Positions 1-54,641 of a stretch of DNA of 54,641 bases are shown here, piece by piece; position 1 is the stretch's first letter, and each line of letters starts with the position of its first letter. The stretch comes from Planctomycetia bacterium. GTDB lineage: Bacteria; Planctomycetota; Planctomycetia; Pirellulales; PNKZ01. The translations under genes were made by a program, and so were the position numbers. The DNA is taken from the NCBI GenBank assembly GCA_021413845.1, contig JAIOPP010000015.1, positions 1 through 54,641 on the forward strand. The letters run 5' to 3'. The notes under the pieces are model-generated. The model did not search any database. It had not been told where the DNA came from and saw nothing but the letters and a program-made list of their open reading frames with translations.

Positions 1-270
1 ATGCGAACTATATTGCTCGCTTATTTTGCGCAGTTTATGACTTGCCGATTGCCTAGACCCTAATTGCGGTGTAGTTATTATCTCCACGTTGAGTTTTTCG
101 GATCGGCAAGATCCGTCGGCTCGACGATCGGACACCGCACCCGGTTCTAGGCGTCACAGGCGGCGATTGCCTACGTTCGTCGGTTCGTTGCGGCTCTGTC
201 TCTCGTTCCGGTTCTTCTTTGCGCTTCGCTTCGACCATTCCCCGTCGATGCGAAGCTATTCGAGGTTTGC
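1..270. other. leader region without a recognisable gene
   Basis: I see no convincing coding region on either strand here. The stretch precedes the transglutaminase-DUF2126 gene and presumably carries its promoter, but I could not fix -10/-35 boxes with confidence. Confidence 0.4.
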
Positions 271-3200
271 ATGTCGATCCGAGTCGCCCTTCATCATCAC
301 ACGCGCTACCACTACGATCGCCCGATTCAGATCATGCCGCAGGTCGTGCGGTTGCGCCCCGCGCCGCATTGCCGCACGCCGATCGTCGGCTACTCGCTAA
401 AGGTCACTCCGGAAAAGCACTTCATCAATTGGCAGCAAGACCCGCACGGCAACTTCCTGGCGCGGCTTGTGTTTCCCGAGAAGTCGGATGTGTTCAGCAT
501 CGAAGTCGACCTCTTGGCCGAGCTGACGGTCGTGAACCCGTTCGACTTCTTCTTGGAGCCGAGCGCCGAAAAGATTCCGTTTAAGTACGACGCCAACTCG
601 TCGGAAGATCTGCGACCTTATTTGGTTACCGTTCCGCTCGGCCAAAAGATGGCCCAGTTCTTGGGCACGATCTCGCGCGAAGAAATGCGCACCGTCGACT
701 ATCTCGTCTATCTCAATAGCTTGGTCAACAAACGCGTCGAGTACGTCGTGCGTATGGATCCGGGCGTGCAAACTCCCGAAGAAACGCTGACGCTCGGTAA
801 AGGCTCCTGTCGCGATTCCGCTTGGCTGCTCGTGCAAGTGCTGCGCGAGCTCGGTCTCGCCGCCCGTTTTTGCAGCGGCTACCTGATTCAACTCACGGCC
901 GACGTGAAATCGCTCGATGGCCCTTCCGGCACCGAGGTCGACTTCACCGATCTCCACGCCTGGACCGAGGTCTTCTTGCCCGGCGCAGGTTGGATCGGGC
1001 TCGACCCAACCTCGGGCCTGTTCGCCGGCGAAGGCCACATCCCGCTCGCGGCGACTCCCGACCCGAGCTCGGCGGCCCCTGTGACCGGCTCCGTCGAGCC
1101 GTGCGAGACGACCTTCGACTTCGCCATGACGGTGACGCGCATTCACGAAGACCCGCGCGTCACGAAACCGTATACCGAAGAGCAATGGGCCACGATCGAA
1201 AAGCTCGGCCATCAGGTCGATGCCGAGATCGCCGCCAACGATATGCGTCTGACGATGGGGGGCGAGCCGACGTTCGTTTCCATCGACGACGTCGAAGGAG
1301 ACGAATGGAATACGGCGGCGATGGGCCCGCTCAAGCGCAAGCTCTCCGGCCAGCTCATTCGCCGCCTAGCCGATAAGTTCTCGATCGGCCCGTTGATGCA
1401 TTACGGCCAAGGAAAATGGTATCCCGGCGAACCGCTTCCGCGCTGGTCGCTCAGTTGCTATTGGCGCAAAGACGGCCAAAAAATCTGGAACGATCTCAGC
1501 CTGATCGCGGAAGATGAAGCCGGCTTGAAACATACGGAAGCCGATGCCCAAGCGTTCGTCACGGAGCTCGCCGGCCGGCTCGGCGTCGACGCCGACAACG
1601 CGGAAGCCGCTTACGAAGACGCTTGGTATTACATGTGGAAGGAACGCAAACTTCCGAGCAACGTCGATCCGCTCAAGTCGAACTTGGCCGATAAGGTCGA
1701 GCGCGATCGATTAGCCAAGGTCTTTACGCAAGGCTTGAATAAGGTCGTCGGCTACGCGCTGCCGCTGGCGCGCAACGCGTTCGGCACCGCGCCGGGCTGG
1801 CGTAGCGGATCGTGGTTCCTGCGCGACGAACATATGTATCTCTTGCCGGGCGATTCGCCGATGGGCTATCGCTTGCCGCTCGACTCGTTCCCTTGGGTCG
1901 CGCCGAAGGACTTCCCGCATGTACTTCCGTCCGATCCGTTTGCGGATCGGGGACCGCTTCCCGGCCGGCTCGATCTTCCGGGGAGCGAGAATTGGTTGAA
2001 GGCTTATAAAAGCGCCGGCCAAAACGGCACCACGAACGGCTACGGCGGCCACGCGCCGTTTCCGCAATCACGTGAGTTTCTTGCCCCCGGCATGACCAAC
2101 TACGCCTCGACCGTCATTCGCCGCCAGATGAACGGCGACGGCGGCTTGGGCGAGCATGGCGCAGGAGCAGGCAACGTCGCACTCGAAACGCCGCGCCTGG
2201 CGGAATCGCGTACGTTGCCGTGGCCGCAGAACGCGACGATTCCCGAGAACGTCGTGCTGCTCGAGCAAGGCAAATCGGCGCAGAGTATCGTGCGTACGGC
2301 CCTGTGTGTCGAGCCGCGCAACGGCAAGCTCCACATCTTCATGCCGCCGCTCGAGCACGTCGAAGACTATCTCGACCTCGTGGCGAAGCTCGAACAAACG
2401 GCCGAGCATCTCAAGCTGCCGATCGTCATCGAAGGCTACTTGCCGCCGCACGATCATCGCTTGACCTACTTGCGAGTGACCCCTGATCCGGGCGTGATCG
2501 AAGTCAACTTGCAACCGGCCGCCAGTTGGGACGAGCTCGTCCGCAACACGACCGTGCTCTATGACGAAGCGCGCCAAACGCGGCTCGGCACCGAGAAGTT
2601 CATGCTCGACGGGCGTCACACCGGCACCGGCGGCGGCAATCATATCGTGCTCGGCGGGCCAACCGCGGCCGACAGCCCGATCTTACGACGACCGGATCTG
2701 CTCCGCAGCTTGGTCGGCTACTGGAACAACCATCCGTCGTTGTCGTATCTGTTCTCGGGCTTGTTCGTCGGACCGACGAGCCAAGCACCGCGTATGGACG
2801 AAGCACGCCATGAGGCGGTCTACGAGCTCGAAACGGCGTTCCAACAACTTCCCGACGCGCCGAACTGTCCGCCTTGGATGACCGACCGGTTGTTCCGGCA
2901 CTTGCTCATCGACGTGACGGGCAACACGCATCGGGCCGAGTTCTGCATCGACAAGCTCTTCTCGCCCGACTCCAGCACCGGACGGCTCGGGCTCGTCGAA
3001 CTGCGAGCCTTCGAGATGCCGCCGCACGCCCGAATGAGCCTGACGCAGCAGCTTTTGTTGCGCGGCTTGCTCGCCGAGTTCTGGAAGCGGCCTTACCAAA
3101 GCCCGCTCGTTCGCTGGGGAACCGGCCTGCACGACCGCTTCATGCTGCCGCACTTCATCGCCGAAGACTTCGTCGACGTGATCGACGACTTGAAATCGGC

Positions 3201-3810
3201 GGGCTTCGATTTCCAACAAGATTGGTTCGACGCTCACTTCGAGTTCCGCTTTCCGTTCTGCGGAAAGATCGTGCAGCGCGGCGTCGAAGTCGAAATTCGC
3301 CAAGCGATCGAGCCGTGGCATGTGTTGGGCGAAGAGTCGAGCGCGTCGGGCACTTCCCGTTTCGTCGATTCTTCGGTCGAGCGGGTGCAAGTGAAAGTCT
3401 CCGGCCTGATCGATCCGCGCCACGCGATCACCTGCAACGGACGACGCGTTCCGCTACATCCGACCGGCAAGCTCGGCGAGTATGTCGCCGGAGTTCGCTA
3501 TCGTGCGTGGCAGCCGCCGTCGTGTCTGCATCCGACGATCGGCGTTCACGCGCCGCTCACGTTCGACGTCGTCGACACCTGGTCGCAGCGTTCGATCGGC
3601 GGCTGCATGTGGCACGTCGCGCATCCCGGCGGCTTGAGCTATACGACTTTTCCGATTAACGCCTATGAAGCGGAGACGCGGCGAACATCGCGGTTCTTCG
3701 CGATGGGGCACACGCCCGGAAAAATCACGGTGCCGCCCGATGAGCGCAATAAGGACTACCCGATGACGCTCGATCTTCGTCGCGATCCGGTTCGCGAATT
3801 CCCGGTCTGA
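271..3810 (+). CDS. transglutaminase-like protein fused to DUF2126
   Basis: Protein of 1179 residues. Residues about 1-85 match the bacterial transglutaminase N-terminal domain. A papain-like transglutaminase core follows with the triad visible as Cys180 (GKGSCRDSAW), His229 (DLHAW) and Asp245 (GLDPTSG). The remaining roughly 900 residues, from about 300, correspond to DUF2126 (COG4196), which normally accompanies this core. There is no signal peptide, so it probably acts in the cytoplasm. The family is linked to circularly permuted ATP-grasp ligases and alpha-E proteins, which follow immediately, so it likely hydrolyses or transfers amide bonds in a peptide-like product; the substrate is unknown. 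ATG start at 271. The family call is secure, the biochemical role inferred. Confidence 0.93.
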   Translation: MSIRVALHHHTRYHYDRPIQIMPQVVRLRPAPHCRTPIVGYSLKVTPEKHFINWQQDPHGNFLARLVFPEKSDVFSIEVDLLAELTVVNPFDFFLEPSAEKIPFKYDANSSEDLRPYLVTVPLGQKMAQFLGTISREEMRTVDYLVYLNSLVNKRVEYVVRMDPGVQTPEETLTLGKGSCRDSAWLLVQVLRELGLAARFCSGYLIQLTADVKSLDGPSGTEVDFTDLHAWTEVFLPGAGWIGLDPTSGLFAGEGHIPLAATPDPSSAAPVTGSVEPCETTFDFAMTVTRIHEDPRVTKPYTEEQWATIEKLGHQVDAEIAANDMRLTMGGEPTFVSIDDVEGDEWNTAAMGPLKRKLSGQLIRRLADKFSIGPLMHYGQGKWYPGEPLPRWSLSCYWRKDGQKIWNDLSLIAEDEAGLKHTEADAQAFVTELAGRLGVDADNAEAAYEDAWYYMWKERKLPSNVDPLKSNLADKVERDRLAKVFTQGLNKVVGYALPLARNAFGTAPGWRSGSWFLRDEHMYLLPGDSPMGYRLPLDSFPWVAPKDFPHVLPSDPFADRGPLPGRLDLPGSENWLKAYKSAGQNGTTNGYGGHAPFPQSREFLAPGMTNYASTVIRRQMNGDGGLGEHGAGAGNVALETPRLAESRTLPWPQNATIPENVVLLEQGKSAQSIVRTALCVEPRNGKLHIFMPPLEHVEDYLDLVAKLEQTAEHLKLPIVIEGYLPPHDHRLTYLRVTPDPGVIEVNLQPAASWDELVRNTTVLYDEARQTRLGTEKFMLDGRHTGTGGGNHIVLGGPTAADSPILRRPDLLRSLVGYWNNHPSLSYLFSGLFVGPTSQAPRMDEARHEAVYELETAFQQLPDAPNCPPWMTDRLFRHLLIDVTGNTHRAEFCIDKLFSPDSSTGRLGLVELRAFEMPPHARMSLTQQLLLRGLLAEFWKRPYQSPLVRWGTGLHDRFMLPHFIAEDFVDVIDDLKSAGFDFQQDWFDAHFEFRFPFCGKIVQRGVEVEIRQAIEPWHVLGEESSASGTSRFVDSSVERVQVKVSGLIDPRHAITCNGRRVPLHPTGKLGEYVAGVRYRAWQPPSCLHPTIGVHAPLTFDVVDTWSQRSIGGCMWHVAHPGGLSYTTFPINAYEAETRRTSRFFAMGHTPGKITVPPDERNKDYPMTLDLRRDPVREFPV

Positions 3811-3990
3811 GCGACGCAGCGCGGAAGCGCGAATTTACTTTCCCCGTGAAAGGGATTCGGCACCCCGCTCGCCGGCGTCGTGGTTTACACTCCGGGTCGT
3901 AAAGATTAGATTAGTGGGATGCTCGAAGAAGACGTGCGAGCCTTTCCGGTGCAGGAAGTACCGACGGGAGAGGCGGCCCAACTCGTCTTC

Positions 3991-4009
3991 GTTCGAACGC
4001 CGTTCGAAC
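3991..4009. promoter_or_regulatory. paired 8-bp palindromes, operator candidate
   Basis: Two copies of the perfect palindrome GTTCGAAC lie at 3991-3998 and 4002-4009, 11 bp apart centre to centre, which is about one helical turn. They sit 75-95 bp upstream of the ATP-grasp gene start at 4085. The spacing suits a dimeric or cooperatively bound repressor, but no regulator is identifiable. Inference from symmetry only. Confidence 0.3.
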
Positions 4010-4084
4010 GATCCGGTTTCGGAGGCGGCGATAGGTTCCGAGGCGGCGATTGGAACTCGAACGACGACACGGTAGGCGGAAGAT

Positions 4085-6658
4085 ATGAGCGTTTCGACCG
4101 AAGCCGCACCGACGCGGCCTCCGGATGACATTCTCGCCGGATACACTCCGCCGGCCGGTGTCTTCGACGAAATGGTCGACGGCTTCGGGCAGTTGCGCCC
4201 TTCTTGGAAGCGCTTCATCTCCGCGCTTGGCGAGTCGGGCAGCGAAGGGATGGTGCGCCAAGCCGACCAAGCCCGACGGTTGCTGCGCGACAACGGCGTC
4301 ACTTACAACGTCTACGGCGAGTCGCACGATGCCGAACGGCCGTGGGAGCTCGACTGCGTTCCGCTGCTGATTTCCAGCAACGAATGGAATACGCTCGCCG
4401 ACGGCCTCACGCAACGAGCCACGTTGCTGAACCTAATTTTGATCGACCTTTACGGTCGACAAGATTTGCTGAAGCAAGGCCTGCTCCCGGCGGAGCTCGT
4501 GCTCGGGCATCCCGGCTACTTGCTCCCCTGCCGCGACTTGCGCGTGCCGAACGATTGCTATCTTCATCTCTATGCGGCGCATCTCGGCCGCCGCTCCGAC
4601 GGCAGTTGGCTCGTCCTCGCCGACCGGACGCAAGGGCCTTCCGGCGCCGGCTATGCGCTGGAGAATCGACTGGTCGTCTCGCGTGTGTTGGCGGAAAGCT
4701 TTCACGAAGCGCGCGTCCGCAGGCTGGCTTCGTTCTTCAAGACGTTGCGCGAGTCGCTCTTCTCGATCGCCACGCGACACCGCGAAAATCCGCGCGTCGT
4801 GCTACTTACGCCGGGGCCATCGAGCTCGGCATACTTCGAAGACGCTTATCTCGCGCGCTACCTCGGCTACACGCTCGTCGAAGGGGGCGACCTCACGGTT
4901 CGCGACAACTCCGTGTTTCTCAAGACGCTCGGCGGGCTGCTGCCGGTCGATGTCGTCTTGCGTCGCTTACAAGACAACGATTGCGATCCGTTGGAATTAC
5001 GCAGCGAATCGATGTCGGGAGTCGCCGGGCTGCTGCAAGCGGCGCGTTCGGGCAACGTCGTCATCGCGAACGCGCTCGGCAGCGGCATGCTTGAAGCTCC
5101 CGCGCTCGCCGCGTTTCTACCGGAGCTTTGTCGTCGGGTTCTCGGCGAAGAATTGAAACTCTCCTCGGTGCCAACCTGGTGGTGCGGCCGCGAAGAAGAC
5201 CGCCGTTACGTGCTCGACAACATGTCGAGGCTGCTGATCAAGCCCGCACTGCTGCACCGCAATCGCAAAACGATCCACGGCGGCCAGCTTTCGCCCTCGG
5301 AACGGGAACGCTTAGCCGAACAAATTCGCCGCCGTCCGCATGCCTACGCGGCGCAAGAACTGATCGACCGCTCGTCGGCACCGGTCTGGACGCGCGGTGA
5401 GCTCCAGCCGCGGCATGTCGCCCTGCGCACGTTCGTCACCGCGGCCGGCGACCACTACGATGCGATGCCCGGCGGCTTGATTCGAGTCTCGGGCGACTCC
5501 AACTTGCTCGGCACCTCGATGTCGGCCGGCCAAGGCAGCAAAGACCTGTGGATCTTGTCGGACGGGCCCGTCACGCCGGTCACGCTGCTCCGCGCTCCCG
5601 ACGTACCGGTCGACCTGCGCCGCAGCGGCAACGATCTACCGAGCCGCGTTGCCGACAATATGTTTTGGTTGGGCCGGCAAATCGAACGGGCCGAAGGAAT
5701 CGTGCGGCAATGGCGCAGCGTTATTACGCGCTGGATCAGTGAATCGGAACCGGGCGGGATGTCGGAGATTCCGATCTTCTTCGACGCGCTGCTGGCCGAC
5801 TGGCACGACGAAGAGCCGGCCCGCGTTACCGCGAGCGATCCCTACCATGTCCGGTTTCAAGAGTTGCTGCGGCTGCTCTACGACGAGTCGCGCGCCGATT
5901 CCCTGCGCTCGACGATCCACTCCGTACATCGCTTGGCGTCGATCGTCCGCGATCGGCTCTCGGTCGACAGCTACCGCATTCTCAGCCAGCTGGAACGAGA
6001 GATCGGCAGCGGCAGGATTCCCGAGCAAAACACGCTGAACGAAGTGCTCGTGCAGCTCAATCAATTGATCTTCCTCCTCTCCAGCTTCAGCGGGATGGGA
6101 ATGGAGAGCATGACCCGCGGCCCAAGCTGGCGGTTCCTCGACATGGGCCGGCGCATCGAACGGGCGCAGCATACGGTTCGCCTGCTGAAAGGGACACTCG
6201 TTCGCAAACTCGTCGAGCCGGTCCCGGTGATCGAAGCCTTGATGGAAATCGCCGACAGCGCGATGACGTATCGAGCTCGCTACCTAACCTCGATTCAGCT
6301 CGCACCGGCGCTCGATCTGGTGATGACCGATGAATCCAATCCCCGTTCGGTGGCGTTTCAACTTGCGGCATTGGCCGACCATGTGAAAGGCTTGCCGCAC
6401 GACGAAGGGAAGCCGCAATCGACGCGCGAACAGCGTGTTATGCTGGCCGTACAAACGGAGCTGCGCCTCACCGATGTCGAAGCCTTATGCTCCGCCGCCG
6501 ACAACGATGGAGATCATAGGGAACTAGGCGAGTTGCTCCAACGACTCGAAAAGCATCTCACGGCCTTGGCCGAAGCGATCGCCCACACCTATCTCGTTCA
6601 CGCCGGGCCGTCGCGGCATCTCGGTCGCATCACCGTCTCCGGCGGGAACTTGCCATGA
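4085..6658 (+). CDS. circularly permuted ATP-grasp / alpha-E fusion protein
   Basis: Protein of 857 residues that joins two families usually encoded separately. Residues about 40-500 match the circularly permuted ATP-grasp type 2 domain (COG2308), a predicted amide- or peptide-bond-forming ligase. From about residue 516 (RVADNMFWLGRQIERAE) to the end is an alpha-helical alpha-E domain (COG2307). Its stop overlaps the start of the next transglutaminase gene (ATGA at 6655-6658), so the two are translationally coupled. A GGCGGAAG ribosome-binding site precedes ATG 4085. Expected role: cytosolic synthesis of a peptide-like compound or modification of a protein, coupled to the flanking transglutaminase-like peptidases. 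The product is unknown for the family. Confidence 0.92.
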   Translation: MSVSTEAAPTRPPDDILAGYTPPAGVFDEMVDGFGQLRPSWKRFISALGESGSEGMVRQADQARRLLRDNGVTYNVYGESHDAERPWELDCVPLLISSNEWNTLADGLTQRATLLNLILIDLYGRQDLLKQGLLPAELVLGHPGYLLPCRDLRVPNDCYLHLYAAHLGRRSDGSWLVLADRTQGPSGAGYALENRLVVSRVLAESFHEARVRRLASFFKTLRESLFSIATRHRENPRVVLLTPGPSSSAYFEDAYLARYLGYTLVEGGDLTVRDNSVFLKTLGGLLPVDVVLRRLQDNDCDPLELRSESMSGVAGLLQAARSGNVVIANALGSGMLEAPALAAFLPELCRRVLGEELKLSSVPTWWCGREEDRRYVLDNMSRLLIKPALLHRNRKTIHGGQLSPSERERLAEQIRRRPHAYAAQELIDRSSAPVWTRGELQPRHVALRTFVTAAGDHYDAMPGGLIRVSGDSNLLGTSMSAGQGSKDLWILSDGPVTPVTLLRAPDVPVDLRRSGNDLPSRVADNMFWLGRQIERAEGIVRQWRSVITRWISESEPGGMSEIPIFFDALLADWHDEEPARVTASDPYHVRFQELLRLLYDESRADSLRSTIHSVHRLASIVRDRLSVDSYRILSQLEREIGSGRIPEQNTLNEVLVQLNQLIFLLSSFSGMGMESMTRGPSWRFLDMGRRIERAQHTVRLLKGTLVRKLVEPVPVIEALMEIADSAMTYRARYLTSIQLAPALDLVMTDESNPRSVAFQLAALADHVKGLPHDEGKPQSTREQRVMLAVQTELRLTDVEALCSAADNDGDHRELGELLQRLEKHLTALAEAIAHTYLVHAGPSRHLGRITVSGGNLP

Positions 6659-7527
6659 AATATCGAGTGCGCCATTCCACGACCTACAGCTACGACGACA
6701 CGGTGCCGATCTGCCAGAACGAGGCGCATCTCAAGCCCCGCTCGTGTGCGAATCAAAAGTGCTTATCAAGCACCCTGACGATCTTGCCCGTGCCGGCGCT
6801 GATGGTCGAACGAGCCGACTACTTCGGGAATCACATCTCTTTTTTTTCGATTCAAGAAGGGCATCGGCAACTCTCGATCTCGGCCGATAGCCTGGTCGCG
6901 ATCGCCGAAATTGCGATGCCGAAGGTGGAAGAAACGGCTCCCTGGGAATCGACGCTCGATTTGGTGCGCGGCACCCTCGACGGTCCGCATTTCGAGGCGC
7001 GCCACTTCACGTTCCCCTCGCCGTACATCCCCGACACCGACGACTTAGCCGACTACGCTCGTCCGTCGTTCGCGCCGGGCCGCCGGCAGCTCGAGGTCGT
7101 GCTCGACCTCACGCATCGGATCTTCACGGAGTTTAAGTTCGACCCCTCGGCGACTTGCATCAACACGCCGCCGAGTGAAGTGTTGCGCGTCCGTCGCGGC
7201 GTGTGCCAAGACTTCGCCCATCTGATGATCGGCTGCTTGCGTGCGTTCGGCCTGCCCGCGCGCTACGTCAGCGGCTATCTCTCGACGATTCCTCCGGCAG
7301 GCCGGCAGCGCATGGTCGGAGCCGACGTTTCGCATGCCTGGGTCTCGGTTTACTTTCCGAACATCGGTTGGCTCGACTTCGACCCCACGAACGACCTCAT
7401 CCCTTCGACCCGGCATATCACGCTCGGCTGGGGCCGCGACTACGGCGACATTTGCCCGATCAAAGGGGTCTTCATCGGCGGCGGCTTGCATGCCATGAAA
7501 GTTTCCGTCGACGTCGAGCCGATCTAG
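6655..7527 (+). CDS. transglutaminase family protein
   Basis: Protein of 290 residues, a typical stand-alone bacterial transglutaminase-like protein (COG1305). Residues 1-85 form the beta-rich N-terminal domain. The core carries Cys184 (RRGVCQDFAHL), His228 (VSHAWVSVYF) and Asp243 (DFDPTND), so the cysteine-protease-like triad is complete. It overlaps the ATP-grasp/alpha-E gene by four bases and ends four bases into the convergent metallopeptidase gene. No signal peptide is present. Members with this context are thought to be peptidases rather than crosslinking enzymes; that is inference. Confidence 0.92.
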   Translation: MKYRVRHSTTYSYDDTVPICQNEAHLKPRSCANQKCLSSTLTILPVPALMVERADYFGNHISFFSIQEGHRQLSISADSLVAIAEIAMPKVEETAPWESTLDLVRGTLDGPHFEARHFTFPSPYIPDTDDLADYARPSFAPGRRQLEVVLDLTHRIFTEFKFDPSATCINTPPSEVLRVRRGVCQDFAHLMIGCLRAFGLPARYVSGYLSTIPPAGRQRMVGADVSHAWVSVYFPNIGWLDFDPTNDLIPSTRHITLGWGRDYGDICPIKGVFIGGGLHAMKVSVDVEPI

Positions 7528-8699
7528 GCATTCACGGGCTGAGCATTTTGGGATTGCGCATTCGGTGGTTGCGCATTCGCGGCGGCAGCCACGGCACACG
7601 TCGGCTCGTTCGTATCCCCCGCCGTTTGAAACAGCGGATTGTCCGCGCGCCCTTGAATCACCAAACGATGAATGTAGCGCAGCTTTTCCACGACCGGCTT
7701 CAAAAACACCTCGGGCACCAGATTCAATAACCCCAAGTTGCGATTGATCTCATTCGCCGCGAGCCCGAACGCTTGGTAGCGCGCGATCATCATATCGAGA
7801 TCGGCGTTCGTCGGATCGGTAATGCCGCCGAAGCCGACGTGCTCGGCCGTGTCGAGCGTGCTCGTCATGTCGAGATAGGTCGCCCAGGTTTCGGCGAAAT
7901 CTTCCCAAGGATGCATCGTCGCATAGGCGCTGACAAACGTCTCTTGCCACTTCGGAAGCGGCCCGTTTTTGTAGTATCGCTCCAGCGCGACGTCGTAGGT
8001 CGGGTTGTTGTGATCGCCGAACACGGCGATGCACTCCGCTTCTCGCTCTGGCCGGCCCTTGATGAGCGCGTCCCAATAAAAGTGGCCGATCTCGTGGCGA
8101 AAATGGCCGATCAAAGTTCGATGGGCTTCGTTCATCACGACGCGCAGCTTTTCGCGCTCGACGTCGTCGGCCTCGCGAATGTTGATCGTAATGCGTCCGG
8201 CGTCGTGGCCGGTGTAAACCGTTTCCGATTGTCCAGTGGCTCGCCAGTAGTTTCCTTTAGGAATGATGTCGGCTTTAAAGTCGAAGCGGAGCGCCGGCTC
8301 GATGCCGTCGGCCGTGGTTCCATAGGGCAAACCGAGTTCGCTCAAGTCGTAAAACAGTCGGCGCTTCGCGGTTTCGAGCGAATACCATTTCGATTTATTG
8401 CCCGGCACCGTGAGGTCGGGAATCGTTTCATTGAACCGGCAGCAATCGCAGAGCGCTCCTGCCGGAGCCCCTTCCAGCGCGACGCAGCGATTGCAAACTT
8501 GATGCTCGCCGTAGTTGAAGCACTTGATGAGCGCGATGCCGCACTCCGGACGGCCGCAGCGGATGCCGCCGTCGGGCGTCGCGGCAAGCGGGGCCAACGT
8601 GCGACAGCCGGGACAGAACCCCAATTCGCTCGAACACTTCAAGCAGATGTTGTTGTCGAAGTAGATCGTGCCGCCGCAGGTACAAACGTAGTTTCGCAT
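7524..8699 (-). CDS. zinc-ribbon putative metallopeptidase
   Basis: Protein of 391 residues if started at ATG 8699; a longer reading would need a TTG codon at 8717. The first about 90 residues hold many CxxC pairs (VCTCGG, CLKC, CPGC, CDCC), a zinc-ribbon module. An HEIGH sequence (about residues 202-206, inside HFRHEIGHFYWD) is the HExxH zinc-peptidase signature. This order matches the 'putative zinc-binding metallopeptidase' family (COG4307-like). The C-terminus is a low-complexity N/Q/A/P repeat. It is convergent with the transglutaminase gene and shares four bases with it. COG4307 genes are often seen near transglutaminase/ATP-grasp clusters, so a shared pathway is plausible. Function is predicted only. 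Confidence 0.88.
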   Translation of the reverse strand: MRNYVCTCGGTIYFDNNICLKCSSELGFCPGCRTLAPLAATPDGGIRCGRPECGIALIKCFNYGEHQVCNRCVALEGAPAGALCDCCRFNETIPDLTVPGNKSKWYSLETAKRRLFYDLSELGLPYGTTADGIEPALRFDFKADIIPKGNYWRATGQSETVYTGHDAGRITINIREADDVEREKLRVVMNEAHRTLIGHFRHEIGHFYWDALIKGRPEREAECIAVFGDHNNPTYDVALERYYKNGPLPKWQETFVSAYATMHPWEDFAETWATYLDMTSTLDTAEHVGFGGITDPTNADLDMMIARYQAFGLAANEINRNLGLLNLVPEVFLKPVVEKLRYIHRLVIQGRADNPLFQTAGDTNEPTCAVAAAANAQPPNAQSQNAQPVNA

Positions 8700-8998
8700 G
8701 GCCGTGCTTCGTTGCAAGAAAAGAGGTCGCCGAATCGGTATTCACTCAGTATTCCGGCTTCGCCCTAAAAGGCAACGCCCGGCAAATACCAGGTCGAAGA
8801 ATGTTCACCGCGGTCGATCGGTAGACATACGAACGAGTCGATTTTCTTGATTTACGACGGCCCTCATGCCAAGAAAAGAGGGATTTGCCTCCAACTTACG
8901 AGAAGATCGTGGTTCGACTCGCCGAGCACCGGGCACCTATACTATGCACAAAGTTCTTAAAAATTTTACCGTCCACTTGAGTGCGGGATCTTCTGGCG

Positions 8999-11863
8999 AT
9001 GTCAAAGACAACACGATTTTGGATGTTCATCGGCATACTTGCATCGTTGGTGCGAATCTCAAGTGCGGTCGGCCAATCGACCAACGCGGAACCGGCCTTC
9101 GACCTCACCGTCGAACAGCGACAATGGATGGAAAACCTTCGGCTTGGGAAAGAGGTCGGGCCGTCGGCGGCAAAGCTGTACTACGCACAAGTAAAACCTG
9201 CCTATCCGTTGTTCTACGAGGCTTGGTCTCAGGCCGAACCGGCTCTCAAGATCCAACTTCTAGGGTTCATCGCCAATCGCAGAATGCCCCGTTGGGAAGA
9301 AGTTTTGCATGTCGCCGCAGCCGACGATCGACGAGAGTTGCGCGTCGAAGCGCTCCGTTATTTCCAGTACCTCGACGCCGACGCCAAGACCATCGGCCGA
9401 CTACGAACGACGCTCGGAGACGCCGATCGAGAAGTACGTTGGATGGCCGCCAAGGCCCTCGCACAAATGCCGGCGGCAGTGGTCGAACTGCGCGCGGAGG
9501 TGAAGTCGTGGATCGAAAACCCCGACGTTCTTTTACGTCAGCCGTTGCTGGCGAACATCGTGCCGAGCGACAAGGTGCTCGATCATGTCGAGCCTTACTG
9601 GCTCGCGGCGTTGGCAAACCCCGACGCAATGACGCGCATGTCGGCGGCGGAAGGCCTGCAGCGGTTGAAGACTTTCGCGCCTGCAAGACTTCGAAACGGA
9701 GTCGTCGAACCCAGATCGGAAGAGAGAGGCAAACTCTGCGATTCGCTGCTCAACCTCATGATCAAAGATCTCGGGCACGCCGATGCGGCACTTGCCGGTG
9801 CTTCGATGTACGCTCTTGTTGCGCTTGGGAGTCCTGCTCTTGAGCAGCGCATCGTCGAGATGCTTAGCAGCGATGAATTGCCCGCGCGAGCCCGTGCCGC
9901 GGAGGTGTTGCGTAAGCGGAAAGCGGCTTTCGACCCGTCCTTGCTTTCACCGGTGTTCGAGCGAGGCGACGAAACGCTGCAACTTTTCGTCTGCGGCACT
10001 TTAGGACGTGTGCAAACGGCGGCCTGTGCGCCGGTCGCAGCGAAGGGGCTTGCGAGCAAACACCCCTCCGTGCGACAAGCAATGCTCTACACATTGGAAA
10101 ACTTGCCGGCGAACGTGAGCGGGCCGATCTTGATTCAAGCTTTGAAACACGAGGACCCGAACGTTCGACGACGAACCGCAACGATCCTGGGACGGCGTCG
10201 CGATACCGATGCACTAGCGGCGCTCGATCACGTCGCCGAACTCGATGCCGACGTCACGGTTCGCGATGCCGCACGTCGCGCCGCGGCGATCGTCGGCGGG
10301 CGCGACCTCGCCAAGATACTCGTCGATCGTAAGCAACTGCTCGAGCAAACATCCGAGCGACCCGTTCGCAAATTCGATCTCGCCCCAGGAGGCATTCCGA
10401 TCGATGTCGAGGGGGTGATGCAGATCGATTCGCACAAGCAACTCTTCGTCGATGATTTGATCGTCGCGAGCATCGGCACCGCCGAACGGAAGGCGCATTC
10501 GTTCCGGAAAGACCCGCGCAATCCGATCTTCGAGCAAGAGTATCCTTGGGAGCGACAAGGGACGCTGACGTTCGTCAGTTCGGTGCATTACGACATCGAG
10601 ACGAGGCTCTTCATTGCGTGGTATCACTCGATGCTCGGTGCCCCGGACGCGACGAAAGGAGAGCTTGGTCGAACGCCGCTCATCGCTTATAGCGTCGATG
10701 GAATTCATTGGCAGCGGCCTCTCATCGGGCAAAAAGCGTGGGTCGGATCGAAAACGAATAACGTCGTCGGCACGTCGAACAATATCGTGCCGATCCCCGC
10801 TGCCAAGGATCCGACTAAGCGTTATGCGTCGTACGTTTTTCATCCGGAAAAGAACGCTCTCGCCGTCGCCTACTCGCCGGATGGCATCGGTGAATGGACC
10901 GAGTTCAAAGCGGTTTGCGGCGGCGGGCGCGATGTCGTGACCGCGTGTCGCGACGATCTCGGCGGGGGCTATTTCGCGTTTATGAAATGGCGTTTGGGTC
11001 CCTGGTCGCGACGGAGTGCCTGGGCCGCTTGGGGGCCGACGCCCGACGCGATGACGCGCGGGCCGATCAACATCACGGCCGACCTCACCGACGACCAAGG
11101 CTCGGCAAACCGAATCGCCGCGGCATTTCCGACTCTCGACTACTTCCAACCAAGCCAATTTCACACCGAGATTTACGAAGTAACTCCGTTCATTTACGAA
11201 GGACACTACTTCGGGCTCCCGATGCGTTTCGACGTGAGCGGCCGCGGAGGAGGCAACATCGATGGAATTACCGATGTGATGCTCATCGCTTCGCGCGACA
11301 AACAGGGGAAACAAGGGTGGCAAAGACCCGCCGGCTCGGAGAGCGCCCCTTTGCTCGCTCTCGGACGCTGGGGAGAGTGGGACTCAGGCCAAATCTACGG
11401 CCCGAACGGCTTGCTCGTGGTCGACGATGAAATCGTGTTTTACTATACGGGCGCCTGCTTCGGACACGAGCCCGAAGGAAGCAAATCGGACGGCGAAGGA
11501 AACTCGGCTTACCGCGCAGCGATCGGCCGAGCTACGTTGCGACTAGATGGCTTAGTCTCGCTGCATGCGGACGATACCGAAGCCACGATCGCAACCAAGA
11601 AGCTCCGTTTCCTCGGCTCGCGATTGCAAGTGAATGCCGCCTGCGCGCAAGGGACGCTGCTCGTCGAAATGTGCGACGCTGCGGGAGCACCGATTCCCGG
11701 GTTTACGTTTGCCGACTGCGATCCTTTCATCGGCGATGCGTTACGCCACGTCGTGAGTTGGCGGGGAAAGTCCGATCTGTCGGGCTGGGCCGGCAAGGCG
11801 ATGCAAGTGCGCTTCAGGCTTCGCAACGGCGATCTCTATGCGATGCAATTTACGATCAGGTGA
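8999..11863 (+). CDS. secreted HEAT-repeat plus beta-propeller protein
   Basis: Protein of 954 residues from ATG 8999; a GTG at 8981 would add six residues. The N-terminus (SKTTRFWMFIGILASLVRIS) looks like a Sec signal peptide, so export is expected. Residues about 90-430 are alpha-helical HEAT-type repeats (DADREVRWMAAKAL, HEDPNVRRRTATILGRR). From about 465 onward the sequence has the AYSVDGIHW and AYSPDG style repeats of five-bladed beta-propellers of the GH32/43 superfamily. I see no certain catalytic acid set, so glycosidase activity should not be assumed. It stands alone on + with a 300-bp upstream gap. Confidence 0.72.
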   Translation: MSKTTRFWMFIGILASLVRISSAVGQSTNAEPAFDLTVEQRQWMENLRLGKEVGPSAAKLYYAQVKPAYPLFYEAWSQAEPALKIQLLGFIANRRMPRWEEVLHVAAADDRRELRVEALRYFQYLDADAKTIGRLRTTLGDADREVRWMAAKALAQMPAAVVELRAEVKSWIENPDVLLRQPLLANIVPSDKVLDHVEPYWLAALANPDAMTRMSAAEGLQRLKTFAPARLRNGVVEPRSEERGKLCDSLLNLMIKDLGHADAALAGASMYALVALGSPALEQRIVEMLSSDELPARARAAEVLRKRKAAFDPSLLSPVFERGDETLQLFVCGTLGRVQTAACAPVAAKGLASKHPSVRQAMLYTLENLPANVSGPILIQALKHEDPNVRRRTATILGRRRDTDALAALDHVAELDADVTVRDAARRAAAIVGGRDLAKILVDRKQLLEQTSERPVRKFDLAPGGIPIDVEGVMQIDSHKQLFVDDLIVASIGTAERKAHSFRKDPRNPIFEQEYPWERQGTLTFVSSVHYDIETRLFIAWYHSMLGAPDATKGELGRTPLIAYSVDGIHWQRPLIGQKAWVGSKTNNVVGTSNNIVPIPAAKDPTKRYASYVFHPEKNALAVAYSPDGIGEWTEFKAVCGGGRDVVTACRDDLGGGYFAFMKWRLGPWSRRSAWAAWGPTPDAMTRGPINITADLTDDQGSANRIAAAFPTLDYFQPSQFHTEIYEVTPFIYEGHYFGLPMRFDVSGRGGGNIDGITDVMLIASRDKQGKQGWQRPAGSESAPLLALGRWGEWDSGQIYGPNGLLVVDDEIVFYYTGACFGHEPEGSKSDGEGNSAYRAAIGRATLRLDGLVSLHADDTEATIATKKLRFLGSRLQVNAACAQGTLLVEMCDAAGAPIPGFTFADCDPFIGDALRHVVSWRGKSDLSGWAGKAMQVRFRLRNGDLYAMQFTIR

Positions 11864-11950
11864 TCCACGAAATCGAGCACTCTAGCGACTCGGCATCCCC
11901 CTCTGTAAGATGGAAGCCCTGCCGAGTTCGTCGTTACACCTCTCTCTTGA

Positions 11951-12508
11951 ATGGGCATGTCGGTTATGGTCGCCGAGTGGTTTATTCTCTCGAACGATCA
12001 CCCCACCGGACCTTATACGCAAGAGGCGCTGCTCGGATTTATGCAGCAAGGGAACGTCGTGCCGGGGAGTTTCGTCCGCAGGCTCGACGGCCCTTGGATG
12101 ACCGGCGCGCAAGCCTATGCGCAGATCTCGGCGGCAATGGCGCAGATGGCTGCCGCTCAGCAGCCGGCTCCGACTGCTTATGGAGCTCCGCGGGCACCGT
12201 CCAACCAATCGGTAGCGAGCACTTTCGCAGCTCGGAATCGGCAGCGGAAATGGTCGAGCATCTTCAGCATGATCATCTCGGTTTGCTCGATCTTGGTCGG
12301 TTGCGCGGGTGCCGTATACATCTACAAGAACTTCGGCAGCCTGCTTATTCGGCCTCCTGCGCAGCAAAAGCCGCAGGAGATCATCGTGATTCAACAGCCG
12401 CCGAAGGTCCAAGCGACGGGCACGGCGGAGCCGACCACGGTTCCAAGCGGCACCGTTCCGAGCAGCACAGCTCCGAGCGGCACGGCGCCTGCCGGCGCTC
12501 AAAACTAA
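11951..12508 (+). CDS. GYF_2-domain membrane protein
   Basis: Protein of 185 residues. Residues about 7-55 (EWFILSNDHPTGPYT followed by LLGFMQQG) match the GYF_2/DUF4339 fold, common at the N-terminus of planctomycete membrane proteins. A transmembrane helix lies at about 105-127 (FSMIISVCSILVGCAGAVYI). The tail is rich in Q, P, S and T with repeated PSGT units. ATG 11951 and 11957 are both possible starts; neither has a strong ribosome-binding site. GYF_2 domains bind proline-rich peptides in some proteins; the partner here is unknown. Confidence 0.75.
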   Translation: MGMSVMVAEWFILSNDHPTGPYTQEALLGFMQQGNVVPGSFVRRLDGPWMTGAQAYAQISAAMAQMAAAQQPAPTAYGAPRAPSNQSVASTFAARNRQRKWSSIFSMIISVCSILVGCAGAVYIYKNFGSLLIRPPAQQKPQEIIVIQQPPKVQATGTAEPTTVPSGTVPSSTAPSGTAPAGAQN

Positions 12509-12534
12509 CGCTTCTTCTCCGCTCGGCGTCGAAC

Positions 12535-13089
12535 TCAGCGGCTTTTCTCAAGCAGCATTTCCAGGTAGCTGCGTCGTTCGACTTCTTGAAGCCCAAGCTC
12601 GTCTTGCAGAGCCAGAATCTTCCCCTTCGCCAACTCGATCTCGTGAGAGTCGACGACGAGCTCGATTTCCAAGAACGTCCCGACCTCGTCGACCTCGTCC
12701 CAGACGATCTCGAATTGCGTCCCATTCCGTTGGAGCTCGGCGGCGCTCCGCCGCTTGACCACTTTCGCCGTCGCCCGAAATCCTAAGGCCAGCAGTAACT
12801 CCTCGAACCGCGCCGCCGCTTCACTTCCGCCGACGAGCGGCTGCTCCAACTCACGGCGCGTCTTCACCGTCTTATCGAGCTTCGGGCCCTTATACGTCAC
12901 GAAGTTCTCTTCGCCGACCGTGCGAATGCGGAGCGCTTCATCGGTCGCGGCGAAATCGCGTGCCGGGTGATTGAAGTAAGCATCGACCTGTCGAAACGGC
13001 GTAGCAAACGCCACACCAAGTCCTTCCAGCCGAGCGCGAAGCGCCGCCGGATCAACAACGCGAAACTTCTGTTCGACTTCGAGTTTCAT
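12535..13089 (-). CDS. CYTH domain protein (class IV adenylate cyclase-like)
   Basis: Protein of 184 residues carrying the CYTH signature ExExK at its start (LEVEQKFRV), followed by the acidic and basic strands of the triphosphate tunnel (DEALRIRT, VTYKGPK, ELEQPL, FLEIELV). CYTH enzymes hydrolyse or cyclise triphosphate substrates such as thiamine triphosphate, tripolyphosphate or ATP; sequence alone does not decide which. The start overlaps the stop of the upstream transporter gene (TGATG), so the two are cotranscribed and probably translationally coupled. Confidence 0.88.
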   Translation of the reverse strand: MKLEVEQKFRVVDPAALRARLEGLGVAFATPFRQVDAYFNHPARDFAATDEALRIRTVGEENFVTYKGPKLDKTVKTRRELEQPLVGGSEAAARFEELLLALGFRATAKVVKRRSAAELQRNGTQFEIVWDEVDEVGTFLEIELVVDSHEIELAKGKILALQDELGLQEVERRSYLEMLLEKSR

Positions 13090-14492
13090 CACTGAGCTCT
13101 TTGCTGTCCGCTCTGTGCCAACGGTTTCGGTAGCCGCACCGGCGGAAACTCGCCCGATTCGCCGATGCGCGACGGGTCGTCGCGGGTGACTTGCGTTTCC
13201 ATGACGTGTTGCCTGCGCACTTTGCGCACAAGAAACCGCAGGCCGGAGCTGCGCACGATGTCGCCGCCGCGTACCGGTCGGCCGACGATGTGGCGAATCA
13301 GATCGTTGATGTTCCGCACCTCGGCGGGAACGGCCGTCCGCTCGAACTTCACGCCTGCCGCCTGTTCCAACCGCTCCAGCGGAACTCCGCCGCCGGCGAC
13401 CCAGCCGGAACCGCTGTAGGCGAAGTGGGTCGGTGCCCGATCGAACTCGTCGAGAATATCGCCTACAAGTTCCTCCATGATGTCTTCGAGCGTGAGCATG
13501 CCGACGACGAGCTTCGCTTTGTCGCGCACCAGCGCGATATGCGTATGCTCGCGGATCATCGACTCTAAGCCGGCCGAGAGCGTGAGATCGGCGTCGAGAT
13601 AGTGCAGCGAGCGCACGATCCCGCGCAGCGACGGCATATCGGGGCTCAGTCTCAGCTCCGAAACGATATCCTTGAAATTCACATAGCCGCAGATGGATTG
13701 CCGGTCGCCCGAATGTTCGCAGACGGGAAATCGGGTATGCATGTCGGTATGCGCAATCACGAGGCTCTCGGCCATCGTATGGTCGAGATCGAGCGTGACG
13801 ATTTCATCGATCCGGACCATCACCTCCGCGATCTTGCGAGCCGACAACCGCGCGGCACCGAGAATGATTTTCTCTTCCTGCTTGCCGATCAAGCGCGAGG
13901 TGCGTGCGAGCGCCACCACGGCCCGAAGTTCCTGCATTTCGGCGACTTCGTGCTTGTGCCCATCGAGCAATGGCCGCCAGCGGCGCTCGCTCCAATCGAG
14001 CAACATCGAGCTGCTCGCCTCCAAGACCCAAACGGCCGGGTACGTGATCTTCGACATGAGATGCATAGCCGGCGAAAGCTTGATGCGGACCCATTCTTTG
14101 TTCTTGAGCGCGAAGACTTTGGGAATCAGCTCTCCGGCGACGATCGTCACGGCGCTGAGCGGGACGACGAAGATCGCCAGCGCGCAAACGTTCGACCAGC
14201 GCGCGGACATGCCGAATCGTTCTTGCAGATAGGGCCCGATCGTGTCGTCGACCCCTGCTCCGCCGGTCGCCGCGGCGATCGCTCCGACGAGCGTGATACC
14301 GAGTTGAATGACGGCGAGACTCGCCTCCATATTCTCCTTCATGTGGAACGCGGTCTTCGCGCCGGGCCGATTCTCGTCGGCCATCACCTTCAACCGACCG
14401 AGGCTGACGCTCGCCAGCGCAATCTCATAAGCGGCGAACACGGCATTGAGCGCCACCATGCACCCGATAATCACCCAGACGCCGATCGTCAT
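13089..14492 (-). CDS. CNNM/CorC-like (DUF21-CBS) membrane transporter
   Basis: Protein of 467 residues. ATG 14492 is chosen because an AGGGGAG ribosome-binding site sits six bases upstream; the frame stays open to 14597 but those residues have no membrane character. Residues about 1-180 form the DUF21 membrane domain (MTIGVWVIIGCMVALNAVFA). Two CBS domains follow (IDEIVTLDLDHTM; RDKAKLVVGMLTLEDIMEEL), then a CorC/HlyC domain at the C-terminus (FDRAPTHFAYSGSGWVAGG). This family exports Mg2+ or other divalent cations; older annotations call it hemolysin. It is the first gene of a two-gene unit with the CYTH protein. Confidence 0.92.
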   Translation of the reverse strand: MTIGVWVIIGCMVALNAVFAAYEIALASVSLGRLKVMADENRPGAKTAFHMKENMEASLAVIQLGITLVGAIAAATGGAGVDDTIGPYLQERFGMSARWSNVCALAIFVVPLSAVTIVAGELIPKVFALKNKEWVRIKLSPAMHLMSKITYPAVWVLEASSSMLLDWSERRWRPLLDGHKHEVAEMQELRAVVALARTSRLIGKQEEKIILGAARLSARKIAEVMVRIDEIVTLDLDHTMAESLVIAHTDMHTRFPVCEHSGDRQSICGYVNFKDIVSELRLSPDMPSLRGIVRSLHYLDADLTLSAGLESMIREHTHIALVRDKAKLVVGMLTLEDIMEELVGDILDEFDRAPTHFAYSGSGWVAGGGVPLERLEQAAGVKFERTAVPAEVRNINDLIRHIVGRPVRGGDIVRSSGLRFLVRKVRRQHVMETQVTRDDPSRIGESGEFPPVRLPKPLAQSGQQRAQ

Positions 14493-14748
14493 GAACTCCC
14501 CTTGAACCACCACACGTACGAAACCCGACCGCTCGGCCGTCGCATTCTCTGCCGCAAGGCGCTTCGGAATTGTATCGCACCACGGCCGGATCGGCACCGC
14601 CTCTTCTCGCGCAACGAAACCGATCGAAACGGCTGGAACGCTCGGCTTAGTCGCCGGCGATTATTTTCCCGGCTTTCGCATGTCATCGAACCGCCTATGA
14701 TGACGAAGCCTAGGCGGCCGCGCGCCCTTTACTTCGAGAGCCGATTCG

Positions 14749-15330
14749 ATGACTCCTTCCACACGTCGTACGTTTCTGACGCTCGGTCTTTGGGGCTCGC
14801 TCGCCTTGCTCGCAGCCTTAGCGTTCCGGCGCTTGGAACGGCCGCGCTCGGCCCCGCCGATCGATGCGCGACTGGAACAACTCGACGTCGTTCCGCTCGC
14901 GAACGGTGCGCGGCCTCTCACACGCGCCGAACTCGAAGGCAAAACCGTGTTGATCAACTTCTGGGGAACGTGGTGCCCGCCGTGTCGTGAAGAGTTTCCT
15001 CATCTCGCAGCACTTGAGAAACAATACCGCGGCCGAAACGATTTCCTGCTGCTCAGCATCTCGGCGACCGGCAGAATCCCGGAAGATGTCGATGGGCTCC
15101 GTGAAGAAACGGAAGCGTTTCTTCGCGGCGGCAACTATGAACTACCGATCTATGCCGACCCGAGCGGCAACACACGCCGCGGGCTCCGAATGGCCGTCGA
15201 TTCGAGCATCTATCCCGCGACCGTGCTTATCGACCGCTCAGGACGAGTCGCCGGAGCGTGGGAAGGTTTTCTCGTCTCCGAGTTCGACGAGATCAAGCTG
15301 AAGATCGCAGGCTTGCTGCAAGCGAAGTAA
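14749..15330 (+). CDS. TlpA/ResA-like thioredoxin
   Basis: Protein of 193 residues with an uncleaved membrane anchor or signal peptide at residues about 8-24 (FLTLGLWGSLALLAALAF). The thioredoxin fold follows, with active site WCPPC in WGTWCPPCREEF and the cis-proline region YPATVLIDRSGRVAG. Such proteins reduce disulfides outside the cytoplasmic membrane, for example in cytochrome c maturation. It is convergent with hisG and divergent from the CNNM-type gene, so it is probably transcribed alone. The specific partner is unknown. Confidence 0.9.
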   Translation: MTPSTRRTFLTLGLWGSLALLAALAFRRLERPRSAPPIDARLEQLDVVPLANGARPLTRAELEGKTVLINFWGTWCPPCREEFPHLAALEKQYRGRNDFLLLSISATGRIPEDVDGLREETEAFLRGGNYELPIYADPSGNTRRGLRMAVDSSIYPATVLIDRSGRVAGAWEGFLVSEFDEIKLKIAGLLQAK

Positions 15331-15381
15331 ACTTGCCGGCGATCGGAAACGGGACGCTCGGCGACCCGCTCGCCGAATGCG

Positions 15382-16236
15382 TTACAGCCGGCAGTTCTTG
15401 ATTTGCGTCTCGAGGATCGCGCTGGCGCCGAGAGCTTCGAGCCGTTCCATGATCGGGATCACTTCGTTGCGCTTCACCATCGCGCGCACGGCGCACCACT
15501 TCGGGTCTTCCAGCGCGCTGACGGTCGGCGAACTGAAGCCCGGCGTGATCTTCTCCGCGTCGGCGAGCTTGGCCCGCGGCACGTTGTATTCCAGCAAAGA
15601 ATAGGCCCGCGCGATGACGACCCCTTCGAGCCTGCGGACGACGCGATCGGCCGTTTCCGCATGGCGATTGCGATCGTTTTGCACCAGCACGGTTTGGTAT
15701 TGGCCGATGTCGGTGAGAATCTTCAAGCGATTGGCGGCGAGCGTGCTCCCCGTTTCCACAAGGTCGACGATCGCGTCGGCGACGCCGAGCGCGATCATCA
15801 CCTCGACCGAACCGCTCAACGTCACCAGATGGGCCGTCGCGCCGTGCTGCTTAAGATAGGTTTCCGTAACGTGCGGAAAGCTCGTGGCGACTCGTTTGCC
15901 GTCGAGATCGGCCGGCTTCGAGATCGCCGAGTCTTCCGGAATGCAGATCGAGAGCTTGCATTGGCCGACGCCGAGATCGAGCCGCGGGTTGAGCTCGACA
16001 CCGCTCTCGGAGATCAAGTCGCCGCCGGTAACGCCCATGTCGATCGCCCCTTCGGCGCACAGCACGGGAATGTCTTCGGTGCGCAGGAACGTGATGTCGA
16101 CAGGGAGTTCCTTGCAGCGCGCAAACAGGCTCCGCTCTTGTCGGCGGAAGTTGAGGCCGGCTTCCTTCAAAAGTTCGGCCGCTAGTTCCGCCAAGCGGCC
16201 TTTGCTCGGCACGCCGATTCGCAAGCTATCCATCAT
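15382..16236 (-). CDS. hisG: ATP phosphoribosyltransferase
   Basis: Protein of 284 residues, the long HisG form with a C-terminal regulatory domain. It catalyses the first step of histidine synthesis, joining ATP and PRPP. Visible family features are the start RIGVPSKGRL, the catalytic region FLRTEDIPVL and the PRPP-binding stretch ADAIVDLVETGSTL. ATG 16236 directly precedes a second ATG; the open frame upstream to 16341 has no family similarity and overlaps hisE. hisE ends 17 bases upstream, so the two form an operon. Long-form HisG is normally inhibited by histidine through its C-terminal domain. Confidence 0.96.
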   Translation of the reverse strand: MMDSLRIGVPSKGRLAELAAELLKEAGLNFRRQERSLFARCKELPVDITFLRTEDIPVLCAEGAIDMGVTGGDLISESGVELNPRLDLGVGQCKLSICIPEDSAISKPADLDGKRVATSFPHVTETYLKQHGATAHLVTLSGSVEVMIALGVADAIVDLVETGSTLAANRLKILTDIGQYQTVLVQNDRNRHAETADRVVRRLEGVVIARAYSLLEYNVPRAKLADAEKITPGFSSPTVSALEDPKWCAVRAMVKRNEVIPIMERLEALGASAILETQIKNCRL

Positions 16237-16252
16237 CGTAATTCTCTGGTTG

Positions 16253-16600
16253 TTATTCGCTCTGCTTCGGAGGCCGTGCGGCCTTCTCGGCCAATCCGGA
16301 AAGGCCGAACCGCCGGCCAAGCTCCGCTTCGAGCTCCGCAAGCGCGACCCCGCGGTGCGCCATCATCACGAACAAGTGGTAGACGAGGTCCGCGCATTCG
16401 TAAACGAAATGAGACCGGCCGGCGTCGTCAGGTTCGCCGGCCGCCTCGACGACTTCGGTCGCCTCTTCCGTAATCTTCAAGCCGATCTTCGGCACTCCGG
16501 CGGCGAGCAACTTCGAGGTGTACGACGTCGCCGACGGATTCGCCTTGCGATCCTCGATCGTCTGCATCAGTTTTGCCAGCACGTCGGACACGTCGCTCAT
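16253..16600 (-). CDS. hisE: phosphoribosyl-ATP diphosphatase
   Basis: Protein of 115 residues, the normal HisE length, hydrolysing phosphoribosyl-ATP to phosphoribosyl-AMP, the step after HisG. Diagnostic residues are GVPKIGLKITEEATEVVEAA and ECADLVYHLFVMM, the MazG-like four-helix metal site. Start at ATG 16600 is supported by AAGG five bases upstream; a longer frame to 16723 lacks conserved residues. It is the first gene of the hisE-hisG pair. Separate genes for HisE and HisI are implied, as no HisI domain is attached. Confidence 0.94.
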   Translation of the reverse strand: MSDVSDVLAKLMQTIEDRKANPSATSYTSKLLAAGVPKIGLKITEEATEVVEAAGEPDDAGRSHFVYECADLVYHLFVMMAHRGVALAELEAELGRRFGLSGLAEKAARPPKQSE

Positions 16601-16799
16601 GCGAGCCTTCGTCTCAAGTTCGGTGGGGATTTCAGCGTACGTCGGGCTTACCAAAGTCGCTCGGCTGCCGCAAAATAGCGGCAGGGAATCTTCCATCTTA
16701 GATAGCGGCCGAAAATCGGGCAATCGGCTACGGCCCCCCGTCGCGGGCGATTGAGTGCCCGAGAACGTCGCCGGCCCCCGCGAATTCGCTGCAATCGTT

Positions 16800-17774
16800 A
16801 TGTCGCAACCCTTTCCCGCCGCATGTGTTTACCTCTCGGGCCCGACGGCGAGCGGCAAGACCGCGATTGCGCTGGAGCTAGCGAAACTGCTCGACGCGGA
16901 AATCGTGGCGATGGATTCGATGACGCTTTATCGCAAGCTCGATATCGGCACCGCCAAGCCGACGCCGGCCGAACGGGAAGCCGCCCCGCATCATCTGCTC
17001 GACCTCGTGGAGCCCGACGCGGAGTTCAGCCAAGCGGAGTACGTGGCGGCGGCGAAGAACACGGTCGACGCGATTCTCGCGCGCGGGCGGATACCGCTCT
17101 TCGTCGGGGGGACACCGCTCTATTTGAAGACGCTGCTCCGCGGCATGTTCGAAGGCCCGCCCGCCGACTGGGAATTGCGACGGGCCCTGGAAGCGGAAGC
17201 GCGCAACGGGCCTCCCGGCCGATTGCACGCAATGCTGCACGAAGTCGATCCGATCGCGGCGGCGAAGCTGCATGCGAACGACGAGCGGCGATTGATTCGG
17301 GCCTTGGAAGTATATCGCTCGACCGGCATGCCGATCAGCGCACATCAGAGCCAATTCGAGCAGGTGCGCGAAGAGGCGAGGGGGCGGGTCTTCGTGCTCG
17401 ATCGGCCGCGCGAGAAGCTCTATGAACGCATCAACGCCCGCGTCGATACGATGCTCGCCGACGGGTTGCTCGACGAAGTGCGAAAGCTCATCGCGGAAGG
17501 CCAAGCTTTCGGGCGAACGGCAAGCCAAGCGCTCGGCTATCGTGAAGCGCTCGAATATCTCGCCGGCAACACGACGGAAGCGGCCATGGTCGACGCGATC
17601 AAGCAGAACACACGGCGATTCGCCAAGCGACAACTGACCTGGTTTCGCAGCTTGCCGGAATGCCGCAGTATTCCGATGGACGACGAGGCGACGCCGGCCG
17701 AGGTTGCTGTGCGGATTTTCGAAATCATCTCGGAGTCGGCCGCGAAACCGCAAGCGAACGACGTGCGCGATTAG
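16800..17774 (+). CDS. miaA: tRNA dimethylallyltransferase
   Basis: Protein of 324 residues from ATG 16800; a GTG at 16755 would add 15 non-conserved residues. It has the P-loop GPTASGKT, the substrate region AMDSMTLYRKLDIGTAKPT and the FVGGTPLYLKTLLRG motif of MiaA. It transfers a dimethylallyl group to N6 of A37 in tRNAs reading UNN codons. It is transcribed divergently from hisE with a short shared upstream region. Confidence 0.96.
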   Translation: MSQPFPAACVYLSGPTASGKTAIALELAKLLDAEIVAMDSMTLYRKLDIGTAKPTPAEREAAPHHLLDLVEPDAEFSQAEYVAAAKNTVDAILARGRIPLFVGGTPLYLKTLLRGMFEGPPADWELRRALEAEARNGPPGRLHAMLHEVDPIAAAKLHANDERRLIRALEVYRSTGMPISAHQSQFEQVREEARGRVFVLDRPREKLYERINARVDTMLADGLLDEVRKLIAEGQAFGRTASQALGYREALEYLAGNTTEAAMVDAIKQNTRRFAKRQLTWFRSLPECRSIPMDDEATPAEVAVRIFEIISESAAKPQANDVRD

Positions 17775-17835
17775 TTGGTTTCGGCCGCAGCGCTTCGGCG
17801 ATAGAATCGGAGCCGTACGCGAGTCCTGCATCATC

Positions 17836-17865
17836 CGACCACTGACCACTGAACACCGACCACTG
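17836..17865. repeat. short GACCACTG-type tandem repeat
   Basis: The gap between miaA and the amidohydrolase gene holds three near-copies of CCGACCACTG (GACCACTGACCACTGAAC, then CCGACCACTG). Such runs are simple intergenic repeats; no function is evident. The amidohydrolase start follows within ten bases. Confidence 0.6.
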
Positions 17866-17873
17866 CCCCACCC

Positions 17874-19067
17874 ATGCAAACACTTCTCAAAGCGGCTCAC
17901 GACGAGCAAGGTTGGATCACGGCTATTCGTCGTGAGATTCACCGTTTTCCGGAACTCGGCTACCAAGAGGTGCGCACCAGCGCGCTGATCCGCAGCAAGC
18001 TCGACGAGCTGAAGATTCCGTATCGCTATCCGGTCGCGGAGACGGGCATCATCGCTACGCTCGGTCGAGCCGATGGTCCCTGCGTAGCGCTGCGCGCCGA
18101 TATCGATGCGCTGCCGATCGACGAACAAGCCGACGTAACGTTTCGCAGCGAAGTGCCCGGCAAGATGCACGCTTGCGGACACGATGCCCATGCGGCCATG
18201 TTGCTCGGTGCGGCGAAGTTGTTGAAGGCGCGCGAATCAGAATTGCCCGGCACGGTGAAACTCTTCTTCCAACCGGCGGAAGAAGGGGGCGCGGGGGGCC
18301 GGCAGATGTGCATCGAGGGGGCCCTGGAGGCGCCGCAAGTGCAGCGCGTGTTCGGCGTCCATGTGTGGCCCTATCTCACGACCGGCACCATCGGCGCGCG
18401 CGAGGGAACTTTTCTGGCCTCGGCCGGGTCGCTCGCCATCACCATCACCGGCCGCGGCGGTCATGCAGCGATGCCGAATCTTGCGATCGATCCGGTCACG
18501 ACTGCCGCGAAGCTCGTGTGCGAATTACAAACCATCGTGGCCCGCGAACTCGATCCGCTGGAACCGGGCGTCATCAGCATCACGACGATTCACGCCGGCG
18601 AAGTCTACAACGTGATTCCGACCGAAGTGAAGATGACGGGCACGATCCGCTCACTGACTTCGGCCGGAATGAAGTTCCTGCAACAGCGCGTAACCGAAAT
18701 GGCCGAGCACGTCGCCGCGGCGAATCGCTGCACGGCTTCGGTCACGTTTCCGGGCCACGACTACCCGCCCACTCGCAACGACGGCGATTGCTGGAACCTG
18801 GCGCAAGAGATCGGTCGGGAACTGTTGGGAACGGACAACGTCGTCGAACTTCCGCCGACCATGGGGGGCGAAGACTTCGCATACTACACGGAACAAGTCC
18901 CCGGCTGTTTCGTGGGGCTCGGCGTTCGCAACGAACAACAAGGGGCGACTTACAGCGTCCACCATCCACGCTTCAAGCTCGACGAATCGGCCCTTCCGAT
19001 CGGCTCGGCGCTGCACGCGGCGTTTGCGATCCGCTCGCTAGCGGAATTAAAAGTTCGCGGTTCGTAG
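17874..19067 (+). CDS. M20D family amidohydrolase
   Basis: Protein of 397 residues of the M20D family (hippurate hydrolase, IAA-amino-acid hydrolase, N-acetyl-diaminopimelate deacetylase). Metal-site residues are visible: Cys101 and His103 in HACGHDAHAAML, Glu136-Glu137 in FFQPAEEGGAGG, His163 in VFGVHVWP and a late His in VHHPRFKLDE. The dimerisation lid domain lies at about 185-300. It removes acyl groups from N-acylated amino acids; which one cannot be told from sequence. ATG start; no strong ribosome-binding site. No signal peptide. Confidence 0.9.
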   Translation: MQTLLKAAHDEQGWITAIRREIHRFPELGYQEVRTSALIRSKLDELKIPYRYPVAETGIIATLGRADGPCVALRADIDALPIDEQADVTFRSEVPGKMHACGHDAHAAMLLGAAKLLKARESELPGTVKLFFQPAEEGGAGGRQMCIEGALEAPQVQRVFGVHVWPYLTTGTIGAREGTFLASAGSLAITITGRGGHAAMPNLAIDPVTTAAKLVCELQTIVARELDPLEPGVISITTIHAGEVYNVIPTEVKMTGTIRSLTSAGMKFLQQRVTEMAEHVAAANRCTASVTFPGHDYPPTRNDGDCWNLAQEIGRELLGTDNVVELPPTMGGEDFAYYTEQVPGCFVGLGVRNEQQGATYSVHHPRFKLDESALPIGSALHAAFAIRSLAELKVRGS

Positions 19068-19314
19068 TTCGTGGGTTGATTTCGTTCCTAGATTTGCGCT
19101 GCTGTCTATTTGCCTTGCTGTCGCGAAAGCCCCGCGTAGTCCCTTTATTCCGATCGCAAGGCTTGGGCCGCTGCCGGCCCTATCGAAGCACCGTCGGGTC
19201 GTGCTTTTCTGAGCGAACCCACTTTTCCGTTCGGCTCTCATGTCTTACAATTGCCCGTTCCTGACGGACGGACTCGCGGCTATTCAGGTCGCAGGCACCG
19301 TTCCGATGCGTGTC

Positions 19315-19388
19315 GCGCGCGTAGCTCAGTTGGTTAGAGCGCGGCCCTGATAAGGCCGAGGTCCCAAGTTCGAATCTTGGCGCGCGCA
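19315..19388 (+). tRNA. tRNA-Ile (GAT)
   Basis: A complete cloverleaf of 74 nt. The acceptor stem GCGCGCG pairs perfectly with CGCGCGC; the D arm is GCTC/GAGC; the anticodon stem CGGCC/GGCCG encloses loop CTGATAA with anticodon GAT; the T arm is CCAAG-TTCGAAT-CTTGG; discriminator A. CCA is not encoded. It sits 89 bp before tRNA-Ala in the same direction. Confidence 0.97.
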
Positions 19389-19477
19389 TTAGGTAAGGAA
19401 GCCGTCTTCGAATGCGTTGCCTGAGGCAAAAAGCCTCAGTGCGACGCTCTTCGCGGCACTCTTCCGCCGACATTTTC

Positions 19478-19550
19478 GGGGACGTAGCTCAATTGGGAGA
19501 GCACTGCCTTTGCAAGGCAGGGGTTAGGGGTTCGACCCCCCTCGTCTCCA
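19478..19550 (+). tRNA. tRNA-Ala (TGC)
   Basis: A complete cloverleaf of 73 nt. The acceptor stem GGGGACG pairs with CGTCTCC (one G-T); the D arm is GCTC/GAGC; the anticodon stem CTGCC/GGCAG encloses TTTGCAA with anticodon TGC; the T arm is AGGGG-TTCGACC-CCCCT; discriminator A, no encoded CCA. The 3' two thirds are overlapped antisense by the end of the adjacent recombinase gene, which marks it as the likely attachment site of that element. Confidence 0.97.
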
Positions 19551-21243
19551 CTCGACGACGCTCGTTGACAGCACTTGTCAGCGAGCGTTTTTCGTTTGCT
19601 CCGTCGACACTTGCGACGTTGCGAGGTGCGGCATTCGGCCCCTTGCCGACAGGTGCCGTTTTGTCAGGCGATGACCACGATTTACTCGTTTCGTCAGCAG
19701 TTGGTGCAAACGGCGACGAACGGCAATCATGCGTCCCGGTTGCCTTTATGGCGATTCGATCCGTTTGCGGCCTATCCGATAGCGGAAGCGATGGAAGCGA
19801 ATCGAGCGCCCCGGCCACGTCAAGCAGTTTCGGATCGGTGTAAACGTTCATCGTCAGATCGATCGACGAATGGCGCATCGCCGCTTGCGCCGTGCGAGGT
19901 GCGACACCCGCCTTGCTCAACAGCGTGCCGTAGGTGTGCCGCATAGCATGAACGTCGACCGTGCGGCCCCGCTCGTCTTTCTTGGCGATGCCGGCCGCCT
20001 TCAGGTCGCGGTCGAGGATGCGAACCAATCCGGTAGGCACATTGAACAACGGAGTTTCGGCAGGCAATCGCGTCGCTGTTGTCTCTTGCTGACATAACCG
20101 CCCGTTAAAGGCTACGGCATCAAGCGTGCCGCGTTTCGACGATTGAGCGGCCTCGGTGTCGAACGGGACCGTCGGCGATTGCGTAGCGGCTTCGTAGGCG
20201 TTCGCCTTGTCGCTCACCCATGCCCGCAGGTCGTCGGCCAGATCGGACCGGAGCGGTATGTCGGACCCTTGGCGGTTCTTTTCGTCCGCGGCATGCAGCA
20301 CGACCAGCGGCGTCGGCCCGTCGAGTTCCAACTGCCCGACAGTCAGCGATGACAACTCCCCTTTACGCAGGCCGGTTAGTACCAGCGTTTTATAGATCAG
20401 GGCCCTTTCACGGCCGAGGCGTTCTAGTTCGGCCCGCACCACCGGACGCACGTTAGCAGTTAGTTCTCCCGTTCGTTTGCCGCGGCGTATCGTCATCGCA
20501 TCCATTAACGGCCGCCGGCCGGCAACTTCGAGTAGGCGCACCAATTCGGCCTCGGTCAGGGAACGTCGTTTGCGGTTCTCTCTCCCCCACGGGTCGGCTT
20601 TTGCAATCGCGGCGAACGGGTTCGAGATCATCCGACTTGTCTTCACGCACCAGTTCCCTAGCACAACCAATTCCTTCCTAAATTCGTTGCAATTGCCCGG
20701 CGACATACCTTCGGACAGCTGCCGGGTCATCCAGTGATCGAACACCGAACCGCTCAGGTCGGATAATTGCTTGAAACAACATTCGTCTGCAACCCGATTG
20801 AGCCGTTGGCGTGCATTGCTTCGGCACATTTCGCTCAGTCCGTTCGGCGCTCGCTTAGTTCGTCGGGCGATAAATGCCTCGACATGCGGCCCTAAGGGTG
20901 TCGCCTGATGATCGGCGACGGCATCCTCGGCCGAGGTCATCACGCCCGCCTTAACCAATTCCGCTCGGCGTTCGAGGTCCCAGGCCGCGGCGATCGCATC
21001 CGGATCGACACCGCCCGTCGTGCGAAAGACAGTCAGCTCGATCTCGAACAGCCTGCGGCAATCCTCGCATGCGAAGTCGGAAGGTAGTAGAATCCCGACG
21101 AAGTGTCGCGCGTGTTGCGGGCCTCGCAGCATCGCCGACACGAAGGCAAGTTCGGCCGAGCGATCGAAGTGCGGCGCGGTTTCAAGGCGGTCGGATTCGG
21201 TGAGGGGCACGTCCTCGGGCATCGGGTCATTGTCGTTCGGCAT
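19489..21243 (-). CDS. tyrosine recombinase with DnaB-N-like N-terminus
   Basis: Protein of 584 residues. ATG 21243 has AAGGAG seven bases upstream. Residues about 24-88 (start APHFDRSAELAFVSAMLRG, then PSDFACEDCRRLFEI and GGVDPDAIAAAW) follow the pattern of the DnaB helicase N-terminal domain. Recombinase similarity begins at about 89 (DLERRAELVKAGVM), continues through a core-binding domain at 113-215 and a catalytic domain with Arg293, Lys322, His432-x-x-Arg435, His458 and Tyr468, so the active site is complete. The usual arm-binding N-terminus is missing. The last about 60 residues are encoded by the tRNA terminator and tRNA-Ala antisense. Looks like a deletion fusion; the enzyme may still recombine. 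Confidence 0.85.
   Translation of the reverse strand: MPNDNDPMPEDVPLTESDRLETAPHFDRSAELAFVSAMLRGPQHARHFVGILLPSDFACEDCRRLFEIELTVFRTTGGVDPDAIAAAWDLERRAELVKAGVMTSAEDAVADHQATPLGPHVEAFIARRTKRAPNGLSEMCRSNARQRLNRVADECCFKQLSDLSGSVFDHWMTRQLSEGMSPGNCNEFRKELVVLGNWCVKTSRMISNPFAAIAKADPWGRENRKRRSLTEAELVRLLEVAGRRPLMDAMTIRRGKRTGELTANVRPVVRAELERLGRERALIYKTLVLTGLRKGELSSLTVGQLELDGPTPLVVLHAADEKNRQGSDIPLRSDLADDLRAWVSDKANAYEAATQSPTVPFDTEAAQSSKRGTLDAVAFNGRLCQQETTATRLPAETPLFNVPTGLVRILDRDLKAAGIAKKDERGRTVDVHAMRHTYGTLLSKAGVAPRTAQAAMRHSSIDLTMNVYTDPKLLDVAGALDSLPSLPLSDRPQTDRIAIKATGTHDCRSSPFAPTADETSKSWSSPDKTAPVGKGPNAAPRNVASVDGANEKRSLTSAVNERRRVETRGVEPLTPALQRQCSPN
19558..19592 (+). terminator. rho-independent terminator of the tRNA pair
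   Basis: A 13-bp stem, ACGCTCGTTGACA against TGTCAGCGAGCGT with a single G-T pair, five-base loop GCACT and a run of five T. It lies eight bases after tRNA-Ala and fits termination of the tRNA-Ile/tRNA-Ala transcript. It is also inside the antisense end of the recombinase gene. Confidence 0.9.
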
Positions 21244-21266
21244 CGAAAATCTCCTTGCGAAATCAA

Positions 21267-21818
21267 TCATTTCGTGGCTCCAAATAACTCATCGTGCGTA
21301 GTGGGATGTTGCGAGAACCTGACCGATAGGCAACGGCTCGTTGTCATACGAGTGTGGCTCGGATCTTTGTCGCGAGGCGTCTGCAGATCGTGAACGTCGC
21401 GCTGCGTCTTCGTGAGTTTGATTGATGCGACTCGCCGCCTCTGCGGGTTCTTCGCCTTGAGATCCAGCTTCGATTTGAGCCAGCCGATCGGGTTGTTCAC
21501 GGTCGGATCGGTGAGAGCCTTTTCGCGGGCCGCTAACGCGAACTCCTCGTCATCGTCGGAGCGAACGAGCCCTTTGCGGTAGCCGCGCTCACGCACGATC
21601 CATGCCCCGAACAGCGCAGGATCTGCGAGAACCTCGGAGGTCAGGTTTCCTTCCCAAGCTTCATCCAAATCGCCAGAGCAGCCAGAGCCGGTTAGCGCAG
21701 CGCGCTTGATGCTCTGGTGATTTGCAGAGCGTATTAGCTCTGGGCTCTGGTGTATTTGTGACATCGCCGTTCCGGCTGATTTTGTCACGGCTTTTTTGTT
21801 TCCTAAGTCGTGCCGCAC
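21267..21818 (-). CDS. C-terminal part of replication-initiator-like protein (frame-shifted)
   Basis: An open frame of up to 183 codons that overlaps the end of the DUF1376-like frame upstream by 158 bases. Its coding character begins around the second ATG (21764; MSQIHQ) or later, at ALTGSGCSGDLDEAWEG, and continues with a charged helical segment ending 23 bases before the recombinase start. The simplest reading is that it and the 21661-22122 frame were one gene, separated by a frameshift in 21661-21818. Two overlapping genes remain possible. No catalytic motif is visible, which fits a replisome-organiser type protein. Confidence 0.5.
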   Translation of the reverse strand: MRHDLGNKKAVTKSAGTAMSQIHQSPELIRSANHQSIKRAALTGSGCSGDLDEAWEGNLTSEVLADPALFGAWIVRERGYRKGLVRSDDDEEFALAAREKALTDPTVNNPIGWLKSKLDLKAKNPQRRRVASIKLTKTQRDVHDLQTPRDKDPSHTRMTTSRCLSVRFSQHPTTHDELFGATK

Positions 21819-22122
21819 CTCGGGTTTCGTATTCGCGCTTCATTCGGTGATTGATGATTGTGACATTGCCGTCCCGAAATGTGACATCGGCCGCAGCCGT
21901 GGCCTGGAGTTCGGTCAGCGCCGCCTCGAGTTCGAGGACCGTGCAGCGGCAAAGACGCGCCAGAATTTCTTTGCTACGCGTAGGCAGACCAGTGCGGCCC
22001 TCTTCGAACATCATGCAGAGCGCATCGAAATAGATGCCGCGCGTCGCAGGTGAACACGACGATACGGCGGGGTCTTTCAACCAATCGCCTTGATGGAACT
22101 GAGTCCAATGCTCCTTAGCCAT
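21661..22122 (-). CDS. DUF1376-like replication protein, N-terminal part
   Basis: Protein of 153 residues. The start (MAKEHWTQFHQGDWLKDP, then TRGIYFDALCMMFEEGRTG and EALLARLC-like helices) matches DUF1376-type winged-helix proteins found in phage and integrative-element replication modules. After about residue 110 the sequence becomes basic and turns into unlikely coding text (NRLWLLWRFG) before its stop, while the other frame becomes plausible. ATG 22122 has only a weak ribosome-binding site. It lies between a strong palindrome (22199-22230) and the recombinase gene. Probably helps load the replication machinery onto element DNA; likely broken. Confidence 0.6.
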   Translation of the reverse strand: MAKEHWTQFHQGDWLKDPAVSSCSPATRGIYFDALCMMFEEGRTGLPTRSKEILARLCRCTVLELEAALTELQATAAADVTFRDGNVTIINHRMKREYETRGAARLRKQKSRDKISRNGDVTNTPEPRANTLCKSPEHQARCANRLWLLWRFG

Positions 22123-22198
22123 TCGACGGCCTGCGAATCTCGCCCGTCGAGTGGACCGTGCGATTACCCTTGTGTAACATCATATTGCCCTTGAATTC

Positions 22199-22230
22199 GC
22201 CCGGTGGTCGGCTGATATCGACCACCGGGC
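22199..22230. repeat. 12-bp perfect inverted repeat
   Basis: GCCCGGTGGTCG and CGACCACCGGGC flank an eight-base loop GCTGATAT. It lies between a 61-codon gene and the replication-protein gene. There is no T-run on either strand, so it is not a standard terminator; a replication-origin structure, attenuator or protein-binding site is possible. Confidence 0.85.
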
Positions 22231-22247
22231 CTAATACTTCGCTGTGC

Positions 22248-22433
22248 TCAACACCAAATATTCAAGTCGCTTCTACCGGCGTATTGCACGATCTGTTCGC
22301 GCCTCTCCTCGACATAGCGAGGGACGTTCCACACGTCGGTGCCGAATGCTGCCATTTGATCGTCGAAGGGGACGTCCCCGTAATGCGCGAGGGTCTCAAT
22401 GATCTCGGCGCGTGTGTCTTGTTCAGTTGTCAT
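22248..22433 (-). CDS. small acidic hypothetical protein
   Basis: Protein of 61 residues from ATG 22433 (MTTEQDTRAEIIETLAHYGD), acidic, ending SDLNIWC. The open frame extends upstream to 22550 but that part is arginine-rich and looks non-coding. I do not recognise the family. It sits in the replication module between the helix-turn-helix genes and the DUF1376-like gene, same strand. Real-gene status rests on composition and position. Confidence 0.5.
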   Translation of the reverse strand: MTTEQDTRAEIIETLAHYGDVPFDDQMAAFGTDVWNVPRYVEERREQIVQYAGRSDLNIWC

Positions 22434-22581
22434 AGGTGTCTTTCGCTGAATCAGGGAAGGAGAATAACGCTCAGTCGGCCGCGAGCTCGGCTCGAGCCCG
22501 CGCGAGTCGTAATTGCATCTGCTATGGTGTGGCCGGCTTCGGCGGCACAATCATGCTCAGGTCGACCCCAGGGTTCTGTGC

Positions 22582-22797
22582 TTAGACGAAGTCGCGCACC
22601 CATTGACGCGCGCTCAGCAAGCGATTGCCCAGCCGTTTCGCGCCGCCGACGCCCTTGTGTACCCAGCGGCTCAAGACCGCCGGGGCCGGCGCTTGCCCGT
22701 AAGGTTTAAGGAGATCGCGAACGGGCTCGAATTGAACGGCGCCGGCGGTTTCGACCGCCTCTGGCTTGGGTATGACGGCCGAGGGGCTAACCCGCAC
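22582..22797 (-). CDS. small helix-turn-helix-like protein
   Basis: Protein of about 71 residues from GTG 22797, which overlaps the end of the upstream excisionase-like gene by 11 bases; an ATG at 22857 would overlap it by 71. The C-terminal half (VLSRWVHKGVGGAKRLGN, then LSARQWVRDF) resembles the DUF1580/MerR-like DNA-binding proteins common in planctomycete elements, where a wHTH recognises short sites. Likely an accessory DNA-binding protein of the element. Confidence 0.55.
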   Translation of the reverse strand: MRVSPSAVIPKPEAVETAGAVQFEPVRDLLKPYGQAPAPAVLSRWVHKGVGGAKRLGNRLLSARQWVRDFV

Positions 22798-23026
22798 GCG
22801 GCACCTCGCTCCCGACGACGGTTCCGGCTTGCGTAATGAACGCGAGGAAGTCGGCACCGTGCACGAACGTGCGATTGCCGATGCGATAGCTGCGAAAGCC
22901 TTTGCGGCGGGCTTCGCGCAGGGATGATTTTGTTAGGCCGGCACGCTTAAGAAACGTGTCGATTAGATAGGCGACGTCGGATCGGATTTCGCCCGTATCG
23001 CGGCTGCTCTTCTCGGTCGCTTGCAT
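22787..23026 (-). CDS. excisionase-like DNA-binding protein
   Basis: Protein of 79 residues; ATG 23026 is preceded by AAGGGA with six-base spacing. LKRAGLTKSSLREARRKG followed by FRSYRIGNRTFVHGADFLAF is the pattern of small winged-helix excisionases (helix-turn-helix followed by a beta wing that ends in 'G..v...dl..fi'). In integrative elements such proteins direct the recombinase towards excision or regulate early genes. It overlaps the next small gene, indicating one transcript. Confidence 0.7.
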   Translation of the reverse strand: MQATEKSSRDTGEIRSDVAYLIDTFLKRAGLTKSSLREARRKGFRSYRIGNRTFVHGADFLAFITQAGTVVGSEVPRAG

Positions 23027-23160
23027 GGCGGTTCCCTTCGGCGTTTGGACCGCATCGGCTTACCGTGCCGTTGCGTAACGCAGGAACCCTATCAAGACCG
23101 TCGCCGTTAGAACAAATCTGCTTTTTTCAAAGTGTCCGGTAAGTGTCCGTAAGGTGCCTC

Positions 23161-23817
23161 TCAATAATTTCGATACCGCTGCTCTGCCTTCATCGCGGCC
23201 GCCGGCTCCTTCGGCGTGGCATCGGGCAATATGTCTTGCGCAACATCAGCAATTTCACGTTTCTGATTTTTCGGTTTGGCGAGTTCTAAGATCAGCTTTC
23301 TGGTCATGTCATTGCGAGGCAATTTTTTTGTTGATGCTTTTTTTGTGTCCGATGATCTGTCCGCTGTCCGCATCGCGAAATTGGCTTGCAGCGCTTTCTG
23401 AATCGTCTGATCAGCCCCGATGTCCCGATACTTCTTTGCGAACGCGGCCACTCCCCCTGCGTCATCGACGATCTTACGCATCAATTCATCGATACTGTGG
23501 AGTCCAGCCGTCGAAAGGCTGGTCTGTTCGAATTCCAGGTATTCTTCCGAAGCAACACCGTCGTTTCGTGAGGCGATTCCCGCGAGCAAGCCTTCCCTTT
23601 CACGAAGCACCGTCGTCAATTTGAACGCGAAGCCAGCAATCCGACCATCAGGCTCGACGACGTTGTTGAAGAGGCCAGGCAGTAGACCAGCCGGCGGCGA
23701 AGTGACCTTCTTGTGAGGCTGCGTCGTCGCATCGCGATGCACGCCATTTACGGAACGTGTCGCAGGTTCGTCGGCAACCGGTTTCGTACGAGCGGCAGTG
23801 CGGGTTTTCTTCGCCAT
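23161..23817 (-). CDS. hypothetical protein of the integrative element
   Basis: Protein of 218 residues, basic, Lys/Arg-rich at both ends (MAKKTRTAARTKPVADEP; NQKREIADVAQDILPDATPK). ATG 23817 has GAGG five bases upstream. The middle (GLHSIDELMRKIVDDAGGVA) is helical. No domain recognised. It is the most upstream gene of the element's minus-strand run, 134 bp before the excisionase-like gene, and may be its first gene. Confidence 0.6.
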   Translation of the reverse strand: MAKKTRTAARTKPVADEPATRSVNGVHRDATTQPHKKVTSPPAGLLPGLFNNVVEPDGRIAGFAFKLTTVLREREGLLAGIASRNDGVASEEYLEFEQTSLSTAGLHSIDELMRKIVDDAGGVAAFAKKYRDIGADQTIQKALQANFAMRTADRSSDTKKASTKKLPRNDMTRKLILELAKPKNQKREIADVAQDILPDATPKEPAAAMKAEQRYRNY

Positions 23818-24160
23818 CAGAGCCTCAATCGTAAGTGACGAGCCGACCGATCGGAGCCGCGGCGATTGAGAACCGAAGCTCCGATCAGTCGTTCGGCGAG
23901 GATCAGTCGCCTACCCGAATCTGAACGCGCAAATTCAACCAAAAGCGCCGACTTTTTTGATTCAGACGGGGAAATCAGCGTCGTTCCGTGGTGAGTCGGC
24001 TTAAAGATGATTCACCCCACCCCTCCCTGACAACGCTTCCATTCGCAACGCAACGAGCTCCGATTTCGTTACAAATTCCGCAGCCGTATCTCCCTAATTT
24101 CCACCCGACGTTAGGGGAGGCTATAATCGCATCCCATAGTTAACCCGTGGGGAACGATTG
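23818..24160. other. intergenic boundary between element and kinase gene
   Basis: No gene seen. The stretch should contain the right end of the integrative element and the promoters of the divergent flanking genes. I found no copy of the tRNA-Ala 3' end in it. Confidence 0.5.
24099..24127 (+). promoter_or_regulatory. sigma-70-like promoter of the kinase-LamG gene
   Basis: A perfect TATAAT lies at 24122-24127, with TTCCAC 17 bases upstream as a weak -35 box. The kinase ATG is 33 bases downstream behind GGGGA. Read by eye; consensus may differ in this phylum. Confidence 0.5.
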
Positions 24161-26209
24161 ATGGCGGTGGCGCTGGCAACGATCGTTAAGCAACTGGAAG
24201 ACAGCGGCATCGTTGCGCCCGGCAAATTAGAAAACTTCGTACCGCCGAAGGCGCATCCGACGAGCGTGGAAGAGCTCGTTGCCGAACTCGTCAAGCAACA
24301 TCATCTGACGAAGTTTCAGGCGGCCCAGGTGACGGGCGGTCGCGCCAAATCACTGATCCTCGGGGGCTACACGATCTTGGACAAGATCGGCGCGGGCGGC
24401 ATGGGGCAAGTCTTCAAGGCCCAGCATCGGCGGATGGATCGCGTCGTGGCGATCAAGATGCTGCCGCCCACCATGACGAAAGACCCGGCGGCCGTGGCGA
24501 GATTCGAGCGCGAAGTGCGCGCGGCGGCTAAGCTCGAACACCCGAATATCGTCACTACCTACGACGCCGATCAGGTCAACGGCGTCCACTTCATGGTGAT
24601 GCAGTACGTCGAGGGGCAAGACCTCTCGCAACTGGTCAAGCAGAACGGGCCGTTCCCGGTCGCGAAGGCAACGAACTATCTGCTGCAGGCGGCACGGGGC
24701 TTGGAATTCGCACACGGCGAAGGAGTCGTGCATCGCGACATCAAGCCCGGCAATTTGTTATTAGACAAAAAGGGGACCGTCAAGATTCTCGATATGGGCT
24801 TGGCCCGCATCGAGTCGGCGGCGGGAGTCGAAGCGCAAGCGGAGTTGACCGGCACCGGCGCCGTGATGGGAACCGTCGACTACATGGCCCCGGAACAGGC
24901 GCTGAGCACCAAGAACGCCGACGCGCGGGCCGATATTTACAGTCTGGGCTGCACGCTTTACTACTTGCTGGTCGGCCGCCCGGCGTACGAAGGAGAAACG
25001 ATCACGGCGAAACTCGTGGCGCATCAGGCCCATGCGATTCCGGAACTCCGCAAAGCGTGCAGCGAAGCATCTCCGGAACTCGAAGCGATCTTTCAACAGA
25101 TGCTAGCCAAGCGGATCGCTGAGCGCTATCAGTCGATGAGTGCATTGATCGCCGATTTGGAACGATTGGGAACGAGTTCGACGACGTCTTCCGACGCCGC
25201 GCCTACTGTGAGGCCTGTGAATTCGGAGCCCAGCGGCTTCACGGTCGGGCCGAGCATTCAGATCGCCCCGACGGTACGGAAGACCGCCAACACGGTAAAG
25301 ATACCGGCGCACGACGGCATGGCTTCAGCAGCCGGGCTCGGGGCACTGCGGTGGAATAAGAAGACGGCGGTGATCATCGGCGGCTGGACTTTGGTCTGTG
25401 CGGGCCTGATCGCCGGGCTTGTGCTTTCTTCGCGAAAACCGCCGGAGCCGGAAGTCGTCATTTCCGTGCCGATCGCAAAGACCGCGACTCCCCCGCCGCC
25501 GCCGCTCATCGATTACGCCCTCGAGTTCGCCGGATCGGGCTATGCGACGACGCCGATTTTCTTCGATGGCAAGCATCCGATCACCGTCGAAGCGTATGTG
25601 ACACCGGAGATCACCTCCGGCTCGATCATCGGCGACGGCGAGGGAGACCGCGGCATTTCGTTGCACGTCAACGATTCCGGTTGGCAATTCGCAATCCACT
25701 ATGGGGGCGCTGTTTCGACTTCGATCAAGCCTCCCCTGGCGATGCGGTCCGTGCATTTGGCGGGCGTATGGGACGGCGCGAAAGCGCAGCTGTTCGTCGA
25801 CGGCATCCCCCAGCCGGAGGTTCGCTCGTCGACGATTTTCGCGACGGGTATGCCGCTCTTGATCGGGGCGAACCCCGACAACGCGGTCAAGGAACCGCCG
25901 CACTTTTTGGGAACTCAGATGCGGTTCCGCGGCATCATCAACGAAGTCCGCATCTCGAAAACGGCTCGCTATCGGAAGCACTTCGAGCCCGAGAAGCGGT
26001 TCACGCCCGACGCGGACACGCTGGCTCTCTATCACTTCGATGAGAATCGGGGGATGACGGCGCGCGATGCCTCCGCGAACGGCAACCATGCGACGATCTA
26101 CGGCGCAAGGTGGGTACGAGCCACCGCGCTGCCGGGAAGCAAATCAGCGACTCCGGCAGTCCCCGAACCGACGGCGTCGGCCCCACCGACCGCCACGCAG
26201 GGCTCGTAA
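24161..26209 (+). CDS. serine/threonine protein kinase with LamG-type tail
   Basis: Protein of 682 residues; ATG 24161 preceded by GGGGA. A planctomycete-type N-terminal helical segment (1-65) is followed by a kinase domain at about 70-335: glycine loop KIGAGGMGQVF, catalytic Lys99 (VVAIKML), HRDIKPGNLL near 190, metal site as DMG rather than DFG, and APE in MAPEQAL. A transmembrane helix lies at about 407-428 (IIGGWTLVCAGLIAGLVLSS). The external part (about 450-650) is a concanavalin/LamG-like jelly-roll (YALEFAGSGYATT; LFVDG; LYHFDENRGMTARDASANGN). A membrane receptor-like kinase that may sense a carbohydrate or protein ligand; ligand unknown. Confidence 0.92.
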   Translation: MAVALATIVKQLEDSGIVAPGKLENFVPPKAHPTSVEELVAELVKQHHLTKFQAAQVTGGRAKSLILGGYTILDKIGAGGMGQVFKAQHRRMDRVVAIKMLPPTMTKDPAAVARFEREVRAAAKLEHPNIVTTYDADQVNGVHFMVMQYVEGQDLSQLVKQNGPFPVAKATNYLLQAARGLEFAHGEGVVHRDIKPGNLLLDKKGTVKILDMGLARIESAAGVEAQAELTGTGAVMGTVDYMAPEQALSTKNADARADIYSLGCTLYYLLVGRPAYEGETITAKLVAHQAHAIPELRKACSEASPELEAIFQQMLAKRIAERYQSMSALIADLERLGTSSTTSSDAAPTVRPVNSEPSGFTVGPSIQIAPTVRKTANTVKIPAHDGMASAAGLGALRWNKKTAVIIGGWTLVCAGLIAGLVLSSRKPPEPEVVISVPIAKTATPPPPPLIDYALEFAGSGYATTPIFFDGKHPITVEAYVTPEITSGSIIGDGEGDRGISLHVNDSGWQFAIHYGGAVSTSIKPPLAMRSVHLAGVWDGAKAQLFVDGIPQPEVRSSTIFATGMPLLIGANPDNAVKEPPHFLGTQMRFRGIINEVRISKTARYRKHFEPEKRFTPDADTLALYHFDENRGMTARDASANGNHATIYGARWVRATALPGSKSATPAVPEPTASAPPTATQGS

Positions 26210-26267
26210 TTTCATACACTCGATCGCACTTCGGCGGTCTAATACCTGTTCGGCGACAACTTCGACG

Positions 26268-26636
26268 ATGCTCAATTTGCTTTTCCTCGTCGTTTTCGTC
26301 GTCGTGGGATATCGCTCGGCAACGATTCGTCGAAGCGCCGTCGCCGTTGTAAACCTCGCCTTGCTGGGGCTTGCGATTCAAGCCGCAGCTTTCTCAGCAG
26401 TCAACTGGGAGCTGTCGACGAACACGTCGGGCGAATCAAAAGCGTGGTTTCAAACGTTCGCAACCGTTGGGATCGTGGTCGCAGCTGTTGTGTTTCTAGC
26501 ATTCCTGTTGATTTCGTTTCCTAGCTCGACTTCGTTTTCGAATCGGTCGCTTTCGTTGCTGTCCGGAGCGTCTCTTGCGTTCATGGGGATCTGGTTTTGG
26601 TCGGTCTCCCGAATTCCGTGGCTCAACTGGTTTTAG
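26268..26636 (+). CDS. small membrane protein
   Basis: Protein of 122 residues from ATG 26268, with four hydrophobic segments (NLLFLVVFVVVGY; VAVVNLALLGLAIQAAAF; GIVVAAVVFLAFLLISF; LSGASLAFMGIWFW). No family recognised. There is no good ribosome-binding site. It ends two bases before an attC-like motif, the position expected for an integron cassette gene. Confidence 0.5.
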   Translation: MLNLLFLVVFVVVGYRSATIRRSAVAVVNLALLGLAIQAAAFSAVNWELSTNTSGESKAWFQTFATVGIVVAAVVFLAFLLISFPSSTSFSNRSLSLLSGASLAFMGIWFWSVSRIPWLNWF

Positions 26637-26638
26637 TC

Positions 26639-26708
26639 GCCTAACAACGTGATCCAGCCGATCCGCAACAGTTCGATATTAGCGTCGTTCGCTTCGGCCG
26701 CGTTATAC
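26639..26708 (+). repeat. attC-like recombination site (weak)
   Basis: Starts with GCCTAAC, a match to the R'' consensus RYYYAAC, two bases after the preceding stop, and ends with GTTATAC, an imperfect GTTRRRY. Internal CAGCCGA and TTCGGC can pair. Weaker than the next site but in the right place between two small genes. Confidence 0.35.
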
Positions 26709-26729
26709 TGCTAATCGATCCCGCTCGGC
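26688..26729 (+). repeat. 42-bp repeated leader, copy 1
   Basis: 36 of 42 bases match 34206-34247, including TATACTGCT and TCGATCCCGCTCGGC. TATACT (26704-26709) may be a -10 box. In this copy CCCGCTC and GAGCGGG form a perfect seven-base hairpin. It precedes the interrupted VOC gene by about 40 bases. Confidence 0.8.
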
Positions 26730-26766
26730 GTGAGCGGGCGGCTGATCTTTTCGTTCGGCAAAGAAA

Positions 26767-27135
26767 ATGAAAGCCGCACCTTCGGTCTAGAGCATCCTGC
26801 TTTACGTTCGAGACCCACGGAAGATCGCTGATTTCTACGTCGAGCATTTTGCCTTCATCCAGAAGCCGCAGGTGCATGACGATTTGATCGAGGTCTCGTC
26901 ATCGGGCGGAACCTTTTCCTTGCTGATCCACCAAGCATCAAAAGGACACCGTCTCGGCCAATCCTGCATCAAGCTTGTGTTCGATATCGTGGATATCGAA
27001 GCCTTCAAGAAGGAATCGGAGAAGAAGGGTTTGAAGTTCGGTATGACCTACAAGGGAAAAGGCTACGAGTTCGCGAATGCCCGCGACCCGGCAAAAAATC
27101 CCATTCAGATATCTAGCACGGCATTCCTGAAATGA
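26767..27135 (+). pseudogene. VOC/glyoxalase family gene with in-frame TAG
   Basis: From ATG 26767 the reading frame is MKAAPSV, then TAG at 26788-26790, then SILLYVRDPRKIADFYVEHF and onward to 27135. The remaining 114 codons are a complete VOC fold (RDPRKIADFYVEHF; FDIVDIEAFKKESEKKG; FANARDPAKNPIQI), so only the eighth codon breaks a typical start of this family. VOC proteins bind a metal and act as dioxygenases, lyases or resistance proteins; this member's substrate is unknown. A point mutation, a sequencing error or readthrough would explain it. It is followed by the best attC-like site. Confidence 0.8.
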
Positions 27136-27142
27136 AGAAAGA

Positions 27143-27234
27143 GCCGAACTAGTCGCTCCACTTGACGCGGCGGCGTGTACTCGTTTCAAATCATTGACGC
27201 ACCTGCCGCGGCGCAGGTGAGCAACACGTTAGGC
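27143..27234 (+). repeat. attC-like recombination site
   Basis: 92 bp between two small genes. It begins with GCCGAAC and ends with GTTAGGC, a perfect R' box (GTTRRRY). The two halves form an imperfect long palindrome: the first bases GCCGAACTAGTCGCTCCAC align with the reverse complement of the end, GCCTAACGTGTTGCTCACC. Unpaired bases are offset as in integron attC hairpins. The next gene starts nine bases after GTTAGGC, as cassette genes do. Confidence 0.6.
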
Positions 27235-27243
27235 GGTGAGACA

Positions 27244-27663
27244 ATGCCAGCCTTTCTTCTCTCTGCAATGCTGCTTTTTGCAGCCGATCCCACTTCAAAG
27301 CCGCCTAGCGTTAACGGCTCATGGGAGTTGGACACCGGCTACTTGGGCGTTACGCTCGCTTTGAAAGGCGACACGTTCGAGTATTGGTTTTATTCCGACG
27401 TCATTTCCGACGACGAGCCGAAGTATCCCATTCGCGGGAAGGTGCTTTATCGAAGCAATTCGATAGTGCTCGTGCCCCCGGAGGGACAAAAGGTCTACTC
27501 GACGACATGGCGGCTGGTTGTTGACGACGGAGAGATTTGCCTCTTGGCAGACCACGACCTACCGGATCATCGTCCACCGAGATCACCTTCCGGCCGGTTA
27601 CTGCATAAAGTTGCGGACGACGTGTCGCCGTCACCCACTAAACAGTCACCGACTGGAAAATAG
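27244..27663 (+). CDS. secreted hypothetical protein (cassette-like gene)
   Basis: Protein of 139 residues from ATG 27244 with GGTGAG upstream. The N-terminus (PAFLLSAMLLFAADPTS) is a short signal peptide, so export is likely. The mature part has alternating strands (GSWELDTGYLGVTLALKGD; DDGEICLLADHDLPD) suggesting a small beta-barrel, but I recognise no family. It starts directly after an attC-like site and is followed by another. Confidence 0.55.
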   Translation: MPAFLLSAMLLFAADPTSKPPSVNGSWELDTGYLGVTLALKGDTFEYWFYSDVISDDEPKYPIRGKVLYRSNSIVLVPPEGQKVYSTTWRLVVDDGEICLLADHDLPDHRPPRSPSGRLLHKVADDVSPSPTKQSPTGK

Positions 27664-27675
27664 TCTGACCGGGTA

Positions 27676-27826
27676 GCCTAACCACCCGATGCAGCCGGCC
27701 CGCGCTCACGGCAGTTCTACGAGCACGTTCCGCAGTTTCGCTATCGGTTCCGCGGCAGCGGGTTCACGCTGCACACTCTACCGGCCTCCCGCGAGCCAAG
27801 GCGATCGGTCAAGTCGCCGGTTAGCG
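27676..27826. repeat. attC-like recombination site between convergent genes
   Basis: Begins with GCCTAAC followed by CACCCGATGCAGCCGG and ends with GTTAGCG, which overlaps the stop codon of the minus-strand gene at 27821. The two ends are partly complementary (GCCTAACC against the reverse complement CGCTAACC). At 151 bp it is long but within the attC range. It can be read as the site following either convergent gene. Confidence 0.45.
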
Positions 27827-28882
27827 ATTCGGCCAATCGGGATACTCCCACAGCCACTTTCCGGCGTCCGGATCAACTGTGGGCAGAGAAAATTTTTCGA
27901 CCGGAAACGGCTTCGTCGAGAAGAGCAGGCCTTCCCGATACTCTTCCAGATTCAGCACCGCTCGGAAGCCGGCGATGCCTCGCACGAGAAAGCTTCCCGA
28001 CCAGGGACGATCACCTTTGACCAAGCCTTCGTAAACAACTGCTTGCGATTTGAGCGGCGCGAATCCCACTCCTTCGCTTTCGGATCCGATTTCTGCGATC
28101 GGCTTTCGAATCGGGGCGTAGATCACATCTCGGCCGTCGCCGTTATGCTCGCGGCGTTGTGCTCGGAACGTAAAACCATCCGCGTAAAACTGAGTCCGAT
28201 GTTCCAACACGCCTGCGTTGTAGACCGACATTTCGCGAAGCCGATTGTTTTCACCGAAGCTCACCTGAACGCCGTGAAGGACCTGCTTCCCGTCCTGTTC
28301 TTGGTAGGAACGGACGTTGCCGCGGTCAGGGCTCCAGTATCGTATGACGTTCAGCCGCGCCGTCGGGAGCGGAGGTAGAGGCTCGGCATCAAGCAGACCT
28401 TCGAATTTACCCGTCAGCGTGCGAAACTCTTCGAGAAATTCCTTCGACGTCCGTTCGGGATATCTCAGATGGATGTAGAGATGGCAATCCAATTTCTTCG
28501 AGTACGGGGCCGAGAGATAGAGCTTGAAGTATCGCAGGTCGAACTCTTGCGGAACCGCCGCCGCACCGAGGTAAGCACCTGAACGCAATTCGATGTCGCA
28601 GCTAATCCCACCTGGCTGCGGTCCGCTCTCTTCGCGAGCGTCCTGCCATCCCGTTCCACCGCGGCCAGGATCGTGAATCAGGAACTTTCGCGTCTGAAAC
28701 TCGAAGTGAATCGTGTCGCCTTGGAGGGTGACCGTCGCCTCTGGGTAATGTTTCTCGACGAGTTTCCGCACCTCGCTCAGCAACGGCTTGAGACCTGGTT
28801 GAGGAGGGGCCGCTGATAACCGACTCACGGTCGCAGCTAGAAGACAGAAGATGGTCATCGCTGCAATGAAACGCTTGTGCAT
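27821..28882 (-). CDS. secreted hypothetical protein
   Basis: Protein of 353 residues from ATG 28882, with AGAGG six bases upstream. MHKRFIAAMTIFCLLAATVS is a Sec signal peptide with likely cleavage after SAA. The mature protein is rich in beta strands and charged residues (HFEFQTRKFLIHDPGRGGTG; YSKKLDCHLYIHLRYPERT). No family recognised. Its stop lies inside an attC-like site. Confidence 0.65.
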   Translation of the reverse strand: MHKRFIAAMTIFCLLAATVSRLSAAPPQPGLKPLLSEVRKLVEKHYPEATVTLQGDTIHFEFQTRKFLIHDPGRGGTGWQDAREESGPQPGGISCDIELRSGAYLGAAAVPQEFDLRYFKLYLSAPYSKKLDCHLYIHLRYPERTSKEFLEEFRTLTGKFEGLLDAEPLPPLPTARLNVIRYWSPDRGNVRSYQEQDGKQVLHGVQVSFGENNRLREMSVYNAGVLEHRTQFYADGFTFRAQRREHNGDGRDVIYAPIRKPIAEIGSESEGVGFAPLKSQAVVYEGLVKGDRPWSGSFLVRGIAGFRAVLNLEEYREGLLFSTKPFPVEKFSLPTVDPDAGKWLWEYPDWPNR

Positions 28883-28987
28883 CAGAGACCTCTTGTATCC
28901 GGCTTCAGCCCATGTCGACGCAGGGCTAAGACGCACCTCGGCAAGCGAAAGTTCCAGATTAATCGGGCTCGGCTTGTACGATTGCCG

Positions 28988-29078
28988 GCGATCCGAACTC
29001 GTTGACGAAAAAGAAGCAGGAATACGTCATTACGAAATCGGACATGGGCCCACCGCTACTATTAATCCGACGTTAGGT
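28988..29078 (-). repeat. attC-like site after the ankyrin gene (weak)
   Basis: Read on minus, ACCTAAC (29078-29072) matches the R'' consensus exactly and contains the stop of the ankyrin-repeat gene. The other end has GTTCGGA (28994-28988), only a partial GTTRRRY. The palindrome is weak. Included because of position and orientation. Confidence 0.3.
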
Positions 29079-29612
29079 GCCGACGGCACGGGCATCGGCG
29101 ATTCGACGACCACTTTCACGCCCGCCATGTTGGCGAAGCAAATCGGCTAGGGCAAGGTGATTCGCCTGTAGCGCCCAATCCAAGGCCGTCCATTCCCCCG
29201 GCGCGCCAGGTTGCTTTGGATACGTCGGCACATTCGGATCGGCACCGGCCTCCAGAAGGATGCGGCAGACTTCCAGTTGACCGTGCATCGCCGTAGTCGC
29301 AACGGGCGTCACATGGGGATATTCCGGACCGGCATCGCGGAGATTCAGGTCGGCACCGCTGCGAAGCAAGATCCGCACGACTTCGACGCGCCCTTGCTCT
29401 GCGGCGGCCGTCAGCGGCGTCTGTCCGTCGGCGTGGTGCCAGCCCCATTTTTTCGGTGTATTCGGATCGACGCCCAACCAGAGGCATAATCGCACCGTGT
29501 CGACATCGCCTCGCGCGGCGGCGTGAGTCAAAGTGTTCGGATCGGGCCACGCGAACCGGATCGCGATTCCGATGACTACGACGGGTGCGATAAAAAACCA
29601 TCGCCGTTGCAT
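29073..29612 (-). CDS. ankyrin-repeat membrane-anchored protein
   Basis: Protein of 179 residues. The start (FFIAPVVVIGIAIRFAW) is a signal anchor. Four ankyrin repeats follow: LTHAAARGDVDTVRLCLWLG, TPLTAAAEQGRVEVVRILL, PVATTAMHGQLEVCRILLEA and TALDWALQANHLALADLL. Ankyrin proteins bind other proteins; no partner is indicated. Its stop codon is part of an attC-like box. Confidence 0.82.
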   Translation of the reverse strand: MQRRWFFIAPVVVIGIAIRFAWPDPNTLTHAAARGDVDTVRLCLWLGVDPNTPKKWGWHHADGQTPLTAAAEQGRVEVVRILLRSGADLNLRDAGPEYPHVTPVATTAMHGQLEVCRILLEAGADPNVPTYPKQPGAPGEWTALDWALQANHLALADLLRQHGGRESGRRIADARAVGT

Positions 29613-29791
29613 GCGTCATTCTCGGGATAGCAGTCGGCGGCATTCCACTTGTACCGAATCGCCTTTGCAAGTCGGCAAATTAGGCCAAGTCCATTTTGCG
29701 CCGGCGGCTCGACACTCCGCAACATCTTGTGCGCTGCCGGCCGATCGGAGCGCGGTAGGTTACCGGAATCCACGAACCGGGGGCCCGCGAC

Positions 29792-29905
29792 ATGAATTCC
29801 AACGATCTTACGAAAGAGGCGTTGCCGCAATTCGCAGCCGACGCGCTGAGTTGCAAGGCGTTCTCTCACAAGCTGATTGCGAGGATGAAGCAGCGAGGCT
29901 TTCCG
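29792..29905 (+). pseudogene. fragment of a small planctomycete protein
   Basis: ATG 29792 begins a plausible protein start (MNSNDLTKEALPQFAADALS, then HKLIARMKQRGFP) that resembles a small helical family I associate with this phylum. After about 38 codons the frame continues only through antisense of the minus-strand gene at 29866. Probably a truncated remnant; low certainty. Confidence 0.3.
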
Positions 29906-30363
29906 ATGCGGCGGGCGATCCAGATGGCAGGTAGTACACCTGATGCGAGTGCCAAGAACCAGCAAGGTATGAGTACGCCATCGATGAGAAGCAGAAGAGG
30001 GCCGTCGGCCATCGCACCCGAGACGCGGCTGAAGCCGAGAACGACGTTGGGTTGCGGCACCATGCCGTCGCGTACGGTGAATGCATCAGGATGGATCGTA
30101 GATGCATCGCGTTCGTCCCGATCGCCGAGGAAGCCTCTCGGGGAGAGAACCGAGAATCGAATCGAACCGATCCACAACGACCCGCGAAATAGTTGGGCGT
30201 CGTAGGAATCGGTGACGATGACGTTTGGCGTCGATTCTCGAACGACCGCCCAACCAAGAGCGTCGGCGGGTGGCGCAGTACGAAACCAACTGATGACCGC
30301 GATCACGAAAAACGCGGCGGAAGCTAAGGCAGATATCGGCAGGAAGGAAACTCGACGAAGCAT
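29866..30363 (-). CDS. two-helix membrane protein
   Basis: Protein of 165 residues from ATG 30363 (AAGAG upstream); ATG 30393 would add ten. Transmembrane segments lie near the start (ISALASAAFFVIAVISWF) and end (LLLLIDGVLIPCWFLALASG). The loop between contains strands and charged residues. No family recognised. It lies alone in the accessory region. Confidence 0.55.
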   Translation of the reverse strand: MLRRVSFLPISALASAAFFVIAVISWFRTAPPADALGWAVVRESTPNVIVTDSYDAQLFRGSLWIGSIRFSVLSPRGFLGDRDERDASTIHPDAFTVRDGMVPQPNVVLGFSRVSGAMADGPLLLLIDGVLIPCWFLALASGVLPAIWIARRIGKPRCFILAISL

Positions 30364-30652
30364 TGGGTTACTCTTCCCACGGTTCATGATCACCCGATCG
30401 ATTTCGTAGCGATTATTGGCGGCAAAGTCAAAATCATTGTCTCTTCACGCCAGGAGTCTATGGTACGGCGGGATGCGTTGTAAAACGCGGTTACTATTTC
30501 GCTCCTCTAATGTATGTTGCGGAATCGGCAGCGTACGCTATCGACCGTGCGCGATGGCGATGAGCGGTCAAGAGTGCGGGACCTTTGCTTCCATCGCACC
30601 AGCCCCGATACTGTCGCAGCTTCGATACTCCTTGCTCAATACCGGTGCCTCC

Positions 30653-31246
30653 ATGTTCCGCTCGCTCGTCCTCGCCATACTTCTTTTCGTCGGTTGCTCC
30701 AAGCCCGAGGTTGCAAAAGTCGAAGTTCCCGTCGGCGGCAGCGCATCGATCGTACCGCAGTCTACGGAAACCGTCATTCGCGATGATGCGCTCGCCATGC
30801 CGATGAGTCGTCTTGAAATCGTCGAGGCATTGCGGGCGCGTGGCTTCGATCTGAAGTTCAATCCGATCGCGCCGGCAGGAGGCGGACGGTTCATGTACTC
30901 CCACGACGAGAGCGGGGCAATCGTCACTTTCTTCGACTATTTCGGTAAGACACGCCGTCTTTTTATCGTTACTGAAATCGACAACCCGGCTGAAGGAAAG
31001 GTGCCGGGGTCCGTGAGCTTGATCAGCGCGACGTGTGAAATACTCACTAAGCTGCCAGGTAAGACGAGCATGGAATTGCTAAGTCGCGCCATTCAAGAAA
31101 CGCAAGCGGCCGAAAAAGAGGGAACCGCGCTGCTGCAGCTTTACGGCATCGTCGCTCACGACGTGATCGTGCAAACCAAGTTCGTCGCCGGCATCGGACT
31201 TCGGGTCTCGTTCATGCCCGATCCGCAATCTCACAATTGGAACTGA
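30653..31246 (+). CDS. lipoprotein of unknown function
   Basis: Protein of 197 residues from ATG 30653. MFRSLVLAILLFVGCSK is a lipoprotein signal with lipobox LFVGC; the mature N-terminus would be Cys15, placing it on a membrane. The rest is mixed alpha/beta (LEIVEALRARGFDLKFNPIA; SAIQETQAA-like helix) with no recognised family. The frame is open upstream but without a better start. Confidence 0.65.
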   Translation: MFRSLVLAILLFVGCSKPEVAKVEVPVGGSASIVPQSTETVIRDDALAMPMSRLEIVEALRARGFDLKFNPIAPAGGGRFMYSHDESGAIVTFFDYFGKTRRLFIVTEIDNPAEGKVPGSVSLISATCEILTKLPGKTSMELLSRAIQETQAAEKEGTALLQLYGIVAHDVIVQTKFVAGIGLRVSFMPDPQSHNWN

Positions 31247-31280
31247 TTGGTCCGAATCGTTTCATTCCAGTCCATCGGGA

Positions 31281-32077
31281 TCAAGCCCGACACGCGACGC
31301 GGCCCTTCACGAAGTCCCCCGGCCGTCGCCGACGCGAGGCCCAGACGAGATCGATGCCGTATCGAAATGCCGCACTCACCGCCGGCAGCGTCCAGCGCTC
31401 GCCGTCGGCACGATGGATCCCGCGGTAAAGCAAGTCTGCGTGAATCGCTCGGAGCGTCTCGCCGTGTTCGACCCGACGGCAGATCTCCCGGATCGTCTCC
31501 AGGTCCGGAGCGGGCGGAACAACTTGCTCATCGCGCACGGCCAGCCGAACGGCGGACGGCCGACGCGCTTCCCGGCTGCTCGAGCTACGGCTAAGCCGTC
31601 GCGGATCCGCTGCCGATGGTAGTCGTCGAGCGCTTCTTGCCGAATGCGTTCGAGCTCTGCGTTATCGGACCCGGTCGAAAGATCGATCGTCGAATGATCG
31701 GACAAGACGACGACGACCCGGGCTTTCAGCTTCGCCACCTGCTCGAAGGTTCGATCGCGCAGACGCCATGTCGGACCGAGTGCGATCGCATCGATCAGGA
31801 ACTCGACGTCGCCCGGCTCCAGCGTGCGCATGATCCGTCGCCAGCCGGCGCGTTTGAACAGCGGCCGAGCGACCGATGCCGGATCGTCGACGGCCAGCCG
31901 AGAACGCTCAATCCCCACCAGCACGTTGCGTAGCCGATCGCGGAGCCTGTCGGCATCGCCGAGCCCATAGAAGAAACAAATGCCCGTCTGCCGCCGGCGA
32001 TCGAACGGCGGCGCCGCAGCCCGGTCGCGTTTCATCCGGTTCAGTAGTCGGGAGAGAGAACGGCTCATGCTCGGCAT
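31281..32077 (-). pseudogene. serine-recombinase-like gene with a frameshift
   Basis: The first frame (32077 down to about 31540) encodes SRLLNRMKRDRAAAPPF, FLIDAIALGPTWRLRD, DHSTIDLSTGSDNAELERI and RQRIRDGLAVARAAGKRVGR, the helical and GRP regions of resolvase-type proteins. At 31539-31543 the frame must change (TGG-CC-GTG in place of an expected TGG-GCC-GTG) to continue as AVRDEQVVPPAPDLETIREI and a recombinase-domain-like end to 31281. A one-base deletion accounts for this. The catalytic N-terminal Ser region is not obvious, so it may never have been a standard resolvase. GGAGG precedes ATG 32077. Confidence 0.65.
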
Positions 32078-32116
32078 TGTAGCAAGCCTCCGGAGACCGC
32101 TTACCAGTGGGAGGTA

Positions 32117-32165
32117 GTGGGTTAGTTTGAATTGGTAGCGTCCGCATCAAGTCAAACTGACCCAC
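32117..32165. repeat. 14-bp inverted repeat at a gene end
   Basis: GTGGGTTAGTTTGA (32117-32130) and TCAAACTGACCCAC (32152-32165) are inverted copies with one mismatch and a 21-base spacer. The right arm encodes the last codons and stop of the small membrane-protein gene on minus. It could act as a terminator without T-run or be an end of a mobile segment next to the recombinase remnant. Confidence 0.75.
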
Positions 32166-32463
32166 TAGCCTCGTCCAGCAAATACCAATAGAAACCGCCG
32201 ACGAGTCCCATCCAGACCGAAAAGGCCGCAATGACAAACCAAGAAACTCCGAGTCCGCGTATTCTAGCGTTAGCGAGTCCGAGGGCGCAGCAAGTCGGCA
32301 CTACGAAAACGAAAAACAACGTAGGTACAGGTTCAAGCAACCACCAAGGCGCCGGCGGGGAGGAGATATAGAGCAACGCAAACCAGATGACTGGATAGGC
32401 GACGGCCGTTGTCACTAATCGCGCATTGGGGCTCGTCTTTTTTTCGCGTTCCATGTCCGCCAT
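32152..32463 (-). CDS. small membrane protein
   Basis: Protein of 103 residues with three transmembrane segments (ARLVTTAVAYPVIWFALLYI; EPVPTLFFVFVVPTCCALGL; SWFVIAAFSVWMGLVGGFYW). Start at 32463 or at the fourth codon (ATG 32454); no clear ribosome-binding site decides. No family recognised. Its 3' end lies in an inverted repeat. Confidence 0.55.
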   Translation of the reverse strand: MADMEREKKTSPNARLVTTAVAYPVIWFALLYISSPPAPWWLLEPVPTLFFVFVVPTCCALGLANARIRGLGVSWFVIAAFSVWMGLVGGFYWYLLDEASGSV

Positions 32464-32475
32464 CGTACCGCGCGG

Positions 32476-32595
32476 CTAGCTCACCCGCTTCTTGTAAGGG
32501 CCACGCTTCTTAGCGACCGGTAGCGGCAGCATTTCCACGACATCTTCGATCTTCATGGGCATCGAGGCAATTCCCGCCTTTGTCTCCGGCGCCAT
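32476..32595 (-). CDS. possible 39-residue basic peptide
   Basis: A short frame from ATG 32595 ending AKKRGPYKKRVS; the first half is MAPETKAGIASMPMKIEDVV. The basic end and sensible composition make it a candidate small gene, but there is no ribosome-binding site. It may instead be the remnant of a longer protein. Confidence 0.25.
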   Translation of the reverse strand: MAPETKAGIASMPMKIEDVVEMLPLPVAKKRGPYKKRVS

Positions 32596-32815
32596 CCGCG
32601 GCGTGAAGGTCGAGCGTTGCAAATCCGGCGCTTACCTTTTCTTAGCGGATAAAAAGTCGGAAGGGTAGCTACAACACCGGCCACGCGCGTTTCATTTGGG
32701 GGCCACCCCGGCGGCCTACCCGTCGCATCGTGCTGCCCGTGCTGCGTCGTTCGATCGTCGATCGATCCCGCGCCTCGTCGCCTGCCGGCACACGGCCTTC
32801 GCTCCATCGTCGACA

Positions 32816-34045
32816 CTACGCAAACGCGGCCGCAACGGCATTCGACAAATGCACGAGCCGCCAGGGCGCCCTCGCACGGAGGTAATTCGTGAACACGATA
32901 CAAAACCCTTTCGTTTCCGGGTCCATCCAAACGACGTTCCCTGCCGATCCGGTATGACCGAACACGCGCCGGCTCAGGAGATCGCCCCAACTTTCCGATG
33001 TGCCAGGATGGTTCAAGCGCCAGCCGAGCCCCCACGGCTGCGTACGGCGGACCGATTCCGGCAAGTCGGGTAGGTCGTTCAACCGGTTGGTGGTCATGTT
33101 GCGAACCGTTGCCGGCGACAACAGTCGTACATCTCCCCACTTGCCGCCGTCGAGCAGCATGGCGCAGATCACCGCATAGTCCTGCGGCGTGCTGAAGAGG
33201 CCACCGGCCGGTGAACCGAACTTCTGCCAATACTCGGTATTCCAGTTGCCGGGATTGCCGATCTGATAGTCGGGGACGGTCGTGCGTACGAGTCGCTCAC
33301 GAGCGAAACCTTGGGCTCCCAGGCCGGTCGATTTTAGTCCTAGCGGCGTGATGATCTCATCGCGTACGAAATCGCGGATCGAACGCCCCGATAGTCGCTG
33401 CACGATTTCGGCCAGAAGGATCGTGCCGGAACTGGAATAGCTGAACTGAGTGCCAGGGGTGAATAGCAATTCCGTCTTAAGAATCTCCTCGACGAACCTC
33501 GCCAACGGCACCTGTTGCCGACGCAAATCGGAGTTATGCGGCAATTCGTCAGGCAGACCCGAGGTGTGCGTGAACAAGTTAAGAACCAGCGCCTTCTCTC
33601 GACCCTGGCCGGTGAACTCGGGAACGTAGCGCATTACCGGATCGTTCAGGTTGAGTTGTCCGCGCTCGACGAGCAGCATGCCCGCCATGAAGATCACCGG
33701 CTTAGTGACCGACGCCATGTAAAACATCGCGTCTTCGCGAAGCGGTTCGGCATCGGGCTCGGGACCCTGCCGCCCGAAGTGCCGAGGCGCCACGATTTTC
33801 CCGGCGCGGCCGACCAAGATGGCCCCTCCCGGAACCGGGGCCTTCGGACCGGTCGTCCACTTCGTCATCTGGTCGTAGGCTACTTGAAGACGTCGCGGGT
33901 CGATCTGAATCTCTTCCGGAGCGACTTGAGGTAACGCGGTCGCGGCGCTCACTCGAGGAACCGGACCAAGCGCCAAGGCCGACCCGCCGGCGATTGCCGC
34001 GGTGCGCAGCAGGCTGCGACGAGAAAAGTGAATCTCTAAACTCAT
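32816..34045 (-). CDS. serine hydrolase (class C beta-lactamase fold), Tat-exported
   Basis: Protein of 409 residues from ATG 34045, which has AGGGA five bases upstream; an open extension to 34135 is not supported. SRRSLLRTAAIAGGSALALG is a twin-arginine signal. Motif 1 is SVTK (Ser112-Lys115), motif 2 is Tyr203 in FSYSSSG (YSS instead of YAN), motif 3 is HTG in GHTGSAGNVVW. This is the beta-lactamase/D-Ala-D-Ala carboxypeptidase/esterase superfamily; planctomycete members are usually esterases or peptidases rather than resistance enzymes. The substrate is unknown. Confidence 0.9.
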   Translation of the reverse strand: MSLEIHFSRRSLLRTAAIAGGSALALGPVPRVSAATALPQVAPEEIQIDPRRLQVAYDQMTKWTTGPKAPVPGGAILVGRAGKIVAPRHFGRQGPEPDAEPLREDAMFYMASVTKPVIFMAGMLLVERGQLNLNDPVMRYVPEFTGQGREKALVLNLFTHTSGLPDELPHNSDLRRQQVPLARFVEEILKTELLFTPGTQFSYSSSGTILLAEIVQRLSGRSIRDFVRDEIITPLGLKSTGLGAQGFARERLVRTTVPDYQIGNPGNWNTEYWQKFGSPAGGLFSTPQDYAVICAMLLDGGKWGDVRLLSPATVRNMTTNRLNDLPDLPESVRRTQPWGLGWRLNHPGTSESWGDLLSRRVFGHTGSAGNVVWMDPETKGFCIVFTNYLRARAPWRLVHLSNAVAAAFA

Positions 34046-34050
34046 GCCGT

Positions 34051-34076
34051 CCCTTTCGTGGGCGAGGCGGTTTGCC
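34051..34076. repeat. dispersed repeat, copy 1
   Basis: CCCTTTCGTGGGCGAGGCGG followed by TTTGCC; a close copy with one base less occurs at 54511-54535. It covers the ribosome-binding site of the serine-hydrolase gene. Confidence 0.6.
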
Positions 34077-34205
34077 ACAGGGCCGTTCAACATCGATGTC
34101 GCGGTTCCTATTAACGACCGAACGGTCATTCGCAACGGCGCTCTCGTTCATCCCGACCGTCGCGGCCATTGTGTGTACCGGGAGCTCCCAAGTCCAGCAG
34201 GTTCC

Positions 34206-34247
34206 TTCGCTTCGATGGCGGTATACTGCTGGTCGATCCCGCTCGGC
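34206..34247 (+). repeat. 42-bp repeated leader, copy 2
   Basis: Matches 26688-26729 in 36 of 42 positions, with TATACT at 34222-34227 and TCGATCCCGCTCGGC conserved. The downstream half of the hairpin is partly lost (GTGTGGG). It precedes the TGA-interrupted membrane-protein gene by about 50 bases. Confidence 0.8.
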
Positions 34248-34297
34248 ATGTGTGGGCGACTGCTCCCGAACGTTCGATAATACATAGCGAGCGATTG

Positions 34298-34876
34298 ATG
34301 TCCGAGTCGATTAAGGCGATCTGTGTCGCCATGCTGATGGCCGGTGCGATCACCAGCGGGATCGCCTGGACCGAAGAACGGCCGACCGATCTGGTTTGGC
34401 TTTGTCGCTTTGGCGGCGCAGCGGCCGCCGTCGCATCATTGGTCGTTTTCCTCTACGTCCATTTTCGTAAAGATAAAGCACCCGATTATCTCCGCGAGGA
34501 AGCGGGCGACTATCTCAACCGCAACGGCTTGGCGTTCGTTTGCGGTTGGACTGTCGAATGAGGCATCGCGTATCTCCCCGTCTGTTTTCAGAATCAGTAT
34601 TCGCGCCCATTAGACATCGGCGCGGCGGTGGCGTATCCCGAGGGAAAAGGAACTCAGCTTCGTTATCATGAGGGGACGACGTTGCGGTGGAACAAGAACT
34701 TCCGCAATTCGTTCGGTAGTCTGCTCTCGATCGCTGGGTTGTTCGGCGGAGCCCTCGTGTGGACAAATCGCCACGGCATCGAGTTTTCGCTGCCGTACGA
34801 CGTCGATGCGATGTTCGACACGGAAGCGCAAGAGGAAACCAAGACCTTGTGGCAACTCGGCGATCCACCGCTATGA
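34298..34876 (+). pseudogene. membrane-protein gene split by an in-frame TGA
   Basis: ATG 34298 opens a frame with two membrane segments (AICVAMLMAGAITSGIAW; GAAAAVASLVVFLYVHF) that ends at TGA 34559-34561 after CGWTVE. The same frame then continues without a stop to 34876 with normal composition (GIAYLPVCFQNQYSRPLDIG; GSLLSIAGLFGGALVWTNRH). The whole reads as one protein of about 192 residues. A point mutation or sequence error is the simplest cause; no selenocysteine element is apparent. Family not recognised. Confidence 0.65.
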
Positions 34877-34908
34877 GCGAATGATTGAATTCGCAGCGCA
34901 GTTCCTCA

Positions 34909-36216
34909 TCAGGCGCCGATGACTGCGAAGAAAGCAGAACGCGCACGCTCGACCTGAAAGTCGGCGGCGCATGCCCGAGCGTTCGTAATGAGGCGATTGC
35001 AAAGTTGAGCATCGTCCGTCAACCGCTTGAGGGCCTGCCGTAGAAGCTCGGGATCGGGACGATCGACGATCAGGCCGCATTCATGCTTCTTAAAGTACCA
35101 AGCCAAGAACGAGTCGGCCGGAGCGTGCGCGAGAATCGGGCGACCGCTATCCAGGTATTCGCCCAGCTTGCCCGGAGCCGAGGTTTTGATGATCTCCGGA
35201 TACGGCGAGTCGAATGCCAACGGCAAGAAGAGAATGTCGGCCTCGCGTTGAATCGCTCTCGAAACGGCGAGCGATACGGGTTCGTGCTGCGTGAACGAAC
35301 GCGTCAGCCCTCCCACGGCGAGGGCCGCCGGTGATTGACTCGTGTAGATGTGCAAACGGACGTTCGGTCGATCCAACGTCTCGAGCGCCACGATCAGATT
35401 GCGAAAGGCATCGAACTGCGCTTGATAAACGGAGCCGGTATAAACTATGCGAACTTCGCGCGATACGTCGCGCCGCTCAGTCGTAGAACGCCTTTCACAG
35501 GCGGCGTTCGTCGAGGTCGATGTCGGCGTGGGTGCATCGATTGGATTGCGCACGATCACGGGATCGACGCGATACCGGCTTCTGTATTCGTCGCGCAAAA
35601 ACTCATTGGGAACGATGACTCCGTTGGACCACGTCAGGATGAAATGTTCTAAGTACGTGAGAACCCTATGAGGCGTGGAATAGACGACGTCTTCTTGAAA
35701 TGAATATAAATCAAAAGTGTACGCATAGAACGGAAGTCGCAATCGGCACGCCGCCAGGAATGCCGCCGGAAGATCAAGGATATCGCCGGTGCAGCCGATC
35801 ACAGAGTCGCAGTGCTCGGCCCGAGCGACGGCACAAATGCAAGTCGAACGCCCGATCACGGCGGAGATGAACTCGATCGTGGACCAGACCCTCCGCGGAA
35901 TATATCGCGGGCATGATCGAAACCTAGCGGGAACGGGCAGCGGGTACAACGGCGTCGAAAGCCTGCGATCCGCCGTATCGAGATCGGCCGTGGCGGAGTC
36001 GCGGTCGGTCGAGATGAGGCAATAAGCATTGCCCGGGAGACCATTCAAAAGCCGATAAAGGACGATCGCTTGTCCCGAAGTAGCCGGCGGCACTGCGCAA
36101 CTCACGATAGCGGGCTTCACACGCAGCGAGGCTGCCGAGAGATTGTCGCCGTGAGAGCGCTGTATGGAAACTTCGACGTCATGCACGAGCGAGTTCACGG
36201 GGCGTCGTCTCGGCAA
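34909..36216 (-). CDS. glycosyltransferase family 1-like protein
   Basis: Up to 435 residues from TTG 36216; no ATG exists, and GTG codons at 36198, 36186 and 36120 are alternatives. Family-like sequence begins at VKPAIVSCAVPPATSGQAIV (GTG 36120). The GT-B fold shows a first Rossmann domain, then VRIVYTGSVYQAQFDAFRNL and the nucleotide-sugar site region APGKLGEYLDSGRPILAHAP near the C-terminus. It transfers a sugar to a lipid or polysaccharide. It lies back to back with the nucleotide-sugar genes at 36571-39785 and probably belongs to the same surface-glycan locus. Confidence 0.8.
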   Translation of the reverse strand: MPRRRPVNSLVHDVEVSIQRSHGDNLSAASLRVKPAIVSCAVPPATSGQAIVLYRLLNGLPGNAYCLISTDRDSATADLDTADRRLSTPLYPLPVPARFRSCPRYIPRRVWSTIEFISAVIGRSTCICAVARAEHCDSVIGCTGDILDLPAAFLAACRLRLPFYAYTFDLYSFQEDVVYSTPHRVLTYLEHFILTWSNGVIVPNEFLRDEYRSRYRVDPVIVRNPIDAPTPTSTSTNAACERRSTTERRDVSREVRIVYTGSVYQAQFDAFRNLIVALETLDRPNVRLHIYTSQSPAALAVGGLTRSFTQHEPVSLAVSRAIQREADILFLPLAFDSPYPEIIKTSAPGKLGEYLDSGRPILAHAPADSFLAWYFKKHECGLIVDRPDPELLRQALKRLTDDAQLCNRLITNARACAADFQVERARSAFFAVIGA

Positions 36217-36570
36217 GAATTACTAAGTCGTGCTCCGCGGCGCACGGTTGCGGCAAAGTTATAAAACATGCCCCGGAGCGCTCCCTAGATCAATTCGCAG
36301 CCGCCGTGATCAAACAAGTCGGAACGAGATAGCCGTTGTGGGGGCACGTGCGGCATGACTGCGATAGCTGCTGAGATGCACGGAAACAGGCATCGCCGGC
36401 ATTCTGCAGGACGGAGGCGATTCGCGGCCTCGGTCGCTCACCTTGTCGCTTTCGGCCCAGTCTGTTACAAGCCGCGTGAGCAAAACTCGTACTCGGAAAA
36501 ACGAGTATCGACCGCACATCGACTGCGGTCTTGAATCAATCACCAATGCGCGAATGATCGGAATGCGAAT
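36217..36570. other. 354-bp divergent intergenic region of the glycan locus
   Basis: No gene seen. It separates the glycosyltransferase (minus) from the nucleotide-sugar operon (plus) and holds two adjacent hairpins near its right end. Promoters for both directions must lie here but are not evident by eye. Confidence 0.5.
36490..36530 (+). promoter_or_regulatory. tandem hairpins upstream of the nucleotide-sugar operon
   Basis: Hairpin 1 is TACTCG-GAAAAA-CGAGTA (36490-36507); hairpin 2 is GACCGCA-CATCGAC-TGCGGTC (36510-36530). They end 40 bases before the GTG start of the first gene. Perfect stems so close together suggest a leader RNA, attenuator or operator pair. Confidence 0.5.
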
Positions 36571-37455
36571 GTGCGTTGCTTAGTTCTCGGCGGCGGCGGA
36601 ATGCTCGGCCATCAACTCCTACTCCGCTTGCAGTCGCGCCATGAGACTCGCGTTACCTTACGCGGCAGGCCCGACAAGTATGGTGAGTTCGGATTGTTTC
36701 ATTCGGGCAACTCGTTTTTCGGAGTCGATGCCCGCGACCTAGAACGGTTAAGCCGCATCTTCGCTGAGTATCGTCCGGAAGCGGTCGTCAACGCGACCGG
36801 CATCATCAAGCAGAGGACGGAGTCGCGAGATATTTTGCCGAGTCTCGAAGTGAACGCGATCTTACCGCATCGGCTTCGCTTGCTTTGTGAAGAGTTCGCT
36901 GCGCGGCTGGTGCAGATCAGCACCGACTGCGTCTTCAGCGGCCGCCGCGGCAACTACACCGAAACGGATACGCCTGATGCGGAGGATCATTACGGCCGTA
37001 CTAAGCACTTGGGTGAAGTAAGCGAAGCCCCCGCCGTCACGTTGCGCTGCTCCCTGATCGGCTTGGAGTTGAGCCATAAGCAGAGCTTGGTCGAATGGTT
37101 TCTTGCCCAGCGCGGGGAGGTTCGCGGTTATACGAAGGCCATTTTTTCCGGACTCACCACAGCGGAGTTCGCGCGAGTGGTCGAGCGAGTGCTGTCGGGC
37201 CATCCCGCTCTCACCGGTATTTGGCATGTCGCCGCTGCGCCGATCGATAAGTACGGATTGCTCACGAGGCTGGCCGACCGCCTGGGACGTAACGATATTA
37301 CGGTAGTGCCTGACGATACTTTCAGCATCGACCGAAGCTTGTCGGCAGACGCCTTCGCCCGCCGCACCGAATATCGAGCACCCAGCTGGGATGAAATGCT
37401 CGACGAGCTCACCGACGAAATTCATGGGCGGAGTATGCAACATGACGCAGCCTAA
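36571..37455 (+). CDS. RmlD-like nucleotide-sugar reductase
   Basis: Protein of 294 residues, GTG start. An SDR-type sugar nucleotide reductase: Rossmann start CLVLGGGGMLGHQLL, NATGIIKQR, ISTDCVFSGRRGNYTE and catalytic YGRTK. RmlD relatives reduce the 4-keto group of a dehydrated nucleotide sugar. It is first of three overlapping or close genes with an inverting 4,6-dehydratase and a WecB-like epimerase. It lacks the C-terminal cupin of CapF/WbjC, so it corresponds better to the WbvR type that yields UDP-L-RhaNAc. The next gene begins 14 bases before this one ends. Confidence 0.88.
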   Translation: MRCLVLGGGGMLGHQLLLRLQSRHETRVTLRGRPDKYGEFGLFHSGNSFFGVDARDLERLSRIFAEYRPEAVVNATGIIKQRTESRDILPSLEVNAILPHRLRLLCEEFAARLVQISTDCVFSGRRGNYTETDTPDAEDHYGRTKHLGEVSEAPAVTLRCSLIGLELSHKQSLVEWFLAQRGEVRGYTKAIFSGLTTAEFARVVERVLSGHPALTGIWHVAAAPIDKYGLLTRLADRLGRNDITVVPDDTFSIDRSLSADAFARRTEYRAPSWDEMLDELTDEIHGRSMQHDAA

Positions 37456-38545
37456 CGATTCGAAGTTGCTGACGGGTAAGCGAGTTCTCGTCACAGGCGG
37501 AACCGGATCGCTGGGCAAGGTCTTGGTCCGGCGACTCCTGTCGGGCGAACTGGGCCTTCCGCAGAAAGTCATCGTCCTTTCGCGCGACGAAGGAAAGCAG
37601 CACGATATGCGGCTGTTCTACCTGCAGCGCCGCGTAACGACGGATGAAGTGATCTACCGCAACTTTCTTCGCACTTTGGAGTTTCGGCTCGGCGATGTGC
37701 GCAACTACGCCGACGTGGCCGTGGCGCTTCGCGATGCCGATGTCGTCGTCAATGCGGCGGCTTTGAAGCAAGTGCCGAACTGCGAATACTTTCCCGACCA
37801 AGCGATCCTGACGAACTGCATCGGCCCGATGAATATCGTCCGGGCGATTCGCGAGCACGATTTGCCGATCGAAACCGTCGTCGGCATCAGCACCGATAAG
37901 GCTTGCAAGCCGGTCTCGGTAATGGGAATGACGAAGTCGATCCACGAGCGCATCTTCACTTCGGCGAACGTTCAAAACAAAAAGACCCGCTTCGTCTGTT
38001 GTCGCTACGGAAACGTATTGGCATCGCGAGGCTCCGTGATTCCGCTGTTCCACGACCAAATTCGGCAGGGGGGACCCGTCACGATCACGGTGCCGAGCAT
38101 GACTCGCTTCCTCATGAGCCTGGACGATGCCGTCGATTGCGTTTTTCAAACGCTTCGCGCAGCACGACCGGGCGAGACGTTCGTGCCGTTGACCCCCGCA
38201 GCCACGATCTTAGACTTGGCGAAGGCGCTCATCGGATCGCGTAAGATAAAAATCAGCGTCACCGGCATTCGCCCCGGCGAAAAGCTGCATGAGATCATGA
38301 TCTCTCAAGAGGAGTGTCATCAAACCGTTCGTCGCGGCGATTACTACGGCATTCGATCGATGCTGCCCGAACTCGCGAACATGGACGAAGAGCCGACGAT
38401 GGGCCTGACGCGCGAGTACAGTTCCGCGGATACGGTTCTGAATCTCGAACAAACGACGCAACTTTTAGAACGCCATCATTTGCTCATCGGCCAGACCCAA
38501 CAAGTGAACGGAATCGAGTTGTTCGAGTCGGCCGCGGCGGCATAG
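37442..38545 (+). CDS. inverting UDP-GlcNAc 4,6-dehydratase/epimerase (CapE/WbjB type)
   Basis: Protein of 367 residues from ATG 37442, with GGAG eight bases upstream and overlapping the reductase gene by 14 bases. NAD-binding start TGKRVLVTGGTGSLGKVLV; VVNAAALKQVPNCEYFP; GISTDKACKPVSVMGMTK. The usual catalytic Tyr is replaced by Met (VMGMTK), typical of this branch. It converts UDP-GlcNAc to a 4-keto-6-deoxy sugar with 5- and 3-epimerisation. Together with its neighbours it supplies a UDP-L-2-acetamido-2,6-dideoxyhexose. Confidence 0.92.
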   Translation: MTQPNDSKLLTGKRVLVTGGTGSLGKVLVRRLLSGELGLPQKVIVLSRDEGKQHDMRLFYLQRRVTTDEVIYRNFLRTLEFRLGDVRNYADVAVALRDADVVVNAAALKQVPNCEYFPDQAILTNCIGPMNIVRAIREHDLPIETVVGISTDKACKPVSVMGMTKSIHERIFTSANVQNKKTRFVCCRYGNVLASRGSVIPLFHDQIRQGGPVTITVPSMTRFLMSLDDAVDCVFQTLRAARPGETFVPLTPAATILDLAKALIGSRKIKISVTGIRPGEKLHEIMISQEECHQTVRRGDYYGIRSMLPELANMDEEPTMGLTREYSSADTVLNLEQTTQLLERHHLLIGQTQQVNGIELFESAAAA

Positions 38546-38588
38546 GGCTGCACCGGGCGAATCCGCCTCCACGAGAAAGCACGCGGCT

Positions 38589-39785
38589 ATGTCACGCTTG
38601 AAGGTCATGACCATCGTCGGCACGCGGCCGGAACTGATCAAGCTCAGCCGTGTGATCGCCGAATTGGATCGGCATACCAATCATATTCTCGTTCACTCCG
38701 GCCAAAATTACGACTTCGAGCTCAATCGAATTTTCTTCGACGAGCTTCGGATTCGCACGCCCGATCACTTCCTGGAAGCGGTCGGCGAAACGACGGCGCA
38801 AACGATCGGGAACGTGATCGCTCGTTCCGATGCCGTCATGGCGAGCGAGAATCCCGACGCCGTCTTGATTTACGGCGACACCAACACCGGGCTGGCTGCG
38901 CTGTCGGCCAAGCGTCGCAAGATTCCGGTGTTTCACATGGAAGCCGGCAACCGGTGCTTCGATCAGCGTGTTCCGGAAGAGATCAACCGCAAGATCCTCG
39001 ACCACATCAGCGATATCAACATGCCGCTCACCGAGCATGCCCGTCGTTATCTCTTGGCCGAGGGATTAAGGCCTGAAACGGTGATCAAAACCGGCTCGAC
39101 GATGAAAGAAGTCCTACGCCACTACCGGCCCGACATCGAAAAGTCGGACGTGTTGAATCGACTCGGTCTGCGACCGCGCGAGTATTTCGTCGTCAGCGCG
39201 CATCGCGAAGAGAACGTCGATTCGCCCGCGCATCTCCTGCGGCTATTCGACGCTCTCCACGGCTTAGCGGAGCGTCACGCGCTCCCGATCATCGTTTCCG
39301 TCCACCCACGTACGCGCAGCCGACTTGAATCTCGAGAGCAAGCGGAAAGCGTGCCGCTACATCCGCTCATACGTTGCTGTCGGCCGTTCGGATTCTTCGA
39401 CTATATTCAGCTGCAGAAAAACGCACTATGCGTGTTATCGGACAGCGGCACGATCACCGAGGAGTCGTCGCTGCTGAACTTTCCGGCCGTCATGCTGCGC
39501 GAAGCCCATGAACGGCCCGAGGGCATGGACGAAGGAACATCGGTCCTGTGCGGCTTGGAGCGGGAGCGCGTGTTGCAGGCCGTCGACCTCGTGACGGCAC
39601 AATGCGCCGGAGAACAATGCTCGGACGAGCGACGCGTGTTTCGTGTCGTCGAAGACTACGACGTGGATCACGTCTCGCTGAAGGTCGTGCGAATCATCCT
39701 GAGCTACGTCGACTACGTGAACCGAACCGTGTGGCGCAAGCCCACCGGCTCGACTCCTGAAGCGGATCGCATAGCCGTCGCATGA
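38589..39785 (+). CDS. UDP-N-acetylglucosamine 2-epimerase family protein (WecB-like)
   Basis: Protein of 398 residues with the non-hydrolysing 2-epimerase pattern: KVMTIVGTRPELIKLSRVI, HSGQNYD, VLIYGDTNTG, HMEAGNRCFDQRVPEEINRK, VSAHREENVD, LSDSGTITEESSLLNFPAV. In the CapG/WbjD/WbvD group this enzyme inverts C2 of the L-sugar after reduction. It begins 43 bases after the dehydratase gene in the same operon. Confidence 0.92.
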   Translation: MSRLKVMTIVGTRPELIKLSRVIAELDRHTNHILVHSGQNYDFELNRIFFDELRIRTPDHFLEAVGETTAQTIGNVIARSDAVMASENPDAVLIYGDTNTGLAALSAKRRKIPVFHMEAGNRCFDQRVPEEINRKILDHISDINMPLTEHARRYLLAEGLRPETVIKTGSTMKEVLRHYRPDIEKSDVLNRLGLRPREYFVVSAHREENVDSPAHLLRLFDALHGLAERHALPIIVSVHPRTRSRLESREQAESVPLHPLIRCCRPFGFFDYIQLQKNALCVLSDSGTITEESSLLNFPAVMLREAHERPEGMDEGTSVLCGLERERVLQAVDLVTAQCAGEQCSDERRVFRVVEDYDVDHVSLKVVRIILSYVDYVNRTVWRKPTGSTPEADRIAVA

Positions 39786-40052
39786 AGCCTCGGCGATCGC
39801 GCAGGTTTTTCTTCTGCGACGAGCAATCCGGATAGTAGACAGTATCGTCGGTCAAACATCCAAGACGTTCAAACGCAACAAGAAAAAACAACTTCGAGAT
39901 CCAGTGAGCTGGAGTGCTCACTTTGGGTCGATATTAAGCGATTGAATTCCGGTTAGCCGGGAACCAACAGAATTTGCTCGTCGGCACTGATGGCCTCAGG
40001 CCACTGACGTCTGCAGCGTCGTGATCGAGAACCGGTCGCGATCTGAAGCAAA

Positions 40053-40430
40053 CTACCAAAAAGAGTCGTCTGCGCGTTCACTCACCGCCTGAAGACGGCA
40101 CTCCGCGATCTTGCGCACCAGATCTTCCGGCAGGGGCTTATCGTAGGGTAGTTGAAGGATCCCCTGCTTGGTCGTCTTGTACGGCTTCAATTCTTCGCGA
40201 AACGGTTCCAACCCTGCGGCCGTCGGTGTGAAACCGAGATGTGCTTTGTGCGCGGAGAACGCGAACAAGAACCTGGGCTCCACGAAGAAAGGGGTTCCCC
40301 ACTTGATCGCTTCCTCGGCCTCGGGCGCGACGCTCTTGAGGATCGCATATACCCGGCGTAAATGCGGCCGGCCTTCGCGCGGGGCAGCTCGGATATACTC
40401 GGCGATCGTCGTCGGACTCTTGCTTGCCAT
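40053..40430 (-). CDS. DUF1801 protein
   Basis: Protein of about 125 residues from ATG 40430, with GGAG nine bases upstream; upstream ATGs at 40445 and beyond lack a site. AEYIRAAPREGRPHLRRVYA, EEAIKWGTPFF, FAFSAHKAHLGF and ILQLPYDKPLPEDLVRKI are the DUF1801 (YdhG/SufE-like 'iron chaperone' in older notes) pattern. Biochemical role unproven. It stands alone. Confidence 0.88.
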   Translation of the reverse strand: MASKSPTTIAEYIRAAPREGRPHLRRVYAILKSVAPEAEEAIKWGTPFFVEPRFLFAFSAHKAHLGFTPTAAGLEPFREELKPYKTTKQGILQLPYDKPLPEDLVRKIAECRLQAVSERADDSFW

Positions 40431-40692
40431 CTCTGGGGTCTCCATCACGGACGCATGCCGCCGCATACTTTCACCACGCAATTGACCAGCGGAGACCCTA
40501 TGAAGATTAACCATCCGAGTAGTCCGGTTAAAGCTCATCTACGCGGCGGTAGATTGACCATTCAACGATAGCCGACACTATCATCGGTGTATCGCCCCGC
40601 AGAAAAATCGGAAATCGGCTGTAAGAAGGGGCGTAGCCGCCGGTATTTTCTGTTAGATGCGGTTCCAAGGTTTCACATCCGAGGAGGTTACC

Positions 40693-41109
40693 ATGAGCCA
40701 GTCCAGTAAAGTTTTGTATACGGCGAAGACACACACCACCGGCGGTCGCGACGGTAGTTCGCGTAGTTCCGATGGGCATCTCGAAGTGAAGTTGTCGACG
40801 CCCGGCACCTCGGGTGTCGGCACGAATCCGGAACAGTTGTTCGCGGCCGGTTGGTCGGCCTGTTTCGAAGGGGCGATGGGGCTCGCGGCTCGCAAGCTGA
40901 AGATCGCGCTCCCGGCCGATACGGCCATCGATGCGGAAGTGGATCTTTGCTTGGCCGACGGTGCTTACTCGCTTCAAGCCCGACTCAACGTCAGCCTACC
41001 GGGCTTGGAACGTGACGTCGCGCAAGCCATCGTAGACGCCGCCCACGAAACCTGCCCCTACTCGAAGGCCACGCGCGGCAACATCGATGTCACGATCAAT
41101 CTTGTGTAG
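40693..41109 (+). CDS. ohr: organic hydroperoxide resistance protein (Ohr/OsmC)
   Basis: Protein of 138 residues; GAGGAGG precedes ATG 40693. VLYTAKTHTTGGRDG, NPEQLFAAGWSACFEGAM with Cys57 and ETCPYSKATRGN with Cys121 are the two redox cysteines of Ohr enzymes, which reduce organic hydroperoxides. It is followed after 17 bases by an SDR gene with its own ribosome-binding site, so the two probably form a stress-responsive transcript. No OhrR-type regulator is seen nearby. Confidence 0.94.
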   Translation: MSQSSKVLYTAKTHTTGGRDGSSRSSDGHLEVKLSTPGTSGVGTNPEQLFAAGWSACFEGAMGLAARKLKIALPADTAIDAEVDLCLADGAYSLQARLNVSLPGLERDVAQAIVDAAHETCPYSKATRGNIDVTINLV

Positions 41110-41126
41110 TTAGAAGGAGCATAATC

Positions 41127-41840
41127 ATGAATGCGCCGCATAAAGTCGTCGTCGTCACCGGGGCATCGCAAGGAATCGGGGAGGGTTTGGTCCGTGGGTT
41201 TCTCGACCAAGGCTACCAGGTCGTCGCCAACTCGCGATCGATTAAGCCGGATTCCTCGGCCGATGTACTGGCCGTTGCGGGCGACATCGCCGACCCGGCG
41301 GTCGCCGAGCGGGTAATCGCGAGCGCGATCGAGAAGTTCGGCAGAGTCGATTCGCTGATCAACAACGCGGGGATTTTCATTTCCAAGCCCTTCACCGAGT
41401 ACACCGCAGACGACTTCGCTCGCGTGTTGTCGGTGAACCTCGCCGGGTTCTTCCACATCTCACAGCGGGCCGTGAGACAGATGTTGACGCAAGGGGGCGG
41501 TCATATCGTCAACCTCACGACAACGCTCGTCGATCAGCCGGTGAAAGGGGTTCCCTCGGCGTTGGCGAACCTGACTAAAGGCGGCCTCGACTCCGTAACG
41601 CGAGCGCTCGCGATCGAGTATGCAGACAAGGGCATTCGCGTCAATGCAGTGGCGCCGGGTGTGATTAAGACGCCGATGCACGCACCCGAGACTCATCCCT
41701 TCCTCGCCGGGCTTCACCCGATGGGGCGGATGGGCGAAGTCCGCGAAGTGGTCGAGGCGGTCTTATACTTGGAATCGGCCACGTTCGTAACCGGTGAGAC
41801 ACTCAACCTCGACGGCGGCGCGCATGCGGGCCGCTGGTAA
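41127..41840 (+). CDS. SDR family oxidoreductase lacking the catalytic Tyr
   Basis: Protein of 237 residues with AAGGAG upstream. Rossmann motif VVVVTGASQGIGEG, NNAG at 79-82, NAVAPGVIKTPMH and a C-terminal TGETLNLDGGAHAG mark the classical SDR family. At the active site Lys151 is kept but the position of Tyr (147) is Ala and Ser is replaced in NLTTTLVDQP. This altered site recurs in a recognised SDR subgroup, so it is probably not an error; whether it catalyses reduction is unclear. It lies 17 bases behind ohr. Confidence 0.86.
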   Translation: MNAPHKVVVVTGASQGIGEGLVRGFLDQGYQVVANSRSIKPDSSADVLAVAGDIADPAVAERVIASAIEKFGRVDSLINNAGIFISKPFTEYTADDFARVLSVNLAGFFHISQRAVRQMLTQGGGHIVNLTTTLVDQPVKGVPSALANLTKGGLDSVTRALAIEYADKGIRVNAVAPGVIKTPMHAPETHPFLAGLHPMGRMGEVREVVEAVLYLESATFVTGETLNLDGGAHAGRW

Positions 41841-41857
41841 ATAGCGAAGGAGATTCA

Positions 41858-42910
41858 TCATGCCTCCATCTCGCTTCGCAGGCGCGCCATCAACTCGGCC
41901 GCGGGAAGCGCTCGGGCGAGCGGCGCGCCTTGACCGGCCCATTGCGCGCCGTAGCCGAATTCGCCGGCCGTCTTCGCTGCTGCGTGCAGCGCTTTCCCGG
42001 CATCGTAAGCGGTCGGATAGCTCGGGATCGCTTCTTGTTCGATGTCCGATCCGAGTGCCGTGAAACGGTTGGCAAGACAGCGCGCCGGGCGGCCCGAGAT
42101 CGCCGAGGTCACGACGGTGTGCTCGGCGGCAGGGCTGAAGAGCGCGGCTCGGAAGCCTGCGTCGGCAGAAGATTCGGGACAAGCGATGAACGCAGTTCCC
42201 AATTGCGCGGCGGCCGCTCCGAGCGCCAGCGACGCGACGACTCCGCCACCGTTCATGATCCCGCCGGCGGCGATCACCGGAACATCGAGCTTCTGCGCGA
42301 GGAGTTGGGTCAGAGCCAACGTTCCAAGTCGATCGTCGGGCGCATCGGGATCGAACATTCCGCGATGTCCGCCGGCTTCGTACCCTTGAGCGACGACGGC
42401 ATCGACACCTACGGCAACCGTGGCCCTCCCCTCAGTAAGATTCGTCGCCGTCGCTAAGAGCAGGATACCCGCGGCGCGCAGCGCTTCGATCCGCTCGCGG
42501 GCCGGCAAGCCGAAGTGGAAGCTGACGACCGCCGGGCGCTCCGCGAGCAGAACGGCGAGCTTCGCATCGTCCGTTAGAAACGAGGTATAAATCTCGGTCA
42601 GGCGGCTCGGCGGCTGCACACCGTACCGAGCAAACTCGGGCTCAAGCCGAGCAATCCACGCCGCCTCGCGGGCGGAGTTCGCGACGGCCGGCTGGTGGCA
42701 GAACACGTTGACGTTGAACGGACGATCCGTCTTCGATCGGACGGCGACGATCATCCGCCGTGTGGTTTCCGCGTCGACCGACCCGACGCCGATGGAGCCG
42801 AGCCCGCCGGCGTTCGACACCGCCGCAGCCATCTCCGGCGTGGAGATGCCCGCCATCGGGGCCTGAATGATCGGCAACTCGATCCCGAGCGTGTGGAGGA
42901 GCGTGTTCAC
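41858..42910 (-). CDS. nitronate monooxygenase family protein
   Basis: Protein of about 350 residues from GTG 42910, which has GAGAG upstream and gives the usual start VNTLLHTLGIELPIIQAPM; ATG 42946 would add twelve residues. FMN-barrel motifs are PIIQAPMAGISTPEMAAAVS, VVAQGYEAGGHRG and IAAGGIMNGGGV. These enzymes oxidise alkyl nitronates such as propionate-3-nitronate, or act on related substrates. It is transcribed towards the SDR gene and divergently from the DUF1501 operon. Confidence 0.9.
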   Translation of the reverse strand: MNTLLHTLGIELPIIQAPMAGISTPEMAAAVSNAGGLGSIGVGSVDAETTRRMIVAVRSKTDRPFNVNVFCHQPAVANSAREAAWIARLEPEFARYGVQPPSRLTEIYTSFLTDDAKLAVLLAERPAVVSFHFGLPARERIEALRAAGILLLATATNLTEGRATVAVGVDAVVAQGYEAGGHRGMFDPDAPDDRLGTLALTQLLAQKLDVPVIAAGGIMNGGGVVASLALGAAAAQLGTAFIACPESSADAGFRAALFSPAAEHTVVTSAISGRPARCLANRFTALGSDIEQEAIPSYPTAYDAGKALHAAAKTAGEFGYGAQWAGQGAPLARALPAAELMARLRSEMEA

Positions 42911-42951
42911 AGAAATTCTCTCGCGGCGCAACGACAGCGGTCGCATTGTAC

Positions 42952-43008
42952 TTGGATCTTCACTGCCGTTTGGATCTTCACAGTCATAAGATGCAATTCA
43001 TTGACTGT
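42952..43008. promoter_or_regulatory. operator-like repeats in a divergent promoter region
   Basis: A direct repeat TTGGATCTTCAC occurs at 42952-42963 and 42970-42981. It is followed by the inverted repeat ACAGTCA (42980-42986) and TGACTGT (43002-43008) with 15 bases between. The position, between the divergent nitronate-monooxygenase and DUF1501 genes, suits an operator. Confidence 0.5.
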
Positions 43009-43138
43009 CACTTATGGGTCCTTTACCATTTGCATATGGGGATTTTCCCGGAACTCCCACTTGGCGCTAAGGTGCTCTGCTTCTGAGTCTTTTTAGAATT
43101 ATCCCCTAAAGCGACCTGCGATCGAAGGGAGGCTCACG

Positions 43139-44422
43139 ATGAGACACACCCAACTTCCGCGTCGTAGTCTGTTGCAAATCGGGCTCTTCGGAACTCTCGG
43201 CCTATCGTTGCCGGAATGTTTACGACGGCAAACGCAAGCCGCACCGGCCGGCGGCAAGAAGCTTAGCGCAATCTTCGTCTGGCTGGGTGGCGGTCCTTCG
43301 CATCACGACACCTTCGACCCCAAGCCCGACGCCACAGCCGAAATCCGCGGCATGTTTCGCCCGATCGCGACGTCGGTACCAGGCATCCGAGTCGCCGAAT
43401 CGCTCCCTCGATTGGCTCCGAGGATGGAGCAGCTGGCCGTGATCCGCTCCGTCACGCATGCCGATGCAGCCCACGAGCCGGGTGTTGCGCTCATGCAGAC
43501 GGGATATCACTCCCGTCCGGGAACCAACTTTCCGAGCATGGGTGCGATCGTCGGTTACGAACGCCGCAGCCGATCGCAGGAAAACGGCCTTCCCGCTCAC
43601 ATCGCCGTTCCGAACGGCGACCTCGGCGCGGGGCATCTGGGGAGCAGTTACAATCCGTTTCGGGTCGGAGGAAACCCTAGCGCTCCGGATTTCCAGGTTC
43701 AAGACCTCGGCAACCCCGGCGGCTTGTCGGTCGCACAGCTTCACCAACGTCATGAGTTGCTGCGGCGCGTCAACAACGATTTCCGTGTACTGAAAAATTC
43801 GGACGTGCAGCAATCCGTGGACCGGTTCGGCGAACAGGCCTTCAAGCTGATGGTCACTCCCGAAGCCCGCACGGCCTTCGATCTGACCCGTGAAAGCGCC
43901 GCGACACGCGATCGATATGGCCGCACGCAGGTGGGCCAAAGCATGCTGATGGCTCGACGTCTGATCGAAGCAAACGTCCCTTTCGTTACGGTCAACGACG
44001 ACGAATGGGATCATCACAGCAACATTTTTCCTCGGCTTAAAGAGAAGTTGCCGCCGGTCGATCAGGGGCTCGCCGCTCTCGTCGGCGATCTTGCCGATCG
44101 CGGTCTGCTCGACCATACGCTGGTCGTGATGATGGGTGAATTCGGGCGGACGCCGAAGATCAACACCATGGGAGGCCGCGATCATTGGTCGCGTGCGTTC
44201 TCGGTCGTGCTCACCGGCGCAGGGGTTCGCGGCGGACAAGTCATCGGGGCTTCCGATGCAGACGGGGCGTTTCCCGCCGATCGCCCGGTAACGCCCGCCG
44301 ATCTCGCGCACTCGATTTATAAGCTGCTCGGCCTCGATCCCGATCGCGAGCTTCCGACCACCTCGGGCCGACCGGTTCAGATCGTACGCGACGGAACTTT
44401 CATACGTGAACTTTTGGGTTAA
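43139..44422 (+). CDS. DUF1501 protein
   Basis: Protein of 427 residues with GGGAGG seven bases before ATG 43139. QLPRRSLLQIGLFGTLGLSL is a twin-arginine-like signal, so export is likely. SAIFVWLGGGPSHHDTFDPK, MGEFGRTPKINTMGGRDHW and the final LGLDPDRELPTTSGRPVQIV are DUF1501 landmarks; the fold is alkaline-phosphatase/sulfatase-like. In Planctomycetes DUF1501 genes pair with DUF1549/DUF1553 genes, as here. The substrate is not known; sulfated or phosphorylated glycans have been suggested. Confidence 0.94.
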   Translation: MRHTQLPRRSLLQIGLFGTLGLSLPECLRRQTQAAPAGGKKLSAIFVWLGGGPSHHDTFDPKPDATAEIRGMFRPIATSVPGIRVAESLPRLAPRMEQLAVIRSVTHADAAHEPGVALMQTGYHSRPGTNFPSMGAIVGYERRSRSQENGLPAHIAVPNGDLGAGHLGSSYNPFRVGGNPSAPDFQVQDLGNPGGLSVAQLHQRHELLRRVNNDFRVLKNSDVQQSVDRFGEQAFKLMVTPEARTAFDLTRESAATRDRYGRTQVGQSMLMARRLIEANVPFVTVNDDEWDHHSNIFPRLKEKLPPVDQGLAALVGDLADRGLLDHTLVVMMGEFGRTPKINTMGGRDHWSRAFSVVLTGAGVRGGQVIGASDADGAFPADRPVTPADLAHSIYKLLGLDPDRELPTTSGRPVQIVRDGTFIRELLG

Positions 44423-44460
44423 CGACGCCTCGTCGTCGCAGCGCGCACTCCCCGATCATT

Positions 44461-46326
44461 ATGAGAGGATGGCTTATGTTGCCGGCGATCGCCAAAGTAG
44501 GCGGCATTTTTCATCCGCTGCTTGAGGCATCGGTCGCGCCGCTATTCCTGTTTACCACTTTCGGCCATGCGCTCATTGCGATGGCCGCTCCTCCCGAGCT
44601 CGATTTGATCGTCCCCCAGCATTTCACTCGCGGCAAGACGACCATCGTCCGTTGCTTCGGCAAGAACATGGGGCCGAAAGCACAACTTGTATTGCCGTTT
44701 GCCGCAGAGGTGCGCGAAACGTCCGCGTCGGATAGCAGCCCCAGCTTCTCGGTGACCCCTGCGCCCGATGCCTTGCTGGGAGTTCATCCGATCCGGCTGC
44801 GGACGACGGAAGGAATCTCGAACCTCCGTCTTACGGCTGTCTCGGACATGCCGGTGGTCGTCGAGCAGGAACCGAACGATCGCGAGGAGCAAGCTCAACG
44901 TATCGAGGTCCCCGTCGTCGTGACGGGTCCGCTCGACCATCCGGCGCGCGATACGGAACTGTTTCGCTTTTCCGCCGTCGCAGGTCAGCGTCTTACGTTC
45001 GTCACGCAGACACGCCAGCTCGGCCTTTCGCCCGATCTACGCATGTCGCTCTACGACGCACACAGGCACATGCTCGCGACCGCGGAGGGAACGCCCGGCA
45101 TGTTTGAAGACGAACGGATCGACTACACGTTTCCGACGGCAGGCGAATATTTTCTAAAAGTTCACGATGCCGACTACAACAACGTCGGCTGGACGAATCA
45201 CTACAACGTAAAGATCGGGCCGATGAACTACGTTCGCACGGTGTTCCCGCTCGGCGGACGACGGGGCGAGCCGATTCGGGTCGCGGTGTTCGATCGCGAT
45301 GGCGAGCAAACGATGATCGAGACGCGAGTTCCTGCAAACCCGATCGTCGACTATTGGCGGATGCCGCTGGACGATTTTCCGGGCTCGCTCCCTTGGCCTC
45401 TCGCCGCCGGGGAGCATCCCGAGGTATTGGAAGCCGACCTTTCGAGCGTAACGGATCAGAGCATCGATGCCCGACACGTCGACTGGCCGACGACCATCAA
45501 CGGTCGGATCGAACAGCCGGAGGAGCAAGACAGTTACCTCTTGAAGGTCAAGCCGGGGCAAAAGATTCGGGCCGTGGTCGATGCCTATTATCTCGGCTCT
45601 CCGTTGGACGGTCACTTGCTGGCTTACGATCCGCTCGGCAAGAAGCTCCTGGCACAGAACAACGACATGCACTTACGGGGCAACGTCGACCCGGGCCTCT
45701 GGTTCGAAGTGCCGGCCGGCGTGACCTCGGTGGTCGTCTCGTTGCGGGATGTCTTCGGTCGCGGTGGGCGCGAGTATCCGTACCGGTTGACGATCGAAAC
45801 CGGCGGCCCTGACTTTCTCCTCTCGCTCGGCAAGGAGAATTTCCGCTCGGAGAACGACAAGTCGCGACTTTACGATCGGGCCGACACGCTCAACCTACGC
45901 CTCGGCAAAACCGAGACGCTCCCGATCAGCGTTGCGCGCGGACCCGAACAGGCTCCCTACCATTTCGGCCCTCTACAGGGCTTCACGGGTCCGATCACGG
46001 TTCGCTGCCTCAACGCTCCACCCGGCATTACGATCGAGTCGATCACGATCGCCGCAGGCAAGACCGAAGGAGCGCTCACGGTTCTCGCCGCAGACAATGC
46101 TCCGCGAACTCCGTTCGAGCTGACGATCATCGGCGAAGCCTTGCGCGACGACGGCACGAAGATTTTTCGGGTTGCCGAACGACGACTATTCCTCTGCGAG
46201 CCGGCGTTCGGAAACATGAAATGGAATTACGTCTCGCGGCAACTCACTTGCCTTGTGCTCGATCCGCAAACCGTTTCGGCGAAGCCTGCCTCTGAGGAAC
46301 CCGTTTCTAAGGGAACCGTGAAATGA
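44461..46326 (+). CDS. secreted pre-peptidase-domain (PPC) protein
   Basis: Protein of 621 residues. The start holds a hydrophobic signal (LLEASVAPLFLFTTFGHALI). EQEPNDREEQAQRIEVPVVV, ELFRFSAVAGQRLTFVTQTR and a second copy beginning RIEQPEEQDSYLLKVKPGQK are PPC-type beta-sandwich domains. The rest is beta-rich without a catalytic motif. It is the middle gene of the DUF1501 operon; its stop overlaps the next start. PPC domains usually assist secreted enzymes, so it may dock partners or substrate. Confidence 0.82.
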   Translation: MRGWLMLPAIAKVGGIFHPLLEASVAPLFLFTTFGHALIAMAAPPELDLIVPQHFTRGKTTIVRCFGKNMGPKAQLVLPFAAEVRETSASDSSPSFSVTPAPDALLGVHPIRLRTTEGISNLRLTAVSDMPVVVEQEPNDREEQAQRIEVPVVVTGPLDHPARDTELFRFSAVAGQRLTFVTQTRQLGLSPDLRMSLYDAHRHMLATAEGTPGMFEDERIDYTFPTAGEYFLKVHDADYNNVGWTNHYNVKIGPMNYVRTVFPLGGRRGEPIRVAVFDRDGEQTMIETRVPANPIVDYWRMPLDDFPGSLPWPLAAGEHPEVLEADLSSVTDQSIDARHVDWPTTINGRIEQPEEQDSYLLKVKPGQKIRAVVDAYYLGSPLDGHLLAYDPLGKKLLAQNNDMHLRGNVDPGLWFEVPAGVTSVVVSLRDVFGRGGREYPYRLTIETGGPDFLLSLGKENFRSENDKSRLYDRADTLNLRLGKTETLPISVARGPEQAPYHFGPLQGFTGPITVRCLNAPPGITIESITIAAGKTEGALTVLAADNAPRTPFELTIIGEALRDDGTKIFRVAERRLFLCEPAFGNMKWNYVSRQLTCLVLDPQTVSAKPASEEPVSKGTVK

Positions 46327-48794
46327 TTTCCCGAGCACGACTTCCTCTATTGCCGGCGTTGGCGTTTTTACTGGTGATCGCAAGCGGCGCCCGCGGCGCT
46401 CCGCCGCCGATGGTTGCGATCCCCAACATGCCCACGGACATCGTGCGGCTCAAGATTCTGCCCGACAAGATCGTGCTGCGCGATCGGCGCAGCCGGCAAC
46501 AACTGGTCGTCATGGCGACCGATCGAAACGGCTATGAATACGACGTATCGCAACTCGCGCAGTGGCAGACCGGCTCGGACGCAGTGAGCATTGATTCAAC
46601 CGGCGTCGTTCGTCCGCTCCATCTCGGCGCTGCGCAACTCACGGCGCAGGTAGGAGACGCCGCCGTCGAGTGTTCGATCTCGGTCGATGCTCTTGCGCAG
46701 TCGCAGCCCGTCAGCTTCGTCAACGACGTGATGGCCGTGCTCGGTAAGTCGGGCTGCAACGCCGGGGCATGTCATGGGCATGCGTCGGGCAAAGGGGGAT
46801 TCAAGCTGAGCTTGCGCGGATACGATCCAGCGGCCGATCACCAATCGCTGCTGCGTCAGCATTTCGGCCGCCGAATCGACTTGCAATCGCCCGAGCAGAG
46901 CCTGATTCTTCGCAAACCGATGGGCGAGTTGCCCCACGGCGGAGGCCGACGGCTTGAGCCCGGCTCGGAGTCCGTCGCGTTGCTGCGGCAGTGGATCAAC
47001 GACGGCGCGCAGGAAGACCTCGGGCGCGCAGCCAAACTGGAAAGGCTCGAAGTCCTCCCCGGCGATCGACTCTTCGCCCAACCGGGACTGACGCAACAAC
47101 TCATCGTTCGCGCCTACTTCGCCGATGGCGCCACTCGCGACGTCACGGCTCAAGCGATCTACGAACTCACCAACGACGACGGCGTCGCTCGCGTCGATGA
47201 GCAAGGGCGTGTCACTGCCGAGCGCGAAGGAGAGACCGCCGTATTGATTCGCTTCCTGGGAAAGATGGCGCTCAGTCGAGTTCTCGTCATTCGTCGCAAG
47301 CCCGAGTTCGTTTGGAAGGATTTAACTGCGCACAATTTCATCGATGAGCATGTGTTTCGTAAACTGCGCGCCATCCAAGTGCTTCCGTCCGAGCTGTCGA
47401 CCGATGTCGAATTTCTCCGACGCGTGAGCATCGATACGATCGGCGTCCCCCCGACGAGCGAAGACGTTCGCACGTTCCTCGCCGATCGCAGCCTAGACAA
47501 ACGGGCACGGAAGATCGATCAACTCCTGGCCGACGATCAATTCGGCGAGCAATGGGCGCTGTACTGGCTCGAGCTCTCCGGCGCGACCGAGTCGGGTGCG
47601 TCCGTCGGTCGGAGCGGCATGTGGGCTTTGTATGGCTGGCTGCGAGACGCGTTCAATCAAAACCTCCCCTACGATCGCTTTCTGCGGGAGATCGTAGCGG
47701 GCAAGGGAAGCGTGATCGATTCGCCGCCGGCCGCGTTCGGCTTCAGCATTCCCCGGGTCGAGGCGATCCCGCAAGCGTTTCTCGGAATGCGCGTGCAATG
47801 CGCACAATGCCACGATCATCCATTCGATGTTTGGACGCAACACGACTACAACTCATTGGCTCGCTTCTTCACCAACACGATCAAGAAGGACGGGCCGCGG
47901 TTCTACGTCGATGGTCAGACGCTCGTTCCGCCCGATAAGTTTCTGCCGTGGCTCCAAACCAAACGAGATGCATTGCGGCACCTCGATGGCTCCGTGGTCG
48001 AAGTCGCCGCGACTAAGGACTATCGCGAAGCGCTGGCTGATTGGATGCTCGGGCCCGCCCGCCGCTGGACGGCCCGTGCGATCGCGAATCGAGTTTGGGG
48101 CAAGTATCTCGGCCGCGGTATCGTCGAACCGGTCGACGATATGCGGTTCAGCAATCCTCCGGTGAACGAACCGTTGTTGGATGCCTTAGCCGACGAAATG
48201 ATCGAACATCGGTACGACTTCAAACACCTAGCGCGAGTCATTCTTAACTCACACGCTTATCAAGCGAGTTCGAGCGCAAACGCCACGAACGCCGATGACT
48301 TGATGAACTTTTCGCACGCCCCGTTGCGAAGGCTTACCGCCGAGCAATTGCTCGATGCCTTATCGCTAGCGACCGGCATCGAAGAGGAAATTCCCGGCGC
48401 ACCCCAAGGAACACGGGCAGCGCAATGGGCACCGCTGAATACGGGCTCGCGCTTCCTCGAAACATTCGGTCGCCCCGTCCGCAGAGTCACGGCTTGCACT
48501 TGCGAGCGCACGGCGGAAACGACGCTCTCTCAGAGCCTGCACTTGATGAACGGAACGACGGTAGAGACGAAACTACGCTCCGAGCAGGGAGCTATTCAAG
48601 AACTATGGAAGCAAGCCGGCCCGGACTCGCAAAAGATCGAGGAATTGTATTTGCGTATTCTCTCGCGCTCTGCGACACGGAGCGAACTCAAATCCGCCGA
48701 AGACTATTTGCGCCGAGCGACTCAGCCCAGAGAAGGATTTCTCGACCTAGCTTGGGCTTTCCTGAATAGTCAGGAATTCCTCTTCAATCACTGA
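46323..48794 (+). CDS. DUF1549/DUF1553 protein with cytochrome-like motif
   Basis: Protein of 823 residues with a signal peptide (LLPALAFLLVIASGARG). Order: bacterial Ig-like domain (residues 40-130); a PSCyt-like segment with Cys145-x4-Cys150-His151 (SGCNAGACHGHASGKGGF); a second Ig-like region; DUF1549 at about 330-540 with CxxCH (VQCAQCHDHPFDVWTQ); DUF1553 to the end. Both Cys motifs may bind haem, giving a periplasmic redox protein. It shares four bases with the PPC gene. Such proteins are multiplied in Planctomycetes and linked to degradation of complex substrates. Confidence 0.92.
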   Translation: MISRARLPLLPALAFLLVIASGARGAPPPMVAIPNMPTDIVRLKILPDKIVLRDRRSRQQLVVMATDRNGYEYDVSQLAQWQTGSDAVSIDSTGVVRPLHLGAAQLTAQVGDAAVECSISVDALAQSQPVSFVNDVMAVLGKSGCNAGACHGHASGKGGFKLSLRGYDPAADHQSLLRQHFGRRIDLQSPEQSLILRKPMGELPHGGGRRLEPGSESVALLRQWINDGAQEDLGRAAKLERLEVLPGDRLFAQPGLTQQLIVRAYFADGATRDVTAQAIYELTNDDGVARVDEQGRVTAEREGETAVLIRFLGKMALSRVLVIRRKPEFVWKDLTAHNFIDEHVFRKLRAIQVLPSELSTDVEFLRRVSIDTIGVPPTSEDVRTFLADRSLDKRARKIDQLLADDQFGEQWALYWLELSGATESGASVGRSGMWALYGWLRDAFNQNLPYDRFLREIVAGKGSVIDSPPAAFGFSIPRVEAIPQAFLGMRVQCAQCHDHPFDVWTQHDYNSLARFFTNTIKKDGPRFYVDGQTLVPPDKFLPWLQTKRDALRHLDGSVVEVAATKDYREALADWMLGPARRWTARAIANRVWGKYLGRGIVEPVDDMRFSNPPVNEPLLDALADEMIEHRYDFKHLARVILNSHAYQASSSANATNADDLMNFSHAPLRRLTAEQLLDALSLATGIEEEIPGAPQGTRAAQWAPLNTGSRFLETFGRPVRRVTACTCERTAETTLSQSLHLMNGTTVETKLRSEQGAIQELWKQAGPDSQKIEELYLRILSRSATRSELKSAEDYLRRATQPREGFLDLAWAFLNSQEFLFNH

Positions 48795-49063
48795 CGCGAT
48801 TACAACCACGCCGGCACTACCTCCGTTCCCGATGCGATATTGGCCGATCGAGCGTGTTATTCGGCGCGATGGAGAGCCGGCGGGCGGGGGAATTCCGCAG
48901 GGGGTTGAATTATCGAGATCCGCTAGCCGGCACCCCTAAATCTATGTAACCTAGAGCGGTGCCCCCCCGCCCGTTGCATCAGCACCGCAGTATCAGCTTC
49001 GCCGAGGCAGCAAACACGCTCGTAGCGAATCGCGCAACTACTCACGCCTAGCGGTTTTCATTT
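48795..49063. other. 269-bp intergenic region before the second kinase
   Basis: No gene is visible. It contains a G-run and a C-run but no recognisable terminator or promoter. Confidence 0.4.
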
Positions 49064-50929
49064 ATGAATCGCACCGACTTCGTCGAGTTCATCACAACCG
49101 TCGGTATCGTCTCTTCGGACGAAGTGACGACGGTCGTAAAAAATAATCCGCAAGTAGAGTTGGACGACGCGCAAGCCCTGGCGAAGCTCTTGGTGCAACA
49201 AGAGAAGCTGACGAAGTACCAAGCGGCCGCGATTTACCAAGGCAAAGGGAAGTCGCTGGTCTACGGCGAGTATCTGGTGCTCGATCGGATCGGCGCCGGC
49301 GGGATCTACGGCGAGTATCTGGTGCTCGATCGGATCGGCGCCGGCGGGATGGGCCAGGTCTTCAAAGCGCGACACTTGCGGATGGACCGCATCGTTGCGC
49401 TCAAGGTCATGTCGCAAGCGGCGATCAAAAGCGCGGATGCGATCAAGCGGTTCGAGCGCGAAGTCCGCGCGGCAGCCAAGCTCACGCATCCGAACATCGT
49501 GCATGCCTACGACGCCGGCGTGCAAGACGGCGCGCGCTATCTCGTCATGGAATACGTCGAAGGGTGCGACCTCTCGGCCATGTTGCGGCAGCACGTGAAG
49601 TTCGAAATCAAGCAAGCGTGCGGCTTCATCGAGCAAGCCGCGCGAGGCTTCGCCGCCGCGCATGCCAAAGGGGTCGTCCATCGGGACGTGAAGCCCGGCA
49701 ACTTGCTGCTCGATAAGAGCGGCACGGTGAAGGTGCTCGACATGGGCCTGGCCCGTTTCGAAGACGGCGCGGTCGGCGGCGCGCTGCACGAAGGGGAGCT
49801 CACGCAGACCGGCAACGTGATGGGCACGGTCGACTACATGGCCCCCGAGCAAGCGCTCAACACGCATCATGCCGACGCGAAGTCCGACGTCTACGGCCTC
49901 GGCTGCACCTTCTATCGCGTCCTCACCGGCGAGCCGGTCTACGGCGGCCAGACGCTCGTCGAGAAGATTCTCGCGCATCGCGAGCATCCGATCCCGACCG
50001 TCCGCAAGCTCCGGCCCGAAGCGCCCCCGGCCCTCGACTTGCTGCTGACCCGCATGCTCGCCAAGAGCCCGACCGATCGGCCGACGATGCAAGAGGTCGC
50101 CGACACGTTGGCGGAACTCGACTACGCAGCCGACGGCAGCGGCGGCGGCGGTTACGCCGTGTCACAGGAAGCGCCCGCTCCCGCGATGTCGTTTCCGCCT
50201 CAGACGTTCGGCCAGTCGCTTCCCCCCTCGACCACGATCGGGCCCGGTGTCCTCTCGAAGGCCGCGGTGGTGCCGAAGACTACGAAGAAATCCAACGCGC
50301 CGCTGCTCATCGGCGCAGGCAGCGCCGCCGTCGTCGTCGTCGGAATCGCCTCCTTCCGCAACGCGCGCTGCGACCTCGCCCCCTCCCTCGGTATCCATTT
50401 CCAACGTGACATCGACGTCGAACACGACGAACTCCAATTCGAATTCGCCGCCGCGAGTGAACAGTCCACCGGTCTTCACAGGGGTCGTGACCAGCACTCC
50501 GGAAGTTCGAGTCGCCGATCCGGAGATCGAACGCCGAGCGGCGATCAAAGTGTTGGAGTTGGGGGGGAGCGTCTTCGTCATGGCTCCCAACAGGTCCGGC
50601 GTTCAAGTTCAAAGTCTCGCGAACCTTCCTACCTATCAGTTTGCCGTCAACTCCATCAATCTGAATCGGAGCCAAGCGACCGACAAGGATCTGGAGAGTT
50701 TTCTCGGCTTGGCGCACCTCTATTCGCTCGACCTTTATTACACGTCGGTCTCGGATGCAGGTCTGGATACGATCAAGACGCTGACCACGCTCCACGTCTT
50801 AAATCTCAATGGCGGCGCCGATCGCATTACCGACGCCGGCGTGCAAAAGCTCGATACTTTGCGAAGGCTCACTTCGCTGATGTTGAACAACACGAAGGCG
50901 ACGGGAGCGGCTGCGCGCGAGCTTCATAA
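49064..50929 (+). CDS. serine/threonine protein kinase with duplicated glycine loop; frame lost after the membrane helix
   Basis: Coding through about 50354, after which the frame continues to 50929 as low-complexity nonsense. Residues 1-65 resemble the N-terminal segment of the kinase at 24161. The glycine-loop strand YGEYLVLDRIGAGGI (67-81) is repeated exactly at 82-96 (ending GGM), caused by a 45-bp tandem duplication. The rest is intact: Lys114 (IVALKVM), HRDVKPGNLL, DMGLARFE, MAPEQAL. A membrane helix follows (APLLIGAGSAAVVVVGIA). The LRR tail is in another frame from about 50355. ATG 49064 lacks a clear ribosome-binding site. Confidence 0.85.
   Translation: MNRTDFVEFITTVGIVSSDEVTTVVKNNPQVELDDAQALAKLLVQQEKLTKYQAAAIYQGKGKSLVYGEYLVLDRIGAGGIYGEYLVLDRIGAGGMGQVFKARHLRMDRIVALKVMSQAAIKSADAIKRFEREVRAAAKLTHPNIVHAYDAGVQDGARYLVMEYVEGCDLSAMLRQHVKFEIKQACGFIEQAARGFAAAHAKGVVHRDVKPGNLLLDKSGTVKVLDMGLARFEDGAVGGALHEGELTQTGNVMGTVDYMAPEQALNTHHADAKSDVYGLGCTFYRVLTGEPVYGGQTLVEKILAHREHPIPTVRKLRPEAPPALDLLLTRMLAKSPTDRPTMQEVADTLAELDYAADGSGGGGYAVSQEAPAPAMSFPPQTFGQSLPPSTTIGPGVLSKAAVVPKTTKKSNAPLLIGAGSAAVVVVGIASFRNARCDLAPSLGIHFQRDIDVEHDELQFEFAAASEQSTGLHRGRDQHSGSSSRRSGDRTPSGDQSVGVGGERLRHGSQQVRRSSSKSREPSYLSVCRQLHQSESEPSDRQGSGEFSRLGAPLFARPLLHVGLGCRSGYDQDADHAPRLKSQWRRRSHYRRRRAKARYFAKAHFADVEQHEGDGSGCARAS
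49261..49350 (+). repeat. exact 45-bp tandem duplication in the kinase glycine loop
   Basis: 49261-49305 and 49306-49350 are identical (start CTACGGCGAGTATCTGGTGC, end GGCGGGAT) and in frame, adding 15 residues. No base differs, so it is recent or a sequence artefact. Confidence 0.97.
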
Positions 50930-53093
50930 GAAGATTCCCAACTGCCGAATCACTTGGACCGGCGGCATACTCGAGGGGGGGCCGAGTTCTTCTCCGTCGG
51001 TCACGCTGACGTTTAAGTCGCCGCCGACCGGAACGTCGGTCGCCGCCAGGTCGACGATCGACCAAGCGATCATCGCCGCAGGAACGCCGACATCGGAAAC
51101 GCCGACCACTTCGACTACCACGACCGGAACGCCATCTACTGCAACAACTTCCACCACGACATCTACGACCATGCCTTCGACGGCGGTCGACGTTGCGACT
51201 GGTGCGAGCAGCGGACCGAAGAAGCTCGCGGTGCCTGCTACCGATGCCCAACAGGCGGCGCTCAAAACGATCAAGGAAATCTTCGCCGACGACTATACGG
51301 CAGCGAAAACTCCGGATCAAAAGGGAGCGTTGGCGGTGAAGTTGCTCGAGCAAGCGAAGCAAACGTTCGACGATCCGACCTCGCGCTATCTCTTGCTCAG
51401 CGAGGCCCGCGCGCTGGCGACCGAGGCCTCGTCGCTCGAAACGCTCCGCGATGCGCTGACGCCGCTGGTCGAAGAGTACGACGTCAACGAAGTGACGACG
51501 CTCATCGACGCCTGGACCGCGTTGCAAAAGCGTCCGCGGATCGAGTCGGCGACGATCCAGCAATTGTTCAAGGAAGCCAATGCGCGCTTCGACCAAGCGG
51601 TCATGGATGCGCGCTTCGACGATGCGAAACACTACGGCGAATTCGGTCTCACGACGGCCCGCCGCATTCCGAACTCCGCCGCGTCGGTCAAGCTGATGAT
51701 GGAAAAGAACACGGCTTTGGCCGCACGACAAACCGAGTGGCCGGCGTTGAAAGCCCTGGCCGACACGCTCAAAGCGAATCCGGACGACGCCGCAGCGAAC
51801 CTCGCGGTCGCTCGTTATCAAGCGCTGGTCGCGGAAGACTGGGCGAGCGCGTTTCCGTTGTATGCGAAAAGCGGCGATGAATTGTTGGTCAAGCTCGCGG
51901 CCAAAAGCATCGGCGACATGAACAACCCCACGGCGCAAGCCGCCGCGGGCGACGCTTGGTGGGACGCCGCGCAAGCCGCGAAGCCCCCGCAAAAATCCGA
52001 GTTTCTCGCCGCCGCTCAATATTGGTACGAGTTGGCCGGGCCCCTCCTGACCGGTCTGCCGAAGACGCGAGTCGAGAAGCGTCGCACCGAACTGAACACG
52101 ACCGTGGCCGCGAGAAAAATTCCCGCCACGACCTTGCCCGGCTTCGTGCAAGCTTCGTCGCTCGCCTCGAACGACACCTCGACGAATGCCATGCCGAATC
52201 GCAACTTCGGCGACCCGACCTCGACCGTTCGCCGCACCACGACGAACACGGCAGCCCGCAACGGCGCGCCCGTCGACGAACGCCAAATCGCGCAAGCCCT
52301 CATCGCGTCCGGCGGCACCGTCAATCTGCGAATACCGACCCCGTCCGGCTCGTGGAACTACTTCAGCGTAACGCCGCGCGGGATTCTGCCGGCCGATAAA
52401 TTCACGATCGAAAGCGTGACCTTCATGAATATGGGGGGGGTCGCGGATCCGGTCGAAGAAAACGACCTCATACCCTTGCTCTCGATTCCGAATTTACGGT
52501 CGCTGAGCATCCATATCCGAGTCGACTCCAGAGCCCTGCGGGTACTCAGAGGACTTCAAAATCTCGAGAGCTTGAGTTTCTTAAATACGCCGCTTACCGA
52601 CGAAGACACGATCCACGTGCGCGGCCTCGTCAATCTTCAAAACCTGACGTTCTCTTATTGCCAGATCACCGATGCCGCTTTGAGCAACTTCAGGGAGCTG
52701 ACCAATCTCAGAACGTTGAATCTGACCTCGACGCAAATCACCGGCGTCGGGTTCAGTCAGTTGAACGGGCTCACGCAACTACGTTCCCTCAACTTATTCA
52801 ATTCTCCGATCACCGATGCCGGCCTGCTTCAAATTCAGCGTCTAAGCTCTTCGGTAAGAACATTGGATGTGACGGGCAGCGCCGTTACCGATTCCGGGAT
52901 GGCGAACTTCCGAGGCTTGACCGACTTGGAAAACCTCACCTTGCGAAATACGAGTACGACCGACGCCACGCTGCGGACGCTCGAAGGACGCACGCGGCTG
53001 CAACGGGTTGTAGTCAGCAAGAACATGACGACGGCGGGGGCTCAAGCTTTGCAGAAAGCGATCCCCAGCTGCCGCATCGAATTCCCGCAATAA
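50247..53093 (+). CDS. LRR-containing C-terminal part of the frameshifted kinase
   Basis: The open frame starts at GTG 50247 but meaningful sequence begins about 50355 (SATRAATSPPPSVSISNVTS). Removing one T at 50354-50355 joins GIAS of the kinase frame to SATRAATSPPP, giving one protein of about 1340 residues. Order: Ser/Thr/Asn-rich linker; leucine-rich repeats (LYSLDLYYTSVSDAGLDTI); threonine-rich linker; a long helical region (about 330-620); a second LRR array (about 720-930; LRSLSIHI, LESLSFLNTPLTDEDTI, LRTLNLTSTQITGVGF); end KAIPSCRIEFPQ. As an extracellular domain it would bind protein ligands. If not joined to the kinase it lacks an exported start. Confidence 0.82.
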   Translation: MSSRRPRWCRRLRRNPTRRCSSAQAAPPSSSSESPPSATRAATSPPPSVSISNVTSTSNTTNSNSNSPPRVNSPPVFTGVVTSTPEVRVADPEIERRAAIKVLELGGSVFVMAPNRSGVQVQSLANLPTYQFAVNSINLNRSQATDKDLESFLGLAHLYSLDLYYTSVSDAGLDTIKTLTTLHVLNLNGGADRITDAGVQKLDTLRRLTSLMLNNTKATGAAARELHKKIPNCRITWTGGILEGGPSSSPSVTLTFKSPPTGTSVAARSTIDQAIIAAGTPTSETPTTSTTTTGTPSTATTSTTTSTTMPSTAVDVATGASSGPKKLAVPATDAQQAALKTIKEIFADDYTAAKTPDQKGALAVKLLEQAKQTFDDPTSRYLLLSEARALATEASSLETLRDALTPLVEEYDVNEVTTLIDAWTALQKRPRIESATIQQLFKEANARFDQAVMDARFDDAKHYGEFGLTTARRIPNSAASVKLMMEKNTALAARQTEWPALKALADTLKANPDDAAANLAVARYQALVAEDWASAFPLYAKSGDELLVKLAAKSIGDMNNPTAQAAAGDAWWDAAQAAKPPQKSEFLAAAQYWYELAGPLLTGLPKTRVEKRRTELNTTVAARKIPATTLPGFVQASSLASNDTSTNAMPNRNFGDPTSTVRRTTTNTAARNGAPVDERQIAQALIASGGTVNLRIPTPSGSWNYFSVTPRGILPADKFTIESVTFMNMGGVADPVEENDLIPLLSIPNLRSLSIHIRVDSRALRVLRGLQNLESLSFLNTPLTDEDTIHVRGLVNLQNLTFSYCQITDAALSNFRELTNLRTLNLTSTQITGVGFSQLNGLTQLRSLNLFNSPITDAGLLQIQRLSSSVRTLDVTGSAVTDSGMANFRGLTDLENLTLRNTSTTDATLRTLEGRTRLQRVVVSKNMTTAGAQALQKAIPSCRIEFPQ

Positions 53094-53150
53094 CCGCTCG
53101 TTCGCTATCTTCGCTCCGCGTCTTCCAATCGACGGTCGCCTACTTCGCGT

Positions 53151-54164
53151 CTACTTCACATCGCGCACAGGGCGCATTGCCGGGAGCGTGATCATCTTCT
53201 TCTCGTCAGCGGCTTCGCGCGCCCGCAAGACGAGATCGGTGGCGTAAAAGCAATCGTCGGCCGTGATGCGCGGCACGGGTCCGCCGCGCAAAAACTTGGC
53301 GAACTCGGCGAACAGCGGCTCGGTCGTGCCGAAGGGAATTCGCTCGACCTTCCCCCCCGCGATGAGCGTGATCGCGTCATCCCCTTCGTTCACTTCCACG
53401 ATCCCTTTCGAGCCGACGATCCGGAGCCGTTCGTCGGCCTTCGTCGGCGCCTCGGCGGGCCGCAGATAATCGAGCCGAGCGGTGAACGACGCTCCGTTCG
53501 ACAGCTGCGCGAGAATCGAGGCCTGGCTCTCCGTTCGGCCCATCTCCGGCCGGCCGATGTTGCCGTGCAACGCGGCCAGCTGCGTGAACTCCAAGCCCGT
53601 GATCCAGCGAATGATGTCGAGCGAATGAATCCCGATATAGGGAATGGTGCCGCCGAACCTCTCGCGACTGCGAAACCACTCCGCGCGCTCGCCCCAAATG
53701 TAAGAACGTTGCGTCGAGACCTGAGATACCTCGCCGATATCGCCGCGCCGAATGATCTCCCGGAGCCGGACGTTTTTCGCCTGATGCCGCAGTTCGAGCA
53801 GCATCGTGAGCTGCGACTTCGACGCGGCGAAAGCGGTGCGCAGCCGGTCCAAATCGGCCGGCGTCGTCGCCAGCGGCTTCTCCGCCACGACATGCACGCC
53901 GCGCTCGAGCAACGCCCCGATCTGCTCCGCGCGCAGGCCCGGCTCGTCCGCCACGCAACAGACGTCGGGCATCGTGTGTTCTAAGAGCTGTCGCCAATGG
54001 GCATACGTTTGCACGCCGCCGAGCAAGGGATCCTTCTCGACGAACGCCTTCAACGCCTCCGGATCCGCTTCCGAGATCGCCACGACCTCCACGTCCCCCA
54101 GCGCGCGCGCTCCGCCGAGCACGTTCCGCGCGTTCCCTTTCAAGCCGATGATCGCCAATTTCAT
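53151..54164 (-). CDS. Gfo/Idh/MocA family oxidoreductase
   Basis: Protein of 337 residues from ATG 54164 (KLAIIGLKGNARNVLGGARA); the open extension to 54209 is not conserved and no strong ribosome-binding site is present. Nucleotide-binding N-terminal domain with the EKP motif in HVVAEKPLATT, and a C-terminal alpha/beta domain with IPYIGIHSLDIIRWITG, where His is the usual proton donor. The glycine-rich loop is atypical (GLKGNARN). Members oxidise or reduce sugars and inositols with NAD(P); the substrate is unknown. It converges on the kinase/LRR gene. Confidence 0.9.
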   Translation of the reverse strand: MKLAIIGLKGNARNVLGGARALGDVEVVAISEADPEALKAFVEKDPLLGGVQTYAHWRQLLEHTMPDVCCVADEPGLRAEQIGALLERGVHVVAEKPLATTPADLDRLRTAFAASKSQLTMLLELRHQAKNVRLREIIRRGDIGEVSQVSTQRSYIWGERAEWFRSRERFGGTIPYIGIHSLDIIRWITGLEFTQLAALHGNIGRPEMGRTESQASILAQLSNGASFTARLDYLRPAEAPTKADERLRIVGSKGIVEVNEGDDAITLIAGGKVERIPFGTTEPLFAEFAKFLRGGPVPRITADDCFYATDLVLRAREAADEKKMITLPAMRPVRDVK

Positions 54165-54641
54165 ATTCGAAAGACGTCCATAAGAAGGTCTCAGGCTTCG
54201 TCGCGGCATCCGCGCGACAAATCGACGCGGCCACGCTTGCGAAAAGTCTAGCGGCAGATCCGCCGTGAAGCGAATCTCCCTTCCGATACTCTGCTTTCCC
54301 GATTCGGAGCCGGGCAGAGTCGTATGCTCTGCTTTGCCTGTCGCTGTAGTCGGCTTTATGAATTGTAATGCTTGTGCAAGTAGGTGATGAAATGGGCCCG
54401 ATCGGCAAACGCCGTAGGGGGGAGCGCGACAACGAGAATCTCGGCCGTTCGGGTCGTTCCGACTGCCCCGAAAGCAGCATAAGCAAATTCGGCAGCGACT
54501 CGCAGCGGAACCCTTTGTGGGTGAGGCGGCTTGCCTTAAAGTAGTTCGTGAGCTGGAGGTTCCGAGGTCTGCGGGCGAAGCGGCGGTTGCGCGCGCCGGC
54601 GACGCCGACGTTCGGCCTCCTTCCGGCAGTTCCCAACCCGA
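54165..54641. other. right end of window, no gene recognised
   Basis: About 480 bp without a credible gene. A long minus-strand open frame crossing it (to 54636) is only an alternative frame of the oxidoreductase gene. The stretch contains copy 2 of a dispersed repeat at 54511-54535. Confidence 0.5.
54511..54535. repeat. dispersed repeat, copy 2
   Basis: CCCTTTGTGGGTGAGGCGGC followed by TTGCC, near-identical to 34051-34076. The role is unknown. Confidence 0.6.

Follow-up and report, generated by a model that had tools for sequence, protein, structure and literature searches.

An open reading frame of 584 amino acids in a planctomycete genome begins like the N-terminal domain of the helicase DnaB (DnaB-N) and continues as a tyrosine recombinase. 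The locus raises the question of whether this fusion is genuine, how its two parts were brought together, and whether the product can still serve a mobile element. The window, which here means the whole stretch of 54,641 nucleotides analysed, belongs to a 7.1-Mb draft genome of 167 contigs. The DnaB-N/tyrosine recombinase fusion was confirmed in the frame at 19489-21243 (minus strand). The reading that we prefer, at a probability of roughly two in three, is that of a core-competent recombinase without arm-site binding, situated in an eroding element at a tRNA-Ala gene and carrying its DnaB-N part as a passenger.

Organization of the fused gene and position of the joint

The frame ran from 21243 to 19489 on the minus strand without an internal stop. 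The ribosome-binding site AAGGAG was read directly from the letters at 21251-21256 (minus strand), 7 bases 5' of the ATG at 21243, which bore out the strong start signal claimed in an earlier sequence-only reading of this DNA. Relatives of both sources were identified as separate genes on other contigs of the same genome. One was a stand-alone DnaB-N gene (C29; L037 8728-8174, minus strand) encoding 184 amino acids and directly following a complete dnaB gene. The other was a sister integrase of 603 amino acids (C26; L038 7836-9647), which has an 88-residue N-terminus ahead of a linker starting at residue 89, after 'MGTVYRKSFTKPLP...', and which was 73% identical to the fused protein from residue 77 on.

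Comparison with these genes, together with profile matches and conserved alignment columns, divided the frame into successive parts, all on the minus strand. The DnaB-N segment (residues 1-88; 20980-21243) was defined by a profile match and by comparison with C29, to which it was 91% identical over 87 residues, and residues 26-86 were identical in amino acids. It was followed by a linker (residues 89-107; 20923-20979) with 92-93% nucleotide identity to the C26 sister. The core-binding segment with the start of the catalytic domain (residues ~108 to ~280-290; 20374-20922) was delimited by nucleotide comparison, and the catalytic domain (residues ~291-480; 19804-20373) by nucleotide comparison and conserved columns.

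DNA alignment placed the joint between codons 88 and 89 (20980/20979), the window following C29 up to '...GCCGCGGCCTGG' and C26 from 'GACCTCGAACG' on; the earlier estimate that the recombinase starts at about residue 89 was thus exact. The joint was in frame, with ~2-3 nt of shared sequence as judged by eye against diverged relatives. Homology to C29 extended 5' of the start codon, by 14 bases in one alignment and by ~45 in another, gapped one. The first 88 codons thus stem from a stand-alone DnaB-N gene and run in frame into the linker of a tyrosine recombinase that targets tRNA genes. The event was probably illegitimate, either a deletion or recombination between elements. Deletion within one element and recombination between two are indistinguishable here, because both sources have their relatives elsewhere in the genome, on separate contigs. 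The sequence-only reading had explained the chimera by a deletion in an ancestral order rep-dnaB-int; the in-frame chimera stands, while the closest donor is the stand-alone 184-residue protein rather than the N-terminus of the adjoining helicase, and the deletion is one of two possible routes.

The joint might also be an assembly artefact in which a DnaB-N gene was wrongly connected to an integrase gene, a reading that the 167 contigs of the draft and the occurrence of the joint in a single genome would favour. The DnaB-N core, however, differed from C29 by 12 synonymous changes, the integrase differed from C26 in ~22% of bases (78% identity over 1450 bases), and the C29 homology began 5' of the start codon and stopped at an in-frame joint. 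Since both halves are distinct in sequence from the C29 and C26 genes, misjoining of those two genes is ruled out, and an assembly artefact of any kind appears improbable.

Identity and completeness of the DnaB-N half

When residues 1-96 were scanned alone, the PF00772 match covered residues 27-87, corresponding to positions 5-65 of the 103 in the profile, and scored 24.8 bits against a cut-off of 23 (E 2.2e-5). This profile search of the isolated N-terminus, suggested as a check by the sequence-only reading, agreed with the DnaB-N pattern that it had recognised at residues 24-88. In the whole fused protein the score was 22.9 bits, slightly below the cut-off of 23, and the alignment extended to residue 103 (profile position 79), into the linker. 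PHROG 19 (DnaB-like helicase) matched residues 1-96 with E 0.0014 and the whole protein with E 0.016, and an NCBIfam search of the fused protein returned a helicase model at E 0.1 only. Among the loci compared, the sole matches of residues 1-88 were the DnaB-N protein of C29 and helicases of the DnaB type; the DnaB helicases of other genomes found by the N-terminus alone shared 33-39% identity over 61-63 amino acids. A PDB sequence search with residues 1-95 gave nothing useful. In a Foldseek search with the model of the stand-alone protein, DnaB structures ranked first, but with E >=0.04 and rmsd >8.

The narrow Pfam score, slightly below the cut-off in the whole protein, would suit an ordinary divergent arm-binding domain that resembles DnaB-N by chance. 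The C29 gene, which directly follows dnaB and whose product covers PF00772 positions 5-101 of 103, in addition to its 91% identity to the fused N-terminus, effectively refutes such a coincidence. Moreover, the sister integrase had no DnaB match at E 0.1, and the arm-binding-type regions of 18 relatives were mutually alike and unlike the fused N-terminus; we give this reading hardly any weight.

The domain was incomplete in the fused protein. The predicted structure of the stand-alone DnaB-N protein (mean pLDDT 75) contained 8 helices, at residues 29-40, 43-49, 61-77, 82-91, 99-110, 112-125, 129-143, and 147-183. Helices 1-4 of these were retained in the predicted fused protein, where the fourth passed the joint uninterrupted into the linker as a helix at 81-98. 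The pLDDT of the fused-protein model was 54-65 over residues 31-80, partly because two sequences only cover that part. The complete DnaB-N domain with its C-terminal helices was absent, and DnaB_C, the RecA-like ATPase domain present in the C29 dnaB, gave no match in the fused protein. The stretch aligning with the helical hairpin of DnaB was also missing. In DnaB, this hairpin is the part that contacts primase.

These losses bear on the proposal, made from the sequence alone, that the recombinase is tethered to the replisome through contacts of DnaB-N with primase or with the DnaB hexamer. The identity of residues 1-88 as DnaB-N is all that speaks for it. With 4 of the 8 predicted helices left and the hairpin stretch gone from among the later ones, we consider such a tether very unlikely. 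Apart from this, the 184-residue C29 protein (L037 8174-8728, minus strand) is itself a DnaB-N protein without a helicase domain, and as a guess it might act as a helicase-loading or inhibitory subunit.

Recombinase half and loss of the arm-binding-type region

The fused protein matched PF00589 (Phage_integrase) with E 6e-13. The catalytic residues R293, K322, H432, R435, H458, and Y468 each fell in a column of the family alignment conserved at >=90%, so that the R-K-HxxR-H-Y set read from the sequence was indeed intact. The predicted fold aligned with the core of lambda integrase (1z19) with Z 14.6 over 251 residues and rmsd 5.2; this alignment spans residues 111-507 only and is uninformative on the N-terminus.

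The family alignment comprised 18 full-length single-frame relatives in addition to the window. Duplicates of the same gene were left out of it, as were the broken or partial L003, L005, L016, L017, L018, L020/L053, L048, L051, and L060 and the distant L021, L023, L030, and L033; L064 was not aligned. A conserved N-terminal region extending to the linker 'DLERRAELVKAG' was present in all 18 aligned relatives and in 5 of 5 further relatives from a search of the phylum, i.e., in 23 of 23, and was visibly borne by L020, L048, and L051 as well. In the fused protein this family region was absent and DnaB-N stood in its place, with the linker kept. None of the 23 full-length relatives shared the fused protein's N-terminus; orthologues with that N-terminus and no helicase origin would have counted against the chimera.

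Judged by these comparisons, the replaced part corresponds to residues 1-88 of the sister, an arm-binding-type region, and its loss from the fused protein was secondary, as the family has one. The label 'arm-binding' follows from the position of the region and the scheme in PMC8138268; the C26 sister gave no Pfam arm-binding match. In that work, Smyshlyaev and colleagues describe the arm-binding domain of element-borne tyrosine recombinases as essential to their mobility function, and count simple recombinases in 27 phages and 12 ICEs compared with 410 and 211 for the arm-binding type (PMC8138268).

Mosaic structure of the integrase family

Identity between the window and the C26 sister was uneven along the recombinase. 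In 20-codon windows, nucleotide identity was 92% at residues 89-108, fell to 45-68% between residues ~109 and ~281, reaching 0.75 at 272-291, and was 92-98% over most of ~302-481, with a dip to 68-83% near residues 362-401. The corresponding dS rose from 0.37 for the linker to 1.9 for the core-binding segment and was 0.68 and 0.21 for parts of the catalytic domain. For the core-binding domain of the window, L012 was the best relative (44%), and the C26 sister was outside the first six. This segment is best read as swapped in by recombination from an origin other than that of the sister's.

Among 171 alignment pairs, 5 passed a cut-off of 80% nucleotide identity in residues 396-480: window/L002, L009/L041, L063/L065, L046/L052, and L056/L019. 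L062/L065 was added by hand because the N-termini looked identical. L009 and L041, both in G010, were 92% identical in the arm-binding region, 60% in the core-binding domain, and 84-87% in the catalytic domain, with a break as in the window and its sister. L062 and L065 shared 99% identity ahead of the linker and 55-75% in every later segment. L063/L065 showed a milder dip (54%) amid generally lower values, and L046/L052 and L056/L019 were without a sharp break. Identity thus fell sharply just past the linker in 3 pairs (window/C26, L009/L041, and L062/L065), and breaks also occurred inside the catalytic domain in the window and in L009/L041. The DnaB-N joint lies at the upstream edge of the linker, and the recombination breaks of the family lie just downstream of that linker.

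The target tRNAs differed within L009/L041 (Ala-CGC and Ala-TGC) and within L062/L065 (Gly-CCC and Pro-GGG); the target of the window was Ala-TGC, and the C26 sister was without a recognised tRNA. A tie between segment exchange and change of target tRNA is only suggestive, because L056/L019, without a sharp break, also differed in target (Met-CAT and Arg-CCG).

The tRNA-Ala site and the state of the element

The last 63 nt of the fused gene overlapped, in antisense, a tRNA-Ala (TGC) gene at 19478-19551 (plus strand), the presumed attachment site, and the frame ended within the tRNA. Such an antisense overlap with a tRNA gene, of 47-77 nt, was present in 17 of 19 aligned family members; the frame of the integrase ended within the tRNA in 16 of them and ran through it in L065. 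Through this overlap, ~15-25 C-terminal residues are encoded by the target tRNA.

A second tRNA end was sought in the window, and no repeat of >=18 bases and no 19-base match with <=3 mismatches was found. Matches of 11 bases to the tRNA were at chance level (5 seen, ~3.2 expected). One of them, at 29661, corresponds to the tRNA anticodon arm and could represent a short second attachment core; the second site could be outside the contig, short, or lost.

Upstream of the fused gene, an ORF at 21661-22122 (minus strand) resembled DUF1376/primosomal proteins, with matches to PF07120 (E 1.7e-5; 25.5 bits against a threshold of 30.1) and PHROG 9327 (E 7e-5). The replication-like character that the sequence-only reading had ascribed to the upstream gene is in line with these matches, though both are below threshold. 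By eye, another ORF at 21267-21818 (minus strand) resembled the second half of the same replication-type gene in a different frame, and the two ORFs represent either one frameshifted gene or two overlapping genes. The second half had no relatives in 295 other genomes and the first half none in the 6 other genomes searched, so that breakage is unproven. A small HTH_17-like ORF at 22787-23026 (minus strand; sub-threshold match) was also present, a possible excisionase.

Integrase remnants were identified at the same tRNA-Ala in congeners. That of G003 was split between two frames (residues 407-530 and 538-584), and G002 had a shorter one (residues 533-584). At the same gene in G001 and G005, only the last 24 and 20 residues were present, which is essentially the tRNA itself. 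The tRNA-Ala site seems to have been used repeatedly, its elements decaying.

Sequence constraint on the two halves

Over residues 26-86, the window and C29 differed by 12 synonymous and 0 non-synonymous changes (dS 0.31). Over catalytic residues 396-480, the amino acids were 100% identical to those of the sister at a dS of 0.21. With fewer than ~3 amino-acid changes over the 136 non-synonymous sites of residues 26-86, any period of free drift of the fused copy is limited to ~7% of the total divergence. The fusion would therefore be either young or under selection, the DnaB-N core in the latter case being still constrained.

Tests for selection that treated the recombinase as one unit (leave-one-out conservation, a tree, and a three-taxon codon model) were set aside because the recombined segment breaks their assumption of a single history. 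Several branch lengths were also at their bounds, and per-segment counts were used instead. Counting against constraint, the window deviated in the conservation test at 6 of 19 conserved core-binding columns, the highest share (sister, 3 of 18), but at 2 of 99 conserved catalytic columns. In the pooled codon model, omega was higher on the window branch (0.22 against 0.07; 2 x delta lnL ~8), and the per-domain fits were without a raised omega (0.08 against 0.06 and 0.09 against 0.06); a neutral window branch was worse than a free one in 3 of 3 fits. The equal end branches of the recombinase tree (0.23 and 0.22) were dropped for the same violation.

Search for the fusion in other genomes

A search for the same fusion elsewhere, another check that had been proposed, found it in one genome only. 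With the whole protein as query, there was no second fusion among the matches listed from 97 genomes of relatives. None was found in 396 genomes of the order (query residues 1-113; 13 with any match), in 392 genomes of the phylum (query residues 1-128; 13 with any match), or in 387 genomes of the class (52 with any match). These four sets overlap, and the source genome is included in them. In the order, phylum, and class searches, all frames with matches starting before query residue 71 were read, the others starting at or after residue 71, in or near the linker. A genome-contig collection contained at least 7 relatives, all with matches starting at residue 81 or later and none fused among the matches listed, in which the named relatives were planctomycete records. 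Viral contigs, phage records, and plasmid records yielded no second fusion; these collections and the genome-contig one may lack the window's own genome. Judging by titles, none of the papers found on fusions of DnaB with integrases or recombinases and on planctomycete elements reported such a fusion.

Several candidates were rejected. The match in L054 was by chance and in a wrong-looking frame, and that in L088 was a sulfatase-like protein. L055, L057, L079, L083, L086, and L087 were DnaB helicases, and L077, L078, L080, L081, and L082 were integrases with a normal N-terminus. In G850, DnaB-N was joined to what by eye is a P-loop replication-type protein, not an integrase. A 622-residue protein in L115 (2136-4004, plus strand) has a DnaB-N-like start followed, by eye, by an apparent P-loop replication-type domain.

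Predicted function and relation to known recombinases

In the preferred reading, the fusion is recent and the predicted product consists of a DnaB-N stub, the linker, the core-binding domain, and the catalytic domain. Such a protein could still bind its core sites and cleave them, whereas without arm-site binding directional integration and excision would be inefficient, and the element would consequently be stuck beside tRNA-Ala. Its mobility would be impaired because arm-site binding was lost. The lack of a second tRNA end in the window, the apparently split upstream gene, and the remnants in G002 and G003 are taken as signs of erosion. On the other side, the reading frame has no lesion, the unbroken predicted helix at 81-98 would fit a workable protein, and the match at 29661, though at chance level, could be a short attachment core. 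If the fusion is not recent, the data for residues 26-86 and 396-480 would also mean continuing selection on both halves, which counts against a crippled element.

The same observations could instead point to a functional replacement, in which the stub is a new multimerisation or regulatory module and the protein acts like a 'simple' recombinase. The arm-binding domain would then have given way, in a single step, to a helical module of helicase origin, with helix joined to helix at the recombining linker of the family, leaving a working recombinase. The intact frame, catalytic set, and ribosome-binding site fit this, as do the lack of any amino-acid change across 26-86 and 396-480 despite synonymous divergence, the join that falls exactly on a domain edge and leaves the predicted helix unbroken, and the existence of simple recombinases in 27 phages and 12 ICEs (PMC8138268). 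Nevertheless, the fusion was found once in the genomes searched, its DnaB-N domain is truncated, the N-terminal fold is predicted with a pLDDT of 54-65 over residues 31-80 from two covering sequences, and no second attachment site was found within the window. We regard both the replacement and its one-step exchange as unlikely, if less so than an assembly artefact. If true, it would be a natural domain swap redefining integrase assembly or regulation.

Like arm-binding-domain tyrosine recombinases (PF00589), whose relatives occur across many planctomycete genomes, the fused protein has the linker, the core-binding and catalytic domains, the R-K-HxxR-H-Y set, and the overlap with a tRNA; it differs from them in having a DnaB-N fragment for the arm-binding-type region. 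Compared with the C29 DnaB-N protein (PF00772), which its residues 1-88 closely resemble, the fused copy is truncated past the fourth of eight predicted helices and joined to a recombinase, and compared with DnaB it is without the helicase C-terminal domain. Simple tyrosine recombinases, consisting of core-binding and catalytic domains, are likewise without an arm-binding domain, and TnpR-type recombinases have an unrelated helical N-terminal extension, DUF3701, where the extension of the fused protein is DnaB-N (both as classified in PMC8138268).

In archaeal chimeric integrases of the pT26-2 type, parts are likewise exchanged by recombination between related elements, and the exchange has been proposed to switch target specificity (PMC8371274). 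Those are split 'suicidal' genes in which N and C moieties are exchanged (PMC8371274), whereas the planctomycete family breaks at the linker between the arm-binding region and the core-binding domain.

Because a single genome contains the fused gene together with its unfused sister and a gene closely related to the donor, the joint, its frame, and its timing are directly readable, and the fusion is a natural test of whether an integrase without its arm-binding domain keeps activity. The wider mosaic pattern, in which closely similar arm-binding/linker or catalytic pieces stand beside strongly diverged core-binding segments, may matter more than the fusion itself. How integrases gain new specificities is described as incompletely understood (PMC8371274), and a mosaic tRNA-targeting family could make the acquisition of specificity testable.

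Two further features were noted. A perfect 45-nt tandem duplication lies at 49260-49349 of the window, in a region resembling the kinase-like gene at 24158. In addition, L037 encodes a 654-residue protein (3650-5614, plus strand) apparently made of two successive tyrosine-recombinase units, in which Phage_integrase matched two stretches and SAM-like core-binding models matched at residues 54-124 and 341-429.
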